From assembly GCA_000514715.1 (NCBI GenBank), contig AZWL01000007.1:186001-250000 (forward strand): a stretch of 64,000 nt of DNA. The letters run 5' to 3'. Positions 1 through 64,000 of the stretch are shown here, piece after piece. The position numbers and the translations under genes are program-made. Below the pieces are notes generated by a model. That model was given only the letters and a program-made list of their open reading frames with translations, made no database searches and had not been told where the DNA came from. Source of the stretch: Streptomyces sp. CNH099. Lineage in GTDB: Bacteria; Actinomycetota; Actinomycetes; Streptomycetales; Streptomycetaceae. How positions within the stretch are numbered: the first letter of the stretch is position 1; each line of letters begins with the position of its first letter.

Positions 1-43
1 CCGGTCCGCGTCTTCCGCGGGCACACGTCGCCGATCGCCTTTG

Positions 44-116
<73 letters not shown>

Positions 117-155
117 GCGCCGACACCCACCGCTTCGGGCGGGCGAACGAGCTAA

Positions 156-183
156 ATCTTAGCGGGAAGGCGCCCGGAAACAA
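156..183 (-). promoter_or_regulatory. Candidate promoter of tRNA-Ala
   Basis: On the minus strand TTGTTT (178-183) is followed after 16 bases by TAAGAT (156-161), a housekeeping-type -35/-10 pair about 40 bases before the tRNA-Ala 5' end. The sequence match is direct; promoter activity is inferred from position. Confidence 0.45.
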
Positions 184-213
184 AAATCGGTTTCCCTGCC
201 CTGCTCCGGCACC

Positions 214-849
214 TCACGTGTCGTCGCCGAGCACCGGCTCCGGCAGGCTGCCCGCGTTGTGCTCCAGCAGCCGCCAGCCGCACACCGACTCGCCCAGCAC
301 CGACCAGCTGCAGTTCGACAGCCCGCCCAGCGCCTCCCAGTTCCGCGGGTCCAGGCCCAGCAGCCGCCCGATCGTCGTCCGGATCGTGCCGCCGTGGCTG
401 ACCACCACCAGCGTCCCGCCGTCCGCCAGCTTGTCCGCGTGCGCCAGCACCACCGGCGCTGCCCGGTCCGCGACCTCGGTCTCCAGCTCACCGCCGCCGC
501 GCCGCACCGGCTCGCCGCGCTTCCACGCCGCGTACTGGTCGCCGTACCGCTCGATGATCTCCTCGTGCGTCAGCCCCTGCCAGACGCCCGCGTACGTCTC
601 CCGCAGCGCGCTGTCGTACGTCACCTCAAGGGCCGTCAGCGACGCCAGCTCCGTGGCCGTGGTCCGCGTGCGCAGCAGGTCGGAGCAGATCATCGCGTCC
701 GGCCGCAGCGCCGCCAGCAGCCGGGCGGCGCGGCGCGCCTGCAGCACGCCGGCCTCCGTCAGCTCGATGTCGGTCTGGCCCTGGAAGCGGCGCTCCAGGT
801 TCCACGCCGTCTGGCCGTGCCGCCACAGCACGATCCGGCGGTCACGCAT
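214..849 (-). CDS. Histidine phosphatase family protein (phosphoglycerate-mutase-like)
   Basis: The 211-aa protein belongs to the cytosolic branch-1 histidine phosphatase superfamily. The phospho-accepting histidine lies in WRHGQT near residue 11, the acid/base Glu is in the RETYAGVWQG segment, and the second catalytic histidine is in VVSHGG near residue 150. Length and motifs fit a small broad-specificity phosphatase better than glycolytic phosphoglycerate mutase, which is longer. Its start overlaps the end of rsfS by 8 bases, so the two are translationally coupled. In streptomycetes a phosphatase of this type follows rsfS. The physiological substrate cannot be read from sequence. Confidence 0.88.
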   Translation of the reverse strand: MRDRRIVLWRHGQTAWNLERRFQGQTDIELTEAGVLQARRAARLLAALRPDAMICSDLLRTRTTATELASLTALEVTYDSALRETYAGVWQGLTHEEIIERYGDQYAAWKRGEPVRRGGGELETEVADRAAPVVLAHADKLADGGTLVVVSHGGTIRTTIGRLLGLDPRNWEALGGLSNCSWSVLGESVCGWRLLEHNAGSLPEPVLGDDT

Positions 850-1273
850 CCCGGCGGGCCCCCTCGCCGTGCGCCTCGGCGTGCTCCGCGGCGCGCCCGC
901 GGGTGGCCGCCGCGTCCGGCGGCAGCGCCAGCTCGGGGCAGTCCTTCCACAGCCGCTCCAGCGCGTAGAACACCCGCTCCTCGGAGTGCTGCACGTGGAC
1001 CACGATGTCGGAGAAGTCCAGCAGGACCCAGCGGCCGTCCCGCTCGCCCTCGCGCCGCACCGGCTTGGCGCCGCGCTCTTTCAGCAGCGCCTCCTCGATG
1101 CCGTCCACGATCGCCTTGACCTGCCGGTCGTTGGGCGCCGAGGCGAGCAGGAAGGCGTCGGTGATGGCGAGGACGTCGCTGACGTCGTACGCGACGATGT
1201 CGTGCGCGAGCTTGTCGGCGGCGGCCTGCGCCGCGGTGCTGACCAGGTCGATGGAGCGGTCCGTTGCGGTCAC
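842..1273 (-). CDS. rsfS: Ribosome silencing factor RsfS
   Basis: The 143-aa protein matches the RsfS (Iojap/DUF143) family, which binds ribosomal protein L14 and blocks joining of the 30S and 50S subunits in slow growth. Family signatures visible are AYDVSDVLAITDAFLL, NDRQVKAIVDGIEE and WVLLDFSDIVVHV. The GTG at 1273 (VTATDRS) was chosen because the family homology begins there; an in-frame ATG 54 bases upstream adds a non-conserved leader. The C-terminal 30 residues are Ala/Glu/Arg-rich and unconserved. Order nadD, LCP gene, rsfS, phosphatase is the usual streptomycete arrangement. Confidence 0.93.
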   Translation of the reverse strand: MTATDRSIDLVSTAAQAAADKLAHDIVAYDVSDVLAITDAFLLASAPNDRQVKAIVDGIEEALLKERGAKPVRREGERDGRWVLLDFSDIVVHVQHSEERVFYALERLWKDCPELALPPDAAATRGRAAEHAEAHGEGARRDA

Positions 1274-1373
1274 GGGCGGGGCTGTCCACTTCTGTCGGGA
1301 ACTCGGGGTATCACTACGGATACACATTCCAGGATCTCACGCCCGTACGACAGCCCCGCGGCTCCCGGCATCG

Positions 1374-3113
1374 TCACCCCTCGTAGTCCTCCCCGAGGAC
1401 GACCGTCACGTCCGCGTTCGCCGGCGTCTCCCCCTCGGCCACCGCCTTCTCCGGCAGCCCCAGCGTCTTCGCGACCTGCACGGCCTGCTCCTTCGCCGCC
1501 GCGTCCGCGTAGCGCACCTCGGAGGTCTCCGCCGGCTCCGCCGCCTGGCCGCCGTCGACGACCGTGAACCCGCCGTTGACCAGCGCGACCTTCGCCGCCT
1601 CCGCCGGCTCCGCGCCGCCGGCGCCGTTCTGCACGCTGACCCGCGGGGCCGCGGCCCCCGCGGGGTTCTTGACGGTGCCGCCGAGCACGTCCTCGACCAC
1701 CTTCTCCGTGGCCCGCTCACTGGGCCGGCCGTCGTCGCCGACCTCCAGCGTCTCGGTCGCGTACGCGCCCTCCTTGGCCAGCTCGGACAGCGACGCCAGG
1801 GACGCGGCCAGCTCGGCTTCGGACAGCGACGGGTCGAGCACCATGCCCATGGACTTGACCAGGCTCTTGGCGTCGGCCGGGGCGCTCGGCAGGTTCTTCA
1901 GCACCGCGTGCATGACCTGCCCGAACCGCCGGAGCTGCGCCGTCTGCGGCTCGCCGTCCGCGAGGTGGGTGGCGTAGGCGATGGCCGCCTCGCCGTTGAG
2001 GCGCTGCTTCCGGCCCTTCTCGACCAGCGGGTCGTCGCCCTTCTTCGCCCCGGGCACGGTGGCGTCGGCGTCGAGGGTGATGCCGCCGACGCCCTCCACG
2101 AGGATCTCCAGGTACGGGGTGTCCAGCCGCCAGCTGCCCTTGATGTGCGAGCCCAGCAGCGCGTCGATCGCGTCCCGGGTGGCGCCCGCGCCCTGCTCGT
2201 CGACGGCCTGGCCGAGGGTGGTGGCGGTGCCGTCGTCGCCGGAGACGGCGAGGTCGTTGGGGAGCAGCACGGTGGTGCCCTGGCCGGTGGTGGCGTTGTT
2301 CACGAGCAGCGCGGTGGCGCTGCCCCCGCCGTCGGTGTCGTGCAGGTGCACCACGAGCGTGTCGCGCTTGTCCTTGCCGGCCGCCGCGGGCCCGGACTCG
2401 CCGCCGGACATGAAGGGGAGGCGGTCGGTGGCCCACAGGTATCCGCCGCCGCCGAGCACGGCGAGGACCACGGCCAGCAGCAGCGCGATCCGGCGGTTGC
2501 GGCCGCGGCGCTTGGCCTCCTCGCGGCGCTCGGTGCGGCTCTCGGTGAACTTCAGCCAGTCGATGACGTCTTCGGAGGACTCGGTCTCGTCCTCGACGAA
2601 GGAGAACTGCTCGGTGGCGTACTCGCGCGGCTCGTGCGGCGGGCCGCCCCCGGGGCCGGCGGCGGGGTCCGGCGGGCGCTGGTGCGGGATGCGCCCCCGG
2701 TCGGCGTCGGGCGGCACGGAGGTCACGGGCTGCTCGCCGGAGGCGGCGGCCGGGCCGTAGGGGTCGTAGTCGTAGTCGTACCCGACGGCCGGGGGCGGGG
2801 CGTGCGGGGCGTAGTGCTGCTGGGCCCGGGGGTGGTAGGCCTGGGGCTGGGGAGCCTGCGGGTGGGGGGCCTCGGCGGGGTAGTGCTGCGGGGGGACCTG
2901 CTGCGGGGGCGGCGCCTGCTGGGGCGGCCGGGCGTACGGGTCGTAGTCGTACCCGTAGCCGGCGGACGGGTCCCCGTAGCCCTGACCGCCGGGGTCCTGG
3001 GCGGCCCCCTGCTGGTCGTAGTCGTAGCCCTGCTCTCCGTACGGGTCGTAGCCGTGGGTGTAGGGGTCCCGGTACGGGTCGTGGCCCTGCGGGCCGCGGT
3101 ATCCGTCGTTCAC
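1374..3113 (-). CDS. LCP (LytR-CpsA-Psr)-like membrane protein with LytR_C domain
   Basis: The 579-aa protein has a long Tyr/Gln/Pro/Asp-rich cytoplasmic N-terminus (about 200 residues, with repeated DYDPY motifs), one transmembrane helix near residues 209-228, an extracellular LCP-like domain (about 245-430) and a C-terminal LytR_C domain. LCP enzymes transfer lipid-linked glycopolymers to peptidoglycan. Several hallmark charged residues of the active LCP site are not evident here: the start of the domain reads RDTLVVHLHDTDG rather than an RSDT-type motif, and the late motif is LRRFGQ. It may therefore be a non-catalytic member. GTG at 3113 is preferred over the ATG at 3137 because AAGGGG lies just upstream of it. 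It is transcribed with nadD and rsfS. Streptomycete orthologues have been linked to the spore-wall complex (recollection, not checked). Confidence 0.82.
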   Translation of the reverse strand: MNDGYRGPQGHDPYRDPYTHGYDPYGEQGYDYDQQGAAQDPGGQGYGDPSAGYGYDYDPYARPPQQAPPPQQVPPQHYPAEAPHPQAPQPQAYHPRAQQHYAPHAPPPAVGYDYDYDPYGPAAASGEQPVTSVPPDADRGRIPHQRPPDPAAGPGGGPPHEPREYATEQFSFVEDETESSEDVIDWLKFTESRTERREEAKRRGRNRRIALLLAVVLAVLGGGGYLWATDRLPFMSGGESGPAAAGKDKRDTLVVHLHDTDGGGSATALLVNNATTGQGTTVLLPNDLAVSGDDGTATTLGQAVDEQGAGATRDAIDALLGSHIKGSWRLDTPYLEILVEGVGGITLDADATVPGAKKGDDPLVEKGRKQRLNGEAAIAYATHLADGEPQTAQLRRFGQVMHAVLKNLPSAPADAKSLVKSMGMVLDPSLSEAELAASLASLSELAKEGAYATETLEVGDDGRPSERATEKVVEDVLGGTVKNPAGAAAPRVSVQNGAGGAEPAEAAKVALVNGGFTVVDGGQAAEPAETSEVRYADAAAKEQAVQVAKTLGLPEKAVAEGETPANADVTVVLGEDYEG

Positions 3114-3209
3114 TGGTGCCCCTTCCATAATGGGCATCCCCGCCCACGGTCCCCCCGTGCTTACCCTGCGCCCCCCGTACGGCCCCCGCCGCCCCGTAGA
3201 TCCTGCGCG

Positions 3210-3800
3210 TCAGTCCCCGTCGCGGTAAAGCCTTCGCTTGTTGATGTAGCGCACAACCCCGTCAGGCACCAAATACCAGACGGGTTCGCCGCGAGCCACC
3301 CGTTCCCGGCAATCCGTGGACGAGATGGCGAGCGCCGGGACCTCGACCAGCGACACCCTGCCCTCCGGCAGCCCGGGGTCGTGCAACCGGTGTCCGGGTC
3401 TGGTCACCCCGATGAAGTGGGCGAGCGCGAACAGCTCCTCGGCGCCCCGCCAGGTGAAGATCTGGGAGAGCGCGTCCGCGCCCGTGATGAAGAACAGCTC
3501 GGCGTCCGGTTCGAGCGCGTGCAGCTCCCGGAGCGTGTCGATCGTGTACGTCGGGCCGTCGCGGTCGATGTCGATGCGGCTGACCGAGAACTGCGGGTTC
3601 GACGCGGTCGCGATCACGGTCATCAGATAGCGGTCCTCGCGCGGCGAGACCACCTTGTCGCCCTTCTGCCAGGGCTCTCCCGTGGGCACGAAGATCACCT
3701 CGTCGAGGTGGAAGCGGGCCGCGACCTCGCTCGCGGCCACCAGGTGCCCGTGGTGGACGGGGTCGAACGTCCCGCCCATCACCCCCAGCCTGCGCTTCAC
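3210..3800 (-). CDS. nadD: Nicotinate-nucleotide adenylyltransferase
   Basis: NadD adenylates nicotinate mononucleotide in NAD synthesis. The 196-aa protein shows the nucleotidyltransferase motif [13 protein letters not shown] with its HxGH core near the N-terminus, and the C-terminal ISSTxxR motif (ISSTDCRER) typical of the family. The GTG at 3800 ([10 protein letters not shown]) places the catalytic motif 8 residues in, as in relatives; the frame stays open further upstream but without homology. The small membrane-protein gene ends 5 bases before this start, so they are co-transcribed. Confidence 0.94.
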
Positions 3801-3805
3801 CGCCG

Positions 3806-3985
3806 TCAGCGGTCCCGGTTGAAGCGGGTGGTGATGAACAGCAGGAGCAGCAGGATGAACAGGGCGCTCCCGCCGACGAAGTACGCGTTGAGGGTGGAGC
3901 CCTCGCTCTCGTGGCCGCCCCCGCCGCTCTCGGACGCGGAGGCGAGGGACACGGCGAGGTCGTGGGCGGCGGTCAGAGCACTCAT
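3806..3985 (-). CDS. Small single-pass membrane protein upstream of nadD
   Basis: The 59-aa protein has a Gly/Ser/Glu-rich N-terminal half and one strong hydrophobic helix ending in [10 protein letters not shown], a short basic cytoplasmic tail. No known domain is recognised. ATG at 3985 was chosen; a GTG two codons upstream (3991) is also possible. It lies directly before nadD with a 5-base gap, an arrangement I remember from other streptomycetes, which supports it being a real gene. Function unknown. Confidence 0.72.
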
Positions 3986-4224
3986 GGTCACTGTGGCCAA
4001 TCCGGTGTCGTCGGGTGGGCGTGCCTCGACATCGTAAGCGGGCCAGCGGCACGGCCCCACGTCGGCTCCGCCATCGGGGGCGACGGGGGGACTGTACGAC
4101 GGCGGCCGGCGAGGTCACCGCCGGGTACGGGTGCCGTGACGAACCTGCTACGGAACTCCCCGCCGCGCCGGCCCGTTCTCGCACTAGCCTTGGGGGTCAG
4201 ACGTACGGGGAGGGGACGGACAGC

Positions 4225-5298
4225 ATGCCTGAACTCAACAAGAACGTGCCAAGCCGGGAACGCAAGAGGTTCCCGGGCATCTCCTCGCGGGCGTACGAGC
4301 ACCCGGCCGACCGCTCCGCGCTCGTCTCGCTGCGCAAGCTCACCGGATTCGACAAGGTCTTCAAGGCGATCTCCGGCATGCTGCCGGAGCGCTCGCTGCG
4401 GCTGCTGTTCCTCTCCGACTCGGTGCGGGTCAGCGACCAGCAGTTCCAGCACCTGCACGACATGCTGCGGGACGCCTGTTACATCCTGGACCTGGAGAAG
4501 GTCCCGCAGATGTACGTCAAGCAGGACCCCCAGCCGAACGCGATGTGCATCGGCATGGACGAGCCGATCATCGTGGTCACCACCGGCCTCGTCGAGATGC
4601 TCGACGAGGAGGAGATGCGGGCCGTCGTCGGGCACGAGGTGGGCCACGCCCTCTCGGGCCACTCGGTGTACCGCACGATCATGCTCTTCCTCACCAACCT
4701 CGCCCTCGCGCTCGCCTGGATCCCGCTGGGCGCCCTGGCGATCCGGGCCATCATCGCCGCGCTGCTGGAGTGGTTCCGCAAGTCGGAGCTGTCCGCGGAC
4801 CGCGCGGGGCTGCTCGTCGGGCAGGACCTGGAGGCGTCGATGCGCGGGCTGATGAAGCTCGCCGGCGGCAACCACCTGCACGAGATGAACGTCGACGCGT
4901 TCCTCGCGCAGGCCGAGGAGTACGACCGCGGCGGCGACGTCCGCGACTCCGTCCTGAAGATCCTCAACGTGCTGCCGCGCAGCCACCCGTTCACCACCAT
5001 CCGCGCCGCCGAGCTGAAGCGGTGGTCGGAGAGCCGCGACTACCAGCGGATCATGGACGGTCACTACCCGCGGCGCAACGAGGACAAGGAGGCCTCCGCG
5101 CGCGACTCCATCCGCGAGTCGGCCAGCAGCTACGCGGACACGGTCAAGAACAGCAAGGACCCGCTGCTGCGGCTCGTGAACGACATCGCGGGCGGCACCG
5201 CCGACATAGGCGGCAAGCTGCGGGACCGCTTCAACAGCCGCGGCTCCGGCGGCTCCGCCCCGTCGGACGGCGGCCCCTCGGACGCCTCGCCCAACTGA
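4225..5298 (+). CDS. M48-family membrane zinc metalloprotease (HtpX-like)
   Basis: The 357-aa protein contains the zinc-binding motif HExxH in VGHEVGHALSGH near residue 136, a hydrophobic pair of segments just after it (about 150-180), and a downstream metal-ligand region around ELSADRAGLL. These are M48 peptidase features; HtpX-type enzymes degrade misfolded membrane proteins. The first 75 residues lack a signal peptide, so the N-terminus is probably cytoplasmic. ATG at 4225 follows GGGGAGGGGA at 4207-4216. It is divergent from the nadD operon and ends at a strong hairpin. Confidence 0.9.
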   Translation: MPELNKNVPSRERKRFPGISSRAYEHPADRSALVSLRKLTGFDKVFKAISGMLPERSLRLLFLSDSVRVSDQQFQHLHDMLRDACYILDLEKVPQMYVKQDPQPNAMCIGMDEPIIVVTTGLVEMLDEEEMRAVVGHEVGHALSGHSVYRTIMLFLTNLALALAWIPLGALAIRAIIAALLEWFRKSELSADRAGLLVGQDLEASMRGLMKLAGGNHLHEMNVDAFLAQAEEYDRGGDVRDSVLKILNVLPRSHPFTTIRAAELKRWSESRDYQRIMDGHYPRRNEDKEASARDSIRESASSYADTVKNSKDPLLRLVNDIAGGTADIGGKLRDRFNSRGSGGSAPSDGGPSDASPN

Positions 5299-5350
5299 GC
5301 ACCGTCCCCCTCCGCTCAGCACACAGCGCCCACCGTACGCAGAATCCAGA

Positions 5351-5390
5351 ACGCCGTCGCCGCCCCGTCGTCCCGGGGCGGCGACGGCGT
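5351..5390. terminator. Bidirectional hairpin between M48 gene and membrane-protein gene
   Basis: A perfect 16-bp stem (5351-5366 with 5375-5390) closes an 8-base loop between two convergent genes. There is no T tract, as is common for streptomycete terminators. Confidence 0.75.
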
Positions 5391-5449
5391 TCCGGCCGTG
5401 TGCGGGCGGCGCTTCCGGCCGTACGTACGGGGTCCGGGTGCCGCGCGCC

Positions 5450-6532
5450 CTACGACGGGCGCGTCGCCTGCCCCGTGTCCAGCACGCCGCACAGCGACCC
5501 GCTCAACTGCCCCGGCGTGGCGAAGGGGTTCGTCCCCTGCGGCGCCTTCTGCGGGTCCCGCTCGCCGGCCAGCAGCGGCCGCAGATACCCCGCGGCGTCC
5601 GCGGTGCACGCCAGCGGCCCGGCGGTCAGCGCGGTCTCGGCCAGCTCCAGGTGGCCGTCGCGCAGGTCGTCGTGGTCGAAGCGGATGCGCACCTGGCGGC
5701 GCACGGTGAACAGCGACGCGTCCTCGGCCGCCGACGCGGAGGCGTCGGCCGGGCGCAGCGCGTAGACGAAGACGTGGTCGGCGCTGACCTCCAGCTCCTG
5801 GTCGCTGACCTCCGCGTACCGCACGGCGCCGTCGACCCGTACGTTCCGGTGGGCCAGCCGCACGTGCTCGGGGTCGAAGCGGACCATCCAGCCGGTCGCG
5901 GCGTGCCGGCCGTCGTCGGCGGGGCGGGCGAGGCTCTGGTCGAACTGCCCGTGCTGCTGCGGGTCGAGCCGGATGCGCACGTCGCGGACCTTGCCGCCGG
6001 TGAGCGTGTGGGCGTCGATCGCCGAGGTGACGAGGTAGTCCTTGCTGACGGTGAGCGCCTGGACGACCTGCTCCTCGGTGAAGTGCCGGGTCGACTCCGG
6101 ATCGTCCGGCAGTTCGATGCCGGCGGCGCCGGTGCCGAAGTCCTGCGCCGGGCTGTCCGCGATCAGCTCCGCCGGGTCGCCGCCGGGCACCGGGCCCTCG
6201 GGCGTCAGCGGGATGACGCTGCTGCGCAGCGGCGCCGCGGCGGGGTTGCCGGGCTGCCGGTAGGGGTGGCGTACGCCCATGTAGATGGCGGTGCCGAAGG
6301 CGAGCGCGATGAGCAGCACGAGCACGAGGGCCTGCCGGGAGGCGCCGGGGCGCTGGGGGCGGCGGCTGCGTACGGCGGGGGTGTGGTCGCCGACGCGCTC
6401 GCGGGCGGAGTACTCCTCCAGCCGGGCAGCCTTGACGAACGCCTCATCGAAAACGATGGAGCGGTACTCGTCGTCTCCGCCTCCCGGGGCGCGCTCGGGT
6501 GTCCCGTCAGGCGGGCCATCGTGCCCGGCCAT
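5450..6532 (-). CDS. Membrane-anchored protein with FDEAFV N-terminal motif
   Basis: The 360-aa protein has a short cytoplasmic region containing VFDEAFVKAARLEEYSA, one transmembrane helix (LVLVLLIALAFGTAIYMG, near residues 70-88) and a long extracytoplasmic domain of about 265 residues with no family I recognise. ATG at 6532 was chosen because the conserved motif lies 20-45 residues downstream. The next upstream gene on the same strand encodes a shorter protein with the same N-terminal motif, so they are paralogues. Position before proA suggests the streptomycete pair I remember as SCO2583/SCO2584, one of which was reported to interact with the spore-wall complex (recollection). The domain function is unknown. 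Confidence 0.8.
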   Translation of the reverse strand: MAGHDGPPDGTPERAPGGGDDEYRSIVFDEAFVKAARLEEYSARERVGDHTPAVRSRRPQRPGASRQALVLVLLIALAFGTAIYMGVRHPYRQPGNPAAAPLRSSVIPLTPEGPVPGGDPAELIADSPAQDFGTGAAGIELPDDPESTRHFTEEQVVQALTVSKDYLVTSAIDAHTLTGGKVRDVRIRLDPQQHGQFDQSLARPADDGRHAATGWMVRFDPEHVRLAHRNVRVDGAVRYAEVSDQELEVSADHVFVYALRPADASASAAEDASLFTVRRQVRIRFDHDDLRDGHLELAETALTAGPLACTADAAGYLRPLLAGERDPQKAPQGTNPFATPGQLSGSLCGVLDTGQATRPS

Positions 6533-6732
6533 ATACAGAAGAGTAGGTCCGCTGCGCCCCGCGTAAACCGCAGGGCCCACGCCAACTTCCCGCCGCGCCA
6601 TCGGGTGCCGCCCGCGCCCGCAGGGCGTAGGGGGAGGGTGGGGGCCAAACGGGGCGCAAGCGGTTGCCTGCGCGGCGCCGGAGCGCGCCGGGCGCGCGGC
6701 CGGCCCCGGATCGGCCGGGGGTCGGTCCGACG

Positions 6733-7224
6733 TCAGCCCGGCGTCAGCGAGGGCTCGCGGGCGTCCGCGCCGGTCGTGGCGGACGGGGTGGAGCCGCCGG
6801 GGGGAGGGGCGTCCTCGCGGCCGTCGGGGCCGGAGCGGTAGACCGCGGCGAAGGACAGCGCGACTATGCCGACGCCCAGGAGCAGGGCGAGCAGCAGGGC
6901 GACGGGGCGCTGCCAGTGCCCGTGGCCGCGGTACGGGCGCAGGGCGCCGCCGTAGGGGCCGTACGGGTCGGGAGCGTCCGGATCGTCCCAGTCGTCGTAC
7001 TCCCGCTCGTCCTGCGCGGCGTCGTCGAGGACGGCCTCGGCCTGGGCCCGCGCCTCCGCGGCGCCGACCATGCGCTCCACGGCGCTGGGCTCGTGGAACT
7101 GGGCCGAACGGACGAAGTCCTCATCGAGGACCACGGCCGCGAACTCTTCGTCCGCGCCTCCGTGGTGGTGGCTGTCGGGCTCGTCACCGTCGGCGAACGG
7201 CCTGCCCCCCACATCGTCCGGCAC
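6733..7224 (-). CDS. Small membrane protein, paralogue of the downstream gene
   Basis: The 163-aa protein has an acidic cytoplasmic region with VVLDEDFVRSAQFHEPSA (near residues 30-48), an Asp/Tyr/Pro-rich linker, one transmembrane helix (about 108-128) and a short 35-residue outer tail rich in Pro, Gly and Ser. Nearly half of a 28-residue N-terminal stretch is identical to the neighbour at 5450-6532. It lacks that neighbour's large extracytoplasmic domain. It is on the same strand and 200 bp upstream of it. Function unknown. Confidence 0.78.
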   Translation of the reverse strand: MPDDVGGRPFADGDEPDSHHHGGADEEFAAVVLDEDFVRSAQFHEPSAVERMVGAAEARAQAEAVLDDAAQDEREYDDWDDPDAPDPYGPYGGALRPYRGHGHWQRPVALLLALLLGVGIVALSFAAVYRSGPDGREDAPPPGGSTPSATTGADAREPSLTPG

Positions 7225-7315
7225 CCGGCCAGCGTAAACCGGGACGGTCCGGATGCGCCAGGCAGCGGGTGATTCCGCCGACCGGTCCCGGCCATCGCCG
7301 GGGGCCGCCGGGGCG

Positions 7316-8593
7316 CTACTGCCCCTTCAGCTGCCCGTCGCCGGTGACGACGTACTTCGTGGACGTCAGCTCCGGCAGCCCCATCGGCCCGCGCGCGTGC
7401 AGCTTCTGCGTGGAGATGCCGATCTCGGCGCCGAAGCCGAACTCCGCGCCGTCGGTGAACCGGGTGGAGGCGTTGACCATGACCGCCGCGGAGTCCACCA
7501 GGGCGGTGAAGCGGCGGGCCGCGCCGGTGTCGCGGGTGACGATCGCCTCGGTGTGCCCGGAGGACCAGCGGCGGATGTGGCCCACCGCGTCGTCCAGGGA
7601 GCGGACCACCGCCGCGGCGATGTCGTACGACAGGTACTCCGCCGCCCAGTCGGCGTCGTCGGCGAGCGGCACCTCCACGCCGGCCGCGGCGCCCGCCTTC
7701 ACCCAGGAGTCGTCGCCGTGCACGGTGACGCCCGCGGCCCCCAGGGCCGCGAGGGCGCGGGGCAGGAAGACGTCGGCGACGGACTGGTGCACGAGCACGG
7801 TCTCGGCGGCGTTGCACACGCTGGGGCGCTGCGCCTTGGAGTTGACGAGGATCTTCTCGGCCAGGTCGAGGTCGGCGTGCTCGTCCACGTACACGTGGCA
7901 GTTGCCGGTGCCGGTCTCGATCACCGGGACCGTGGACTCCTCGACGACGGTGCGGATGAGGCCGGCGCCGCCGCGCGGGATCAGCACGTCGACCAGGCCG
8001 CGGGCGCGCATCAGCTCGTGCACCGACGCGCGGCTCTGCCCGGGCACCAGCTGCACCGCGTCCGGCGGCAGCCCGGCGGCGGCGAGGGCGTCGCGGAGCA
8101 CGGCGACGAGGGCGGAGTTCGAGGCGTACGCGGAGGAGGAGCCGCGCAGCAGCACCGCGTTGCCCGACTTCAGGCAGAGCGCGGCGGCGTCGGCGGTGAC
8201 GTTGGGCCGGCCCTCGTAGATGATGCCGACGACGCCCAGCGGCACCCGCAGCTGGCGCAGCTCCAGCCCGTTCGGCAGGGTGGAGCCGCGGACCACCTCC
8301 CCGACGGGGTCAGGCAGCCCGGCGACGTCCCGGACGTCGGAGGCGACGCCGGCGATCCGCTCCTCGGTCAGCGTCAGCCGGTCCACCATCGCGTCGGAGA
8401 CCCCGTCGGCCCGGGCCCGGGCGACGTCCTCGGCGTTCGCCGCGACGACCTCCGCGGCGCGCGCCCGGAGCGCGTCGGCGACGGCCAGCAGGGCGGCGTC
8501 CTTGGCCGCCCGCGGCAGCGGGGCGATCATCGCCGCCGCGGTGCGGGCCCGCTGGGCGGCCTGGCGGACCGGGGACTCGGTTTCGCTGCTCAT
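7316..8593 (-). CDS. proA: Gamma-glutamyl phosphate reductase
   Basis: ProA reduces gamma-glutamyl phosphate to glutamate semialdehyde with NADPH, the second step of proline synthesis. The 425-aa protein is aldehyde-dehydrogenase-like; visible signatures are [20 protein letters not shown], the nucleotide-fold segment [12 protein letters not shown] and the catalytic cysteine in [11 protein letters not shown] at 8593 (MSSETES) was taken over an upstream ATG at 8626 because homology begins there. Its partner proB lies 0.9 kb away on the same strand, separated by one unknown gene. Confidence 0.95.
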
Positions 8594-8802
8594 GCCCAGC
8601 AGGGTAGTCGCCGGCGCCGGCCTCACGGACGGTCCGTATCACTCCGCGAGACGGCGGCATGAACAGGTGCACGCTCCCGCGCGGCGCCCGGTGCCCGTGC
8701 GCCGGTAGCCGCCCGGGGGCGCGGACCGCATGGCGCGCGCCGGGTGGTACGCCCTCCCACTACGGAACCCGGCGCCCGGAACCCGCGCCGCGGCTCGGCC
8801 GC

Positions 8803-9288
8803 TCAGAACGGGTGCACCCCCACCGGCACCGCCGGAGCCGGCCCGTATCCGTCGGCGATGCGCTGGTGGTACGTCTCCCGCGCGATCACCTCCAGGCCGA
8901 CGATCTCCCACGGCGGCAGCTGCGCCGACGCCCGGTGCTCCCCCCAGAGCCGCAGCGCGACGGCCGCCGCGTCATGCAGGTCGCGGGCTTCCTCCCAGTA
9001 GCGGATCTCGGCGTGGTCGTTGGCGTAGCGGCTGGTGAGCAGGAAGGGGTGGTCGTGCGCCAGCCGCTCCAGACCGCGTCTGATCTCCTTCAGCGGGGCC
9101 TCGGGGCCGGAGACGCTCAGCGTGACGTGCCACAGCCGGTGGACGCCGTCCGCGTCGGGCACCCCGTCGTCCGCCGCGGGCACCGGCTCCCCCGCGCCGC
9201 CCGTCCGTGCACCTCCGGTCCCCTTGACGCTGGTCAGCGTCCGCTGTACCGATCCACGGGGCAGCGCCCCTGGACGCCCTTGTGTCAC
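8803..9288 (-). CDS. Unknown conserved protein between proB and proA
   Basis: The 161-aa protein has no domain I can name. Its C-terminal two thirds look strongly conserved in style (YWEEARDLHDAAAVALRL, PPWEIVGLEVI), while the first 45 residues are low-complexity. No signal peptide or membrane helix is seen, so it is probably cytosolic. GTG at 9288 was chosen because AGGAGG lies 6 bases upstream of it; earlier in-frame codons lack such a site. Same strand as proB and proA. It matches the position of a hypothetical gene between proA and proB in other streptomycetes. Confidence 0.8.
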   Translation of the reverse strand: MTQGRPGALPRGSVQRTLTSVKGTGGARTGGAGEPVPAADDGVPDADGVHRLWHVTLSVSGPEAPLKEIRRGLERLAHDHPFLLTSRYANDHAEIRYWEEARDLHDAAAVALRLWGEHRASAQLPPWEIVGLEVIARETYHQRIADGYGPAPAVPVGVHPF

Positions 9289-9506
9289 GGGCGGCCTCCT
9301 GAATACGAGTCTGCAACAGGCTGCACGCCGCGGCAGCCCCCATACAACAAAGTTGACCAGCCGACGCGCCCGCCCGTGGTGCTTTTGCGCAAGGTCCCCG
9401 GTGGAACCCCGTTTTTTCGCGCGCCGCGCGCCGGTCTCACGCGGGGGGCGTCCCCCGTCCCGCCCCACCCGTCGCGCCACGGCCGCCGCGGCTCACCCGT
9501 CCCACC

Positions 9507-10628
9507 TCACGTGTCGAGCACCACGAGGTCGTCCCGGTGCACGACCTCCCGCTCGTACGCCGGGCCCAGCTCCTTGGCCAGCTCGCGGGTGGAGCGCCCG
9601 AGCAGCCGCGGCAGCTCCTCGGCGTCGAAGGCGACGAGCCCGCGGGCGACCGCCCGGCCCGTGCCGTCCCGCAGCTCCACCGGGTCGCCCGCGGTGAACC
9701 TGCCCTCCACCGCCCTGATCCCCGCCGGCAGCAGCGACGTGCGCCGCTCGGTGACGGCCCGTACCGCACCGTCGTCCAGCACCAGCGCCCCCTGCGGGGT
9801 GGAGGCGTGCGCCAGCCACAGCAGCCGGCCGCGGGCGCGCCGGCCGGTGGGGTGGAAGTACGTGCCGGTGATCTTCCCGGCCAGCGCCGCGTCCGCGTGC
9901 ACGGCGGAGGTCAGCACGACGGGCACGCCCTCGCCGGTGGCGATCCGGGCGGCCTCCACCTTGGTCACCATGCCGCCCGTGCCCACCCCGGCCCGCCCCG
10001 CCGGGCCGAGCCGGACGCCTGCCAGCTCGGCGCGGTCGCGCACCTCGGCGATGCGGGCCGCGCCGGGGGCGGCGGGCGGGCCGTTGTAGAGGCCGTCCAC
10101 GTCGGAGAGGAGGACGAGCAGGTCGGCGCGGGCCAGATGGGCGACGAGGGCGGCGAGGCGGTCGTTGTCGCCGAAGCGGATCTCCTCGGTCGCCACGGTG
10201 TCGTTCTCGTTGACGACGGGCACGGCGCCCATGGCGAACAGCTGTTCCAGGGTGCGCTGTGCGTTGCGGTAGTGGGTGCGCCGGCTCATGTCGTCGGTGG
10301 TCAGCAGCACCTGCCCGACGCGCCTGCCGTAGCGGGCGTACGACGCGGTGTAACGGGCCAGCAGCAGCCCCTGCCCGACGCTGGCCGCGGCCTGCTGCCG
10401 GGCCAGGTCGCGGGGCCGCCCGCCGAGGCCGAGCGGCGCCAGCCCGGCGGCGATGGCACCGGAGCTGACCAGCACGATCTCCCGTTCACCGTGCTTGGCG
10501 AGCGCGTCCACCAGCGCGTCGACCCGATCCGCGTCCAGCCCGCCGGCCGCGGTCGTCAGCGAGGACGACCCCACCTTCACGACGACCCTGCGGGCACCCG
10601 CCGCGGCTTCCCGACTCGCCCCTGCCAC
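9507..10628 (-). CDS. proB: Glutamate 5-kinase
   Basis: ProB phosphorylates glutamate as the first, feedback-regulated step of proline synthesis. The 373-aa protein has the amino-acid-kinase fold: VVVKVGSSSL at the N-terminus, VLVSSGAIAAG, and the VNENDTVATEEIRFGDND signature. A C-terminal PUA domain follows from about residue 280 (the region from LVLDDGAVRAV onward). GTG at 10628 was chosen with AGGGG upstream; the open frame beyond it is non-homologous. In this genus obg and proB are neighbours; here a glycerophosphotransferase-like gene lies between them. Confidence 0.94.
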   Translation of the reverse strand: MAGASREAAAGARRVVVKVGSSSLTTAAGGLDADRVDALVDALAKHGEREIVLVSSGAIAAGLAPLGLGGRPRDLARQQAAASVGQGLLLARYTASYARYGRRVGQVLLTTDDMSRRTHYRNAQRTLEQLFAMGAVPVVNENDTVATEEIRFGDNDRLAALVAHLARADLLVLLSDVDGLYNGPPAAPGAARIAEVRDRAELAGVRLGPAGRAGVGTGGMVTKVEAARIATGEGVPVVLTSAVHADAALAGKITGTYFHPTGRRARGRLLWLAHASTPQGALVLDDGAVRAVTERRTSLLPAGIRAVEGRFTAGDPVELRDGTGRAVARGLVAFDAEELPRLLGRSTRELAKELGPAYEREVVHRDDLVVLDT

Positions 10629-10966
10629 CTGTACCCCTGTGCTTTCCCGGCCCGCGGCCCGTCCGTACGGAACTGCGAATCTACGCCACCGCGCGCCGAC
10701 CGGCCGCGCCGTCCCACGGTACGGACACCCCGCGGCCCCCGCCCGCCGGCCCGGTCCGTCGGGCCGCCGTTTGTACCGATCCCACAAACGAAAAGGATGA
10801 CAAGGCCCGTTCCATGTATTTGACCCCGATTAGCGGCCCCTGCCGGGTGGAGAATTGTCTCCTGCCGCGTAGCGGCATACGGTCTGGGGTCAACTCCATA
10901 CGAAACCCGGAACCACGCGGTTCACGGGAACATCCCCCCACGACGTTCCTGCCAGGAGTCAGCACC
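10629..10966. other. Divergent intergenic region, proB / glycerophosphotransferase gene
   Basis: This 338-bp gap must hold the promoters of proB (minus) and the teichoic-type gene (plus). It contains an A-rich patch (ACAAACGAAAAGGATGACAA) and a TTGACC at about 10818, but no convincing -10 at the right spacing. No tRNA or further gene is seen. Confidence 0.5.
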
Positions 10967-13102
10967 GTGCCCTTCGCCGGTATCGCCCCCCGCCGCGCCG
11001 TGCAGATCATGGCGCTGGCCGCGCTGCTCACTGCGTATTGCGCACTGCTCATCGGCGCACTCGTGCCGAACGTGCCGCTGCTCGTCGCCGCGGCGGCCGG
11101 CGGCCTCACCCTCGACCTCTACCTGCAGCACCGGCAGCCCGGGCTGCTCTCCCTGCTCAGCAGGGTCCGCTTCGACGTCATGGTCCGCCAGCTGCTGCGC
11201 GACATGCTCATCCTCTTCGGCCTGCTGCAGATCGACGGCATCGAGCCGCTGAAGGAGCAGTCGCCGCTGACCGTCATGCTGCTGGCGACGTACCTGCTGC
11301 ACTTCGTCATCCAGGGCGTCACGATCATGATGCGCCGGGACCGCACCCTGCCGATCGTCACCCGCAACGTCGACGCCTCCGCGCTGGGCCTCACGCCCGC
11401 GCCCCCGCGGATCCTCGCCCGCCGCTCCGGCCACCGGCTGCTGTACCTCTCCGTGCCGGTGACGGCCGGGCTGCTCACCACCGCCGCCACCACGGACGCG
11501 GTGTGGGGCGTGCTGGGCCTCGCCGTCTCGCTGGCGCTGAGCGGCGGCGGCGCGCTGTATCTGGCGACCTGGCTGCTGCCCGGCAAGCGCACCCCCGACG
11601 ACCAGCGGGTCCGCGAGTGGTTCGCGGACTGGCTCGCGGAGTACCGCCCGACCGTCGGCCTCTACTTCTCCGGCGGCGCCACGTCCGCGTACCAGGCCAA
11701 CATGTGGGTCTCCACGCTGGCGGCCCTCGACGGCCGGCCGCTGATCGTGCTCCGCGAGCGCTTCATGGTGCAGAAGATCACCGCCACCGACGTGCCGATC
11801 GTCTGCCTGCCGAAGGTCGCCGACCTGATGCTGCTGGAGCACTCGACGCTGAAGATGCTGCTGCACCCGGCGAACTCCGGGAAGACCTCGCAGGTGCTGC
11901 GCATCCCCACCATCAAGCACGCCTTCACCAACCACGGCGAGAGCGACAAGCTGTCGAGCTGCAACCCGTACGCCAAGGCGTACGACGAGGTGTGGGTCGC
12001 CGGCCCCGCCGCCCGCGCCCGCTACCAGCTCGCCGACATCGGCGTCGACGACCGCGACGTCGTCGAGGTCGGCCGCCCCCAGCTCGCGCCGGTCCTGCCG
12101 TACTCCGGCCCGCCGCCCGCCGACGGCCCGACCACCGTGCTGTACGCGCCCACCTGGGAGGGCTGGGACGGCAACCCGGGCAACACCTCCGTGGTGCTGG
12201 CCGGCGAGAACATCGTCCGCCGGCTGCTCGCCGACCCCGGGGTGCGGCTGTTGTACAAGCCGCACCCGCTGACCGGCTCGGTCGACCCGCGCGCGGGCGC
12301 GGCCGACAAGCGGATGCAGGCCATGATCGCCGAGGCGAACGCCGCCATGGCCGCCGCGGCGGGCGAGGGCGGTGGCGACGGCGAGAGCGCGGGCGAGGGC
12401 GAGGGCGACGGCCGGGGCGCCGGGCGGCCCGGGCCCGAGGCCGCCGCGGAGCTGGCCCGGGTGCAGGCGGAGCTGGACGCGCTGGCCATCACGTCCTTCC
12501 GCAGCAGCGCCGACGAGGTCGAGCGCATGCTCGTCCAGTCCGCCCCCGAGGCCGGCCGGGCGGAGGCCGTGCAGGCCGCGACCGACGCCTGGGAGGAGGC
12601 GTACTGGGCCTCGCTGCCCGAGCGGGAGCACCAGGTCATCACCGACTCCCGCCCCGGCATCTACGCCTGCTTCAACGTCGCGGACGTGCTGATCAGCGAT
12701 GTCTCCAGCGTCATCTCGGACTACCTGACCAGCGAGAAGCCGTACGCCGTCGCCAACACCAGCGGCCTGACCGAGGAAGCCTTCCGGGCCGAGTTCCCGA
12801 CCGTAAGGGCCGGCACCGTTCTCGGGCCGCAGGCGGAGGAGATCCCCGACCTGCTCCGGGCCGTCCGCGACCCGGAGCACGACACCCTGGCGCAGGCCCG
12901 CACCGAGCTGAAGGAGCACCTGCTCGGGCCCTCGGACCCGCCGTCGCTGGTGCGCTTCAACGACGCCGCGGCGGCGCTGTGCGCCAAGGCGGACGCACGC
13001 GCGGCGCGTATGGAAGCGCGAGGGGAGTCCGATATCCCTTCACAGCGTCGGGACGCGGCCGAGGACAGGGAGCTGGAGCCGGACGAGCCGGCCGGCGTCT
13101 AG
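10967..13102 (+). CDS. CDP-glycerol glycerophosphotransferase-like membrane protein
   Basis: The 711-aa protein begins with about 280 residues carrying several hydrophobic segments, followed by a GT-B-like cytoplasmic domain. The latter has TVLYAPTWEG, LYKPHPLT and DVSSVISDYLTSEKPYAV, characteristic of teichoic-acid glycerophosphotransferases of the TagB/TagF family. A 25-residue Gly/Glu/Asp low-complexity insert sits near residues 464-488. GTG at 10967 follows AGGAG at 10953-10957; upstream in-frame codons have no homology. The enzyme is likely to make a wall glycopolymer, fitting the cell-envelope genes nearby. A codon-like acidic stretch in another frame follows the stop. Confidence 0.83.
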   Translation: MPFAGIAPRRAVQIMALAALLTAYCALLIGALVPNVPLLVAAAAGGLTLDLYLQHRQPGLLSLLSRVRFDVMVRQLLRDMLILFGLLQIDGIEPLKEQSPLTVMLLATYLLHFVIQGVTIMMRRDRTLPIVTRNVDASALGLTPAPPRILARRSGHRLLYLSVPVTAGLLTTAATTDAVWGVLGLAVSLALSGGGALYLATWLLPGKRTPDDQRVREWFADWLAEYRPTVGLYFSGGATSAYQANMWVSTLAALDGRPLIVLRERFMVQKITATDVPIVCLPKVADLMLLEHSTLKMLLHPANSGKTSQVLRIPTIKHAFTNHGESDKLSSCNPYAKAYDEVWVAGPAARARYQLADIGVDDRDVVEVGRPQLAPVLPYSGPPPADGPTTVLYAPTWEGWDGNPGNTSVVLAGENIVRRLLADPGVRLLYKPHPLTGSVDPRAGAADKRMQAMIAEANAAMAAAAGEGGGDGESAGEGEGDGRGAGRPGPEAAAELARVQAELDALAITSFRSSADEVERMLVQSAPEAGRAEAVQAATDAWEEAYWASLPEREHQVITDSRPGIYACFNVADVLISDVSSVISDYLTSEKPYAVANTSGLTEEAFRAEFPTVRAGTVLGPQAEEIPDLLRAVRDPEHDTLAQARTELKEHLLGPSDPPSLVRFNDAAAALCAKADARAARMEARGESDIPSQRRDAAEDRELEPDEPAGV

Positions 13103-13217
13103 GCCGCGTCCCCCCAACGGAGCAGGTGCCGGACCGGGAGGAGACCGAGGACGAGGAGACGGCCGCGAACCCGGCGGCCCTCGACCCGGAGGCGGACCCG
13201 GATCTGGAGACGTGAAC

Positions 13218-13256
13218 GGCGGCGGCCCGCGGGAGCACATCCCGCGGGCCGCCGCC
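13218..13256. terminator. Bidirectional terminator between glycerophosphotransferase gene and obg
   Basis: A perfect 16-bp G+C stem (13218-13233 with 13241-13256) encloses a 7-base loop between convergent genes. No T run follows. Confidence 0.78.
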
Positions 13257-13329
13257 GACGTCGCGCCCGGTCGGACGATCCGGGCCGGGCGATCAGGGTC
13301 GTCTGACCGGGCGCGCGATCAGGACCGCG

Positions 13330-14775
13330 TCACGCGAAGGGGTCGAAGTCCTCGTACTCCTCCTCCGCGCGCTCCGCCTCCCGCTCCCGGCGGCGCTGCG
13401 CGGCCGGCCGCGGGGCGTCGAAGCGGTGGTCCTCGCCGCGGCGGCCCAGCATCTCGGCGCCGGACGCCATGGCGGGCTCCCAGTCGAAGACGACGGCGTC
13501 CTCGCCGGTGCCGATGACGACGTCGTCGCCCGGCTTCGCCCCGGCCTTGCGCAGCCGGTCCTCCACGCCGAGCCGGTTCAGCCGGTCGCCGAGGTAGCCC
13601 ACGGCCTCGTCGTTGCCGAAGTCGGTCTGGCGCACCCAGCGCTCCGGCTTCTCGCCGGTGATACGGAACAGCGCGCCGCCCCCGCCGCCGTCCTCGCGGA
13701 CGACGGTGAAGCCGGTCTCGTCGACGGCCTGCGGACGGATGACGATCCGGGTCGACTCCTGCCGCGGCCGGGCCGCGCGCGCCGCGTCGACGAGGCCGGC
13801 GAGCCCGTACGACAGCTCCTTCAGGCCCGTACGCGCGACCGCCGAGACCTCGTACACCGTGAAGCCGCGCTCCTCCAGGTCCGGGCGCACCATCTCGGCC
13901 AGGTCCCGGCCGTCCGGGATGTCGATCTTGTTGAGGACCACCACGCGCGGCCGGTCCTCCAGGCCGCCGTACGCGCGCAGCTCCTCCTCGATGACGTCGA
14001 GGTCGCTGAGCGGGTCGCGGTCGGACTCCAGCGTCGCGGTGTCCAGGACGTGCACGAGCACCGCGCAGCGCTCGACGTGCCGCAGGAACGCCAGCCCCAG
14101 GCCGCGGCCCTCGCTGGCACCGGGGATGAGGCCGGGGACGTCGGCGACCGTGTACGTCACGGCGCCGGCGGTGACGACGCCGAGGTTGGGCACGAGCGTG
14201 GTGAAGGGATAGTCGGCGATCTTGGGCTTGGCCGCGGACAGAACGCTGATCAGGGACGACTTGCCGGCGCTGGGATAGCCGACGAGCGCCACGTCGGCGA
14301 CGGTCTTCAGCTCCAGCACGACGTCCCGCGCGGCGCCCGGCTCGCCGAGCAGCGCGAAGCCGGGCGCCTTGCGGCGCTGCGAGGCGAGCGCCGCGTTGCC
14401 CAGGCCGCCGCGGCCGCCCTGGGCGGCGACGAAGGTGGTGCCGTGCCCGACGAGGTCGGCGAGCACCTCGCCGTCCCCGGTGCGCACGACCGTACCGTCC
14501 GGCACCGACAGGACGAGGTCCCTGCCGTCGGCGCCCGCGCGGTTGCCGCCCTCGCCCGGCCTGCCGTTGGTGGCCTTGCGGTGGGGGGTGTGGTGGTAGT
14601 CGATCAGGGTGGTGACGTTCTGGTCGACGGTGAGGATGACGTCCCCGCCGCGACCGCCGTTGCCGCCGTCGGGGCCGCCGAGGGGCCGGAACTTCTCGCG
14701 GTGCACGGAGGCGCAGCCGTGTCCCCCGTTGCCCGCGGCCACGTGCAGGGTGACGCGGTCCACGAAGGTGGTCAT
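13330..14775 (-). CDS. obg: Obg/CgtA GTPase
   Basis: Obg is a ribosome-assembly and stress GTPase; in Streptomyces it affects the onset of aerial growth. The 481-aa protein has the Gly-rich Obg fold at residues 1-160 (many GGxGG turns such as [12 protein letters not shown]), the G domain with GYPSAGKSS (P-loop), DVPGLI and NKID, then an OCT domain around 340-430 and a charged C-terminal tail. Length is typical for the actinobacterial form. It follows rpmA and rplU on the same strand, but a strong hairpin lies between, so it probably also has its own promoter in the 306-bp gap. Confidence 0.96.
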
Positions 14776-15081
14776 CGGTTGCTCCTTGGTACGGAGGGCA
14801 GAAAGCCTCTGTTAGTGTTCGGGCGATCACGCTGGGGAGCGATAGTCAAGCTTGCCGTGAGGCGTGTTCCGGCGGCCGGGCGGGTCGTTGCTGCGCGGGA
14901 AGGGCTCGGGTTACCGGGCCGGTGCACTGCGAACCGCAGCGCGTCGCTTCTTCGGTGGCGCGTTGGAATCCTCCGCGTCCGCGCGGGGGAGGACGTCAAT
15001 CAAACGCGCCGAGGGCGGCCCTGCTCCTCCGCACTCGCCAGACGGAGGAGCGGCGGACCGCCCTCGGCGCTTCGCCTGCCC
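14776..15081. other. Intergenic region between rpmA and obg
   Basis: The 306-bp gap holds the rpmA terminator hairpin (15008-15068) and then about 230 bp that should include the obg promoter. I see no clear -35/-10 pair and no additional gene. Confidence 0.5.
15008..15068 (-). terminator. Two-part hairpin after rpmA
   Basis: An outer 11-bp stem (GCCGAGGGCGG with CCGCCCTCGGC) and an inner 9-bp stem (GCTCCTCCG with CGGAGGAGC) are separated by an internal loop. On the minus strand a GCGTTTGATT stretch follows. It probably ends or attenuates rplU-rpmA transcription. Confidence 0.7.
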
Positions 15082-15339
15082 TTACTCGGCGGCCGGGACG
15101 ATGTTCACGACCTTGCGGCCGCGGCTGGTGCCGAACTGCACCGAGCCGGGGATCAGCGCGAACAGCGTGTCGTCGCCGCCGCGGCCCACGCCCGCGCCCG
15201 GGTGGAACTTGGTGCCGCGCTGCCGGATGATGATCTCACCGGCGCCGACGGCCTGGCCGCCGAAGCGCTTGACGCCGAGCCGCTGGGCGTTGGAGTCGCG
15301 ACCGTTCCGAGTGGACGATGCGCCCTTCTTGTGTGCCAT
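15082..15339 (-). CDS. rpmA: 50S ribosomal protein L27
   Basis: The 85-aa protein is L27, located at the peptidyl-transferase centre. It starts [16 protein letters not shown] and carries [16 protein letters not shown] and [17 protein letters not shown], all family signatures. The short N-terminus shows no cleavable Firmicute-type extension. It lies 13 bases after rplU on the same strand, forming the universal rplU-rpmA operon. Confidence 0.98.
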
Positions 15340-15352
15340 CTCTCCTCAGTCC

Positions 15353-15676
15353 TTACTTCGCGGCCGGCGCCGGGATCTCGGTGATCTTCAGCGCGGTGTG
15401 CAGCTGGCGGTGACCGATCCGCTTGCGGTACCCGGTCTTGTTCTTGTACTTCAGGATGTCGATCTTGTCGCCCTTGTGGTGGTCCACGACCTCGGCCTGG
15501 ACCTTCACGCCGTTCAGCACCCAGGGGTCGCTGGTCACGGTCTCGCCGTCGACGACGAGCAGAGCGGAGAGCTCGACGCTGTCGCCGACGCTCTTGCTGG
15601 ACATCCGGTCAACCTCGATGACGTCGCCCACAGAAACCTTCTGCTGGCGGCCGCCGGTGCGCACGATCGCGTACAC
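15353..15676 (-). CDS. rplU: 50S ribosomal protein L21
   Basis: The 107-aa protein begins [18 protein letters not shown] and has the L21 signature [16 protein letters not shown] near its C-terminus. L21 binds 23S rRNA. It is the first gene of the rplU-rpmA pair and is preceded by a good promoter and a structured leader of about 150 nt, which may be the site of autoregulation. Confidence 0.98.
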
Positions 15677-15803
15677 GCGCTACAGCTCTCTTTCTCAGTC
15701 GCGACGGGGACCCCTGATGCCAGCCGCCCGGGTGGGGCACATGGTGTCGAGCGGCCTCTCCCGGCGCTCACGAGGAGGTTCCGGGAGGGATGTGCTCAGG
15801 AGC

Positions 15804-15828
15804 CTGGCGTGCCTAGCAGACACGCCAG
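15804..15828 (-). promoter_or_regulatory. 5' leader hairpin of rplU
   Basis: A perfect 8-bp stem (CTGGCGTG with CACGCCAG, 9-base loop) lies just downstream of the predicted rplU start point. A second stem (CTCCCGG/CCGGGAG, about 15752-15785) lies between it and the gene. Ribosomal-protein leaders often mediate autogenous control; that role here is inferred. Confidence 0.5.
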
Positions 15829-15834
15829 CGGTCA

Positions 15835-15864
15835 AGGTTACGGGCCCTCAGACCGCCTGGTCAA
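15835..15864 (-). promoter_or_regulatory. Promoter of rplU-rpmA
   Basis: On the minus strand TTGACC (15859-15864) is followed by an 18-base spacer and TAACCT (15835-15840), a close match to the housekeeping sigma-70 consensus. It would give a leader of about 150 nt before rplU. Confidence 0.65.
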
Positions 15865-15935
15865 ACCGGCCTGCCCGGCCCCCCGCCGCGCCGCGGGCGG
15901 CGGGGCGAGGGGCGTACGGGACGGCCCGGGCGGCG

Positions 15936-18900
15936 TCAGTCCTCCGTGGTCACGGAGACCGAGCGCGGGGAGTCCTGCTCCGCGGCGGCGGTCTTCTTGA
16001 CCGCCTTCTTGACGGCCTTCTTGGCCGTTGTCTTGGCCGTTGTCTTGGTCGCCGTCTTGGCCGTCTTGGCCGTCTTCCCGGCCGTGGACTTGGCCGCCGT
16101 CTTGGGGGCGGTCTTGGCCGTGGACTTCTTGGCGGCGGTCTTCGCCGTCTTCTCGGCCGCGGCCTTCTTCGCCGTGGCCTTCTTGGCGGAGGCGCGCTTG
16201 GCGGCGGTCTTCTTACGGGCCCGGGGCTTGTCGTCGGCCTCGGCTTCGGCACCGGAAGCGGCCCCGGCGGCACCGGCGTCGAGCGCCTCCGCGGCGACCG
16301 GCTCGGGGGCCGGGGCGGGCTCCACGGCGTCCACCGACGCCGGTGCGACCGCCGGCTCCGGCTCTGCGGCCACGGCGGGCGCCGTCTCCGCCCCCGCGTC
16401 CGTACCGGCCGGCCCGGCGTCCACCGGTTCCGCCGCCTTCGGCGAGCCGCCCGGCGACATCGCCTTGCGGGTCACCCGCCGCCGCGCACGGGACGGCCGC
16501 GTCGTCTCCGCGGGCTCGCCGGCCTCCGGCCGCTCCGCCTCGACGGACTCGACGCCCGGCTCCTCCGCGGGGCCGCCGGCCGGCACGGCGGCGGCCTTGG
16601 CGTCCCCGCCCTCCCGGACGTCCCTGGCTTCCCTGGCCTCCTTGCCTTCCTTGGCTTCCTTCGCTTCCTTCGCTTCCTTGCCTTCCTTGCCCTTCTTCTT
16701 GCGCTTGCCGCCGCCCGACCCGGCCGCCGTGGCCTGGTCCATGTGCACGATCACGCCGCGCCCGCTGCAGTGCGCACACGGCTCGGAGAACGACTCCAGC
16801 AGGCCCTGCCCGACCCGCTTGCGGGTCATCTGCACCAGGCCCAGCGACGTCACCTCCGCCACCTGGTGCTTCGTACGGTCGCGGCCCAGGCACTCCAGCA
16901 GCCGGCGCAGCACCAGGTCCCGGTTGGACTCCAGCACCATGTCGATGAAGTCGATCACGATGATGCCGCCGAGGTCCCGCAGCCGCAGCTGCCGCACGAT
17001 CTCCTCGGCCGCCTCCAGGTTGTTCCTGGTGACCGTCTCCTCCAGGTTGCCGCCCTGCCCGGTGAACTTGCCGGTGTTGACGTCGACCACGACCATCGCC
17101 TCGGTCCTGTCGATCACCAGCGAGCCGCCCGACGGCAGCCACACCTTGCGGTCCAGCGCCTTCATCAGCTGCTCGTCGATCCGGTACGTGGCGAAGACGT
17201 CCACGTCCGACGTCCACTTGGACAGCCGCTCGACGAGGTCCGGGGCCACGTGCGAGACGTAGCCGTGGATGGTGTCCCACGCCTTCGCGCCCTCGACGAC
17301 GACCTTCGAGAAGTCCTCGTTGAAGATGTCGCGGACGACGCGGACGGTCATGTCCGGCTCGCCGTACAGCAGCGTGGGCGCGCTGCCGTTCTTCGCCTTC
17401 TTGCGGATGTCCTCCCACTGCTTCTGCAGCCGCTCCACGTCCCGGCGCAGCTCGTCCTCGCTGGCGCCCTCGGCGGCCGTACGGACGATGACGCCGGCGT
17501 CCTCGGGGACGATCTTCTTGAGGATCGTCTTCAGCCGGGCCCGCTCGGTGTCGGGCAGCTTCCGGCTGATGCCGGTCATCGAGCCCTCGGGCACGTACAC
17601 GAGGTAGCGGCCGGGCAGCGAGACCTGGCTCGTCAGGCGGGCGCCCTTGTGGCCGATGGGGTCCTTGGTGACCTGGACGAGGACGGACTGGCCGGACTTC
17701 AGCGCGTGCTCGATGCGGCGGGGGCTGTGGGCGAGGCCGAGGGCCTCGAAGTTGACCTCGCCGGCGTAGAGGACGGCGTTGCGGCCCTTGCCGATGTCGA
17801 CGAACGCGGCCTCCATGGAGGGCAGCACGTTCTGCACCTTGCCGAGGTAGACGTTGCCGACGTACGACGCCGACTGCTCCTTGTTGACGTAGTGCTCGAC
17901 GAGGACGTTGTCCTCCAGCACGCCGATCTGCGTCCGGTCGCCCTGCTGGCGCACCACCATGACGCGCTCCACCGCCTCGCGGCGGGCCAGGAACTCGGCC
18001 TCGGTGATGATCGGCACCCGTCGGCGGCCCTGCTCGCGGCCCTCGCGGCGGCGCTGCTTCTTCGCCTCCAGGCGGGTGGAGCCCTTGATGGACTGCACCT
18101 CGTCGCCGACCTCGGCCTTGGCGCGCGGCTCGCGGACCTTGACGACGGTGCGCTCCGGGTCGTCGGCGGCCTCCTCGGAGCCGTCGGCGCCCTCGGTGCG
18201 GCGGCGCCGGCGGCGCCGCCGGCGGCTGCTGGTGCTGCTGCCGGCGGACGGGGCACCGCCCTTGCCGCGGTCGCCGCGGTCGCCGCCCTCGTCGGCTTCG
18301 GCCTCCTCGGCGTCCGCGTCGGCGGTCGCGGCGCGGGTGTCTTCGGCGCCGCCCTCGGCGGACTCGTCGCGGTCGCCGTCCTCGGCGCCCTCGCCGCGGC
18401 GCCGGCGGCGGCCGCCGCGGCGGCGGCGGCGCCGGCTGCGGTCCTCGCCGTCGTCCTGGTCCTCGGTGTCGCCGGTCTCGCCTTCGGCCGCGGCTTCGGC
18501 CCCGACCTCTGCCTCGGCCTCCGGCGCGGGTCCGGTCTCGTCGGCGAGGTCCTCGACCTCGTCGGCCTCGTCGTCCTCGTCGGGCCCCACGGCCGCCTCG
18601 GCGGCGGCGCGCTGCGGCGTCTGGAACGCGGGCTCGGTGAACACGGGCGCCTGGAACAGCGCGAGCGGCGCGGCCCCGAAGCCCGGCGCGGACTGCCCGG
18701 TGCGCTCGTCGGAGAACTCGCCCGCGGCGGGCGCCTCCTCGGCGGCGGCCGGTCCGGTGTCCGCGGCGGAGGCGGCGGTCTTGCGGGCCCGGCGGCGGGT
18801 ACCGGCGGCGGGCTCGGCGGCGCCGTCGGCGGGGGCGGCCTGCTCGCCGGCGGCCTCGGCGCCGGTGGCGCCGGGTTCGGCGGCGGCGGCGCGGCGGGTC

Positions 18901-20300
18901 CGGCGGCGACCGGTACCGGAATCGGCGGGGGGCTCAGCGGCGGCCGGCTCGGCGGACGCGCTCGCCGCGTCGGCGGACGGCTCGCCCGCCGCCGCGGCGG
19001 CACGACGGGTCCGGCGGCGACCGGCGCCGGAGTCGGCGGACGACTCGACGGCGGCCTCGGTGGTGTCGGCGGCCGGGGCGGCGGGCTGCTCCTCGTCGGC
19101 GGCGCCCGCGGCGGGCTCGACGTGGGTGGGCTCGCCGGCGGGGGCCGTGACGCGGCGGGCCCGGCGACGCCGGGTGCCCGCGGCGGGCTCGGCGGCGGCC
19201 TCCGCACCGGCGGCGGGGGCGGCGGCCTCCGTCGCCTCCGCGTCCTCGGCGGTGGTCTTGCGGCGCCGTACGCGCCGGGTGCGCGGAGCCGTCTCCTCGT
19301 CGGGCGCCGGGGTCTCGGCGGGGGCGGCCGGGGCCGCCTCGCCGACGGGCTCGGCGGCGGCGGGCCGGGCGGCGGGCTCGGCGGCCGGTTCCACGGTCTC
19401 CGGGGTTCCCGCGCCGCGTACGACCCGGCGGCGCCTGCGGCCCTTCGGGGCGGCCTCGGCGTCCGGCTCCGGCCGGGGCTCCCCGGCGGGGCCGGTCACG
19501 GCCTCCGGCGCGGCCTCGGCGGCCGGCTGTGCGACGGGCTCCGGGGCCGGCTCGGCGGTCGGCTCCGGCGCCGCGGCCGGCGACGCCGGCTCGGTGCCGG
19601 GGGCCGGGGTGCCCGCCGTGCGGGTCACCCGGCGACGCCTGCGGCGGGTTCCGGACTCGGCGGAAGCGTCGGCGCCGTCGGCCTCTCGTTCGTTGTCGGC
19701 CACGGTCTGGGCTCCCTCGTCGGTGCTGTGGTGGTGGTCTGCGGTGGCGGCGGGCGGCCCGGTGTCCTGGGCCGCGGCGGGCTGCCGTACGGGCTCGGCG
19801 GCGGCCGCCTCCGCGGCGGCCGGGGCGGGAGCGGGGTCGGGCGCGGCGGGCTCGCCGGCCACGTACCCGGCGGGCTCGGCGGTCGTCTGCTCCGCGGTCG
19901 CCGGCTCGGGCTGCTCGCCCGCCGGCGCGGCGTCCGGGGCCGCCGGCTGCGGCGTCCCGGCGTCGCGCACGACCCGCCGCGGGCGCCTCGGCGGCGCCGC
20001 GCCCGGGCCGTCGCCGCCCCCGGCCTGCGCCTCGGCGGCAGCGTTCCCTGCCGCCTCTGCGTCTGCGCCTGCGTCTACGTCTGCGTCTGCGTCTGCGGAC
20101 TCGTTCGTGAGCGCCGACACCGGATCTCCGGCGATCGGCTCCGTCTCTCTCTGCGGTACCTCCCCCGCCGCCGGGTACCGGCGGCGGAAGGGCAGGCGGT
20201 CACTGGGGGTGTCGAGTGGTCCGCCGGTGGCGGCTACGGCATCGCCGGTGCTGCCCGCGGAAGGCGACTGCGCTTCCGAGGGCTCAATCGGTTCGAGCAT
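15936..20300 (-). CDS. rne: Ribonuclease E/G with very long disordered arms
   Basis: The 1454-aa protein has three parts. Residues 1 to about 755 are low-complexity Ala/Pro/Glu sequence studded with arginine patches of the form RRRRRVVRGAGTP or GRRRTRRAAAA. The catalytic RNase E/G core follows (about 757-1190): VPIITEAEFLARREAVERVMVV, an S1-like region with NVYLGKVQNVLPSMEAAFVDIG, the active-site Asp motifs in VVVDVNTGKF and IVIDFIDM, and the Zn-link cysteines CAHCSGRG. The last 260 residues include a KEAKEAKE stretch and an AKKATAKK-type histone-like tail. ATG at 20300 (MLEP) matches the streptomycete start; upstream codons are unlike the family. RNase E starts mRNA decay and scaffolds the degradosome through its disordered arms; both flanking arms are typical of actinobacteria, but this one is unusually long. 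Confidence 0.94.
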   Translation of the reverse strand: MLEPIEPSEAQSPSAGSTGDAVAATGGPLDTPSDRLPFRRRYPAAGEVPQRETEPIAGDPVSALTNESADADADVDAGADAEAAGNAAAEAQAGGGDGPGAAPPRRPRRVVRDAGTPQPAAPDAAPAGEQPEPATAEQTTAEPAGYVAGEPAAPDPAPAPAAAEAAAAEPVRQPAAAQDTGPPAATADHHHSTDEGAQTVADNEREADGADASAESGTRRRRRRVTRTAGTPAPGTEPASPAAAPEPTAEPAPEPVAQPAAEAAPEAVTGPAGEPRPEPDAEAAPKGRRRRRVVRGAGTPETVEPAAEPAARPAAAEPVGEAAPAAPAETPAPDEETAPRTRRVRRRKTTAEDAEATEAAAPAAGAEAAAEPAAGTRRRRARRVTAPAGEPTHVEPAAGAADEEQPAAPAADTTEAAVESSADSGAGRRRTRRAAAAAGEPSADAASASAEPAAAEPPADSGTGRRRTRRAAAAEPGATGAEAAGEQAAPADGAAEPAAGTRRRARKTAASAADTGPAAAEEAPAAGEFSDERTGQSAPGFGAAPLALFQAPVFTEPAFQTPQRAAAEAAVGPDEDDEADEVEDLADETGPAPEAEAEVGAEAAAEGETGDTEDQDDGEDRSRRRRRRGGRRRRRGEGAEDGDRDESAEGGAEDTRAATADADAEEAEADEGGDRGDRGKGGAPSAGSSTSSRRRRRRRRRTEGADGSEEAADDPERTVVKVREPRAKAEVGDEVQSIKGSTRLEAKKQRRREGREQGRRRVPIITEAEFLARREAVERVMVVRQQGDRTQIGVLEDNVLVEHYVNKEQSASYVGNVYLGKVQNVLPSMEAAFVDIGKGRNAVLYAGEVNFEALGLAHSPRRIEHALKSGQSVLVQVTKDPIGHKGARLTSQVSLPGRYLVYVPEGSMTGISRKLPDTERARLKTILKKIVPEDAGVIVRTAAEGASEDELRRDVERLQKQWEDIRKKAKNGSAPTLLYGEPDMTVRVVRDIFNEDFSKVVVEGAKAWDTIHGYVSHVAPDLVERLSKWTSDVDVFATYRIDEQLMKALDRKVWLPSGGSLVIDRTEAMVVVDVNTGKFTGQGGNLEETVTRNNLEAAEEIVRQLRLRDLGGIIVIDFIDMVLESNRDLVLRRLLECLGRDRTKHQVAEVTSLGLVQMTRKRVGQGLLESFSEPCAHCSGRGVIVHMDQATAAGSGGGKRKKKGKEGKEAKEAKEAKEGKEAREARDVREGGDAKAAAVPAGGPAEEPGVESVEAERPEAGEPAETTRPSRARRRVTRKAMSPGGSPKAAEPVDAGPAGTDAGAETAPAVAAEPEPAVAPASVDAVEPAPAPEPVAAEALDAGAAGAASGAEAEADDKPRARKKTAAKRASAKKATAKKAAAEKTAKTAAKKSTAKTAPKTAAKSTAGKTAKTAKTATKTTAKTTAKKAVKKAVKKTAAAEQDSPRSVSVTTED

Positions 20301-20522
20301 GCGGGCGGTTCTCCCGTCACGCCCCCGGGCGCCACCCCCCGTACGGCGGCGGCGCCCGTGCCGTGCACAGGGCCACCGCCCGGGACGTATGCGCCGCGCG
20401 AGGGCTCTTGTCTCGCTCGCCGGGCCCGCCTCCTCAGGCGGACCGGCGAAAGTCTGCTGGTCCATGCGCCTGCCGGGCCCGGGGTGGCTCCCTCGTCCAC
20501 CGGCGGCGCTTCGACACCGTCC

Positions 20523-21305
20523 CTACCCGGTGCCGTCCCCTGCCGTGGGCGGGGTTCCGCTCGCGGCCTGCGGTGTGGCGGCGAGGGCCTTGGCATCGTC
20601 GCGGTCCGGCGCAAGCGGATCGGTCACCGTGCCGGTCTCCGCGTCGAGCGGCCCCTGCGCCAGCCTGGTCACCGCTGCCGGGACCGGCGGCGCCAGGTCA
20701 GCCGCGACTCGCAGGCCGGACAGGACGTCGTCGGGTCGTACGGCAGGTGTCAGGTGCCGCACTACCAGGCGCAGTATCGCACAAGGACCCGCCTGCGGCC
20801 TATCGCCCCCGCTCGGGAGCACGTCGAGCGCGGCCACCGCGCCGCGCGTGTCGAAGGTCCTCATCCCCTTCTTCGTCTGCCGTTCGACCTCGACTTCCGC
20901 CTCGGCGAGGAAGGCGCGGACCGCCTCCTCGGCCGTGGCGTGCGGCACGCCGTCGAGCCGCAGCTCCCACACCGACGCCGCCAGCCGGTCGGCGAGCCCG
21001 GGAGCGCGGGCCTCGACGGCGTCGACGACGTCGAGTCCGGCGGGCAGGGACGCGTCGAGCAGCGCGCGCAGCGGCTCCGGGTCGCGGGCCTCGGTGAGCG
21101 CGATCTCCAGGTACTCGGCCTCGCTCGCGGTGCCCGTAGGTGCGGCGTTCGCGTACGAGACCTTGGGGTGCGGGGTGAAGCCGGCGGAGTACGCCATGGG
21201 CACCTCGGCCCGGCGCAGCGCCCGCTCGAACGCGCGCTGGAAGTCGCGGTGGCTGTTGAACCGGAGGCGGCCGCGCTTGGTGTAGCGGAGTCGGATGCGC
21301 TGCAC
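20523..21305 (-). CDS. TIGR03936 / DUF2344 radical-SAM-linked protein
   Basis: The 260-aa protein matches DUF2344: it starts MQRIRLRYTKRGRLRFNSH with RDFQRAFERALRRAE and FTPHPKVSYA. The function is unknown. In many bacteria this domain is encoded next to, or fused with, a TIGR03960 radical-SAM enzyme. Here that enzyme lies 4.2 kb upstream on the same strand with four minus-strand genes and one plus-strand gene between. The C-terminal 50 residues are variable. rne follows after 222 bp. Confidence 0.9.
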   Translation of the reverse strand: MQRIRLRYTKRGRLRFNSHRDFQRAFERALRRAEVPMAYSAGFTPHPKVSYANAAPTGTASEAEYLEIALTEARDPEPLRALLDASLPAGLDVVDAVEARAPGLADRLAASVWELRLDGVPHATAEEAVRAFLAEAEVEVERQTKKGMRTFDTRGAVAALDVLPSGGDRPQAGPCAILRLVVRHLTPAVRPDDVLSGLRVAADLAPPVPAAVTRLAQGPLDAETGTVTDPLAPDRDDAKALAATPQAASGTPPTAGDGTG

Positions 21306-21494
21306 CGGCGGTGCGGGCGGCGGGCCTTCGGGCTGTCGCTTGCCCAGGGTCGTTCAGTCCTTCGTTCGTGAGCTTGTCCTGGCACCAGGGTACGTGTCCG
21401 CCTCTCCGGCGGATCCGCTCCGTCGGCCTCCCGGGCCGGGCCCGGCACTTCCGCGCGCCGCCGCGTGGGCCGTCCGGGTGGGCGGGGGCGGCGG

Positions 21495-22853
21495 TCAGCG
21501 GTGCCGGCCGCCCGGCGGCGGCTCGTGCTTGGCCAGGTCCACGATGGGCACCGGGGCGTCCACCGACAGCGCCTGCGCCAGCGGGTCGGGGGCGCGGAGC
21601 GCCGCGTCGGGGGCCGGTTCGCCGCGGCCGCCGAAGAGGGCCGCGCGCAGCTCCATGCGGGTGCGGCGGGCCGTGGCGCGGGCGGCGGCGACGGCGTCCC
21701 GCGCGGTGCGCCAGGCGTCGCGGACGGCGCGGCCCGCGGGGCGGGCGGTGGCGTTCCAGATCCAGCGGGTGCAGCGCCCGGCGGCGGTCCAGGCGGGGGC
21801 GAGGACGTGCCGCCAGAGGAGGGCGAGCGGCGCGAAGAGCGCGGAGAGCATCCGGCTCACGACGGTCACGAGCCCGCGGACCAGCCAGGCGACGCCCAGC
21901 GCGAGCGGCTTCAGGACGTACGCGTAGATCAGGGACGCCGGCGCCGCGACCAGCCACCGCCAGCCCCACGCCGCTCCCGCGCCCAGGGCCCGCAGCAGCC
22001 GCAGCGCACCCCGGCCGGCCGGCGCCAGCACGTGCCCGTACGCCCACGCCCCCGGCGCGGCGACGCCCCACCGCCACAGCCACGCCGCCCCCGCCGCCGT
22101 GCCGCGCGCCGCGGCGGCGACGCCGCGGCCGGCCCGGCGCAGCGTCCACACCGCGCCGTGCCCGACGGGCGTCAGCACCCGGCGGTACGTCCACGTCAGC
22201 GGCGCCACGACGCACGTGTACGCCAGCCACCTGCCGCCCGCGCCGGTGGCCCGCGCACCCGCGGCGGCGAGCCGCACCGCGGTGCGGCAGAGCCGGGTCA
22301 CGGCGGTGCCGGCGGGGCGCAGGACGTAGCGGTGGGCGGCGGCCGCGGGGGCGGCGACCAGCACGCGCAGCGCCCGGCGCAGGCCGTGGCCGAAGGGGGT
22401 CAGGACGTGCGCGTACAGCCAGGAGGCCGGGGCCGCGACCAGCCACCGCCACCCCCACACCACGGGCGCGACGACGACCCACCGCAGCAGCCACGCCAGC
22501 GCCGTGCCCGCGGCCCGCAGCAGCCGCACCGCGCCCCGGCCCGCGGGCGCCAGCACCTGCCGGTACAGCCGTCGCGCGGGGTCGGCCAGCAGCCGCTCCC
22601 CCAGCCACGCCAGCACCCCGCCGAGCCCCTTCGCGGCGGCGACGAGCAGGTCCCACAGGGCCCGCACCGGCACCACGAGGACGAGCACCGCCCACCGGAC
22701 CGGCGCCGCGAGACAGCCGCCGCCGTACCCGTCCGCCGCCGGGCCCCCGTGGTCCGTGAACCGGCCGCCGCCGTCCCGCCCCGCGCGCCGCTCCGCATCC
22801 CGCTCCCCGTCCCGCTCCGGACTCCGTTCCCACTCCTGGGCCACGGTCCTCAT
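21495..22853 (-). CDS. Membrane repeat protein with seven YxxVLxP units
   Basis: The 452-aa protein is not one I can assign to a known family. After a 45-residue charged N-terminus and a hydrophobic region (50-90), it contains repeats beginning YRQVLAP (residue 97), YAHVLTP (147), RYVLRP (175), YRRVLTP (223), YGHVLAP (272), YAYVLKP (310) and WRHVLAP (347). Each is followed by a Gly turn, an Arg/Leu-rich amphipathic segment and, in several units, a WRWLVAAP hydrophobic patch. The spacing varies from about 30 to 50 residues. The end (380-452) is charged and soluble-looking. It looks like a multi-helix membrane or membrane-associated protein. ATG at 22853 is used; a GTG three codons in (22844) is possible. 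Confidence 0.75.
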   Translation of the reverse strand: MRTVAQEWERSPERDGERDAERRAGRDGGGRFTDHGGPAADGYGGGCLAAPVRWAVLVLVVPVRALWDLLVAAAKGLGGVLAWLGERLLADPARRLYRQVLAPAGRGAVRLLRAAGTALAWLLRWVVVAPVVWGWRWLVAAPASWLYAHVLTPFGHGLRRALRVLVAAPAAAAHRYVLRPAGTAVTRLCRTAVRLAAAGARATGAGGRWLAYTCVVAPLTWTYRRVLTPVGHGAVWTLRRAGRGVAAAARGTAAGAAWLWRWGVAAPGAWAYGHVLAPAGRGALRLLRALGAGAAWGWRWLVAAPASLIYAYVLKPLALGVAWLVRGLVTVVSRMLSALFAPLALLWRHVLAPAWTAAGRCTRWIWNATARPAGRAVRDAWRTARDAVAAARATARRTRMELRAALFGGRGEPAPDAALRAPDPLAQALSVDAPVPIVDLAKHEPPPGGRHR

Positions 22854-22916
22854 CCCCCTCGCCCGTACGGCGGCCCGGCCCCGTCCGGCCCGGACGGGCT
22901 CCCGGCGCCGCCGAAG

Positions 22917-23471
22917 CTACGCCTGCCCCGCCCCCGTGGGGACCCAGTACCGCAACTTCAGGCCCCGCCGGTCCTCGAAGACGCCGCCGTTGGCCTCGAT
23001 GACCTTCCGCGACCCCGCGTTGTCGTGGTCGCAGGTCACCAGTACCTCCGCCAGCCCCAGGTTCCGGGCCACGGGCAGCGCGCCGCGCAGCATGGCGGTG
23101 GCGTGGCCGCACCGCCGGGCGGTCGGCCGCACGTCGTAACCGATATGCCCGCCCTGCTCGCGGAGCCAACCCGTGAGCGAGTGCCGGATGGCGATCCGGC
23201 CCAGATAGGTGTCCCCGTCCACGTACCAGAGCGTGGTGCAGTGCACCCGGCCCGGGCGGATCATCGGGATCGTCTCGTCGGCCTCGGCGCGCAGCCCCGC
23301 GACGTACGACGCGAAGACCGCGGGGTCGTGCCAGCGCCGGCGCCAGCGCCGGAGGTCCTGGCCGATGGACGTGTCGTCGCCGACCGCGCCCCTTCCCTCG
23401 GCCTCGAACTCCTTCATGGCGTCGGCGAAGGAGGCGCGAAATCGAACGTGGGGGGTGGTCAGTTGCGGCAT
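22917..23471 (-). CDS. GNAT-family N-acetyltransferase
   Basis: The 184-aa protein has the GNAT core: a Trp-rich acceptor side, IGYDVRPTARRCGHATAML (acetyl-CoA binding motif with the R/Q-x-x-G-x-A/G pattern) and the later VTCDHDNAGSRKVIEANGG motif typical of amino-acid- or protein-directed GNATs. ATG at 23471 (MPQLTTP) was preferred over one at 23507. Substrate unknown. It is divergent from the secreted-protein gene at 23647. Confidence 0.88.
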   Translation of the reverse strand: MPQLTTPHVRFRASFADAMKEFEAEGRGAVGDDTSIGQDLRRWRRRWHDPAVFASYVAGLRAEADETIPMIRPGRVHCTTLWYVDGDTYLGRIAIRHSLTGWLREQGGHIGYDVRPTARRCGHATAMLRGALPVARNLGLAEVLVTCDHDNAGSRKVIEANGGVFEDRRGLKLRYWVPTGAGQA

Positions 23472-23646
23472 CGGGCCATGCTTACGGGCCGTGCGGCGCC
23501 CCGGCAACCGGATAAGCGGAGGTCACAGCGTATTCACAAAACAGCCGGGGCGAATGCGCAGAGTGAGGCACACGGGAGAATTTCCGGGAATCGCTGGGTT
23601 TATGGAAGCATACCCGGGAAAGTGTCGTTTCTCACTGGTGGTGACC

Positions 23647-24108
23647 ATGGGCCAGCACGCCTCCCGATACCCGACCCGTACGCACCGCGCCCTGCTGCGC
23701 GCCGGCCTCATCGCGGCGGCGGCCGGCTCCGCGCTCGCGGCCGGCGGAGCCGCCGGGGCGGCCGCGGCACCCGCGGACGACACCCCGGTCGGCGCGCTCG
23801 ACCGGCTCGGCGAGCTGAACGTCGGCAAGGCCAACAAGATCGAGACCGACCAGATCGCGGCCGCCCTGGGCGGCGTCGCCCAGGGCCTGGACACGACCAG
23901 GCAGACGGCCCTCGGCCCGCTGACCGACATCCCGCTCAACCCGCTGGCCAAGACCGGCTCGGACCCGCTGGACAACGCGGTCAGCACGGCCCCCGGCGAG
24001 AACGGCACGCCGCTGAGCACGGCCGCGATCACCGGCCCGCTGGCCGAGGGCGCGTCGCTGTCGGGGCTGCCGGCGGTCGGCCCGTACGTGGGCCGCCTCG
24101 TCAGCTGA
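23647..24108 (+). CDS. Small secreted Ala/Gly/Leu-rich protein
   Basis: The 153-aa protein has a Sec signal peptide: basic start (RYPTRTHRALLR), a hydrophobic Ala-rich core and a likely cut after AGAAAA near residue 40. The mature part is about 110 residues, Cys-free, with repeated small-residue/Leu turns (GALDRLGELNVGKANK, PLTDIPLNPLAK). No family is recognised. ATG at 23647 has GGTGG 6 bases upstream; GTG at 23641 is an alternative. It neighbours two further small secreted genes, one a rodlin, so a surface role is plausible but inferred. Confidence 0.78.
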   Translation: MGQHASRYPTRTHRALLRAGLIAAAAGSALAAGGAAGAAAAPADDTPVGALDRLGELNVGKANKIETDQIAAALGGVAQGLDTTRQTALGPLTDIPLNPLAKTGSDPLDNAVSTAPGENGTPLSTAAITGPLAEGASLSGLPAVGPYVGRLVS

Positions 24109-24132
24109 GCGCAGCCCTCCCGGCAGCACCGG

Positions 24133-24169
24133 GAAGACGGCCCGCGGATGCGCTCCGCGGGCCGTCTTC
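24133..24169 (+). terminator. Terminator after the secreted-protein gene
   Basis: A perfect 16-bp stem (24133-24148 with 24154-24169) closes a 5-base loop 25 bases after the stop codon. Confidence 0.8.
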
Positions 24170-24218
24170 GTACGCCCTGGGCCGGGACCCGGGTACGGGT
24201 CCCGCGTACGCGCAAGGG

Positions 24219-24257
24219 CCCGGCCCGGGGCGAGCATGCGACTCGCCCCGGGCCGGG
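24219..24257 (-). terminator. Terminator after the rodlin gene
   Basis: A perfect 16-bp stem (24219-24234 with 24242-24257) encloses a 7-base loop about 30 bases beyond the rodlin stop on the minus strand. Confidence 0.8.
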
Positions 24258-24285
24258 TACCGGGATTCCCCGTGTGGTACGGGAC

Positions 24286-24705
24286 TCAGCCGGCGTTGTT
24301 GCCCGCGCCGTTGCCCGAGAGGATCGGGAAGTCCTCCAGCAGGTGGGACAGCGGGGCGTCGCCCTGGTCCGCGCTGGAGTTCTTGGCGCAGGTCTGGTTC
24401 TGGTTCTGGGCCAGGACCTCGTCCACGCCGACGTTGACCAGGTTGACGATCGGAACGAGCTGCTTCGCGTTCTTCGCGACCTGCGGCAGCGCGATGCAGG
24501 GCTCGTTGAGCGAGCCGTTGACCAGGCTCATGTTCGGGCTCATGTAGCCGCCGGTCTTGGTGTTGCCGTAGGCGATCTCCGAGCCGTTGCCGTTGGCGTA
24601 CGGGCCGTCGCCACTGTCGTCGGCGGCCAGCGCCTGCGGGGCGGCCAGCGCCGAGGCGCCCACCAGGGTGGCGGCAACGGCCGCGGTCTTCAGGTACTTC
24701 CTCAT
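24286..24705 (-). CDS. rdl: Rodlin (surface rodlet protein)
   Basis: The 139-aa protein has a Sec signal peptide (MRKYLKTAAVAATLVGASA, cut after APQALA) and the rodlin pattern: ANGNGSE-AYGN, MSPNMSLVNGSLNEPC, LVPIVN-NVGVDE, a second Cys in QTC, and LSHLLEDFPILSGNGAG at the end. Rodlins order chaplin filaments into rodlets on aerial hyphae and spores. In the genomes I remember, rodlins come as a pair beside chaplin genes; here a single one lies without a chaplin gene in view. ATG at 24705 was chosen because the signal peptide starts there. Expression is probably tied to aerial growth. Confidence 0.9.
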   Translation of the reverse strand: MRKYLKTAAVAATLVGASALAAPQALAADDSGDGPYANGNGSEIAYGNTKTGGYMSPNMSLVNGSLNEPCIALPQVAKNAKQLVPIVNLVNVGVDEVLAQNQNQTCAKNSSADQGDAPLSHLLEDFPILSGNGAGNNAG

Positions 24706-24755
24706 GTTTCTCTTTTCCTTTTCCACCTGAGGGAACAACGATGCGGGCACGCTGT

Positions 24756-24784
24756 ACAACTCCGCACCCCTTGAGTGAGTTATC
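24756..24784 (-). promoter_or_regulatory. Possible BldN-type promoter of the rodlin gene
   Basis: On the minus strand GATAAC (24779-24784) is followed by 17 bases and AGTTGT (24756-24761), resembling the sigma-BldN promoter consensus as I recall it (CGTAAC, CGTTGA). It would place the start about 45 bases before the rodlin ATG. The match is partial, four of six bases in each element. Confidence 0.3.
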
Positions 24785-24835
24785 CGGAATCGCCCGTTCG
24801 GACGATCGGATTGTGTCCGGAGCGAAACCGACCGC

Positions 24836-25147
24836 TCAGGAGCCGCCGCGCGGCTCCGCGCCGGCGGGCGCCAGGATCTGCGGTGGCAGGGCGCCCTGGA
24901 TGACCTGGTGTGCCGTTGCGTCGACCGGCCGGGTCAGCTTGCGGACCACCGGCCCGTTGACCGGCAGGCTGTGCTGCACCAGTTCGGTCGCGGGCTGGTT
25001 GACCAGACCCTCCACGGCCTGTGCGGCCGCGGCGTCCAGACTCAGGTCCGGGCTGGTGAGTCCGGGATCGATGGCGCCCGCCGGGCCGGCAGTGCCCAGT
25101 GCCAGGGCGGCACCGCACACGACCACGGCAGACTTGACGTACTTCAC
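24836..25147 (-). CDS. Small secreted protein upstream of the rodlin gene
   Basis: The 103-aa protein has a clear signal peptide (MKYVKSAVVVCGAALALG, cut after AGPAGA near residue 25) and a mature part of about 78 residues without cysteine: LDAAAAQAVEGLVNQPAT, then VNGPVVRKLTRP and a Pro/Ala/Gly-rich end. The KYVKSA/KYLKTA style of its N-terminus resembles that of the adjacent rodlin. No family is recognised. It lies 130 bp upstream of the rodlin on the same strand. Confidence 0.75.
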   Translation of the reverse strand: MKYVKSAVVVCGAALALGTAGPAGAIDPGLTSPDLSLDAAAAQAVEGLVNQPATELVQHSLPVNGPVVRKLTRPVDATAHQVIQGALPPQILAPAGAEPRGGS

Positions 25148-25470
25148 TTGGCATCCTTTCCGCCACGGAGCCTTCGGAGCGTTTCCTTGCCGTCAGAGCG
25201 ACGGCCGTTCTCCCGAAGCCCCACCTTCGTTATTCGAAACGAGGGCAGCGCGGTGACGACACGGCACGCGGAATAATCGCGTACAAGTCCCCCGTACGGA
25301 GCAATGGTGCGATTGTCGGCGGAATAGAGAAAGGCGTCCCGGGAATGCCATGAAATGCCGTCGGGCGGCGGGCACGGCAAAGCCCCGGACCGGTGTACCG
25401 GCCCGGGGCTGCGTTGACTTCTCGTCCACCCGTGCGGGTGGTCACGGCCGGTCCGCGGACCGGCCGGGCG
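25148..25470. other. Intergenic region between secreted gene and radical SAM gene
   Basis: The 323-bp gap holds the upstream region of the 103-aa secreted-protein gene and, at 25381-25410, the hairpin that ends the TIGR03960 gene. It is locally more A+T-rich (about 25200-25380) than its surroundings. No further gene is supported. Confidence 0.5.
25381..25410 (-). terminator. Terminator after TIGR03960 radical SAM gene
   Basis: A 13-bp stem with one mismatch (AGCCCCGGACCGG against CCGGCCCGGGGCT) and a 4-base loop. Read on the minus strand the stem is followed by TTTG, giving a short T tract. Confidence 0.75.
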
Positions 25471-27438
<1,968 letters not shown>

Positions 27439-27528
27439 CGGGAAGGCTGTCCTCGGCGGTCCTGTGATACGTACGCGGGTGACCATCCAGCGTAGCGCGC
27501 GCCCCGCCCGGGGCCCTCTTCGCGCTGC

Positions 27529-29265
27529 TCAGAGGTGCTTCTGCGACAGCCAGGGCAGCCGGTCGCGCAGCTCGGCCGCGCGGGCCTCCTCGCGCGCGTA
27601 CAGCACGCCGTACGTGAACGAGGGCTCGCCCGCGCCCTGCGCCTGCTGCGCGATCTCGCGCAGCGCGGCCCGGGCCAGCACGCCGTCCTGGTAGTCGCCG
27701 AGCAGGTCCTGGACCTCCCGCATCAGCGAGGTGACGGTCTTCGCCTCCTTGCCGAGCACGGGGCGGGCCACCTCCGCGGCGTAGCGGGCCCGCTTGGCGG
27801 ACTTGCGGGTCTCGTGGATGGCGGTGTCGCGGTCCGGGCCGGGGGCGAGGTCGAAGACCTGCTGCAGGGAGTCGGCGAAGCGCCGGTAGTCGCGGGCGAG
27901 GGCCTTGCGCAGCACGGGCTCCGCGGGGCGGACGGCGGCGGCGCGCAGCGGCGGGTCGGCGAGCAGCCCGTCGAGGGCGTCGAGGAGGGCGAGGTAGCGG
28001 CGGCCGTCGAGCACGGCGACGATACGGCGCCGGGAGCCGGTGCGGCGGGCGGTGGACCAGGTGCGCAGCCGGCCGCGTACGGGGCCGAGCACGAGCGGGC
28101 GCTCCAGCTCCACGAGGGCGGCGTGGATGCGTTCGGTGAGCACCTCGCGGTCGCGGTCGACGCCGAGTTCGGCGGCCAGCCAGCGCAGCTCGCCAGCGAC
28201 GGGGTCGGTGCGGGTGCGGTCGAGGACGGCGCGGTAGCTGCGGAACGTGCTGCGCAGGCGGCGGCTGGCGACGCGCATCTGGTGGACGGCGTCCGGCTGG
28301 TCGAGGCGGACGGCGGGGTCCAGCTCGACCAGGGCGGTGACCTGGGCGCGGACGTAGTCGAGGACGACGTCGGCGGCGGGACGGGCGGCGGGCGCGGCGG
28401 CCTCCGGCGAGTCCGCGGGCTCGGGGCGGTTCTGGCCGGCGGGCTTCTTCTTGCCGCTCTTGCCGCTCTTGCCGCTCTTGCCGCCCTTGGCCTTTCCGCC
28501 GCCCTTGGCCTTTCCGCCGTCCTTGCTGTCCTTCCCGGCCTTGGTCTTCCCGCCGGCCTTGGCCTTCCCGCCGGCCCTGCCCTCCTTGCCGGCCTTGCCC
28601 CCCTTGGCCTTCTTCCCGGCCCCGGCCTTCCCGCCCGCCGTCTCCCGCGGCTCTTCCGTCTCCGCCAGCGCCCGCGCCAGCTTCGACGCCGCCGCCGACC
28701 GCCGCAGCCCGGCCCCTCCCCCGGTCAGCGCCGCCTCCACCGCGTCCAGCACCGCCGGGTCTCCCCCGGCGCCCAGCTCCACCTCCACCTCGGCCCAGGC
28801 CGCCGTCGCCCCCGTGTCCGGGCGCTCGGCCGTCACCCGGTCGACGGAGACCTCCGCGACCGGCTCGCCGTCCGCGCCGAGCAGTTGGTGGACGTCACGC
28901 TGCGAGCGGATGCGGACGACGGGCACCAGCTCGGCGTCGCGGACGCGGGAGCGGACCAGCGCCGCCAGGCGGCGCGGGACGCTCTCGCCGAGGGGGGCGC
29001 GGACCTCGTCGCGTACGCCGGGGGCCACCGGCAGCTTCAGGTGCCAGCCCGCGTCGTCGCCGCCCGTGCGGCGGCGCAGCGTGATGCCGTCGGCCGCCAG
29101 CCGACGGCCCGCGGTGTCGTAGTAGACGGCGTCGAGCCGGGCGGTGCCCTGGTCGATCACCGCCGTGACGCCGTCGACGCCCGTCAGGTCGGGCAGCGGG
29201 GGCAGTTCGGAGGCGCCCCCCTCGGCCTCGTACTTCCGCTCGATCTCGCGCACCGTGTCCACCAT
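27529..29265 (-). CDS. CYTH-CHAD domain protein
   Basis: The 578-aa protein has an N-terminal CYTH domain starting with the EREIERKYE-type motif (VREIERKYE), with triphosphate-tunnel residues such as TLRRRTGGDD and HLKLP. A C-terminal CHAD domain (about 295-578) has conserved histidines: VHQMRVASRRLRSTFRSYR and HETRKSAKRARYAAE. CYTH enzymes hydrolyse or form triphosphates; CHAD binds polyphosphate. The domains are joined by a Lys/Gly-rich linker near residues 208-280 made of GGKAK-type repeats. No signal peptide. It is divergent from the DoxX gene. Confidence 0.92.
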   Translation of the reverse strand: MVDTVREIERKYEAEGGASELPPLPDLTGVDGVTAVIDQGTARLDAVYYDTAGRRLAADGITLRRRTGGDDAGWHLKLPVAPGVRDEVRAPLGESVPRRLAALVRSRVRDAELVPVVRIRSQRDVHQLLGADGEPVAEVSVDRVTAERPDTGATAAWAEVEVELGAGGDPAVLDAVEAALTGGGAGLRRSAAASKLARALAETEEPRETAGGKAGAGKKAKGGKAGKEGRAGGKAKAGGKTKAGKDSKDGGKAKGGGKAKGGKSGKSGKSGKKKPAGQNRPEPADSPEAAAPAARPAADVVLDYVRAQVTALVELDPAVRLDQPDAVHQMRVASRRLRSTFRSYRAVLDRTRTDPVAGELRWLAAELGVDRDREVLTERIHAALVELERPLVLGPVRGRLRTWSTARRTGSRRRIVAVLDGRRYLALLDALDGLLADPPLRAAAVRPAEPVLRKALARDYRRFADSLQQVFDLAPGPDRDTAIHETRKSAKRARYAAEVARPVLGKEAKTVTSLMREVQDLLGDYQDGVLARAALREIAQQAQGAGEPSFTYGVLYAREEARAAELRDRLPWLSQKHL

Positions 29266-29394
29266 GAATCGAATTTAGCCGGGGGCGGGCGGTTGGTCAG
29301 CGGGGTACGCGGGCCCCGATCCCCGGAATGTGCCGGGTGGCGGGGGTTCCGGGGGTGCCCTAGCGTCGCGCCCAGAACCCCAAGGAGGTCGCCC

Positions 29395-29958
29395 ATGGCC
29401 CAGCCGCGCACCATCCCCGTCATCAGCTACGCCGAGGACGTCGCGGAGGGCGTGACCGGCGTCGACGCCGGGCTGCTGGCACTGCGGGCGGCGGTCGGCG
29501 CGGTCATGGCGGGGCACGGGGCGCAGAAGCTGTTCGGCTGGTTCGGCGGCGCCGGGTTCGACCCGACGGCCGCGATGCTCTCCGCGGCCGGCTACCCCGC
29601 CGGGCGGGAGCTGACGTGGGTGCTGGGGCTGAGCGAGATCGTCGGCGGCGTCGCGCTCGCCGTCGGCTTCCTCACCCCGTTGGCGGCGGCCTCGGTGATC
29701 GGCGTGATGATCAACGCCGTGGCCGTCAAGTGGGGCTTCGACTGGCGCGGTCCGATCGCGGCGGCGGACCCGCGGGGCGTCGAGTACGAAGTCCTGCTCG
29801 GCGCCGCGGGCGTCGGGCTGGCGCTGACCGGGGCGGGCCGGGTCTCCGTGGACGGAGCGCTGGGGGCGCTGCGCGGGGGACGGGTCCTGTCGGGGGTGGC
29901 CGCGGTGGTGCTCGGGACGGCCGCCGCGGCGGCGGTGCTGCTCCTGCGCCGGCTGTGA
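29395..29958 (+). CDS. DoxX-family membrane protein
   Basis: The 187-aa protein has four hydrophobic helices and the DoxX signature ALRAAVGAVMAGHGAQKLFGWFGG near residues 30-53, followed by LGLSEIVGGVALAVGFLTPLAA. DoxX proteins are membrane subunits linked to quinone/thiol redox systems in actinobacteria; this one's partners are not seen here. AAGGAGG lies 6 bases before ATG 29395. It is convergent with rodA. Confidence 0.9.
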   Translation: MAQPRTIPVISYAEDVAEGVTGVDAGLLALRAAVGAVMAGHGAQKLFGWFGGAGFDPTAAMLSAAGYPAGRELTWVLGLSEIVGGVALAVGFLTPLAAASVIGVMINAVAVKWGFDWRGPIAAADPRGVEYEVLLGAAGVGLALTGAGRVSVDGALGALRGGRVLSGVAAVVLGTAAAAAVLLLRRL

Positions 29959-30050
29959 CGCCGGCCGGGGCCCAGGCGCCGTACCGCCACCGGAAGCCGT
30001 GCCGCCGCCGGAGGCCGTCAGGCCGCCGTACCGCCGCCGGGGCGCGTCCC

Positions 30051-31250
30051 TCAGGCCGACAGCGGCCGCTGCGCCTTGACGGACTGCAGCAGGCCCACCG
30101 CGATCCACACCGCGAACATCGACGAGCCGCCGTAGCTGACGAACGGCAGCGGCAGCCCCGCCACCGGCATGATGCCCAGCGTCATCCCGATGTTCTCGAA
30201 CGCCTGGAACGCGAACCACGCCACCACGCCCGCCGCGACGATCGTGCCGTACAGGTCGCTGGCGCCGCGCGCGATCCGGCACGCCCGCCACAGCATGACG
30301 CCGATGAGCAGCAGGATGAGGCCCGCGCCGACGAAGCCCAGCTCCTCGCCGGCCACCGTGAAGATGAAGTCGGTCTGCTGCTCGGGCACGAACTGGCCCG
30401 TCGTCTGGCTGCCCTCGCCCAGCCCCTTGCCGGTCGCCCCGCCGGAGCCGATGGCGATCCGGGCCTGGTTGGTGTTGTAGCCGACGCCCGCCGGGTCGAG
30501 CGCCGGGTTGGCGAAGGCGGCGAAGCGGTTGACCTGGTACTCGTCGAGCATGCCGAGCGAGACCACCAGCGCCGCGCCGCTGACGCCGGCGAGCACCAGG
30601 CCCAGCACCCAGCGGTTGGACGCGCCGGAGGCCAGCAGCACGCCCAGCACGATCGCGGTCAGCACCATCGCCGAGCCGAGGTCCGGCATCAGCACGACGA
30701 TCAGGATCGGCGCCGCGGCCATGCCGAGGGCCTGGACGACGGTGCGGTGGTCGGGGTACTGGCGGTCGCCCGCGTCGACCCGGGCGGCCAGGATCATCGC
30801 CATCCCCAGGATGATCGTGATCTTGGTGAACTCGGCCGGCTGGACGGTGAAGCCGCCGCCGAGGTCGAGCCAGGCGCGGGAGCCGTTGATGGTGGTGCCC
30901 AGCGGGCTGAGCACCGTGGCGACGAGCACCAGCGACAAGCCGTAAAGCACCGGCACCACGCCGCGCAGCGTGCGGTGGCCCACCCAGACGGTGGCGGCCA
31001 TCAGCGCGATGCCGACGGTGGTGAAGATCGCGTGCCGCGTCACGAAGTAGTACGGGTCGCCGCCGGTGAGGTCGCTGCGGTTGCGGGTCGCGGACCAGAC
31101 CAGCGCGGTGCCGACCGCGGACAGCGCGAGCCCGGAGATCATGAGCATCCAGTCGACCCGGCGCACCAGCGAGTCGCGCGCGGTCAGCCTGCCCCACGTG
31201 CCCAGCTCGGGCGTGAAGCGCCGGACGAAGTACCCGTCGCCGGCCGTCAT
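30051..31250 (-). CDS. rodA: RodA/FtsW-family peptidoglycan glycosyltransferase (SEDS)
   Basis: The 399-aa protein has about ten transmembrane helices and SEDS signatures: NGSRAWLDLGGGFTVQPAEFTKI, the extracellular Asp/Glu region, and FIFTVAGEELGFVGAG and PLPFVSYGGSS near the end. SEDS proteins polymerise glycan strands with a class B PBP. The start ATG at 31250 overlaps the PBP stop by 4 bases (ATGA), tight coupling with its partner. In Streptomyces this locus contributes to spore-wall synthesis. Confidence 0.95.
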   Translation of the reverse strand: MTAGDGYFVRRFTPELGTWGRLTARDSLVRRVDWMLMISGLALSAVGTALVWSATRNRSDLTGGDPYYFVTRHAIFTTVGIALMAATVWVGHRTLRGVVPVLYGLSLVLVATVLSPLGTTINGSRAWLDLGGGFTVQPAEFTKITIILGMAMILAARVDAGDRQYPDHRTVVQALGMAAAPILIVVLMPDLGSAMVLTAIVLGVLLASGASNRWVLGLVLAGVSGAALVVSLGMLDEYQVNRFAAFANPALDPAGVGYNTNQARIAIGSGGATGKGLGEGSQTTGQFVPEQQTDFIFTVAGEELGFVGAGLILLLIGVMLWRACRIARGASDLYGTIVAAGVVAWFAFQAFENIGMTLGIMPVAGLPLPFVSYGGSSMFAVWIAVGLLQSVKAQRPLSA

Positions 31251-33334
31251 GGCGCCTCGATCCTCCCGTCCGGTGAGATCTTCGGCAGCTTCTTCTGCGG
31301 CTTGGGCAGCAGCGCCTTCTTCGGGTCGATGCCGCCGTCCTCGGTGACGCCGTACAGCGCGTTGTAGACCGCGCGGACCGCGGGCGCGGAGGCGCCGGAG
31401 CCGGTGCCGCCCTGGGAGATGGTCATGACGATCGTGTACTCGTCGGTGTACGTCGCGAACCACGACGTCGTCTGCTTGCCGTAGACCTCGGCGGTGCCGG
31501 TCTTGGCGTGCATCGGGATCTTGTCCTGCGGCCAGCCGGTGAAGCGCCAGGCGGCGGTGCCGCGGGTGGCGACGCCCGCGAGCGCGTCGTCTATGGCGGC
31601 GTGCGTGGCCTTGTCCAACGGCAGCTTGCCGTGCGCCTTCGGCTCGATCATGTCGACCTTCTTGCCGTCGGCGCTGATGACGGCCTTGCCGATGGTCGGG
31701 TCGTAGAGCGTGCCGCCGTTGGCGATGGCGCCGTACATGGTGGCCATCTGTATCGGGGTGACGAGCGTGTCGCCCTGGCCGATGGAGTAGTTGACGGCGT
31801 CACCGGCGCGCATGCGCATGCCCTCCAGGCAGTTCTCGTACGCGATGCGCTCGGTGTAGTCGCCGTCCTGCTTGCCCTGCTTGCACCAGGCGTCCTTGTT
31901 GGCCTTCCAGTAGTCCTTCTTCCACTGCCGGTCGGGGACCCGGCCGGTGACCTCGTTCGGCAGGTCGATGCCGGTCTCCTCGCCGAGGCCGAACTGGTGG
32001 GCGGTCTTGTAGAACCAGTCGTCGGGCTTCTTCTTCGGCTTGTTGCCGCCGTCGTTCAGCCACTCCTGGTGCGCCAGCCGGTAGTAGACCGTGTCGCAGG
32101 AGACCTCCAGCGCCCGGCCGAGGTCGATGAGCCCGAAGCTCTGCGACTCGAAGTTCTTGAAGACCTGGCCGCCGATACTGTAGTCGCTGCTGCACTGGTA
32201 GTTGCCGTCGAAGTCGTAGCCGGCGTTGACCGCGGCGGTGGTCGTGACCGGCTTGAAGATCGAGCCGGGGGCGGACTGGCCCTGGGTCGCCCGGTTCAGC
32301 AGCGGATAGTTGGCCTTCTTGCCGGTCAGCTTCTTGTACGTGGCGGCGTCGATGCCGCCGACCCAGTCGTTCGGGTCGTACATCGGGTTGGACGCCATGG
32401 CGACGACGCGGCCGGTGTCGGCCTCCATCACCACCATCGCGCCGGAGTCCGCCTTGTAGTTCGTGCCGGTGTTGTCGTCGAACTCGGTGCGGGCCACCTT
32501 CATCGCCTTGGCCAGCTCCTTCTCGGCCAGCGCCTGCACCCGCGAGTCGATGCTCGTGACCAGGTTGGAGCCGGGCACACCCGGCTGCTTGTCGGCCTCC
32601 CCTATCACCCGGCCGAGCTTGTCGACGCGGTAGCTCGTCACGCCGGCCTGGCCGCGCAGCTCGGAGTCGTAGGAGCGTTCGAGGCCGGCGCGGCCGATCT
32701 GGTCGGTGCGCAGCAGCGGGTTGTCGCCGTCCTCGGCCTGCTCGATCTCCTCGTCGGTGACCGGGGAGAGGTAGCCGAGGACCTGGGCGGTGGCGGCGTC
32801 GTTCGGCGAGCCGTAGCGGCGGACCGCGCTGGGCTCCGCGGTGATGCCGGGGAACTCCTCCTTCTGCTCGCGGATCTGCAGCGCCTGGCGGGCCGTGGCC
32901 TCGTCGGTGATGGGGATGGGCTGGTACGGGGAGCCGTTCCAGCACGGCTTGGGGGTGTCGGCGTCGCAGAGCCGGACCCGCTCCATGACGGTCCGGGGCT
33001 TCATGCCGAGCACCCCGGCGAGCTTGGTGAGGACCGCCTCGCCGTCGTCGTCCATCTTCATCAGGTCGGTGCGGCTGGCGGAGACCACGAGGCGGGTCTC
33101 GTTGTCGGCGAGCGGCTCGCCGCGGGAGTCGAGGATGGAGCCGCGTACGGCGGGCTCGATGACCTGCTGGACGTGGTTGCCGGCGGCCTCCTCCTCGTAC
33201 TGGTCGCCGTTGCGGATCTGCAGGTACCACAGCCGGCCGCCGAGGGTGAGCAGCAGGGAGAGCACGAGCACCTGGATGCCGACGAGCCGGACGGTGACCC
33301 GGGTCGACTTCCCGGTCTCCGGGATGTTGGTCAC
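31247..33334 (-). CDS. mrdA: Penicillin-binding protein 2 (class B transpeptidase)
   Basis: The 695-aa protein has a short cytoplasmic start, one helix (VGIQVLVLSLLLTLGGRLWY), a dimerisation/pedestal region and a transpeptidase domain with the three active-site motifs: SxxK in GSIFKP near residue 360, the SxN-type YSIGQGD, and KTGTAE. It cross-links peptidoglycan with RodA and the Mre proteins. GTG at 33334 overlaps the mreD stop by 4 bases. Length is at the upper range because of insertions with charged residues (about 420-500). Confidence 0.95.
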   Translation of the reverse strand: MTNIPETGKSTRVTVRLVGIQVLVLSLLLTLGGRLWYLQIRNGDQYEEEAAGNHVQQVIEPAVRGSILDSRGEPLADNETRLVVSASRTDLMKMDDDGEAVLTKLAGVLGMKPRTVMERVRLCDADTPKPCWNGSPYQPIPITDEATARQALQIREQKEEFPGITAEPSAVRRYGSPNDAATAQVLGYLSPVTDEEIEQAEDGDNPLLRTDQIGRAGLERSYDSELRGQAGVTSYRVDKLGRVIGEADKQPGVPGSNLVTSIDSRVQALAEKELAKAMKVARTEFDDNTGTNYKADSGAMVVMEADTGRVVAMASNPMYDPNDWVGGIDAATYKKLTGKKANYPLLNRATQGQSAPGSIFKPVTTTAAVNAGYDFDGNYQCSSDYSIGGQVFKNFESQSFGLIDLGRALEVSCDTVYYRLAHQEWLNDGGNKPKKKPDDWFYKTAHQFGLGEETGIDLPNEVTGRVPDRQWKKDYWKANKDAWCKQGKQDGDYTERIAYENCLEGMRMRAGDAVNYSIGQGDTLVTPIQMATMYGAIANGGTLYDPTIGKAVISADGKKVDMIEPKAHGKLPLDKATHAAIDDALAGVATRGTAAWRFTGWPQDKIPMHAKTGTAEVYGKQTTSWFATYTDEYTIVMTISQGGTGSGASAPAVRAVYNALYGVTEDGGIDPKKALLPKPQKKLPKISPDGRIEAP

Positions 33335-34050
33335 AGCCGCTTCACCCCTTTGATGCGGGTGGCCTTGGCGGATTTGGACTTGGGGCCGAACAGGTTGCCG
33401 CGCTGCCGGCCGATGCCGCCGCGGCCGTAGGAGCGGGCGCGCTTGACGGCGGCGCGGCTGGCGGTGCCGCCGGCCAGCCAGCGGTACGAGGAGTCGCCCG
33501 CGGCCGAGCCGCCGGTGGCGGTCTCGGCGGCCTCGGCGGTGGTGGCGCGGTCGGCCCTGCGGGCCAGCGCCATCACCAGCGGCACGGTGAACGGGGCGAG
33601 CAGCAGGTCGTAGATCGCGGCGGTGAAGACCAGGTTGCCCAGGCCCACGCCGCGCACCGAGCCCTCGCCGACGAGGGCGCCGACGCCCGCGTACAGCAGC
33701 GTGGAGCCGACGGCGGCGCAGCCGACGACCATCATCGGCCCCGCGGCGGTACGCACCTGGCCGGACTCGGGCTTGATGAGCCCGGCGAGGTAGCCGATGA
33801 CGGCGAGCACGAGGGCGTAGCGGCCGACGGCGTGGTCGGCGGGCGGCGCGATGTCGGCGAGCAGGCCGGCGCTGAAGCCGACGAGGGCGCCGCCCACGTG
33901 GCCGTAGACCATGGCGAGGGCGAGGACGACGAGCAGCGTCAGGTCGGGCACGGCGCCGGGCAGGTGGAGCCGGGCGAGCACGGTGACCTGGAAGACGAGG
34001 GCGACCACCACCAGCAGGGTGGAGAGCAGGACGCGGTTCACGTGCCTCAT
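33331..34050 (-). CDS. mreD: Rod-shape protein MreD
   Basis: The 239-aa protein has five to six hydrophobic helices in residues 1-165 (VNRVLLSTLLVVVALVFQVTVLARLHLPGAVPDL opens the first two), as in MreD. The last 75 residues are a soluble, Arg/Lys/Gly-rich tail, absent from Gram-negative MreD. ATG at 34050 was chosen; mreC ends 5 bp upstream. In Streptomyces MreBCD act in spore-wall synthesis rather than vegetative growth. Confidence 0.92.
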   Translation of the reverse strand: MRHVNRVLLSTLLVVVALVFQVTVLARLHLPGAVPDLTLLVVLALAMVYGHVGGALVGFSAGLLADIAPPADHAVGRYALVLAVIGYLAGLIKPESGQVRTAAGPMMVVGCAAVGSTLLYAGVGALVGEGSVRGVGLGNLVFTAAIYDLLLAPFTVPLVMALARRADRATTAEAAETATGGSAAGDSSYRWLAGGTASRAAVKRARSYGRGGIGRQRGNLFGPKSKSAKATRIKGVKRL

Positions 34051-34054
34051 GCGG

Positions 34055-35077
34055 TCAGTTCCCGTCCTCTCCGGCTGCGGGGTCCCCTCCGGCGGGGTCC
34101 GCGGGGTTCTCCACCGCCGGGTCCCCGGCACCGGCGTCCGCCCCGGCGCCCGCTCCCGCCGCGTCGCCCTCCGCGCCGGGGGTGACCGTGACCGTGACGG
34201 TGGGCGTCGGCGTCGCCTTGGGCGCGGGCGGCAGGACCTTGTCGCGCGGGTCGTCGCGGGGCGGCTGGACGACGACGCCGACGATGTCGAGCCGGGTGAA
34301 CGAGGCGAACGGCTCGACGTACACGGTGCGGGTGACGTCGCCGACCGGCTCGACCGACGAGACGACCCCTATCGGCACGCCCGGCACGAACGGCCGGGAG
34401 CCGCTGGAGCCGAAGGTCACCAGCCGGTCCCCCTTCGCCACCTTCAGCTTGCCGTTGAGCAGTTCCACCTTCATGGGCCGGTCGCCCTGGCCGGTGGCGA
34501 AGCCCAGCTCGCTGGTCTTCTCCAGCCGGGTGCCGACGGTGAACTCCGGGTCGTTGGCGAGCAGCACGGTGGCGGTGGACGGGCCCACGGTGGTGACGCG
34601 GCCGACGAGGCCGTCGCCGTTGAGTACGGTCATGTCCCGCTCCAGGCCGTCGCGGGAGCCGGCGTCGATGGTCACGGTCCAGGACAGGCCCTGGGCCGCT
34701 CCTATGGCGATGACCTGGGCGCCCTTGATGCCGTACCGGCCGGCGCCGGCGGTCTTGAGGATCTTGTCCAGCTCCGCGGCGCGGGCGCGGTTGCGGTCGT
34801 CGCTGCCCAGCCGCTGCTTCAGCTCGGCGTTCTGCCGCTCCAGTTCGGCGATCCGGTCGTGCCTGTCCCCCGACTCGCGCACCGCCTCGATCGCGTTGCC
34901 CACCGGGTCGACCACCGTGGCGACGCCGTCCTCGACGGGGCCCAGGGCCGTCGCGGCCCCCCGCTTCGTGGCGTCCAGGGGAGAGTCGTCCCCGCCCCGG
35001 ATGTCGACCGTGATCAGCGCGAACGAGATGGTGATGAGCAGCAGGAGCAGGACCCGGCTCTCTCGTGTGTCCCTCAC
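34055..35077 (-). CDS. mreC: Rod-shape protein MreC
   Basis: The 340-aa protein has an N-terminal helix (VLLLLLITISFALITVD), a coiled-coil segment (DRIAELERQNAELKQRLGSD, near residues 72-92) and the beta-barrel MreC domain (about 110-275) with VIAIGAAQGLSWTVTIDAGSRDGL. The C-terminal 60 residues are Pro/Thr/Ala/Asp-rich and unconserved. GTG at 35077 starts with VRDTRESR. MreC links MreB to PBP2 in the cell-wall machinery. Confidence 0.95.
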   Translation of the reverse strand: MRDTRESRVLLLLLITISFALITVDIRGGDDSPLDATKRGAATALGPVEDGVATVVDPVGNAIEAVRESGDRHDRIAELERQNAELKQRLGSDDRNRARAAELDKILKTAGAGRYGIKGAQVIAIGAAQGLSWTVTIDAGSRDGLERDMTVLNGDGLVGRVTTVGPSTATVLLANDPEFTVGTRLEKTSELGFATGQGDRPMKVELLNGKLKVAKGDRLVTFGSSGSRPFVPGVPIGVVSSVEPVGDVTRTVYVEPFASFTRLDIVGVVVQPPRDDPRDKVLPPAPKATPTPTVTVTVTPGAEGDAAGAGAGADAGAGDPAVENPADPAGGDPAAGEDGN

Positions 35078-35131
35078 GTGCTTCCGAACGGCCTTCCTGG
35101 GTGTCCCGGCGACGGGGTGCGGACTTGGGGC

Positions 35132-36163
35132 CTAGCGGCGGGGCTGCGCGTCCAGAACCTGCTGCAGCGCCTCGAACTCCTCGACGCACTTGCCGGAGCC
35201 GAGCGCGACGGAGTCGAGCGGTTCCTCGGCGAGGTGGATCGGCATCCCCGTCTCGTGCCGCAGCCGCTCGTCGAGGCCGGCCAGCAGCGCGCCGCCCCCG
35301 GTGAGCACGATGCCGCGGTCCATGATGTCGCCGGACAGCTCCGGCGGGCACTTGTCGAGCGTCGTCTTGACCGCGTCGACGATCGCGTTGAGCGGCTCCT
35401 CCATGGCCTTGCGCACCTCGGCGGAGGAGATCACGACGGTCTTGGGCAGCCCGCTGACCAGGTCACGGCCGCGGATCTCGGTGTGCTCGTCCCGGTCGGA
35501 GTCGTACGCCGAGCCGATGGTGATCTTGATCATCTCGGCGGTGCGCTCGCCGAGCAGGAGGCTGTACTCCTTCTTGATGTGCTGGATGATCGCGTTGTCC
35601 AGCTCGTCCCCGGCCACCCGGATGGACTGCGCGGTGACGATGCCGCCGAGGGAGATCACCGCGACCTCGGTGGTGCCGCCGCCGATGTCCACGACCATGT
35701 TCCCCGTCGCCTCGTGCACCGGGAGCCCCGAGCCGATGGCCGCGGCCATCGGCTCCTCGATGATGTGCACCTGACGGGCGCCCGCCTGGGTCGAGGCTTC
35801 GATGACCGCGCGGCGCTCGACCCCGGTGATGCCCGACGGCACGCAGACCACGACGCGCGGGCGGGCGAGGTACCGGCGCTTGTGGATCTTCAGGATGAAG
35901 TAGCGCAGCATCCGCTCGGTGATCTCGAAGTCGGCGATGACGCCGTCCTTCAGCGGGCGCACCGCGACGATGTTGCCCGGGGTGCGGCCGATCATCTTCT
36001 TCGCCTCGGCGCCGACCGCGAGAATCCCGCCGGTGTTGGTGTTGATGGCCACGACCGACGGCTCGTTCAGCACGATGCCCCGGCCTCTGACGTACACCAG
36101 CGTGTTGGCGGTCCCAAGGTCGACGGCCATGTCACGGCCGATGAAGCTCATGTTGTTCGCCAT
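35132..36163 (-). CDS. mreB: Actin-like rod-shape protein MreB
   Basis: The 343-aa protein is a bacterial actin: phosphate-1 [19 protein letters not shown], phosphate-2 [18 protein letters not shown] and adenosine motif [17 protein letters not shown] at 36163 (MANNMSF) is used, an internal ATG at 36151 (MSFIGRD) is the other option. MreB polymers direct spore-wall assembly in Streptomyces. A TACGAT -10-like element lies at 36241-36246 on the minus strand, about 75 bases upstream, but its -35 is weak. mreC follows in the same operon. Confidence 0.96.
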
Positions 36164-36336
36164 GGGATACGTCTGGCCTTCCAAGATGACGGCGGGCGGG
36201 GGTCGGGGCGGGGCGGCACACGCTACAGCCCGTGGGGGCCATCGTAGTCTCGGGAGGTCGTGGAGGCAGCGAGGGTGTCGCAGTCAATACCGCACCGTGT
36301 CGGTGGCGCTTTCCCCGTTTTCGCTTGCACATGCCA

Positions 36337-36365
36337 AGAGGCGACCGGGTGGTCCGGTCGCCTCT
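36337..36365 (-). terminator. Terminator after ndk
   Basis: A perfect 12-bp stem (AGAGGCGACCGG with CCGGTCGCCTCT, 5-base loop) lies 37 bases past the ndk stop, separating it from mreB. Confidence 0.8.
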
Positions 36366-36401
36366 CCGGGATGCCGGGCCCGCAGCCGACCTGCGTGGAC
36401 G

Positions 36402-36815
36402 TCAGGCCAGGTCGGGGAAGAACAGCTTCAGCTCGCGGGCGGCGGATTCCTCCGAGTCGGAGGCGTGCACCAGGTTCTCCCGGACGATGGTGCCGAAGTC
36501 GCCGCGGATGCTGCCGGGCGCGGCGGCGAGCGGGTCGGTGGGCCCGGCCAGCGCACGGACCCCCTCGATGACCCGCTCGCCCTCGACCACGAGCGCGACG
36601 ACGGGTCCGGAGGCCATGAACTCGACCAGGGGCTCGTAGAACGGCCGGCCGACGTGCTCGGCGTAGTGCTGCTCCAGGACCGACCGGTCGAGGGTGCGCA
36701 GTTCGAGCGCGGCGATCGACCAGTCCGCCTTCCGCTCGATCCGGCCGATGATCTCGCCGACCAGCCCGCGGCGTACCGCGTCGGGCTTGAGGAGGACGAG
36801 CGTGCGCTGGCTCAT
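36402..36815 (-). CDS. ndk: Nucleoside diphosphate kinase
   Basis: The 137-aa protein transfers the gamma phosphate of ATP to NDPs. Motifs: LVLLKPDAVRRGLVGEII at the N-terminus, ALEL, and the catalytic histidine in ENLVHASDSEESA (usually NLVHGSDS). Length is that of the standard bacterial enzyme. It is downstream of the DUF4233 gene on the same strand (gap 91 bp). Confidence 0.97.
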   Translation of the reverse strand: MSQRTLVLLKPDAVRRGLVGEIIGRIERKADWSIAALELRTLDRSVLEQHYAEHVGRPFYEPLVEFMASGPVVALVVEGERVIEGVRALAGPTDPLAAAPGSIRGDFGTIVRENLVHASDSEESAARELKLFFPDLA

Positions 36816-36906
36816 GTACGGCTCCTGCGGTGCGTTGCTGACTCGGGGGAGTCCGACCTTACCGGGCTCCCGGCGGGCGCCCGCACGGGTCCCGGTCTCC
36901 GCCGCG

Positions 36907-37278
36907 CTACGCCGGGGCGCCGCCGGTCTCCTCGGCGGTCTCGGCTTTCTCGGCGGCGGCCCGTGCGGCCTTGGCCACGTCGACGATCCGCCCGTAGTGC
37001 ACCGACGCCCACCACAGGCCGGCGAAGATCGCGCCCAGGAAGAACATCGACGGCACCACGAAGCCGGACGCGATCAGCGCGACCTGCAGCCCCCAGCCGA
37101 CGTGCACGGCGCCGGGGCGGCCGAGCATGCCGCAGACCAGCACGCACAGCACCATGGCGGCGCCGCTGACCCCCCAGATCGTGCCGTCGGACAGGTCGGA
37201 CTGGCGCATCGCGACGAGGCCCGTCAGGCCGATGACCATGATCTCGCCGATCAGCGTGCTCGCACAGAGCGTGCGCAT
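36907..37278 (-). CDS. DUF4233 membrane protein next to folC
   Basis: The 123-aa protein has four hydrophobic helices and an Ala/Glu-rich C-terminal tail (KAARAAAEKAETAEETGG). It matches the DUF4233 family, which is consistently found between folC and ndk in actinobacteria. Function unknown. ATG at 37278. Confidence 0.88.
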   Translation of the reverse strand: MRTLCASTLIGEIMVIGLTGLVAMRQSDLSDGTIWGVSGAAMVLCVLVCGMLGRPGAVHVGWGLQVALIASGFVVPSMFFLGAIFAGLWWASVHYGRIVDVAKAARAAAEKAETAEETGGAPA

Positions 37279-37409
37279 GCTCGCCCCTCTACCTCGTTCC
37301 AGCGGTGGTGACGGAACGGCGGCCGGTACCGCCCGCCGGACCGGCGTACCCGTCCTCCTCCGTCAGGGTAGCGGCCGCCCCGGGGGCGCCGTCGAGCAGC
37401 ACCGGCCCG

Positions 37410-39020
37410 CTACTGGGCGCCCAGCAGCAGCCGGGCCTCCCCGGCGGTGATGACGGAGCCCGTGACCAGCACGCCGGCGCCCGCGTACTCGTCCTCCTCC
37501 TCCGCCAGGGTGATGGCCGCCTCCAGGGCGTCGTCGAGCCGCGGCTCGACCTGTACCCGTTCGCTGCCGAAGACCTCGACGGCGATGGCGGCCAGCTCGT
37601 CCGGGTCCATCGCGCGGGTGGTCGAGTTCCGGGTGACGACGACCTCCGCGAAGATCGGCTCGAACGCCTCCAGCACGCCGCGCACGTCCTTCTCCTTGCT
37701 GGTGCCGACGACGCCGACGAGCCGGCTGAAGCCGAACGCCTCCCGCACGCCCGCCGCCGTGGCCTGCGCGCCGGCCGGGTTGTGGGCGGCGTCGAGGATG
37801 ACGGTGGGCGAGGTCCGTACGACCTCCAGCCGGCCCGGCGAGGTGACGGTGGCGAACGCGCGCCGGACGGTGTCGGCGTCGAGGCTGCGGGCGTGCTCGG
37901 AGCCGACGCCGAAGAACGCCTCGACGGCCGCCAGCGCGACCGCGGCGTTGTGCGCCATGTGCTCGCCGTGCAGCGGCAGGAAGACCTCCGGGTACTCGCC
38001 GCCGAGGCCGCGCAGCGTCAGCAACTGCCCGCCGACCGCGACCTCCCGGCTCAGCACGCCGAACTCCATGCCCTCGCGGGCCACCGTCGCGTCCACCTCG
38101 ACCGCCCGCTTCAGCAGCACCTGCGCGGCGTCGACGGGCTGCTGGGCCATGATCACGACGGTGCCCGGGCCGCCGCCCGCGGACGTCGCGGTCTTCTTCA
38201 CGATCCCCGCCTTGTCCGCGGCGATGGCGCCGGGGGTGTCCCCGAGGAGCCGGCTGTGGTCCACGGCGATGGGGGTGACGACGGCGACGGCGGCGTCGAT
38301 GACGTTCGTGCTGTCCCACGTGCCGCCGAGGCCGACCTCGACCACCGCCACGTCCACCGGGGCCTCGGCGAACGCCGCGAACGCCATCGCGGTGAGCATC
38401 TCGAAGAACGACAGCGGGTGCTCCTGCCGGGCGTCGACCAGCTCCGCGTACGGCTTCAGCTCCCGGTACGTCTCGACGAACCTCCCGGCGTCGATCGGCG
38501 CCCCGTCGATGCCGATCCGCTCCGTGATCGACTGCAGGTGCGGGCTGGTGAAGCGGCCCGTGCGCAGCTCGCACGCCACCAGCAGCGCCTCGATCATGCG
38601 GGCGGTGGAGGACTTCCCGTTCGTGCCCGTCAGATGGATCGACGGGTAGGCCCGCTGCGGCTCGCCAAGGATGTCGAGCAGGGCCTCGATGCGCTCAAGC
38701 GACGGGTCGATCCGCGTCTCCGGCCAGCGCGCCAGCAGCTCCGCCTCGGCCTCGCGCAGCGCGCGCGCCACCTCGGGGTCCTGCGGGGGCGCGGGCACGC
38801 CGTCCCCGGCGGGCGGACCCGCCTGGGTGCGCAGCGTGCGGCTGCCGGCCTCGATGACGGCCAGGTCGGGGTCGCGGTCGGTCTCGGTGCCGACGATCTC
38901 GTCGAAGGCTGCGTCCTCGGGGGTCTCGGGGGTCACGGGCCTGTCCGGGGTCTCCGGGCCGTCCGGGCTGCGGTCGGTCTCGTCCGGGTCGGGACCTGCG
39001 GGTTCTTCGCGGGCACTCAC
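37410..39020 (-). CDS. folC: Bifunctional folylpolyglutamate / dihydrofolate synthase
   Basis: The 536-aa Mur-ligase-type enzyme adds glutamates to folate and joins glutamate to dihydropteroate. Visible motifs: the P-loop TGTNGKSSTARMIEALL, then VGLGGTWDSTN with the metal-binding region and DAAHNPAGAQA. An N-terminal extension of about 95 residues is acidic and Pro/Thr-rich (repeats like TPETPED) and not conserved. GTG at 39020. valS lies immediately upstream on the same strand (gap 106 bp). Confidence 0.93.
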   Translation of the reverse strand: MSAREEPAGPDPDETDRSPDGPETPDRPVTPETPEDAAFDEIVGTETDRDPDLAVIEAGSRTLRTQAGPPAGDGVPAPPQDPEVARALREAEAELLARWPETRIDPSLERIEALLDILGEPQRAYPSIHLTGTNGKSSTARMIEALLVACELRTGRFTSPHLQSITERIGIDGAPIDAGRFVETYRELKPYAELVDARQEHPLSFFEMLTAMAFAAFAEAPVDVAVVEVGLGGTWDSTNVIDAAVAVVTPIAVDHSRLLGDTPGAIAADKAGIVKKTATSAGGGPGTVVIMAQQPVDAAQVLLKRAVEVDATVAREGMEFGVLSREVAVGGQLLTLRGLGGEYPEVFLPLHGEHMAHNAAVALAAVEAFFGVGSEHARSLDADTVRRAFATVTSPGRLEVVRTSPTVILDAAHNPAGAQATAAGVREAFGFSRLVGVVGTSKEKDVRGVLEAFEPIFAEVVVTRNSTTRAMDPDELAAIAVEVFGSERVQVEPRLDDALEAAITLAEEEDEYAGAGVLVTGSVITAGEARLLLGAQ

Positions 39021-39126
39021 GATGCCAGTCTAGGGTCCGGCAACGACATGTCCCCGCCCGCGGGGGTCGCCGGCGGGCGAACCGCCGCGGCCGGGCCGGG
39101 CGGCGGGCCCGGCCCGGCCGTACCGG

Positions 39127-41745
39127 CTAGGGCTGCGGCAGCCGGTCCAGCTGGGCGCCGATGCGGACGATGTCCTCCTCGGCCTTCGCCAGCCGGGTAC
39201 GGATCTTCGCCACGACCGGCTCCGGCGCCTTGGCGAGAAAGCCCTCGTTGCCGAGCTTGGCCTCCGCCTGCGCCTTCTCCTTCTCGGCCGCGGCCAGGTC
39301 CTTCGTCAGCCGCTTGCGCTCGGCGGCCACGTCGATGGCCCCGGACAGGTCCAGCGCGACGGTCGCCCCCGCCACCGGCAGCGACGCCGTGGCGGCGAAC
39401 GAGTCGCCCTCGGGCTGCAGGCGCAGCAGCTGCCGCACGGCGGCCTCGTGCGCCTCCAGACCGGCGCCGGCCAGCTCCACCCGGGCGGGCACCCGCTGGC
39501 CCGGCTGCAGGCCCTGGTCGGCGCGGAAGCGGCGGACCTCGGTGACGACCTCCTGCAGCTGCACGATCTCCGCCTCCGCCGTCGCGTCCCGGAAGCCGGA
39601 GTCGGCGGGCCAGTCGGCGATCACGAGGGACTCGCGGCCCGTCAGCGTCGTCCACAGCGCCTCGGTGACGAACGGGACCACCGGGTGCAGCAGCCGCAGC
39701 GTGACGTCCAGGACCTCGCCGAGGACGCGGCGCGAGGCGTCGGCCGCGGGGCCGCCGGCCGCGAACGTCGTCTTGGACAGCTCCACGTACCAGTCGAAGA
39801 CCTCGTCCCAGGCGAAGTGGAACAGCACGTCGGAGAGCTTCGCGAACTGGTAGTCGTCGTAGAGCGCGTCGACCTCGGCGACGACCGCGTTCAACCGGGA
39901 GAGGATCCACCGGTCCGTCGTGGCGAGCTCCCCGGCGGCGGGCAGCGGGCCCTCGACCGTGGCGCCGTTCATCAGCGCGAAGCGCGTGGCGTTCCAGACC
40001 TTGTTCGCGAAGTTGCGCGAGCCCTGCACCCAGTCCTCGCCGATCGGCACGTCGGTGCCGGGGTTGGCGCCGCGGGCGAGGGTGAAGCGGACGGCGTCGG
40101 AGCCGTACTTCTCCATCCACTCCAGCGGGTCCACCGCGTTCCCGAAGGACTTCGACATCTTCTTGCCGAACTGGTCGCGCACCATGCCGTGCAGCGCGAT
40201 CGTACGGAACGGGATCTCGCCGTCCATCGCGTACAGCCCGAACATCATCATCCGGGCGACCCAGAAGAAGAGGATGTCGTAGCCCGTGACCAGGACCGAG
40301 TTCGGATAGAACTTCGCCAGGCTCTCGGTCTCCTCCGGCCAGCCCAGCGTGGAGAACGGCCACAGGCCGGACGAGAACCACGTGTCCAGCACGTCCGTGT
40401 CCTGCGTCCAGCCCTCGCCGCTCGGCGGTTCGTCGTCGGGGCCGACGCAGACCAGCTCGCCGTCCGGGCCGTGCCAGACGGGGATGCGGTGCCCCCACCA
40501 CAGCTGGCGGGAGATGCACCAGTCGTTGAGGTTGTCGACCCAGCCGAAGTACCGGGACTCCATCTCCTTGGGGTGGATGGCGACCCGGCCGTCGCGCACC
40601 GCGTCGCCCGCGGCCTGCGCCAGCGGGCCGACCCGGACCCACCACTGCATGGACAGCCGCGGCTCGACGGTGGTCTTGCAGCGGGAGCAGTGCCCCACCG
40701 AGTGCACGTACGGGCGCTTCTCGGCCACGATCCGGCCGTCGGCGCGCAGCGCGGCGACGATCGCCGAGCGGGCCTCCAGCCGGTCCAGGCCCTGGAACGG
40801 GCCGTGGGCGGTGATCACGGCGTGCTCGTCCATGACCGTGAGCATCGGCAGGTCGTGCCGGCGGCCGATCTCGAAGTCGTTGGGGTCGTGCGCCGGGGTC
40901 ACCTTCACGGCGCCGGAGCCGAACTCCGGGTCCACGTGCTCGTCGGCGACGACGGGGATGCGGCGGCCGGTGAGCGGCAGCACGATCTCCGTGCCGACGA
41001 GGTGGCGGTAGCGCTCGTCGTCCGGGTGGACCGCGACGGCGGTGTCGCCGAGCATCGTCTCCGCGCGCGTGGTGGCCACGACGATGGTGTTCTCGCCCTC
41101 GCCGTAGCGGATGGAGACCAGCTCGCCGTCGTCCTCCTGGTACTCCACCTCGATGTCGGAGATCGCGGTGAGACAGCGGGGGCACCAGTTGATGATGCGC
41201 TCGGCGCGGTAGATCAACTCGTCGTCGTACAGCCGCTTGAAGATGGTCTGGACGGCGCGCGACAGGCCCTCGTCCATGGTGAAGCGGTCCCGGCTCCAGT
41301 CGACGCCGTCGCCGAGACGGCGCATCTGGCCGGCGATCTGCCCGCCGGACTCCGCCTTCCACTTCCACACCCGCTCGACGAACGCCTCGCGGCCCAGATC
41401 GTGCCGCGACAGGCCCTCCTTGGCCAGCTCGCGCTCCACGACGTTCTGCGTGGCGATGCCGGCGTGGTCCATGCCGGGCTGCCACAGCGTCTCGTACCCC
41501 TGCATGCGCTTGCGGCGGGTGAGGGCGTCGATCAGCGTGTGCTCGAAGGCGTGGCCGAGATGGAGGCTGCCGGTGACGTTGGGCGGCGGGATGACGACCG
41601 TGTACGGCGGCTTGTCGCTCTTGGCGTCCGCCGTGAAGTAACCGCGCTCTACCCAGTCCTCGTACAGCGAGGTCTCCACCTCGCCGGGCGTGTACTGCGT
41701 GGGGAGTTCTGCTGCGCTGCTCTGCGGGTTCTTTGCGTCGGTCAC
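39127..41745 (-). CDS. valS: Valyl-tRNA synthetase
   Basis: The 872-aa class I synthetase has the HIGH motif in [16 protein letters not shown], the KMSKS motif in [12 protein letters not shown], a CP1 editing domain and a C-terminal coiled coil ([20 protein letters not shown]). It charges tRNA-Val. ATG at 41745 begins [10 protein letters not shown]. The 164-bp upstream gap is shared with a divergent gene and contains two DnaA-box-like sequences. Confidence 0.97.
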
Positions 41746-41786
41746 GACGGTCAGTCTAGAGCCGCGTCACACCCTGCCGCGAACCG

Positions 41787-41816
41787 CTTGTGGACGACGT
41801 GCGTCCTTGTGGACAA
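41787..41816 (-). promoter_or_regulatory. Tandem pair of DnaA-box-like sequences
   Basis: On the minus strand TTGTCCACA (41808-41816) is the exact streptomycete DnaA-box consensus as I recall it, and TCGTCCACA (41789-41797) fits its degenerate form. They have the same orientation and are 19 bp apart, between valS and a divergent gene. Confidence 0.55.
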
Positions 41817-41909
41817 CCGCCTACCGGGCTGATCGGGGCCCGAGGCAGCGCTACGCGGCGCGATCCGACAGTATGGGCGGAGCAGTTTTAACTCACGGAG
41901 GGGACCGTA

Positions 41910-43034
41910 ATGAGTCACAACCAGCCGCCGCCACCCGGACCCTACGGGGGTGGAGGGCAGCAGCCAGGCCCGTACGGGCAGCCCGGTCCCTACGGCCAGC
42001 CGCCGCAGCCCCCACAGCAGCCGGCGCAGTCGCCCTACGCCCAGCCCGCGCAGCCGGGCCAGCCGGGCCAGCCCGGCTACGGCTATCCGCAGCAGGGCGG
42101 CGACCAGGGTTACGGCCAGCAGCAGCCCGGCCCGTACGGCCAGCCCGGTGGGTACGGTCAGCAGCAGCCCGGTGGGTACGGACAGCAGCAGGCGGGGCCG
42201 TACGGGCAGCAGCCCGGGTACAACCAGGCCCCGCCTCCGCCGCCGCCGGGCGGCAACAAGAACAAGACCCTGTTCATCGTCCTCGCCGCCGTGGTCGCGG
42301 TCGCCCTGATAGCCGTGGGCGGGTTCTTCCTGCTCGGTGGCGACGACGACGATGACGGCAAGAAGGACGAGTCGAAGAACTCGCAGACCGACGGCGGCAC
42401 CGACGGCGGCGACGACGGCGACAGCGGCGACGACGGCGAGGACCCGCCCGCCGACAGCGGCGAGAAGTACAAGCTGACCACTCCGCAGACGGTCGCCACC
42501 GAGTACCAGAAGGACGCGGCCTCCAGCTCCGGCAGCGACCTCTCGTCGAGCGACATGGACGAGCTGGAGTCGTTCGGGATCACCGACGCCGAGGACGTGG
42601 GCGCCAGCTACAAGGCGGGCGAGAGCCAGACCGCCAAGGTGCTGGAGTTCCAGGGCGTCTACGGCACGGTCGACGATCCCGAGGCGGCTCTGGACGGGTT
42701 CTACACCTACATGGCGAAGGAGGCCGCGGCCGACCCGTCCACCGGCGGCGGCGACAGCGCGCGGCTGGTCGGCAGCCCGGAGGACGTCGAGCCCGACGGG
42801 CTGGAGGAGGGCGCTTCGATGAAGTGCCAGTACGTCGAGTTCTCCACCGACGACCCGAGCGCGCCGGTCGACAGCTTCAAGTTCCCGACCTGCGCCTGGG
42901 CCGACTCCAGCACCATCGGCTTCGTCCTGGTGGGGGACCCGGCGCAGATCATCCTGGGCGGCGAGACGAGCATCGACGACGCCGCGAGCACCACCGCGGA
43001 CGTCCGCAGCGACGTGCGGGTGCCGATCGGCTGA
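41910..43034 (+). CDS. Membrane-anchored protein with Pro/Gln/Tyr-rich N-terminus
   Basis: The 374-aa protein has a 115-residue cytoplasmic Gly/Gln/Pro/Tyr repeat region (units like YGQQQPG), one transmembrane helix ([23 protein letters not shown], about 121-143), an Asp/Gly-rich linker and a C-terminal extracytoplasmic domain of about 200 residues with two cysteines (MKCQY and PTCAW) that could pair. No family is recognised. ATG at 41910 follows GGAGGGG. It is divergent from valS and ends at a terminator shared with clpX. Proteins of this layout are common in actinomycetes. Confidence 0.85.
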
Positions 43035-43058
43035 GCCGCACGCCGTACCGCACACGCG

Positions 43059-43087
43059 AAGGGGCCGCCCGGTGGGCGGCCCCTTTT
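43059..43087. terminator. Terminator between membrane-protein gene and clpX
   Basis: A perfect 12-bp stem (43059-43070 with 43074-43085, 3-base loop) ends in TTTT on the plus strand. The plus-strand reading AAGGGG...CCCCTTTT makes it a good intrinsic terminator; the A run on the other side allows it to work for clpX too. Confidence 0.85.
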
Positions 43088-43109
43088 CGTACCGTGCGCT
43101 GTCCGCGGC

Positions 43110-44402
43110 TCAGGCGCTCTCCTGGTGCCGCTGCTCCGGCTCGGCGGCGCGGGAGCGGGGCACCAGCGTCGGGTTGACGTTGGAGTGCACCGCCTCCTCC
43201 GTGATGACCACACGGGCCACGTCCTTGCGGGACGGCACCTCGTACATCACCGACTGCAGCACCTCCTCCATGATGGCGCGCAGCCCGCGCGCGCCGGTGC
43301 CGCGGAGGATGGCCTGGTCGGCGATGGCCTCCAGCGCCGGGCGGTCGAAGTCCAGCTCGACGCCGTCGAGTTCGAAGAGGCGCTGGTACTGCTTGACGAG
43401 CGCGTTCCTCGGCTCGACGAGGATCTTCAGCAGGGCGGCCCGGTCCAGGTTGTGCACGCTGGTGATGACCGGCAGCCGGCCGATGAACTCCGGGATCATG
43501 CCGTACTTCACCAGGTCCTCGGGCATGACCTCCTGGAACGGGTCCTCGTTCTCCAGCTCGCGCTTGGAGCGGATCGTGGCGCCGAAGCCGATGCCCTTGG
43601 CGCCCGCCCGGGACTCGATGAGCTTCTCCAGGCCGGCGAAGGCGCCGCCGACGATGAACAGCACGTTCGTGGTGTCGATCTGGATGAACTCCTGGTGCGG
43701 GTGCTTCCGGCCGCCCTGCGGCGGCACGGAGGCCGTCGTGCCCTCCAGGATCTTCAGCAGCGCCTGCTGCACGCCTTCGCCGGAGACGTCACGGGTGATC
43801 GACGGGTTCTCACTCTTCCGTGCGACCTTGTCGATCTCGTCGATGTAGATGATGCCGGTCTCGGCCTTCTTGACGTCGTAGTCGGCGGCCTGGATCAGCT
43901 TCAGCAGGATGTTCTCGACGTCCTCGCCCACGTACCCCGCCTCGGTGAGGGCGGTGGCGTCGGCGATGGCGAAGGGGACGTTGAGCATCCGGGCCAGGGT
44001 CTGCGCCAGCAGCGTCTTGCCGGAACCGGTGGGGCCGAGCAGCAGGATGTTGGACTTCGACAGCTCGATGCCGTCCTCGCGGTTCTGCGCCGCGGTGCCG
44101 TTCTCGCCGGCCTGCACCCGCTTGTAGTGGTTGTAGACGGCGACGGACAGCGCCTTCTTGGCGGCCTCCTGGCCGACGACGTAGCCCTCAAGGAACTCGT
44201 AGATCTCGCGTGGCTTGGGCAGTTCCTCCCAGCGCACCTCGGAGCTCTCGGCCAGCTCCTCTTCGATGATCTCGTTGCAGAGGTCGATGCACTCGTCGCA
44301 GATGTAGACGCCGGGTCCTGCGATGAGCTTCTTGACCTGCTTCTGGCTCTTGCCGCAGAACGAGCATTTCAGCAGATCGCCGCCGTCACCGATGCGTGCC
44401 AC
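43110..44402 (-). CDS. clpX: ATP-dependent Clp protease ATP-binding subunit ClpX
   Basis: The 430-aa protein has the N-terminal zinc finger (CSFCGK ... CDEC, near residues 13-37), Walker [13 protein letters not shown], Walker B IIYIDEID and the sensor regions of the AAA+ unfoldase. It unfolds substrates for ClpP. GTG at 44402 ([16 protein letters not shown]) was chosen because the zinc finger lies 11 residues in and AAGGGGA precedes it. clpP2 and clpP1 lie upstream on the same strand, 216 bp away. Confidence 0.97.
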
Positions 44403-44618
44403 GAGGTGCTTCCCCTTCGCCTGGGATCCGCTCTTGGGGGGCGGAACCTGGTTGCGTATCGACGGTACCTTGCCCGGAGCCCCGAGCGGTCCCCTTGGGC
44501 CCAACTCACTGGTTCGCTTCCCAGGGGACCGCTCCACGGGCGGCCCTGTCCAGAGGACGAGGGCCCGGACGAATGGTCCGGCGCCGCGGAAACGGAGCCG
44601 GGAACCGGCCGCGAGCCG

Positions 44619-45311
44619 TCAGCCGCCGATACCGGCGGACATCTTGCGGGTGGAGACGATCTGGTCGATCAGCCCGTACTCCAGCGACTCCTCGGCGGTG
44701 AGGATCTTGTCCCGCTCGATGTCGTCCTTGATCTTCTCGATCGGCGTCGTCGAGTGCTTGGCCAGCATCTCCTCCAGCTGGTTACGCATCCGGAAGATCT
44801 CCTTCGCGGCGATCTCCAGGTCGGAGACCTGACCGCGGCCGGTCTCGGTGTAGGGCTGGTGGATCAGGATGCGGGCGTTCGGCAGGGCCATGCGCTTGCC
44901 CTCGGTGCCGGCGGCCAGCAGCACGGCGGCGGCCGAGGCGGCCTGGCCCATGCAGACGGTCTGGATGTCCGGCTTGACGAACTGCATCGTGTCGTAGATG
45001 GCGGTGAGCGCCGTGAAGGAGCCGCCGGGGCTGTTGATGTAGACCGAGATGTCCCGGTCGGGGTCCATCGACTCCAGGCACAGCAGCTGGGCCATCACGT
45101 CGTTGGCCGAGGCGTCGTCGATCTGCACGCCGAGGAAGATGACCCGCTCCTCGAAGAGCTTCGCGTACGGGTCGTACTCGCGGATGCCCTGCGAGGTGCG
45201 CTCGACGAAGCGCGGGATGACGTAGCGGGACTCGGCGCCCAGCGAACGACGGGCGTCGGCGGCCTCGTCGGCCAAGCGGTCGTAGAGGCCGCTTCCGGGG
45301 AAGTTCTGCAT
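44619..45311 (-). CDS. clpP2: ATP-dependent Clp protease proteolytic subunit ClpP2
   Basis: The 230-aa serine protease subunit has the nucleophile in [11 protein letters not shown], the catalytic histidine in [12 protein letters not shown] and the Asp in [11 protein letters not shown] longer N-terminus (about 40 residues) than ClpP1 fits the second subunit of the actinobacterial heterotetradecamer. ATG at 45311. clpP1 lies 95 bp upstream on the same strand, forming the clpP1-clpP2 operon. Confidence 0.96.
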
Positions 45312-45406
45312 CGTGGTGTTCCGTCCTGGTGGCAGTGCGGCTGTGAAGGTCTGCGCGGGCTACGTGGCTGCGGGCGAGCCGGGGCGGGGGCGCCGGGGCC
45401 GGGGCC

Positions 45407-46021
45407 TCAGGCGCCGGTGCCGCCGCCGCCCGGGATGCCCGTGGCCGACGGCATGACCTCGTCGATCAGGCCGTACTCCTTGGCCTCCTCGGCGGAGAAC
45501 CAGCGGTCGCGGTCGGAGTCGTGGATGACCTGCTCGACGCTCTGGCCGGTGTGCAGGGCGGTCAGCTCCGCCATCTTCTTCTTCGTGCGGATCAGCTGCT
45601 CGGCGTGGATCTTGATGTCCGTCGCCGAGCCGGCCAGGCCGGCGGACGGCTGGTGGATCAGGATCTCGGCGTTCGGCAGCGCGAAGCGCTTGCCGGGGGT
45701 GCCGGCACTGAGCAGGAACTGGCCCATGGAGGCCGCGAGGCCCAGGGCGATGGTGACGATGTCGTTCTTGATGAACTGCATCGTGTCGTAGATCGCCATG
45801 CCGGCGGTCACGGAGCCGCCGGGGCTGTTGACGTAGAGGTTGATGTCCTTGTCCGGGTCGGCGGCGAGGAGGAGCAGCTGCGCCGTGATCTTGTTGGCGA
45901 TGTCGTCGTCGACCGGCTGGCCCAGGAAGATGATGCGCTCGTTGAGCAGCCGGTTGTAGACCTGGTCGCCAAGGCCGCCGAAGGACGGCTCGCCCGGCCC
46001 GGTAAGCATCGGGTTCGTCAC
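45407..46021 (-). CDS. clpP1: ATP-dependent Clp protease proteolytic subunit ClpP1
   Basis: The 204-aa protein has the catalytic triad motifs [14 protein letters not shown] (Ser), ILIHQPSAG (His) and [13 protein letters not shown] (Asp). GTG at 46021. It is the first gene of the clpP1-clpP2 operon; the ClgR-type site upstream suggests induction under protein stress. In Streptomyces, ClpP1P2 loss blocks aerial growth. Confidence 0.96.
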
Positions 46022-46143
46022 GTGTCCACCTGCTCACTCTGCGACGGCCGCCAGAGGCCGTCTGACTGTACGTTCCTGACTTGCCTGACTTGCTTATGGA
46101 CCCTAACGCGCAGGTAGGCGGGCGCCATCCCGGTTCTGGAACT

Positions 46144-46157
46144 GTTCGCTGTGAGCG
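46144..46157 (-). promoter_or_regulatory. ClgR-type operator upstream of clpP1
   Basis: GTTCGC, five bases, GCG (here GTTCGCTGTGAGCG) matches the site I recall for the activator ClgR at the streptomycete clpP1 promoter. It lies 123-136 bases before the clpP1 GTG. A TAGGGT-like -10 (near 46103-46108) lies between. Confidence 0.65.
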
Positions 46158-46284
46158 CAGGCCCTGCGGGCGGCGCGGCGGGGTACACCGGTACGGGGCC
46201 GGCCGGGTCCGTCGGGCGGTCGGCGACGGGGAGCGGCACCCTACGCAGGCGGCGGGTGCCGGGGCGGCACGCCTCCCGCGAACG

Positions 46285-46321
46285 CCGCCGGGCCCCGCCG
46301 CCGTGCGGCGGGGCCCGGCGG
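46285..46321 (-). terminator. Terminator after tig
   Basis: A perfect 17-bp G+C stem (46285-46301 with 46305-46321) with a 3-base loop lies 16 bases past the tig stop. No T tract. Confidence 0.8.
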
Positions 46322-46336
46322 GGTGCTCACCCGGGC

Positions 46337-47767
46337 TCAGGCGCCGGTCGTCTCGGACGGCTTCACGTCGTCGCCGTCCGCCCCGGCCGTCCCGTCCGCC
46401 GTCTCCGTGGCGGAAGGCGTCTCCGCGGAAGGCGTCACCGTCTCGGCCGTCTCGTCCTCCTCCGACAGGTCGACCGCCTCGCCGTTCGTGTCCGTGATCG
46501 TCGCGGCCTCGACCACCACCGCCAGCGCCTTGCCGCGGGCGACCTCGCCGACCAGCACCGGCACCTGGCCGCCCTCGACCACGGCCTGCGCGAACTGGTC
46601 CGGGCTCATACCCGACGACTGTGCACGGCGCATCAGGTGCTCGGTCAGCTCCTCCTGCCCGACGTTCACCTGCTCCTTGCCGACCAGCTCGTCGAGGACG
46701 AACTGCGTGCGGATACCGCGCTCCGCCTGCTCCTTCAGCTCCGCGTCGTGCTCCTCGGCGGTCTTCTCCTGCAGCTTCAGGTAGCCCTCCAGGTCCATCC
46801 CCATCTGGGCCAGCTGGTGGTTCTCCAGGTTGTGCTTGCGGGTGGAGATCTCCTCCTCCAGCAGCTTCTCCGGCACCGGGATCTCCACCAGGCCGAGCAG
46901 CTCGTCCAGCACCTTCTCCTGGGCCTGCTGCGCCTGGTCGTAGCGCTTCATCTGCTCCAGCCGCTTCCGGCTGTCCGCCCGCATCTCCTCCAGCGTGTCG
47001 AACTCGCTGGCCATCTGGGCGAAGTCGTCGTCCAGCTCGGGCAGCTCGCGCTCGGCGACCTGCGTGACCTCGACCTTGACCTCCGCCTCGCGGCCGGCCG
47101 CGGAGCCGCCCTTCAGCTCGGAGGAGAACGTCGCGGAGCCGCCGGCCTCCAGGCCGGTGACGGCCTCGTCGATGCCGTCCAGCAGCTCGCCGGAGCCGAT
47201 GGTGTACGACACGCCGCTGGCGACGCCGTCTTCCAGCACCTCGCCGTCGACGCTGGCCTCCAGGTCGATCGTGACGACGTCGCCCTCCGCCGCGGCCCGC
47301 TCGACCGGCGTGGTGGAGGCGAAGCGCTCGCGCAGCTGCTCGACCGACTTGTCGACGTCCTCCTCGGGCACCTCGATGGCGTCGACCTCGACGCTGATGC
47401 CGGAGTAGTCCGGGATCTCGAACTCGGGACGGATGTCCACCTCGGCGGTGAAGGTCAGGGTCTCGTTGTCCTTCAGCTCGGTGATGTCGACCTCGGGCCG
47501 GCCCAGCGGCTTGAGGTCGCCCTCGTTGACGGCGTCCTCGTAGAGCTTCGGCAGCGCCTCGTTGACGGCCTCCTCCAGGACGGCGCCGCGACCGAACCGC
47601 TGGTCGATGATGCGGGCCGGGATCTTGCCCTTGCGGAAGCCCGGCACGGTGACCTGCTGGTTGATCTTCTTGTACGCCGCGTCGAGGCTGGGCTTGAGCT
47701 CCTCGAAGGGCACCTCGACAGTGAGCCGAACCCGGGTCGGGTTCAGGGTCTCCACGGCGCTCTTCAC
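46337..47767 (-). CDS. tig: Trigger factor
   Basis: The 476-aa ribosome-associated chaperone has the N-terminal ribosome-binding domain with the signature GFRKGKIP, a central FKBP-like peptidyl-prolyl isomerase domain and a C-terminal chaperone arm (about 260-430). The last 40 residues are Glu/Ala/Thr-rich, unlike the enterobacterial protein. GTG at 47767 ([12 protein letters not shown]) has AAGGAG 7 bases upstream; the frame remains open further but without homology. It is transcribed toward clpP1. Confidence 0.96.
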
Positions 47768-47955
47768 GGTCGGTCTCCTTGGGATGGCGTCTGGGAAGTG
47801 CGGTACTTCTTCTGGACTTCTTGTGGCTGCGTCCGGGCTTCGGCCGAAGCTGGGGAGCGGCCCGGGTCCAGGCACGCAGGAACGCAGCTTGCATAGTACC
47901 GGTGCCGGGCCCACTCCCCATAAAGGGACCTTCGCGCCGAAGGGCCCCGCCGCGG

Positions 47956-48029
47956 TCGGGGTGGCCGGATTCGAACCGACGACCTTCCGCTCCCAAAGCG
48001 GACGCGCTACCAAGCTGCGCCACACCCCG
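47956..48029 (-). tRNA. tRNA-Pro (anticodon TGG)
   Basis: On the minus strand this 74-nt segment begins CGGGGTG and ends CACCCCG plus discriminator A. The anticodon loop TTTGGGA between TCCGC and GCGGA gives anticodon TGG. The T arm reads GGTTCGAATCC. CCA is not encoded. Confidence 0.95.
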
Positions 48030-48241
48030 CTGGTGCGAGCAGTAGGGTACATGGCTGCGCAGCCCCGCCGCCGCGGATTACGTCCCTGGTGACGCCGCAC
48101 GCGCGCGGTACCCGGCCCGCGCCGGGCGCACGGCCGTGACGCGCGCGCGGCCGCACCGCCGCGCGCCCCCGGGGAAGCCGCGTGCGGGACGGGGGCACAG
48201 CGGCTACGATGCAGGGCGTGCCGCACGCAGGAGCGGCGTCT

Positions 48242-48312
<71 letters not shown>

Positions 48313-48444
48313 CGGTAGGAGGCGGCCGGGACCCGGCCCGCGCCGCGTCGGCCGCGACGGGCACGGATCAGGGCCCCGGCCTTCGCCGTGGGTGCCGGCA
48401 GGGTGCGCCCTGTGCGCCGGCCGGGGCGCCGCCGCGAGCGGCGG

Positions 48445-48639
48445 TCAGGTGCCGATCTCGCTGATGCTCTCCGTGATCTCGTCCAGTGCGTCGTTGATGT
48501 CCGGAGCGGCGCTGCTGGACGCCAGGAAGAAGCCGAAGAGCACGGCGACGAGCGCCGGACCGATCTTGACCGAGCCGCCGCGGATCAGCACGACCAGGAT
48601 GATCCCCATCAGCAGCACCATGGACAGTGAGATAGCCAC
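48445..48639 (-). CDS. Small conserved membrane protein
   Basis: The 64-aa protein has two hydrophobic helices (SMVLLMGIILVVLI and PALVAVLFGFFLA) and a short acidic C-terminus (DINDALDEITESISEIG). A Streptomyces family of this form lies beside the tRNA-Gly gene (recollection). GTG at 48639 is used; its Shine-Dalgarno site is weak and an in-frame ATG upstream (48711) gives a Cys-rich, unlikely leader. Function unknown. Confidence 0.65.
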   Translation of the reverse strand: MAISLSMVLLMGIILVVLIRGGSVKIGPALVAVLFGFFLASSSAAPDINDALDEITESISEIGT

Positions 48640-49265
48640 GCCCTGATCACCCCACAGGTTCTTGTTCACCCACCCAGGGCACCCGCCGCCCGCACACCCC
48701 GGTGGGTCCATCGTGCCACCAAGAGACGTGCGGCGGTGCGTGGGATGCCCAACTGGCTGATATCTCGCGCCCCTTACACCGATGTGCGCCCGCAGCGCAC
48801 GTGGGGCGCCGCACGCGGACGACGGTGCCGCCGCCGCGCCGGTGACGCGCCCATGCGGTCCATCCCCGGCGGCGGGCCGCGGGAAACCGGTACCGATTCC
48901 GGAATTCCGCGATCCGGCGACCCGGATATCCGCAATGCGCGGCGCACATACCGGCGTTCCGGCCCGCCTCCCGATTCCCCTTTCAAACCTCGTCCGGGTG
49001 AATCGAAACCGGCCGAAAGAAGACCGGGCGACACTCCGGCGCTTCGCCCACTTTTGTCCCGTACATTCAGGACAAACCTGGCATACGATGATGGTCGCCG
49101 ACGACCCCGCAGGTGCCCCGTGGCCATGAAATTCCCGACGCCGACCACGAATTTACGGGCCGGACACCCGGCCGCTATCGTGCCGACGATGTACCGATCC
49201 CCCCACGATCCCAGCCCCCCGGCGCGCTTCCGGGTTCCGCCGCCCGACCCGTTCCGGGAGGTGCC
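48640..49265. other. Intergenic region before the acyltransferase gene
   Basis: The 626-bp gap is divergent. It contains the 7-bp-arm inverted repeat at 49053-49076, followed by TACGAT at about 49085-49090, which may be the acyltransferase promoter. The rest is unremarkable G+C-rich sequence with no supported gene. Confidence 0.5.
49053..49076. promoter_or_regulatory. Inverted repeat TTTGTCC-N10-GGACAAA
   Basis: Perfect 7-bp arms are separated by 10 bases, about 190 bp before the acyltransferase start and just before a TACGAT -10-like element. A closely similar repeat lies at 58336-58359. Regulator unknown. Confidence 0.5.
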
Positions 49266-50408
49266 GTGACCTCCCGGCCGCAGCCCGCGGCCCGTCCGTC
49301 CGGCGGCTCCGGTGGGCCGAAGACCCGCGACCCCTTCTTCGACAACGCGAAGTATCTGGCCATCGTGCTGGTCGGACTCGGCCACGCCTGGGAGCCGCTG
49401 CGCGACGACAGCCGCGCCGCATCCGCGCTCTACATGCTCGTCTACTCCTTCCACATGCCGGCGTTCATCCTCATCTCCGGCTACATGTCACGCTCGTTCG
49501 ACCTCGGCCGCCCCGGGCGGGTGCAGCGGGTCGTCACCGGCGTGCTCGTGCCGTACGTGATCTTCGAGACCGCGTACACGTTCTTCTACCGCTGGGCGGG
49601 CGACGTCCCCGACTACCGCATCAGCATCCTCGACCCGTGGTACCTGACGTGGTTCCTCATCGCGCTGTTCGTCTGGCGGATGACGATGCCGCTGTGGCGG
49701 GCGGTGCGCTGGCCCGTCCCGCTGGCGCTGCTCATCGCCACCGCCGCGTCGATGAGCGACACCGTCGGCAACGACCTCGACCTGCAGCGGGTACTGCAGT
49801 TCATGCCCTTCTTCGTGCTCGGCCTGATGCTCAGGCCCGAGCACTTCCACCTGGTGCGCCGCCGCGAGGTGCGGCTGCTGTCGGTGCCGGCCGGGCTGAC
49901 GGCGGCGGCGGTCGCCTACTGGGCCGTGCCGCGGATGAACCCCGGCTGGTTCTACCACCGCGACTCCGCGCAGGAGTTGGGCGCGCCCCTGTGGGCCGGG
50001 CCCGCGATGACGTTCGGCATGTTCGGCTGCGCGCTGGTGCTCACGGCGTGCTTCCTGGCCTGGGTGCCGCGGCGCACGATGTGGTTCACGGTGCTGGGCG
50101 CGGGCACCCTGTACGGCTACCTGCTGCACGGGTTCCTCGCCAAGGGCTCGCGGTTCTGGGGCTGGTACGACAACGACTTCGCGCACACGCCGCTCGGCGC
50201 CCTCGCCGTGACGGCCGTCGCCGCCGCGGTGATCACGGTGCTGTGCACGCCCCCGGTGCGGCGGATGTTCCGGTGGGCCATGGAGCCGAGGATGGACTGG
50301 CTGTTCCGGCCGGACCCCGACGACCGCCGCGGCGGCTCGCCGCGGTCCCGGCGGCCGGCGGCGGAGGAGCACGCTCCGGAGCAGCCGCGGGCGACCGCCA
50401 CCCGCTGA
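49266..50408 (+). CDS. Acyltransferase 3 family membrane protein
   Basis: The 380-aa protein has about ten hydrophobic helices. The N-terminal motif DNAKYLAIVLVGLGHAWEP, with its conserved His, and the SFHMPAFILISGYMSRS segment match OafA/fucose-4-O-acetylase-type acyltransferases that modify cell-surface sugars. The first 22 and last 45 residues are soluble and basic/acidic low-complexity. GTG at 49266 has GGGAGG at 49257-49262. Substrate unknown. Confidence 0.88.
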   Translation: MTSRPQPAARPSGGSGGPKTRDPFFDNAKYLAIVLVGLGHAWEPLRDDSRAASALYMLVYSFHMPAFILISGYMSRSFDLGRPGRVQRVVTGVLVPYVIFETAYTFFYRWAGDVPDYRISILDPWYLTWFLIALFVWRMTMPLWRAVRWPVPLALLIATAASMSDTVGNDLDLQRVLQFMPFFVLGLMLRPEHFHLVRRREVRLLSVPAGLTAAAVAYWAVPRMNPGWFYHRDSAQELGAPLWAGPAMTFGMFGCALVLTACFLAWVPRRTMWFTVLGAGTLYGYLLHGFLAKGSRFWGWYDNDFAHTPLGALAVTAVAAAVITVLCTPPVRRMFRWAMEPRMDWLFRPDPDDRRGGSPRSRRPAAEEHAPEQPRATATR

Positions 50409-50425
50409 GGCGCGGCGCGGCGTAC

Positions 50426-50465
50426 GGCCCGGGCCGGTCCCGCACCGAGGCGGCCGGCCCGGGCC
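50426..50465. terminator. Bidirectional hairpin between acyltransferase and phosphatase genes
   Basis: A perfect 12-bp stem (GGCCCGGGCCGG with CCGGCCCGGGCC) encloses a 16-base loop between convergent genes. Confidence 0.6.
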
Positions 50466-50505
50466 GCGCGTCACCCCGCCCGGGGGCGCGGACCGCCCCG
50501 CGGCC

Positions 50506-51648
50506 TCACTCCCGGCAGATCAGCAGCAGCGCCCGGTCGTCCTTGACGTCCTTCGCGACCTTCTCGATCAGATGCCACGCCGCGCCCCGGAACGTACGCG
50601 ACGCGTAGTGGTCGGCCTCGCCTATCAGCCGGTCCATGCCCTCGGTCAGGTCCCGGTCCGGCGCCTCGACCAGGCCGTCCGAGAACAGCATCAGCACGTC
50701 ACCGCGCCGCAGCGTCCCCTTCAGCGGGTCGAACTGCGCGCCCTCCACGACGCCGAGCAGCGGCCCGTCCGCGCCCTTCTCCTCCCAGCGCCCGGTGCCG
50801 GCGCTGAGCTGCACGCCGGGCACGTGCCCGGCCGAGAACAGCTCGTAGTCCCCGGACTCCAGGTCCAGCACCAGGTGCACGGAGGTGGCGAAGCCCTCCT
50901 CCCACTCCTGGCGCAGCAGATAGCCGTTGGCGGCGGGCAGGAAGTCGTGCGGCGGCAGCGAGCCGAGCAGCCCGCCGAAGGCGCCGGACAGCAGCAACGC
51001 CCGGGACCCGGCCGACATGCCCTTGCCGGAGACGTCGGTGAGCACGGCCTCCAGGATGTGGCCGCCGTGGGTGCGGGTGGCGACGACGAAGTCGCCAGAG
51101 AAGGACTGGCCGCCCGCCGGGCGCAGCGACATCTCGGCGTGCCAGCCGCGCGGCAGCCGCGGCAGCTTGCTCTGCACCCGGATCCGCTCGCGCAGGTCGA
51201 ACAGCATCGTGCCGCCGCGCCGCCAGGGCACGCCGACGCGGCTGCGGAACTGCGCGACGGTCAGCCCGGTCAGGCCGACGGAGGCGATGACGAGCACGTC
51301 GCCCGGCGTCACCCGGGCCGGTCCGTCGGCGTACGGGCCGAGGAGCATCGCCTCGACGATGAGCGCGGTGGCGGACGCGGCGTACAGCGCGAGGAGGCTG
51401 GCGGGCCGCAGCACCAGGCCGCCGACGAAGATCGGCAGCACCAGCGCGGCCGGCGAGATCCAGGCGGGCGCGAGGACCGTGCCGGCGGCGAGGACCGGGA
51501 TCGTCAGCAGCAGGACGCCCAGCGCGAGCCAGTCGGTGCCCTCGCCGCGGAAGTAGTCGACGCCCGCCCTGCGCACACCGACCCGGGCCCGGTGCAGCGC
51601 CTTGTGCCACCGGGCCGCTTGCGAGGCGGAACCCGCACCTCCGGCCAT
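50506..51648 (-). CDS. Membrane PP2C/SpoIIE-type serine phosphatase
   Basis: The 380-aa protein has four to five hydrophobic helices (residues 40-135) and a cytoplasmic SpoIIE/PP2C domain (about 165-380) with the metal-binding motifs SGDFVVATRTH, VLTDVSGKGMSA, SAGH and LMLFSDGLVEAPD. Streptomycetes have many such phosphatases acting on anti-anti-sigma factors. No cognate sigma or anti-sigma gene is adjacent. ATG at 51648. Confidence 0.92.
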   Translation of the reverse strand: MAGGAGSASQAARWHKALHRARVGVRRAGVDYFRGEGTDWLALGVLLLTIPVLAAGTVLAPAWISPAALVLPIFVGGLVLRPASLLALYAASATALIVEAMLLGPYADGPARVTPGDVLVIASVGLTGLTVAQFRSRVGVPWRRGGTMLFDLRERIRVQSKLPRLPRGWHAEMSLRPAGGQSFSGDFVVATRTHGGHILEAVLTDVSGKGMSAGSRALLLSGAFGGLLGSLPPHDFLPAANGYLLRQEWEEGFATSVHLVLDLESGDYELFSAGHVPGVQLSAGTGRWEEKGADGPLLGVVEGAQFDPLKGTLRRGDVLMLFSDGLVEAPDRDLTEGMDRLIGEADHYASRTFRGAAWHLIEKVAKDVKDDRALLLICRE

Positions 51649-51793
51649 GCCCCGGGACCCTATCCACCCGCCGCGCCGGGCGTCGATTCACGGCGTGCCG
51701 ACCGCACCCTTCGGGCGGCACTGCCGGAATCGTATGCGAATCCGCGGCGTTTGGAACGAAGGTGCGCGTGCATAGCCGCAGTTGGGACGAGGG

Positions 51794-52603
51794 TCACGTG
51801 GGCTGGCACGTGGGGCACCAGAAGAGGTTGCGCGCGGCGAGCACGGCGGTGCGCACCTCGGTGCCGCAGAGGTGGCAGAGCTGCCCGGCGCGGCGGTAGA
51901 CGTAGACCTCGCTGCCGTGCCTGTCGACACGCGGCGGGCGGCCCATCGCCTCCGGCAGGTGCTCGGGCCGTACGGTGTCGATGCGCCCGGTGCGCACGCC
52001 CTCGCGCATCAGCACCGCCAGGTCCGCCCAGACCGCCTCCCAGGCGGCGCGGCCGAGGTCGCGGCCCGCGCGGTACGGGTCGATGCCGTGCCGGAAGAGG
52101 ACCTCGGTGCGGTAGATGTTGCCGACGCCGGAGATCACCCGCTGGTCCATGAGCAGCGTGGCGACGGGCGCCCGGCTGCGCGATATCCGCGCCCACGCCG
52201 CCTCGCCGTCGTCGCCGGCGCGCAGCGGGTCGTCGCCGAGCCGGGCGTGCACGGCGTCCTTCTCCTCCTCGGTGACCAGCTCGCACGCCGACGGGCCGCG
52301 CAGGTCGGCGTAGCCGGCGCCGGTGGCCAGCCGCAACCGGACGGCGCCGACGGGCGCGGGCGCGGGCCCGTCGCCGAAGCCGACCTTGCCGTAGATGCCG
52401 AGGTGGACGTGGAGGTGGCCGACCGGGCCGAAGCCGAGGAACAGGTGCTTGCCGTGGGCGTCCGTGCCGGTGAGCCGGCAGCCGTCGATCAGCGCGGCGC
52501 CGTCGGCGAACTTGCCCTGCGGGCTGGCCGCGCGGACCACCCGGCCGCCGAAGCGCACGCCGTACTCGACGGCGAGCCGGTGGATGGTGTGCCCCTCAGG
52601 CAT
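51794..52603 (-). CDS. Fpg/Nei-family DNA glycosylase
   Basis: The 269-aa base-excision-repair protein begins MPEGHTIHRLA; the proline-glutamate start is the catalytic end of the family, and GHTIHR is Nei-like. It has a helix-two-turn-helix region (DQRVISGVGNIYRTEVLF) and a C-terminal zinc finger with CHLCG and CPTCQ. The variant with GHTIHR fits the actinobacterial Nei type rather than Fpg. ATG at 52603. rpiB ends 14 bases upstream, so the pair is co-transcribed. Confidence 0.93.
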   Translation of the reverse strand: MPEGHTIHRLAVEYGVRFGGRVVRAASPQGKFADGAALIDGCRLTGTDAHGKHLFLGFGPVGHLHVHLGIYGKVGFGDGPAPAPVGAVRLRLATGAGYADLRGPSACELVTEEEKDAVHARLGDDPLRAGDDGEAAWARISRSRAPVATLLMDQRVISGVGNIYRTEVLFRHGIDPYRAGRDLGRAAWEAVWADLAVLMREGVRTGRIDTVRPEHLPEAMGRPPRVDRHGSEVYVYRRAGQLCHLCGTEVRTAVLAARNLFWCPTCQPT

Positions 52604-52617
52604 ACGTCCCGTCCTCG

Positions 52618-53103
52618 CTACGGCTGCGGGTGGTGTGCCGGCACGTCGGGGAGCGTGCCGCTGCGCTCGTACGCGCTCAGCATGTCGATGCGCCGCCGGT
52701 GGCGCTCCTCGCCGGCGTACGGGGTGGCGAGGAAGACCTCGACGAAGCTGGTGGCCTCGTCGCGCGTGTGCATCCGGGCGCCGACGCCGAGGACGTTGGC
52801 GTCGTTGTGCTCCCGCGCCAGCCGCGCCGTCTCCTCGCTCCACGCCAGCGCCGCCCGCACGCCCGCCACCTTGTTGGCGGCGATCTGCTCGCCGTTGCCG
52901 GAGCCGCCGATGACGACGCCGAGGCTGCCGGGGTCGGCGGCGGTGCGCTCGGCGGCGCGCAGGCAGAACGGCGGGTAGTCGTCGTCGGCGTCGTAGATCA
53001 GCGGCCCGCAGTCGACGGGCTCGTGCCCGTGCTCGCGGAGCCAGCCGAGCAGGTGGGTCTTGAGTTCGTATCCGGCATGGTCGCTGCCGAGGTACACGCG
53101 CAT
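52618..53103 (-). CDS. rpiB: Ribose-5-phosphate isomerase B
   Basis: The 161-aa enzyme interconverts ribose 5-phosphate and ribulose 5-phosphate. Signatures: MRVYLGSDHAGYELK at the start, VVIGGSGNGEQIAANKV, and NDANVLGVGARMH. The active site has Ser/Gly in place of the catalytic Cys of the enterobacterial enzyme, as in the mycobacterial type. It overlaps no other gene; the glycosylase follows closely. Confidence 0.95.
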   Translation of the reverse strand: MRVYLGSDHAGYELKTHLLGWLREHGHEPVDCGPLIYDADDDYPPFCLRAAERTAADPGSLGVVIGGSGNGEQIAANKVAGVRAALAWSEETARLAREHNDANVLGVGARMHTRDEATSFVEVFLATPYAGEERHRRRIDMLSAYERSGTLPDVPAHHPQP

Positions 53104-53127
53104 GGCCCGGAGTCTACGGGCCGCCGC

Positions 53128-53745
53128 TCAGTCGCCGCGGGTGCGCCCGGCGATGTGCCAGGCCGCCGGCAGCGCGCCCATCGCGAGGGCCGCCTTCAGC
53201 GCGTCGCCGAGGAGGTACGGCGTGAGGCCGAGGGAGACCGCCTCGGCGAGGGTGACGTCGAGGGAGAGGGCCAGGTACGGCACGCCCACGGCGTAGATGA
53301 CGGCGCTGCCGAGGACCATCGTGCCCGCCGTGCGCCACACGTCGCGGTCGCCGCCGCGGCGGGCCAGCGCGCCGACCGCGGCGGCGGCGAGCAGCATCCC
53401 GAGGACGTAGCCGAACGAGGGCATGCCCCACCCCGAGGAGCCCTCCGCGAACCACGGCATCCCGGCCATGCCCGCGGCCGCGTACAGCGCGAGCGACAGG
53501 AACGCCCGCCCGGTGCCCAGCGAGGCGCCGACGAGCAGCGCCGCGAACGTCTGCCCGGTGACCGGCACCGGTGAGCCCGGCACGGGCAGCGACAGCTGCG
53601 CGGCGGCGCCGGTGAGCGCCGCGCCGCCGACGACGAGGGCGAGGTCGCGGGCCCGGGCGCGGGCCGCGGTGGCGGCGGGCAGCACGTCGGCGAGGACGGC
53701 GCCGGGGCGTGCCGGGTGCGGGGAGGAGACGGCGGCAGTGCTCAT
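53128..53745 (-). CDS. bioY: BioY biotin transporter substrate-binding protein
   Basis: The 205-aa membrane protein has six hydrophobic helices and BioY motifs: LPVPGSPVPVTGQTFAALLVG and WFAEGSSGWGMPSFGYVLG. BioY is the S component of the ECF biotin transporter; its energising partners are not in the window. ATG at 53745 was chosen. A 7-bp-arm palindrome (ATCCCGC-C-GCGGGAT) lies 26 bp upstream. It lies downstream of no biotin gene. Confidence 0.93.
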   Translation of the reverse strand: MSTAAVSSPHPARPGAVLADVLPAATAARARARDLALVVGGAALTGAAAQLSLPVPGSPVPVTGQTFAALLVGASLGTGRAFLSLALYAAAGMAGMPWFAEGSSGWGMPSFGYVLGMLLAAAAVGALARRGGDRDVWRTAGTMVLGSAVIYAVGVPYLALSLDVTLAEAVSLGLTPYLLGDALKAALAMGALPAAWHIAGRTRGD

Positions 53746-54110
53746 CGGGTTCTCCGGTCTCGGTGCGCGGATCCCGCCGCGGGATGCGCCGCGGGATACG
53801 GGGACGCTGCGTACGCTAGCCGACGGCCGCGGGCCGATCACCGTGGGAAGGTGCCAATCCGCGGGGCACATACCTGTCACTCCCCCGCAGCCCCGCGGCC
53901 ACCGGCCCGGCGGCCGGGACTTCGACATCCGGGCAGGTCACGTGAGATTCACCACAGCCGGGTGGGGTTTCGCCGCGGCCCGGATCCCCGGCCGCAGGCC
54001 CGTATCCCGCTGTAGGACCCCTCCAACGCCGCCTCGCGCCGACGGCCGAAGCCCGGCGCGATGCCGCACACTGAAGCGTCGCCACGCACCACCCCCCACA
54101 GGACTTCCGC
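53746..54110. other. Divergent intergenic region, bioY / amino-acid permease
   Basis: The 365-bp gap has a palindrome in the bioY leader at 53771-53785 and a partial 12-bp direct repeat GCCGCGGGAT (53776-53797). Promoters for both genes should lie here but are not clear. Confidence 0.45.
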
Positions 54111-55532
54111 ATGAGCGCAACCCCGCAGACCGACAGCACCGCCGCCGACGCCGCGGCGCCCTCCGCCGCCGTACCGTCCGCCCTGGGCACCGGCCTCAAG
54201 CAGCGCCACCTGACGATGATCGCCCTCGGCGGCGTCATCGGCGCCGGCCTCTTCGTCGGCTCCGGCGCCGGCATCGCCGCCGCCGGCCCCGGCATCGTCC
54301 TCGCGTACGCCGTCTCCGGGCTGCTCGTCATGCTCGTGATGCGGATGCTCGGCGAGATGTCGGCCGCCAACCCGGCCTCCGGCTCCTTCTCCGTGCACGC
54401 CGAGCGGGCGTTCGGGCCGTGGGCGGGGTTCGCCTCCGGCTGGATGTTCTGGACGCTGCTGTGCGTCGCCGTCGCCGTCGAGGCGATCGGCGCCGCGCAG
54501 ATCGTCACGGGCTGGCTGCCGGGCACCGCGTCCTGGATGTGGGTCCTGCTGTTCATGGCCGTCTTCTGCGCCGCCAACCTGGCGGCGGTCGGCAACTTCG
54601 GCGAGGCCGAGTTCTGGTTCGCCGGGCTGAAGGTCGCGGCGATCACCGCGTTCCTCGCCCTCGGCCTGCTCGCCGTGCTGGGCCTGCTGCCGGGCACCGA
54701 CGCGCCCGGCACCGCGAACCTCACCGGCGCCGGCGACGGCTTCCTGCCGAACGGCTCCGAGGGGCTGCTCGTCGGCCTGCTCGCCTCCGTCTTCGCGTAC
54801 GGCGGGCTGGAGAACGTGACCATCGCCGCCGCCGAGTCCGAGAACCCGCGGCGCGGCGTCGCCCGCGCGGTGCGCACCGCGATGTACCGGATCGCGATCT
54901 TCTACGTCGGCTCCATGCTGGTCGTCGTCGCGCTGATCCCGTGGGACGACCCGGGGGTGGAGTCCGGCCCGTACGCCGCCGCCCTCGACCACCTCGGCAT
55001 CCCGGCCGCCGGGCAGGTCATGAACGTCGTCGTGCTGGTGGCGCTGCTGTCCGCGATGAACGCCAACATCTACGGCGCCTCGCGCATGGCCTACTCCCTC
55101 GTCGCCCGCGGCCAGGGCCCGCGCGCCCTGGGCCGGCTGACCCGCCGCGTGCCGCGCCGCGCGGTCGTCGCCACCTGCTCCTTCGGCTTCGCGGCCGTGC
55201 TGCTCAGCTACCGCTGGCCCGACACCCTCTTCCAGTGGCTGCTGAACATGACCGGCGCCGCGATCCTCGTGGTCTGGGCGTTCACGGCCGCCGCCCAGCT
55301 GCGCACCCGCCGCCGGCTGGAGCGCGAGGCGCCGCAGCTGCTGACGGTGCGGATGTGGGCGTACCCGTACCTGACCTGGCTGGCGCTGGCCGCCATGGCC
55401 GGGATCCTGGTGCTGATGCTGCGTGAGCCGGACTCCCGGACACAGCTGCTCACCACCGCGGGGCTCACGGTGGCGCTGTCCCTCGCGGGCCTGGTACGTC
55501 AGCACCGCCGCGGGAGAACCCGCATGACATGA
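54111..55532 (+). CDS. APC-family amino-acid permease
   Basis: The 473-aa protein has about twelve hydrophobic helices. The N-terminal GLKQRHLTMIALGGVIGAGLFVGSG is the amino-acid/polyamine/organocation permease signature of the AAT family (GABA/aromatic/basic permease group). The C-terminus ends with a charged tail. ATG at 54111 is preceded by a weak AGGAC. Substrate cannot be called. Confidence 0.9.
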   Translation: MSATPQTDSTAADAAAPSAAVPSALGTGLKQRHLTMIALGGVIGAGLFVGSGAGIAAAGPGIVLAYAVSGLLVMLVMRMLGEMSAANPASGSFSVHAERAFGPWAGFASGWMFWTLLCVAVAVEAIGAAQIVTGWLPGTASWMWVLLFMAVFCAANLAAVGNFGEAEFWFAGLKVAAITAFLALGLLAVLGLLPGTDAPGTANLTGAGDGFLPNGSEGLLVGLLASVFAYGGLENVTIAAAESENPRRGVARAVRTAMYRIAIFYVGSMLVVVALIPWDDPGVESGPYAAALDHLGIPAAGQVMNVVVLVALLSAMNANIYGASRMAYSLVARGQGPRALGRLTRRVPRRAVVATCSFGFAAVLLSYRWPDTLFQWLLNMTGAAILVVWAFTAAAQLRTRRRLEREAPQLLTVRMWAYPYLTWLALAAMAGILVLMLREPDSRTQLLTTAGLTVALSLAGLVRQHRRGRTRMT

Positions 55533-55571
55533 TTCCGCTGTCGGACCTGCGAGAGACGAAGGAGTCCCCCC

Positions 55572-58178
55572 GTGCCCGGTGAGAACCTGACCCGCGAGGA
55601 GGCCCGGGAGCGCGCGGGGCTGCTGGAGGTCGAGGCGTACGAGGTCGAGCTGGACCTGCGCGCCGCGGTGGCCGCCGAGCCGGCGCCCTTCCGGTCGGTG
55701 ACCACGGTGCGGTTCCGCTGCGCGCAGCCGGGCGCGGCCGGCTTCCTCGACCTCGTCGCCCCGGACGTGACCGCGGTGACCCTCAACGGGCGGGACCTGG
55801 ACCCCGGGTCGGTCTTCGACGGCTCCCGGATCGAGCTTGCGGACCTGGCGGCCGAGAACGAGGTCGTCGTCGACGCGCGGTGCGCGTTCAGCCGCACCGG
55901 GGAGGGCATGCACCGCTTCGTCGACCCGGAGGACGGCGAGGTCTACCTCTACACGCAGTACGAGCCGGCCGACGCCCGCCGGGTGTTCGCCGCCTTCGAG
56001 CAGCCCGACCTCAAGGCCCCGTTCACCTTCACCGTCACGGCCCCCGGGCACTGGACCGTGCTCTCCGGCGGCGCGCTCGCCGGCCGCCCCGAGGAGCACC
56101 GGGACGGCTCCGCGACCTGGCGGTTCGAGCCGACCAAGCCGATCTCCACCTACATCACGGCCGTCGTGGCCGGCCCGTACACCCGCGTCGAGGACCGCTA
56201 CACACGCACGTTCGACGACGGGCGGGAGCTGGTGGTGCCGCTGGGCGCGCTGTGCCGCAGGTCGCTCGCCCGGCACTTCGACGCCGACGACGTCTTCACC
56301 GTCACCAAGCAGGGCCTGGACTTCTTCCACGACCACTTCGACTACCCCTACCCCTGGGGCAAGTACGACCAGGCGTTCGTGCCGGAGTACAACATCGGCG
56401 CGATGGAGAACCCCGGCCTGGTCACCTTCCGCGAGGAGTTCGTCTTCCGCGGCAAGGTCACCGACGCCGCGTACGAGCGCCGGGCGAACGTCGTGCTGCA
56501 CGAGATGGCGCACATGTGGTTCGGCGACCTGGTGACCATGGAGTGGTGGGACGACCTGTGGCTCAAGGAGTCGTTCGCCGACTACATGGGCGCGCTGGCG
56601 CTGGCCGAGGCCACCCGGTTCACGGGCAGCTGGATCACCTTCGCCAACCGCCGCAAGGCGTGGGCGTACCGGGCCGACCAGCTGCCGACCACGCACCCGA
56701 TCACGGCCGACATCCCCGACCTGGAGGCCGCGAAGCTCAACTTCGACGGCATCACGTACGCCAAGGGCGCCGCGGTGCTCAAGCAGCTCGTGGCATACGT
56801 CGGCCGGGACGCCTTCATGGAGGGCGCGCGGCGCTACTTCAAGCGGCACGCCTTCCGCAACACCCGGCTCGCCGACCTGCTGGCCGCGCTGGCGGAGACG
56901 TCGGGGCGGGACATGTCGGCGTGGGCCCGCTCCTGGCTGCAGACCGCCGGCGTCGACACCCTCACGCCGCAGGCGACGTACGACGCCGGCGACCGGATCA
57001 CCGAGCTGGCCGTCCTGCGGGAGGGCCCCGGCAGCGGCCCGGGCGCCGCGGCCGGCGCGCCGCCCCGGCCGCACCGGGTGGCCGTCGGGCTGTACGCGCA
57101 GCCGGGCGCCTCCGGCGAGCTGGTGCGCTACGCGCGCGCCGAGGTCGACGTCGCCGACGGGCACGCCGTCGTCGAGGAGCTGGCCGGGCAGCCGCGCCCG
57201 GCGCTGATCCTCGTCAACGACGACGACCTGACCTTCTGCAAGACCCGCTTCGACGAGGACTCGCTCGACACCGTGCGCGAACGCCTCGGCGACCTCACCG
57301 ACCCCCTCGCCCGCGCCATCGCCTGGGCCGCCGCCTGGGACCTCACCCGCGACGGCCTCATGCCCGCCCGCGACTACCTCGCCCTCGTGCTGCGCTTCGC
57401 CGGCCGGGAGACCGACATCGGCGTGCTGCAGGGCCTCCACCAGCAGGCCCAGTACACCGTCGACCACTACGCCGCCCCCGGACACCGCGCCGCGGCCGAA
57501 CGGCTCCTCGCCGAGGGCGCGCTGAGCGAGCTGCGGCTGGCGCCGCCCGGCAGCGACCACCAGCTGGCCTGGGCCCGCTTCTTCGCCTCCGTCGCCGGTA
57601 CGGACCAGGACCTGCAGCTGCTGCGCGGCCTCCTCGACGGGCAGGCGAAGATCGACGGGCTGGACGTCGACCAGGAGCTGCGCTGGGACCTGCTGCTTCC
57701 GCTCGCCGCCCACGGCGTCGCCGACCGGGCCGTCATCGACGCCGAACTGGCCCGCGACGACACCGCGTCCGGCCGGCGGCACCAGGTGCGCTGCCTGGCC
57801 GCGCGGCCGGACCCGCGGGTCAAGGAGCAGGCGTGGGCGGCGGTCGTCGACTCCGACGAGCTGTCCAACGCGATCGTCGAGGCGACGATCTCCGGCTTCA
57901 CCCGGCCCGGCCAGCGGGAGCTGCTCGCGCCGTACGCGCCGCGGTACTTCGCGTCGATCGAACAGATCTGGCGGGAGCGGACGATCGAGAGCGCGATGGC
58001 GGTCGTACGCGGCCTCTACCCGGCGCTGCAGGCGCGCTCGAGGACGCTCGACGCGACCGACGCCTGGCTGCGCGACACCGAGGGCACGGCGCCGCCGGCG
58101 CTGCGGCGGCTGGTGCGGGAGGCGCGCGACGACCTGGCGCGTGCGCTGCGCGCGCAGGCGCGGGACGGGCAGGGCTGA
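55572..58178 (+). CDS. pepN: Aminopeptidase N
   Basis: The 868-aa M1 metallopeptidase removes N-terminal residues. It has the exopeptidase motif IGAMENPGLVTF near residue 276 and the zinc motif HEMAHMWFGD near 312, with the second Glu ligand in WLKESFADYM. The C-terminal ERAP1-like domain is complete. GTG at 55572 has GAAGGAG upstream. The start is 40 bp after the permease stop. Cytosolic, no signal peptide. Confidence 0.95.
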   Translation: MPGENLTREEARERAGLLEVEAYEVELDLRAAVAAEPAPFRSVTTVRFRCAQPGAAGFLDLVAPDVTAVTLNGRDLDPGSVFDGSRIELADLAAENEVVVDARCAFSRTGEGMHRFVDPEDGEVYLYTQYEPADARRVFAAFEQPDLKAPFTFTVTAPGHWTVLSGGALAGRPEEHRDGSATWRFEPTKPISTYITAVVAGPYTRVEDRYTRTFDDGRELVVPLGALCRRSLARHFDADDVFTVTKQGLDFFHDHFDYPYPWGKYDQAFVPEYNIGAMENPGLVTFREEFVFRGKVTDAAYERRANVVLHEMAHMWFGDLVTMEWWDDLWLKESFADYMGALALAEATRFTGSWITFANRRKAWAYRADQLPTTHPITADIPDLEAAKLNFDGITYAKGAAVLKQLVAYVGRDAFMEGARRYFKRHAFRNTRLADLLAALAETSGRDMSAWARSWLQTAGVDTLTPQATYDAGDRITELAVLREGPGSGPGAAAGAPPRPHRVAVGLYAQPGASGELVRYARAEVDVADGHAVVEELAGQPRPALILVNDDDLTFCKTRFDEDSLDTVRERLGDLTDPLARAIAWAAAWDLTRDGLMPARDYLALVLRFAGRETDIGVLQGLHQQAQYTVDHYAAPGHRAAAERLLAEGALSELRLAPPGSDHQLAWARFFASVAGTDQDLQLLRGLLDGQAKIDGLDVDQELRWDLLLPLAAHGVADRAVIDAELARDDTASGRRHQVRCLAARPDPRVKEQAWAAVVDSDELSNAIVEATISGFTRPGQRELLAPYAPRYFASIEQIWRERTIESAMAVVRGLYPALQARSRTLDATDAWLRDTEGTAPPALRRLVREARDDLARALRAQARDGQG

Positions 58179-58199
58179 CCGGCGGCGGCCGGGGGCGGC

Positions 58200-58275
58200 C
58201 CCGCCCTGGGAGGGGGAGTCCGAGGCCGGGGCCGAGTCCGGCGCCGGGGCCGGGCGCGGGCCGAGTCCGGGGTCG
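58200..58275 (+). repeat. G+C-rich direct repeats after pepN
   Basis: GGCCGAGTCCGG recurs twice, with a partial copy (GAGTCCGAGGCCGG), in a short tract just after pepN. It may be a simple slippage product. No gene or stem with clear terminator form is seen. Confidence 0.4.
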
Positions 58276-58335
58276 TACCCCGAACGGAGCAGTGACTCCC
58301 TTAATCGACAGTCGAACATGTGCACTTTAGCCCCG

Positions 58336-58359
58336 GCTTGTCCGTATTCTTCGACAAGC
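58336..58359. promoter_or_regulatory. Inverted repeat GCTTGTC-N10-GACAAGC
   Basis: Perfect 7-bp arms separated by 10 bases, 48 bp before the AbiEi/DUF559-like gene. The core TTGTC, spacer CGTA-TTC and GACAA are shared with the repeat at 49053-49076. A regulatory role is inferred. Confidence 0.5.
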
Positions 58360-58406
58360 GCGTAACAGCGGTTAGGAGCGGGCCGGCCACCGGGAATCCA
58401 GCGGCC

Positions 58407-59528
58407 ATGAACACGAACTCACCCTCCTCCGCACCGCTCAGCCCGCGCCCGCTCAGCCACGCCGCCGGGACCCGCCGCCAGGTCATGACCGCCCGCCAAC
58501 TGCGCGAGCACGGCGTCGCCACCGCCGACGCCGCGCGCCGCTGCCGCCCCGGCGGGCCGTGGCAGCAACTGCTCCCCGGCGTCTACCTCCTGCACGCGGG
58601 ACCACCGACGCCGGAGGAGCGGCTGCAGGCGGCGCTGCTGTACGCGGGCCGGGCACCGGCCGGACGCACCGCGGTGCCGGGCCAGTCCCGGGGCGCCCCT
58701 GTCCCCGCCGCCGCACGCCCGTCCGCCTCCGCCCCGGCGGCCGCGCACGCGGAGGCGGCCGCCCCGGTCCCGTACGGCGACGCGATGATCACCGGGCCGG
58801 CGGCGCTCGCGCTGCACGGCTTCGCGGCGGCCCCGGCGCTGCTCGCCCTCGACCGGATCGACGTCCTGCTCCCCCGCACCCGGCGGCTGCGCTCCACCGG
58901 CCTCGCCCGCCTCGTCCGCGCCCACTCCCTCCCCCGCCCCGACCGCATCACGGGCCTGCCCGTGGCGCCGGTGCCCCGCGCCCTCGCCGACACGGTCGCG
59001 GTCCTCACCGACGCCGCCCACGTCCACCGGCTGCTGACCGAGGCGGTCCGCGGCGGCCACTGCGAGGCGGCGGCGGTGGTGCGCGAGCTGAGCCAGGCCC
59101 GGCTGCTGGGCCGCCCGCACGTGAGCGACGCGGTCGACGGCCTGATCGCGGAGGGCCGCGCGATAGCCGAGGGCCGCCTCTACACGATGGTGCACGCCCA
59201 CGCCCTGCCCGCCCCCCTCTGGAACGTCGACCTGCGCCTGCCCGGCGGCCCCCACCTCGGCGGCGTCGACGCCTACTGGCCGGACCACGCGGTCGCCGTG
59301 GAGATCGACGCCCGCACCCCGCGCCGCGCCTCCCACGACGAGGCGGCGCTGTGGTCCGAGTACGCGAGGAAGCGGGAGACCCTGGAGCGCCTGGGCATCA
59401 CCGTCGTCCACGTCACCCCGCGCAAGCTGCGCGAGTCGCCGCAGCAGCAGGCGGAGGTGGTACGCGCCGCGATGCTGGCCGCGGCGGAACGCGCCCGGGC
59501 CGCACACGTGGTGGTCCTCCCCCGGTGA
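58407..59528 (+). CDS. AbiEi-like N-terminus fused to DUF559-like (PD-(D/E)XK) domain
   Basis: The 373-aa protein starts with an AbiEi_4-like winged-helix region (MTARQLREHGVATADAARRC, WQQLLPGVYLLHAG), then Ala/Pro-rich sequence (85-130), and a C-terminal region with VDAYWPD, VEIDA and LGITVVHVTP, resembling the DUF559 nuclease fold with possible D/ExD residues. Such proteins are common in actinobacteria and are annotated as type IV antitoxins or endonucleases; no toxin gene is adjacent. ATG at 58407. An inverted repeat (58336-58359) lies 48 bp before the start. Confidence 0.75.
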   Translation: MNTNSPSSAPLSPRPLSHAAGTRRQVMTARQLREHGVATADAARRCRPGGPWQQLLPGVYLLHAGPPTPEERLQAALLYAGRAPAGRTAVPGQSRGAPVPAAARPSASAPAAAHAEAAAPVPYGDAMITGPAALALHGFAAAPALLALDRIDVLLPRTRRLRSTGLARLVRAHSLPRPDRITGLPVAPVPRALADTVAVLTDAAHVHRLLTEAVRGGHCEAAAVVRELSQARLLGRPHVSDAVDGLIAEGRAIAEGRLYTMVHAHALPAPLWNVDLRLPGGPHLGGVDAYWPDHAVAVEIDARTPRRASHDEAALWSEYARKRETLERLGITVVHVTPRKLRESPQQQAEVVRAAMLAAAERARAAHVVVLPR

Positions 59529-59553
59529 CCCGCGCCGCCCGACCCCACCCCGA

Positions 59554-59580
59554 CCGGCCGTGCGGCGCTCCGCACGCCGG
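59554..59580. terminator. Hairpin between convergent AbiEi-like and LuxR genes
   Basis: A 7-bp stem (CGTGCGG with CCGCACG, loop CGCT) extended by a bulged CCGG pair lies between two convergent genes. Confidence 0.5.
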
Positions 59581-59588
59581 CGCCCGGG

Positions 59589-61550
59589 TCAGTCGCCGGC
59601 CGTCTTCAGCCGCAGGTCCCCCGCGAAGTCGATCCGGGCCAGCTCGGCCCGGGAGGTGATGCCGAGCTTGGGGTAGACGCCGGCCAGGTGGTGGCCGACC
59701 GTGCGGGGGCTGATCAGCAGCTGTGCCCCGATCTCCCGGTTGGTCAGGCCGTCGGCGGCCAGCCGCGCGACCCGCAGTTCCTGCGCGGTCAGCCCGGCCG
59801 CGGCCGGCGGGCCTCCCCCGCGGGCGGGGGCCGGCCGTTGGGTCAGCGCCCGCTCGCGCAGCGCCCGCGCCCGCAGCGGTTCCGCACCGGGTCGGTCGAA
59901 GACCTCGGCCGCCGCGGCGAGTTCGTGCCGGGCGTCGGCCCGGCGGCGGGCCCGGCGCAGCCATTCCCCGTACAGCAGCCGGGTGCGGGCGTACTCGAAC
60001 GTGCAGCCCGCCGCCCCCGCGGTGTCCAGGGCGGCCCGGAACGGGTCCTCGGCCGCCGGTCCGCCCGCGACGAGGGCCTGGAGGCGGTGGGCGGCGGTAC
60101 GGGCCCAGGACGCGCCGGTGCGTCGCGCCCACTCCGCGACCATGGCGGCCCGGGGCCCGGCGGCGTCGGTGCCGCCGGCCTGCGCCGCCGCCTCGACGGT
60201 GTCCGCGGCGGCGAACAGCGCGGAGGTGGGGTGCGCGGCCTCGTGGCCGGGTTCGGCGAGGCACAGCAGGTCGGCCAGCGCGTCCCGCGGCCGGCCGGCG
60301 AACAGCGCCGCCCGGCCGCGGTACCAGTACGCCGCCGCGCTGAGCACCCGTACCCCGCGCGGCACCGAGACCTCAAGGACCCGGGCGGTGAGTTCGCCGA
60401 CGGTGCGGCCGTCGCCCCGGGCGGCGGCCAGCGCGGCCAGCGACGCGCGGCACCGGGTGGCCACGTGGTCGGCGCCGACCTCCCCGGCCAGCCGCAGCCC
60501 CTCGGCCGCCGCGGTGCCGGCGGCCTCCCACCGGCCCGCGGCGAGGTCGAGGACCGCGGTCTGGGACAGCACCAGCGCGAGCGCGGTGAGTTCGTGCCGG
60601 CGCCGCAACTGCGCGGCCTGCACGTGCAGCACGTCGAGCAGCCCGCCCTCGACGCCCCAGGCCTGGGCCAGCGGCACGGGCGGGAGCAGCTCCCAGGCGG
60701 CCCCGGCACGGTGCACGACGCGGCGCTCGCCCCGGTCCTCGGCGGCGGCCAGCAGCAGCAACGCCCGTGTCGGCGGCTTAAGGGCCTGGGCCCGCGCGCG
60801 GAACGCCCGCCGCAGCCGCGGCCCGACCCGCACCGGTTCCCCGGGCGGCGGGAGACGCGCCTCGCCGGCGGTCCCACGGCCGAGGGCGGGCAGTTCGTGC
60901 AGCGCCAGCGGATTGCCGCCCGCCGTCCGGACCGTGTGCTCGACCAGCGACTCGTCGGCGTCCGGTACGACGGCGTGGACCAGCCGGCGGGCGTCGTCGT
61001 CGGCCAGGCCCGCGACCTCCAGCGCCGGCAGCCCCTCCCACGGACCCGAGGCGGGGTTCTCGTGTCCGGTCAGGAGCACCACGACCGGGTCGGTCCGTAC
61101 GCGCCGCGCGACGAAGCCCAGGCAGTGCGCGGTCGCCTCGTCGACCCACTGGGCGTCGTCCACCACGACGAGCACCGGCCGCTCCCGGGCCAGGCCGGAG
61201 AGCAGCGACAGCACGGCCGCGCCGATGAGGAACCGGTCGGCCGGGTCCAGGCTCATCCCCAGCGCGCCGCGCAGCGCCGCGGCCTGCGCGGCGGGGAGCG
61301 TGTCCATCCGGTCCGCCACCGGCCACAGCAGCTCGTGCAGCGCCGCGAACGCGAGCCCCGCCTCTATCCGGGTGCCCCGGCACCGCAGCACCGTGGCGTC
61401 GGCCGCCGCCTCGGCGGCGTGGTCGAGCAGGGCGGTCTTGCCGATACCCGGCTCGCCCCACAGCACGAGCCCGGAGCCCGCGCCGCGCGCCGCCCGGTGC
61501 AGCAGCCGGTCCAGGGCCGCGGTCTCGGCGCGCCGGCCCACCGGTTCCAT
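59589..61550 (-). CDS. LuxR-family (LAL-type) ATPase regulator, internally shortened
   Basis: The 653-aa protein has an N-terminal AAA-type ATPase with Walker A GEPGIGKTALL and Walker B VLVVVDDAQWVD, and a C-terminal LuxR helix-turn-helix (LTAQELRVARLAADGLTNREIGAQLL, ending near residue 640). LAL regulators are usually about 870-1000 aa. Here the sequence passes from the end of the ATPase module (PPTRALLLLAAAEDRGER) directly into a late helical segment, so about 250-300 residues that normally hold a FRHPLVR-type stretch seem absent. The frame is intact. ATG at 61550. The pseudogene at 61584 is divergent. Confidence 0.8.
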   Translation of the reverse strand: MEPVGRRAETAALDRLLHRAARGAGSGLVLWGEPGIGKTALLDHAAEAAADATVLRCRGTRIEAGLAFAALHELLWPVADRMDTLPAAQAAALRGALGMSLDPADRFLIGAAVLSLLSGLARERPVLVVVDDAQWVDEATAHCLGFVARRVRTDPVVVLLTGHENPASGPWEGLPALEVAGLADDDARRLVHAVVPDADESLVEHTVRTAGGNPLALHELPALGRGTAGEARLPPPGEPVRVGPRLRRAFRARAQALKPPTRALLLLAAAEDRGERRVVHRAGAAWELLPPVPLAQAWGVEGGLLDVLHVQAAQLRRRHELTALALVLSQTAVLDLAAGRWEAAGTAAAEGLRLAGEVGADHVATRCRASLAALAAARGDGRTVGELTARVLEVSVPRGVRVLSAAAYWYRGRAALFAGRPRDALADLLCLAEPGHEAAHPTSALFAAADTVEAAAQAGGTDAAGPRAAMVAEWARRTGASWARTAAHRLQALVAGGPAAEDPFRAALDTAGAAGCTFEYARTRLLYGEWLRRARRRADARHELAAAAEVFDRPGAEPLRARALRERALTQRPAPARGGGPPAAAGLTAQELRVARLAADGLTNREIGAQLLISPRTVGHHLAGVYPKLGITSRAELARIDFAGDLRLKTAGD

Positions 61551-61583
61551 GCCCCACCCCGGAAGTCGGGCCTGGCCGCACGG

Positions 61584-61904
61584 GTGCGGCCGTTCCCGAC
61601 GATCCTGACCACCGTCGTCGAAGAGCGCGGCGGCTACCTGATCCAGGGGCTGCAGGACGTCTTCCCGGACCCGAAGCCGATCAACCGGACGTTCATCAAC
61701 ACCCGGGAGGACAGCCGCGTGGTGGACGCCGTCCGGGCGAGCGGGCGCAAGAAGGGCGCCGTGCAGGGTGAGCTGCAGCGCGACTGGGCCCGGGAGGCGA
61801 CCATCCCGGCGCTCGTGGACGTCAACGCGCAGCACGGTGGCGGCGGCGGGGTCGCGTACGCCTGGGAGACGCAACTGCTCAACACCCCCGTCCCCGGCGC
61901 ATAG
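61584..61904 (+). pseudogene. Isochorismatase-family hydrolase remnant (YcaC-like)
   Basis: In frame on the plus strand the translation has pieces of a cysteine hydrolase of the isochorismatase superfamily: a first segment reading LTTVVEERGG, FPDPKPINRTFINT, VDAVRASGRKK, and then ELQRDWAREATIP and VNAQHGGGGGVAYAWE from the family's C-terminus. The middle, including the VIAGLWTE-type catalytic region and the nucleophilic Cys, is missing, and the N-terminal third with the first active-site Asp is also absent. No start codon or ribosome site in a good place. It reads as a truncated, internally deleted gene. Stop at 61902-61904. Confidence 0.65.
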
Positions 61905-61927
61905 CGGCCCCGGGCCGCCGGGGCCGC
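61904..61927 (-). terminator. Hairpin after metallophosphoesterase gene
   Basis: An 8-bp stem (GCGGCCCC with GGGGCCGC, 8-base loop) lies just past the metallophosphoesterase stop (61933) on the minus strand, overlapping the end of the pseudogene. Confidence 0.45.
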
Positions 61928-61932
61928 CGGGG

Positions 61933-63693
61933 TCAGCGGGTGCGCAGCAGCTCCGTGTTGCGGTCCGTCTCCGTGCCCGCGAGGGGGCGGCGGCGCGGGG
62001 TGTGGGGCGCGTTGAGCGACAGCTCGCGGTAGAGGGACGCCAGCCCCGTCTGGCCGAGTTCGGCGCCGTCCGTGCGGTACGGGGCCGCCGACTCGATCAG
62101 CGTCGTGAACAGCGACAGCGTCCCGTCGCCGTTGTCCGCCAGCTCCACCACCCGCGCCAGCTGCGGGAAGTCCACGTGCGAGGCCGTGGTGACCTCCCAG
62201 AACCCGCCGTCGGCGCCGCCGTGCGGGGTGATCTCGTTGCGGTGGCTGTGCCCGTTCACCCACGCGACGACGTTGCGGTGGGCCAGCAGCAGCTCCACCA
62301 GCTCCGCGCCGGTGTGCCGCTCGTCGTCCGGCCGGAACGGGTCCGGCGTCGTGTTGTCCATCGACTTGCTGGTGTGGTGGCTGAAGACGACGACGTACGA
62401 GTCCCGGTGCTCCGTCAGCTTCCGCTCCAGCCAGCGCAGCTGCGCCGTGCCCACCGAGCCGCGGTAGTCGCCGCCCTGGTCGGTGGTGTCCAGGCTGATG
62501 CCGACGACGCCCGGGCCCGTCCCGCTCAGCGCGAAGTCGTAGTACAGGTCGCCGGACTCCCGGTTGGCCTCCGTGTAGCCGTGGCCCACGGGACCCGCCC
62601 CGGTGAAACGCCCCAGCAGGTGCGCGGCCACGTACTCGTGCGCCGTGAACGGCACCCGCCGCTCGTCCGGCGTGACGGTGCGCATCAGGCGCCGCTGCGT
62701 CCGCAGCATCTCGGCGAACGCCTCGCCCCGCGGGTCGGTGTGCGACCGCAGGGTGTCGAACAGCGGCCCGGCGATCGACTCCGGCAGCGTCATCAGCTTC
62801 CGGTCGCCGACCGCGTACTCCGCGAAGAACGGCTGCCGCGCCGCGTAGCAGCCGCCGGGCAGCAGGTCGTGGTTGCCGACGGTGGAGTACCACGGCAGGT
62901 GCAGCCCCGGGCTCGTCACCTCCCGGATCGCCGCCTCCAGATAGCCGTCCACGCGCGGGAACCCCAGCGCCTTGTCGGCGTCGCGCAGCCGGCTCTGCGG
63001 GTGCCAGTAGCGGTCGACGCCGCTGTTCTGCACGCCCTCGTACGCCGCCGGGTCGACGCTGTTGGGAACGATCCGCCCGCCGCTCATCGCGGTGAGGAAC
63101 CACTCCAGCTCCAGCGAGCTGTTGTTGTCGGTGTTGTCGCCGGTGGTGACGGCGCAGCCGAGGGCGAGCCCGGTGGCGGGCCCGGCGGTCAGCGAGTTGA
63201 CCCGCTCGATGAGCGCGACCGCGCCCGGCACGCTCAGCGCCTCCTGCGGACGCCAGCCGTTGCCCGCGCGCTCGCGGAAGTACTCCGAGCGCAGCGGCGT
63301 CTGCACGTCCACGATGTGCAGGTCGGTGAGCTGTACGAACGCGGTGAGCGGGGTGCGCGTCTCCGCGCGGCGCGGGCCGGCCGCGCCCAGTTCGGTGCGT
63401 ACGGCCCGGGGCCAGCCCGCGCCCTCCGTCAGCCGCCGGTAGCCGCCGCGGCCCACGGCCGCCGCCGTCGTACGGATCGTGGTGCCCGCGGACGACGGCG
63501 CCGGCGGGCGGCCGGGCACCCGCCCGCGCGCGGCCGGCGCCGGCGGCCCGGCGGACCGCGCGGTGGCCCGCGGCTGGCCCGGGCCGAGGGCCAGGCCGAG
63601 TCCGGCGGCCGCGCCCGTGGCCCCCGCGGCGCCCAGGAGGACGGCGCGCCGGCGGGGGCCCGGGGGCCTGGGGGACGTGGTTTCGCGGTGCAT
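61933..63693 (-). CDS. TIGR03767-family metallophosphoesterase with Tat signal
   Basis: The 586-aa protein has a twin-arginine-type N-terminus (PRRRAVLLGAAGATGAAAGLGLA) and calcineurin-like phosphoesterase motifs: QLTDLHIVDVQ, TGDNTDNN, GNHD, FSHHTSKS and NGHSHRNE. It is therefore exported, folded with its metals, and acts outside the membrane. This actinobacterial family has no assigned substrate. ATG at 63693 follows AGGAGC. The C-terminal 70 residues are variable. Confidence 0.9.
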   Translation of the reverse strand: MHRETTSPRPPGPRRRAVLLGAAGATGAAAGLGLALGPGQPRATARSAGPPAPAARGRVPGRPPAPSSAGTTIRTTAAAVGRGGYRRLTEGAGWPRAVRTELGAAGPRRAETRTPLTAFVQLTDLHIVDVQTPLRSEYFRERAGNGWRPQEALSVPGAVALIERVNSLTAGPATGLALGCAVTTGDNTDNNSSLELEWFLTAMSGGRIVPNSVDPAAYEGVQNSGVDRYWHPQSRLRDADKALGFPRVDGYLEAAIREVTSPGLHLPWYSTVGNHDLLPGGCYAARQPFFAEYAVGDRKLMTLPESIAGPLFDTLRSHTDPRGEAFAEMLRTQRRLMRTVTPDERRVPFTAHEYVAAHLLGRFTGAGPVGHGYTEANRESGDLYYDFALSGTGPGVVGISLDTTDQGGDYRGSVGTAQLRWLERKLTEHRDSYVVVFSHHTSKSMDNTTPDPFRPDDERHTGAELVELLLAHRNVVAWVNGHSHRNEITPHGGADGGFWEVTTASHVDFPQLARVVELADNGDGTLSLFTTLIESAAPYRTDGAELGQTGLASLYRELSLNAPHTPRRRPLAGTETDRNTELLRTR

Positions 63694-64000
63694 CGGCGCT
63701 CCTGAGGGGACGAGCGGGAGGCTTCGACGCGGGTGGTGTGCACCCGTATGCTCGGAGCCTTGGCACGCCGGGTGACCTGCTACTTAACGCAACCGGAACG
63801 GCGGCGGCCGGGAAGCCCACAAATACCTTCGGCGGCGGAAAACACCGCGCAATGGACACGCGATCCTCGCCCGTTCGAGTGGCCGCGGTCACCGTGGGTT
63901 CATCGCGGCGGGAACGTGCCGCAGACCCCCTCCTGGCGGCTTTCCGCCAACGCCGCAATCCGCCACACGCAACTCCCCCCGCGCGCGCGTGACTTGCTGA
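63694..64000. other. Terminal intergenic region
   Basis: The 307-bp end of the window should hold the metallophosphoesterase promoter. It is unusually A-containing for this genome around 63781-63860. One short open frame on the plus strand lacks support, so no gene is called. Confidence 0.4.

Follow-up and report, generated by a model that had tools for sequence, protein, structure and literature searches.

What two unnamed small secreted proteins are doing on either side of a single rodlin gene is the question raised by a locus in Streptomyces sp. CNH099, where a window of 64,000 nucleotides (the whole stretch of DNA analysed here) places the three genes between neighbours shared with other genomes (Table 1). 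The preliminary description had recognised three short genes for signal-peptide proteins, and all three open reading frames were found where it placed them, with the signal peptides assigned by eye. It had also called the two unnamed products, here P1 and P3, Cys-free; this is true of P1, which has no Cys, but in P3 it applies to the mature part only, as a single Cys (residue 11) lies inside the signal peptide. We take the product of the gene beyond P3 to be a radical-SAM protein carrying the TIGR03960 label. A long protein of repeated hydrophobic stretches is also encoded near the trio (21495-22853, minus strand); it aligns with G047 and S. aculeolatus in pieces only (46-50% identity) and with G144 at 67% identity, in comparisons where the GNAT neighbour and a neighbour that is presumably DUF2344-like are more than 92% identical.

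Table 1. Features of the rodlin locus, in window coordinates
Feature	Position	Strand	Description
GNAT acetyltransferase	22917-23471	-	PF13302 and PF00583; one flank of the trio
P1	23647-24108	+	153 aa; secreted (signal peptide by eye); convergent with rodlin
16-nt perfect inverted repeat	24133-24169		3' of P1; terminator-like, without a T run
16-nt perfect inverted repeat	24219-24257		3' of rodlin, amid convergent P1 and rodlin
Rodlin	24286-24705	-	139 aa; match to NCBIfam rodlin_AB (NF041022)
Rodlin motif, weak match	24754-24786	-	About -80; expected place
P3	24836-25147	-	103 aa; GTG start; secreted (by eye); directly 5' of rodlin
P3/chaplin motif, one half	25212-25240	-	Upstream of P3; -35-like GTTTC at -93; -10 half GCTT, not CGTT
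Radical-SAM gene	25471-27486	-	Recognised by eye; other flank of the trio

The middle gene is a rodlin, as first proposed. Its NCBIfam match reaches 154.6 bits (cut-off 75) over model positions 1-134, and it keeps the residues that are invariant in a 12-row rodlin alignment of which the window protein is one row, including two Cys (C70 and C106); no relative was found in the PDB. The genome-wide search returned this gene as the sole rodlin of the 8.14-Mb genome, the second match having an E-value of 0.4, together with five PF03777 (chaplin) matches on contigs C2 and C57. Because the chaplins lie on these other contigs and the rodlin has about 210 kb and 105 kb of its own contig (C46) on its two sides, no chaplin lies near it. 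Within the window, a home-made chaplin model found none at E-values up to 1, in agreement with the preliminary description, and plasmid searches gave no match.

That description pictured rodlins as divergently oriented pairs adjoining a chaplin gene, and set the lone rodlin without a nearby chaplin apart from this. Across the genus genomes searched, rodlin matches range from 0 to 5 per genome. Among 79 rodlin loci, drawn from the best 80 of the search and some of them ending at contig ends, a chaplin was present in 67, and the number of rodlins was one in 15 loci, two in 22, three in 40, and four and five in one locus each. The divergent pair is one existing arrangement but not the rule, and with 15 of the 79 loci holding a single rodlin, the lone gene is less of an oddity than implied there. 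We therefore rejected it as the main peculiarity of the locus: the lone rodlin is ordinary, and its unnamed partners are the point of interest. Rodlins are described as readily lost (PMC4255298), and losses are also described in PMC8397704. In the genus-wide search, the three rodlin matches listed for one genome (G033:C4:52519-54198) contain one in-frame TGA each. In three loci (L173:10505-10792, L194:3439-3723, and L191:10573-10857), a different small secreted protein of 94-95 aa is encoded immediately 3' of the last rodlin in convergent orientation, with similar ends (AAPVTGLLPSIA in L194 and L191, VAPVTNLLPAVQ in L173), and is possibly a further cluster-linked family.

Comparison with relatives showed that six genomes, all from the S. 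aculeolatus/phytophilus group, keep the order and orientation of the trio: the window genome, G047, G223, G144, S. aculeolatus DSM 41644 (L123), and S. phytophilus (L122, whose contig is evidently that of G050). The association thus exceeds chance. Reading frames of rodlin and P3 are intact in all six genomes and that of P1 in five; in the sixth, S. phytophilus, the radical-SAM side is kept and P1 runs off the contig end. The rodlins of the five other genomes are 79-89% identical to the window copy. Both flanks of the trio are present in four genomes (the window genome, G047, G223, and S. aculeolatus), while in G144 the GNAT side is kept and, unlike in four other group members, no radical-SAM gene lies within 4.1 kb beyond P3 (L236:1-4078). 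The radical-SAM gene was present in all ten other genomes searched, with no P1, rodlin, or P3 within 1.5 kb of it in any of them; the presence of the trio at this site is therefore particular to one group. In S. sulphureus, a GNAT gene stands beside the radical-SAM gene and the trio is absent there. On balance, we favour with moderate confidence the reading that the window holds a rodlet-layer locus that has been relocated and reduced in the S. aculeolatus/phytophilus group, in which one probably RdlB-like rodlin would be accompanied by two accessory secreted proteins.

P1 has a conserved core (PLAxTGxDPLDN) and scores 147 bits over its full length against a 17-row alignment in which it is one row; identity to single homologues is 41-78%. 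Neither Pfam nor NCBIfam has a model for the family (at most one of the 17 members was matched), and the window protein had no Pfam match and a best NCBIfam score of 15.2 bits (cut-off 274). Searches of the open-licence literature by SCO number returned nothing on P1. In G047, G050, G144, G223, and S. aculeolatus, an orthologue stands at the equivalent position. Seven P1 regions were also read, and in six of them (all but G037) the homologue lies between uridine-kinase-like and aldehyde-dehydrogenase ORFs, named by eye, and tblastn showed the P1 of JJ36 to lie with such kinase and dehydrogenase ORFs. At E-values up to 1e-20, the uridine-kinase-like gene had no match in the window genome, G047, or S. 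aculeolatus; it was matched in S. sulphureus and S. xiaopingdaonensis. The sole significant P1 of S. sulphureus lies at its rodlin cluster, with none beside the kinase. This cluster has the order rdl> chp> chp> P3> rdl> <P1, which is shared by G112, G127, and G177 (L147, L269, L276, and L277 across the four genomes). Its latter part, P3> rdl> <P1, is as in the window, whereas the rdl> chp> chp> part kept ahead of it is missing from the window; the trio would accordingly be read as the counterpart of the 3' half of a fuller chaplin-rodlin cluster. Among the 79 rodlin loci, some ending at contig ends, P1 is present in three (L122, L123, and L147) and away from rodlins in 76. Some lineages have a P1 gene at the rodlin cluster, while in many genomes the family is located elsewhere.

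For P3, a 13-row profile matches 166 of 199 genus genomes at E-values up to 1e-3. The family has no Pfam or NCBIfam model (any one model matches two of 31 members at most, at E-values up to 0.01), and window P3 had no Pfam match and at most 16.8 bits in NCBIfam (cut-off 128). A P3 match is present in 48 of the 79 rodlin loci and none in the other 31; in 44 loci it is the gene immediately 5' of a co-oriented rodlin, at most 1.1 kb away, with a median gap of 185 bp. Among 20 regions fetched, four from outside the window group (L072, L087, L088, and L089) show a P3-like gene in this position. Likewise, in the rdl-chp-P3-rdl-rdl clusters of S. griseus NCTC13033 (L167) and G005 (L089), a rodlin follows the P3-type gene directly in the same orientation, as in the window; these clusters differ in holding chaplins and further rodlins, and the mature part of window P3 differs from theirs. 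Another P3-type candidate, SCO2699, was rejected, being chpG. A published S. venezuelae strain has lost chpDFG and rdlAB together with the intervening genes (PMC12096830), and a P3-type gene may be among those removed.

The surroundings of P3 matches extend this picture to chaplins. Among the 43 best P3 matches listed for genomes of the G0xx series, 37 are in rodlin-bearing genomes, and 33 of those are on the rodlin contig, 23 within 5 kb of the rodlin and ten at 15.7-29.8 kb. A chaplin lies within 1.8 kb in all nine P3 regions inspected (five of the distant matches, two of the near ones, and two from rodlin-less genomes). We then considered matches from outside the G0xx series, chosen without regard to neighbours: in 20 consecutive mid-list matches scoring 64-85 bits, viewed with about 4 kb on either side, a chaplin lies within 2.3 kb in 19, and the twentieth (G144, a member of the window group) has its rodlin at 150 bp. 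In 20 matches hand-picked from near the bottom of the list (34-52 bits, G117 left out), a chaplin lies within 1.7 kb in 12, and eight have neither chaplin nor rodlin within about 4 kb. None of 17 control loci (168.6 kb) contained a chaplin or a rodlin. P3-type orthologues are therefore linked to chaplins and rodlins across the genus and not spread without such a link, apart from those eight lower-scoring matches. P3-type genes form a genus-wide, chaplin- and rodlin-linked family of which window P3 is probably a divergent member.

Co-occurrence at the level of whole genomes follows a similar trend. Rodlins were found in 145 of the 199 genus genomes; P3 at E-values up to 1e-10 is present in 126 of these 145 versus nine of the 54 rodlin-less genomes, P3 at E-values up to 1e-3 in 130 versus 36, and P1 in 141 versus 32, with Fisher p-values from 1e-20 to 4e-4 that are uncorrected for kinship among the 199 genomes. 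A spread of orthologues with no tie to rodlins or sporulation, which the preliminary description named as counting against its idea, is in part seen for P1, which has housekeeping-like surroundings in six of seven regions and occurs in 32 rodlin-less genomes, but in the window group, S. sulphureus, G112, G127, and G177 it is the convergent gene 3' of the P3-rodlin pair. The same P1 observations favour the alternative in which P1 and P3 are bystanders, that is, ordinary secreted proteins kept in place by gene order or shared regulation, with no role in rodlets; the 31 rodlin loci that lack a P3 match and the poor conservation of the mature sequences point the same way. Yet P3-type genes occur at several separate chaplin and rodlin loci, they have an upstream motif in common with chaplins (below), and the P3 of the window group stays with the rodlin despite the absence of chaplins. 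We regard the bystander explanation as unlikely, though a serious competitor.

Whether window P3 belongs to the P3 family deserves separate attention. P3-type proteins have two conserved mature motifs, P-x-x-SLNG and LLGGLPLG. The C-terminal LLGGLPLG is absent from the P3 proteins of the window group, and for this reason we call window P3 only a probable divergent member. As a whole, it scores 32.9 bits against a profile from which the window group was left out, a score equalled or exceeded by six of 3000 shuffles that kept the signal peptide. Four of five chaplin precursors also score 26.9-35.9 bits against the P3 profile, two of them above window P3, through the signal peptide; the fifth, a 45-residue piece, scores 0.2 bits. 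The mature part of window P3 scores 5.7 bits, which 38 of 2996 scored shuffles equalled or exceeded, an unconvincing match; an earlier profile gave it 7.2 bits, a score that at least 11 of 2000 shuffles exceeded. In hhalign, the full-length comparison with the family gave 96% over 80 columns and the mature part alone 0.33%. By position, directly 5' of a rodlin, window P3 is the equivalent of P3-type genes elsewhere. Position and signal peptide together make membership probable, with the mature part unclear. AlphaFold2 gave no fold for P3 (pLDDT 47.8) or for P1 (43.9, with only three sequences as input), an outcome that is neutral as evidence. P1 and P3 were also tried as one family and rejected (2.4 bits against the P3 mature model; 1.3-3.4% in profile comparison). 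Another small secreted protein is encoded near the kinase-locus P1 in three regions (L079:1722-2024, L078:15099-15629, and L083:15692-16009), in a neighbourhood that we take to be afsQ-like. The L079 and L078 copies have an LLGGLP-like C-terminus, and for the L079 copy the first P3 mature profile gives 19.3 bits, above window P3, and the profile without the window group 10.7 bits.

Upstream sequences were searched for motifs de novo by word-pair counts, with near-identical upstreams removed before counting. GTTTC-N16-CGTT was found upstream of 28 of 42 P3-type genes, 29 of 123 chaplins, and none of 162 rodlins, while GGAAC-N17-GTTG was found upstream of 47 of 162 rodlins and no chaplin (of 123) or P3-type gene (of 42); one shuffle of each upstream set gave no motif match. 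In the window, the rodlin match at -81 is weak, its score being reached by 9% of some 1000 control windows, each 250 nt long, and near-identical sequence occupies the same place in three relatives. The upstream region of window P1 matched neither motif. A guessed sigma-BldN-like pattern was rejected, with no match in the three window upstreams or in 182 rodlin upstreams. Sigma-BldN is described as driving chaplin and rodlin genes (PMC4125116, PMC10117723).

Chaplins resemble P3-type proteins in being small and secreted, with a similar signal peptide and the upstream motif described above; P3 and P1, however, have neither the PF03777 domain nor a mature Cys. P3 as a chaplin proper was rejected, having no domain match in Pfam or with the chaplin model. 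A P3-type derived from chaplins is a subtler alternative: a chaplin promoter and signal peptide would have been joined to a new, fast-changing mature part, serving as surface filler or being lost, with no specific partner. The common upstream motif is in keeping with such an origin, as is the hhalign comparison of P3-type with chaplin precursors (97.7% over 48 columns), which falls to 0.03% without the signal peptide. The family's own mature motifs, P-x-x-SLNG and LLGGLPLG, recur in many genomes and argue against it, and we consider this derivation improbable.

The rodlin itself can be compared with the two rodlins of S. coelicolor, which adjoin chpA and chpD (SCO2716-2719; PMC3293853). In that species, rodlets are reported to need both RdlA and RdlB, with amyloid formed by RdlB only, and residues 16, 27, and 36 to be crucial for amyloid formation, although altering them in RdlB did not fully abolish amyloid (PMC5314377). 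The same study describes an amyloid-competent three-residue RdlA variant which, in two gene copies, brought rodlets back to a rodlin-less strain, and its authors suggest that unidentified components participate in rodlets (PMC5314377). The window rodlin is of the same family as RdlA and RdlB, over the curated cut-off, and differs from them in being single-copy, with no chaplin close by and with P3 and P1 flanking it. Lined up by eye, it has Glu16, Tyr27, and Asn36. Because residues 27 and 36 are uncharged, as in RdlB, this lone protein appears to resemble RdlB more than RdlA, although in the window species Glu16 adds one charge of the RdlA kind; residue 16 is Thr in the rodlins of G050, G047, and S. 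aculeolatus.

In the P1 tree, from which three partial, four duplicate, and two long-branched rows had been dropped beforehand, the window group joins G112 and G127 (96/95) and S. sulphureus joins the kinase-locus P1 of JJ36 (95/85), so that at least two label changes are required. A single rodlin-linked P1 clade was unrejected (AU p 0.142 with five rows, 0.175 with eight, and 0.428 with JJ36 added). In rodlin trees, the window group joins neither the rodlins of G112 and G127 nor those of S. sulphureus, and it has a long branch (0.87). The rodlin trees are thus at odds with the P1 tree; P1, rodlin, and P3 may have had different histories, and the idea that S. sulphureus passed on all three genes as a block is unsupported, the rodlin tree separating the two groups. 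Decay is a further alternative, with the locus as what is left of a rodlet system in this group that no longer makes rodlets. Its one rodlin, weak upstream matches, long rodlin branch, missing P3 C-terminal motif, and the ready loss of rodlins (PMC4255298) might suggest this, but it is very improbable given the intact rodlin and P3 frames in six genomes, the intact P1 in five, and rodlins that remain 79-89% identical.

Returning to the reduced rodlet-layer locus, we propose how it might work. All three proteins would be secreted as aerial hyphae form, and the single rodlin may polymerise alone into the outer rodlet layer. P3, and perhaps less surely P1, could act as small sheath accessories that guide the placement or ordering of rodlin fibrils on the chaplin layer, a role corresponding to the job for which 'yet unidentified components' were invoked. 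The suggestion in the preliminary description that the two unnamed proteins are further surface-layer components is supported in part, at the level of genome context, clearly for the P3-type and partially for P1. A more far-reaching version is tentative, and we rate it as possible rather than probable: P3-type proteins might form a third sheath class, structural or ordering, beside chaplins and rodlins, and be the extracellular component that couples rodlin fibrils to the chaplin layer, and in the S. aculeolatus group a lone RdlB-like rodlin with P3 and P1 might replace the RdlA/RdlB pair.

In PMC5314377, the cooperation of RdlA with RdlB and the further contents of the rodlet layer are presented as open questions, and rodlins are described as mattering for spore transport by motile bacteria (PMC8397704). 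P1 and P3 are testable candidates for coat components because their relatives lie inside coat-gene clusters elsewhere. More generally, the unnamed genes for secreted proteins inside chaplin and rodlin clusters are candidates for the missing components of the coat that can be deleted in model strains, and a lineage with one rodlin offers a natural simplification of the two-rodlin problem.
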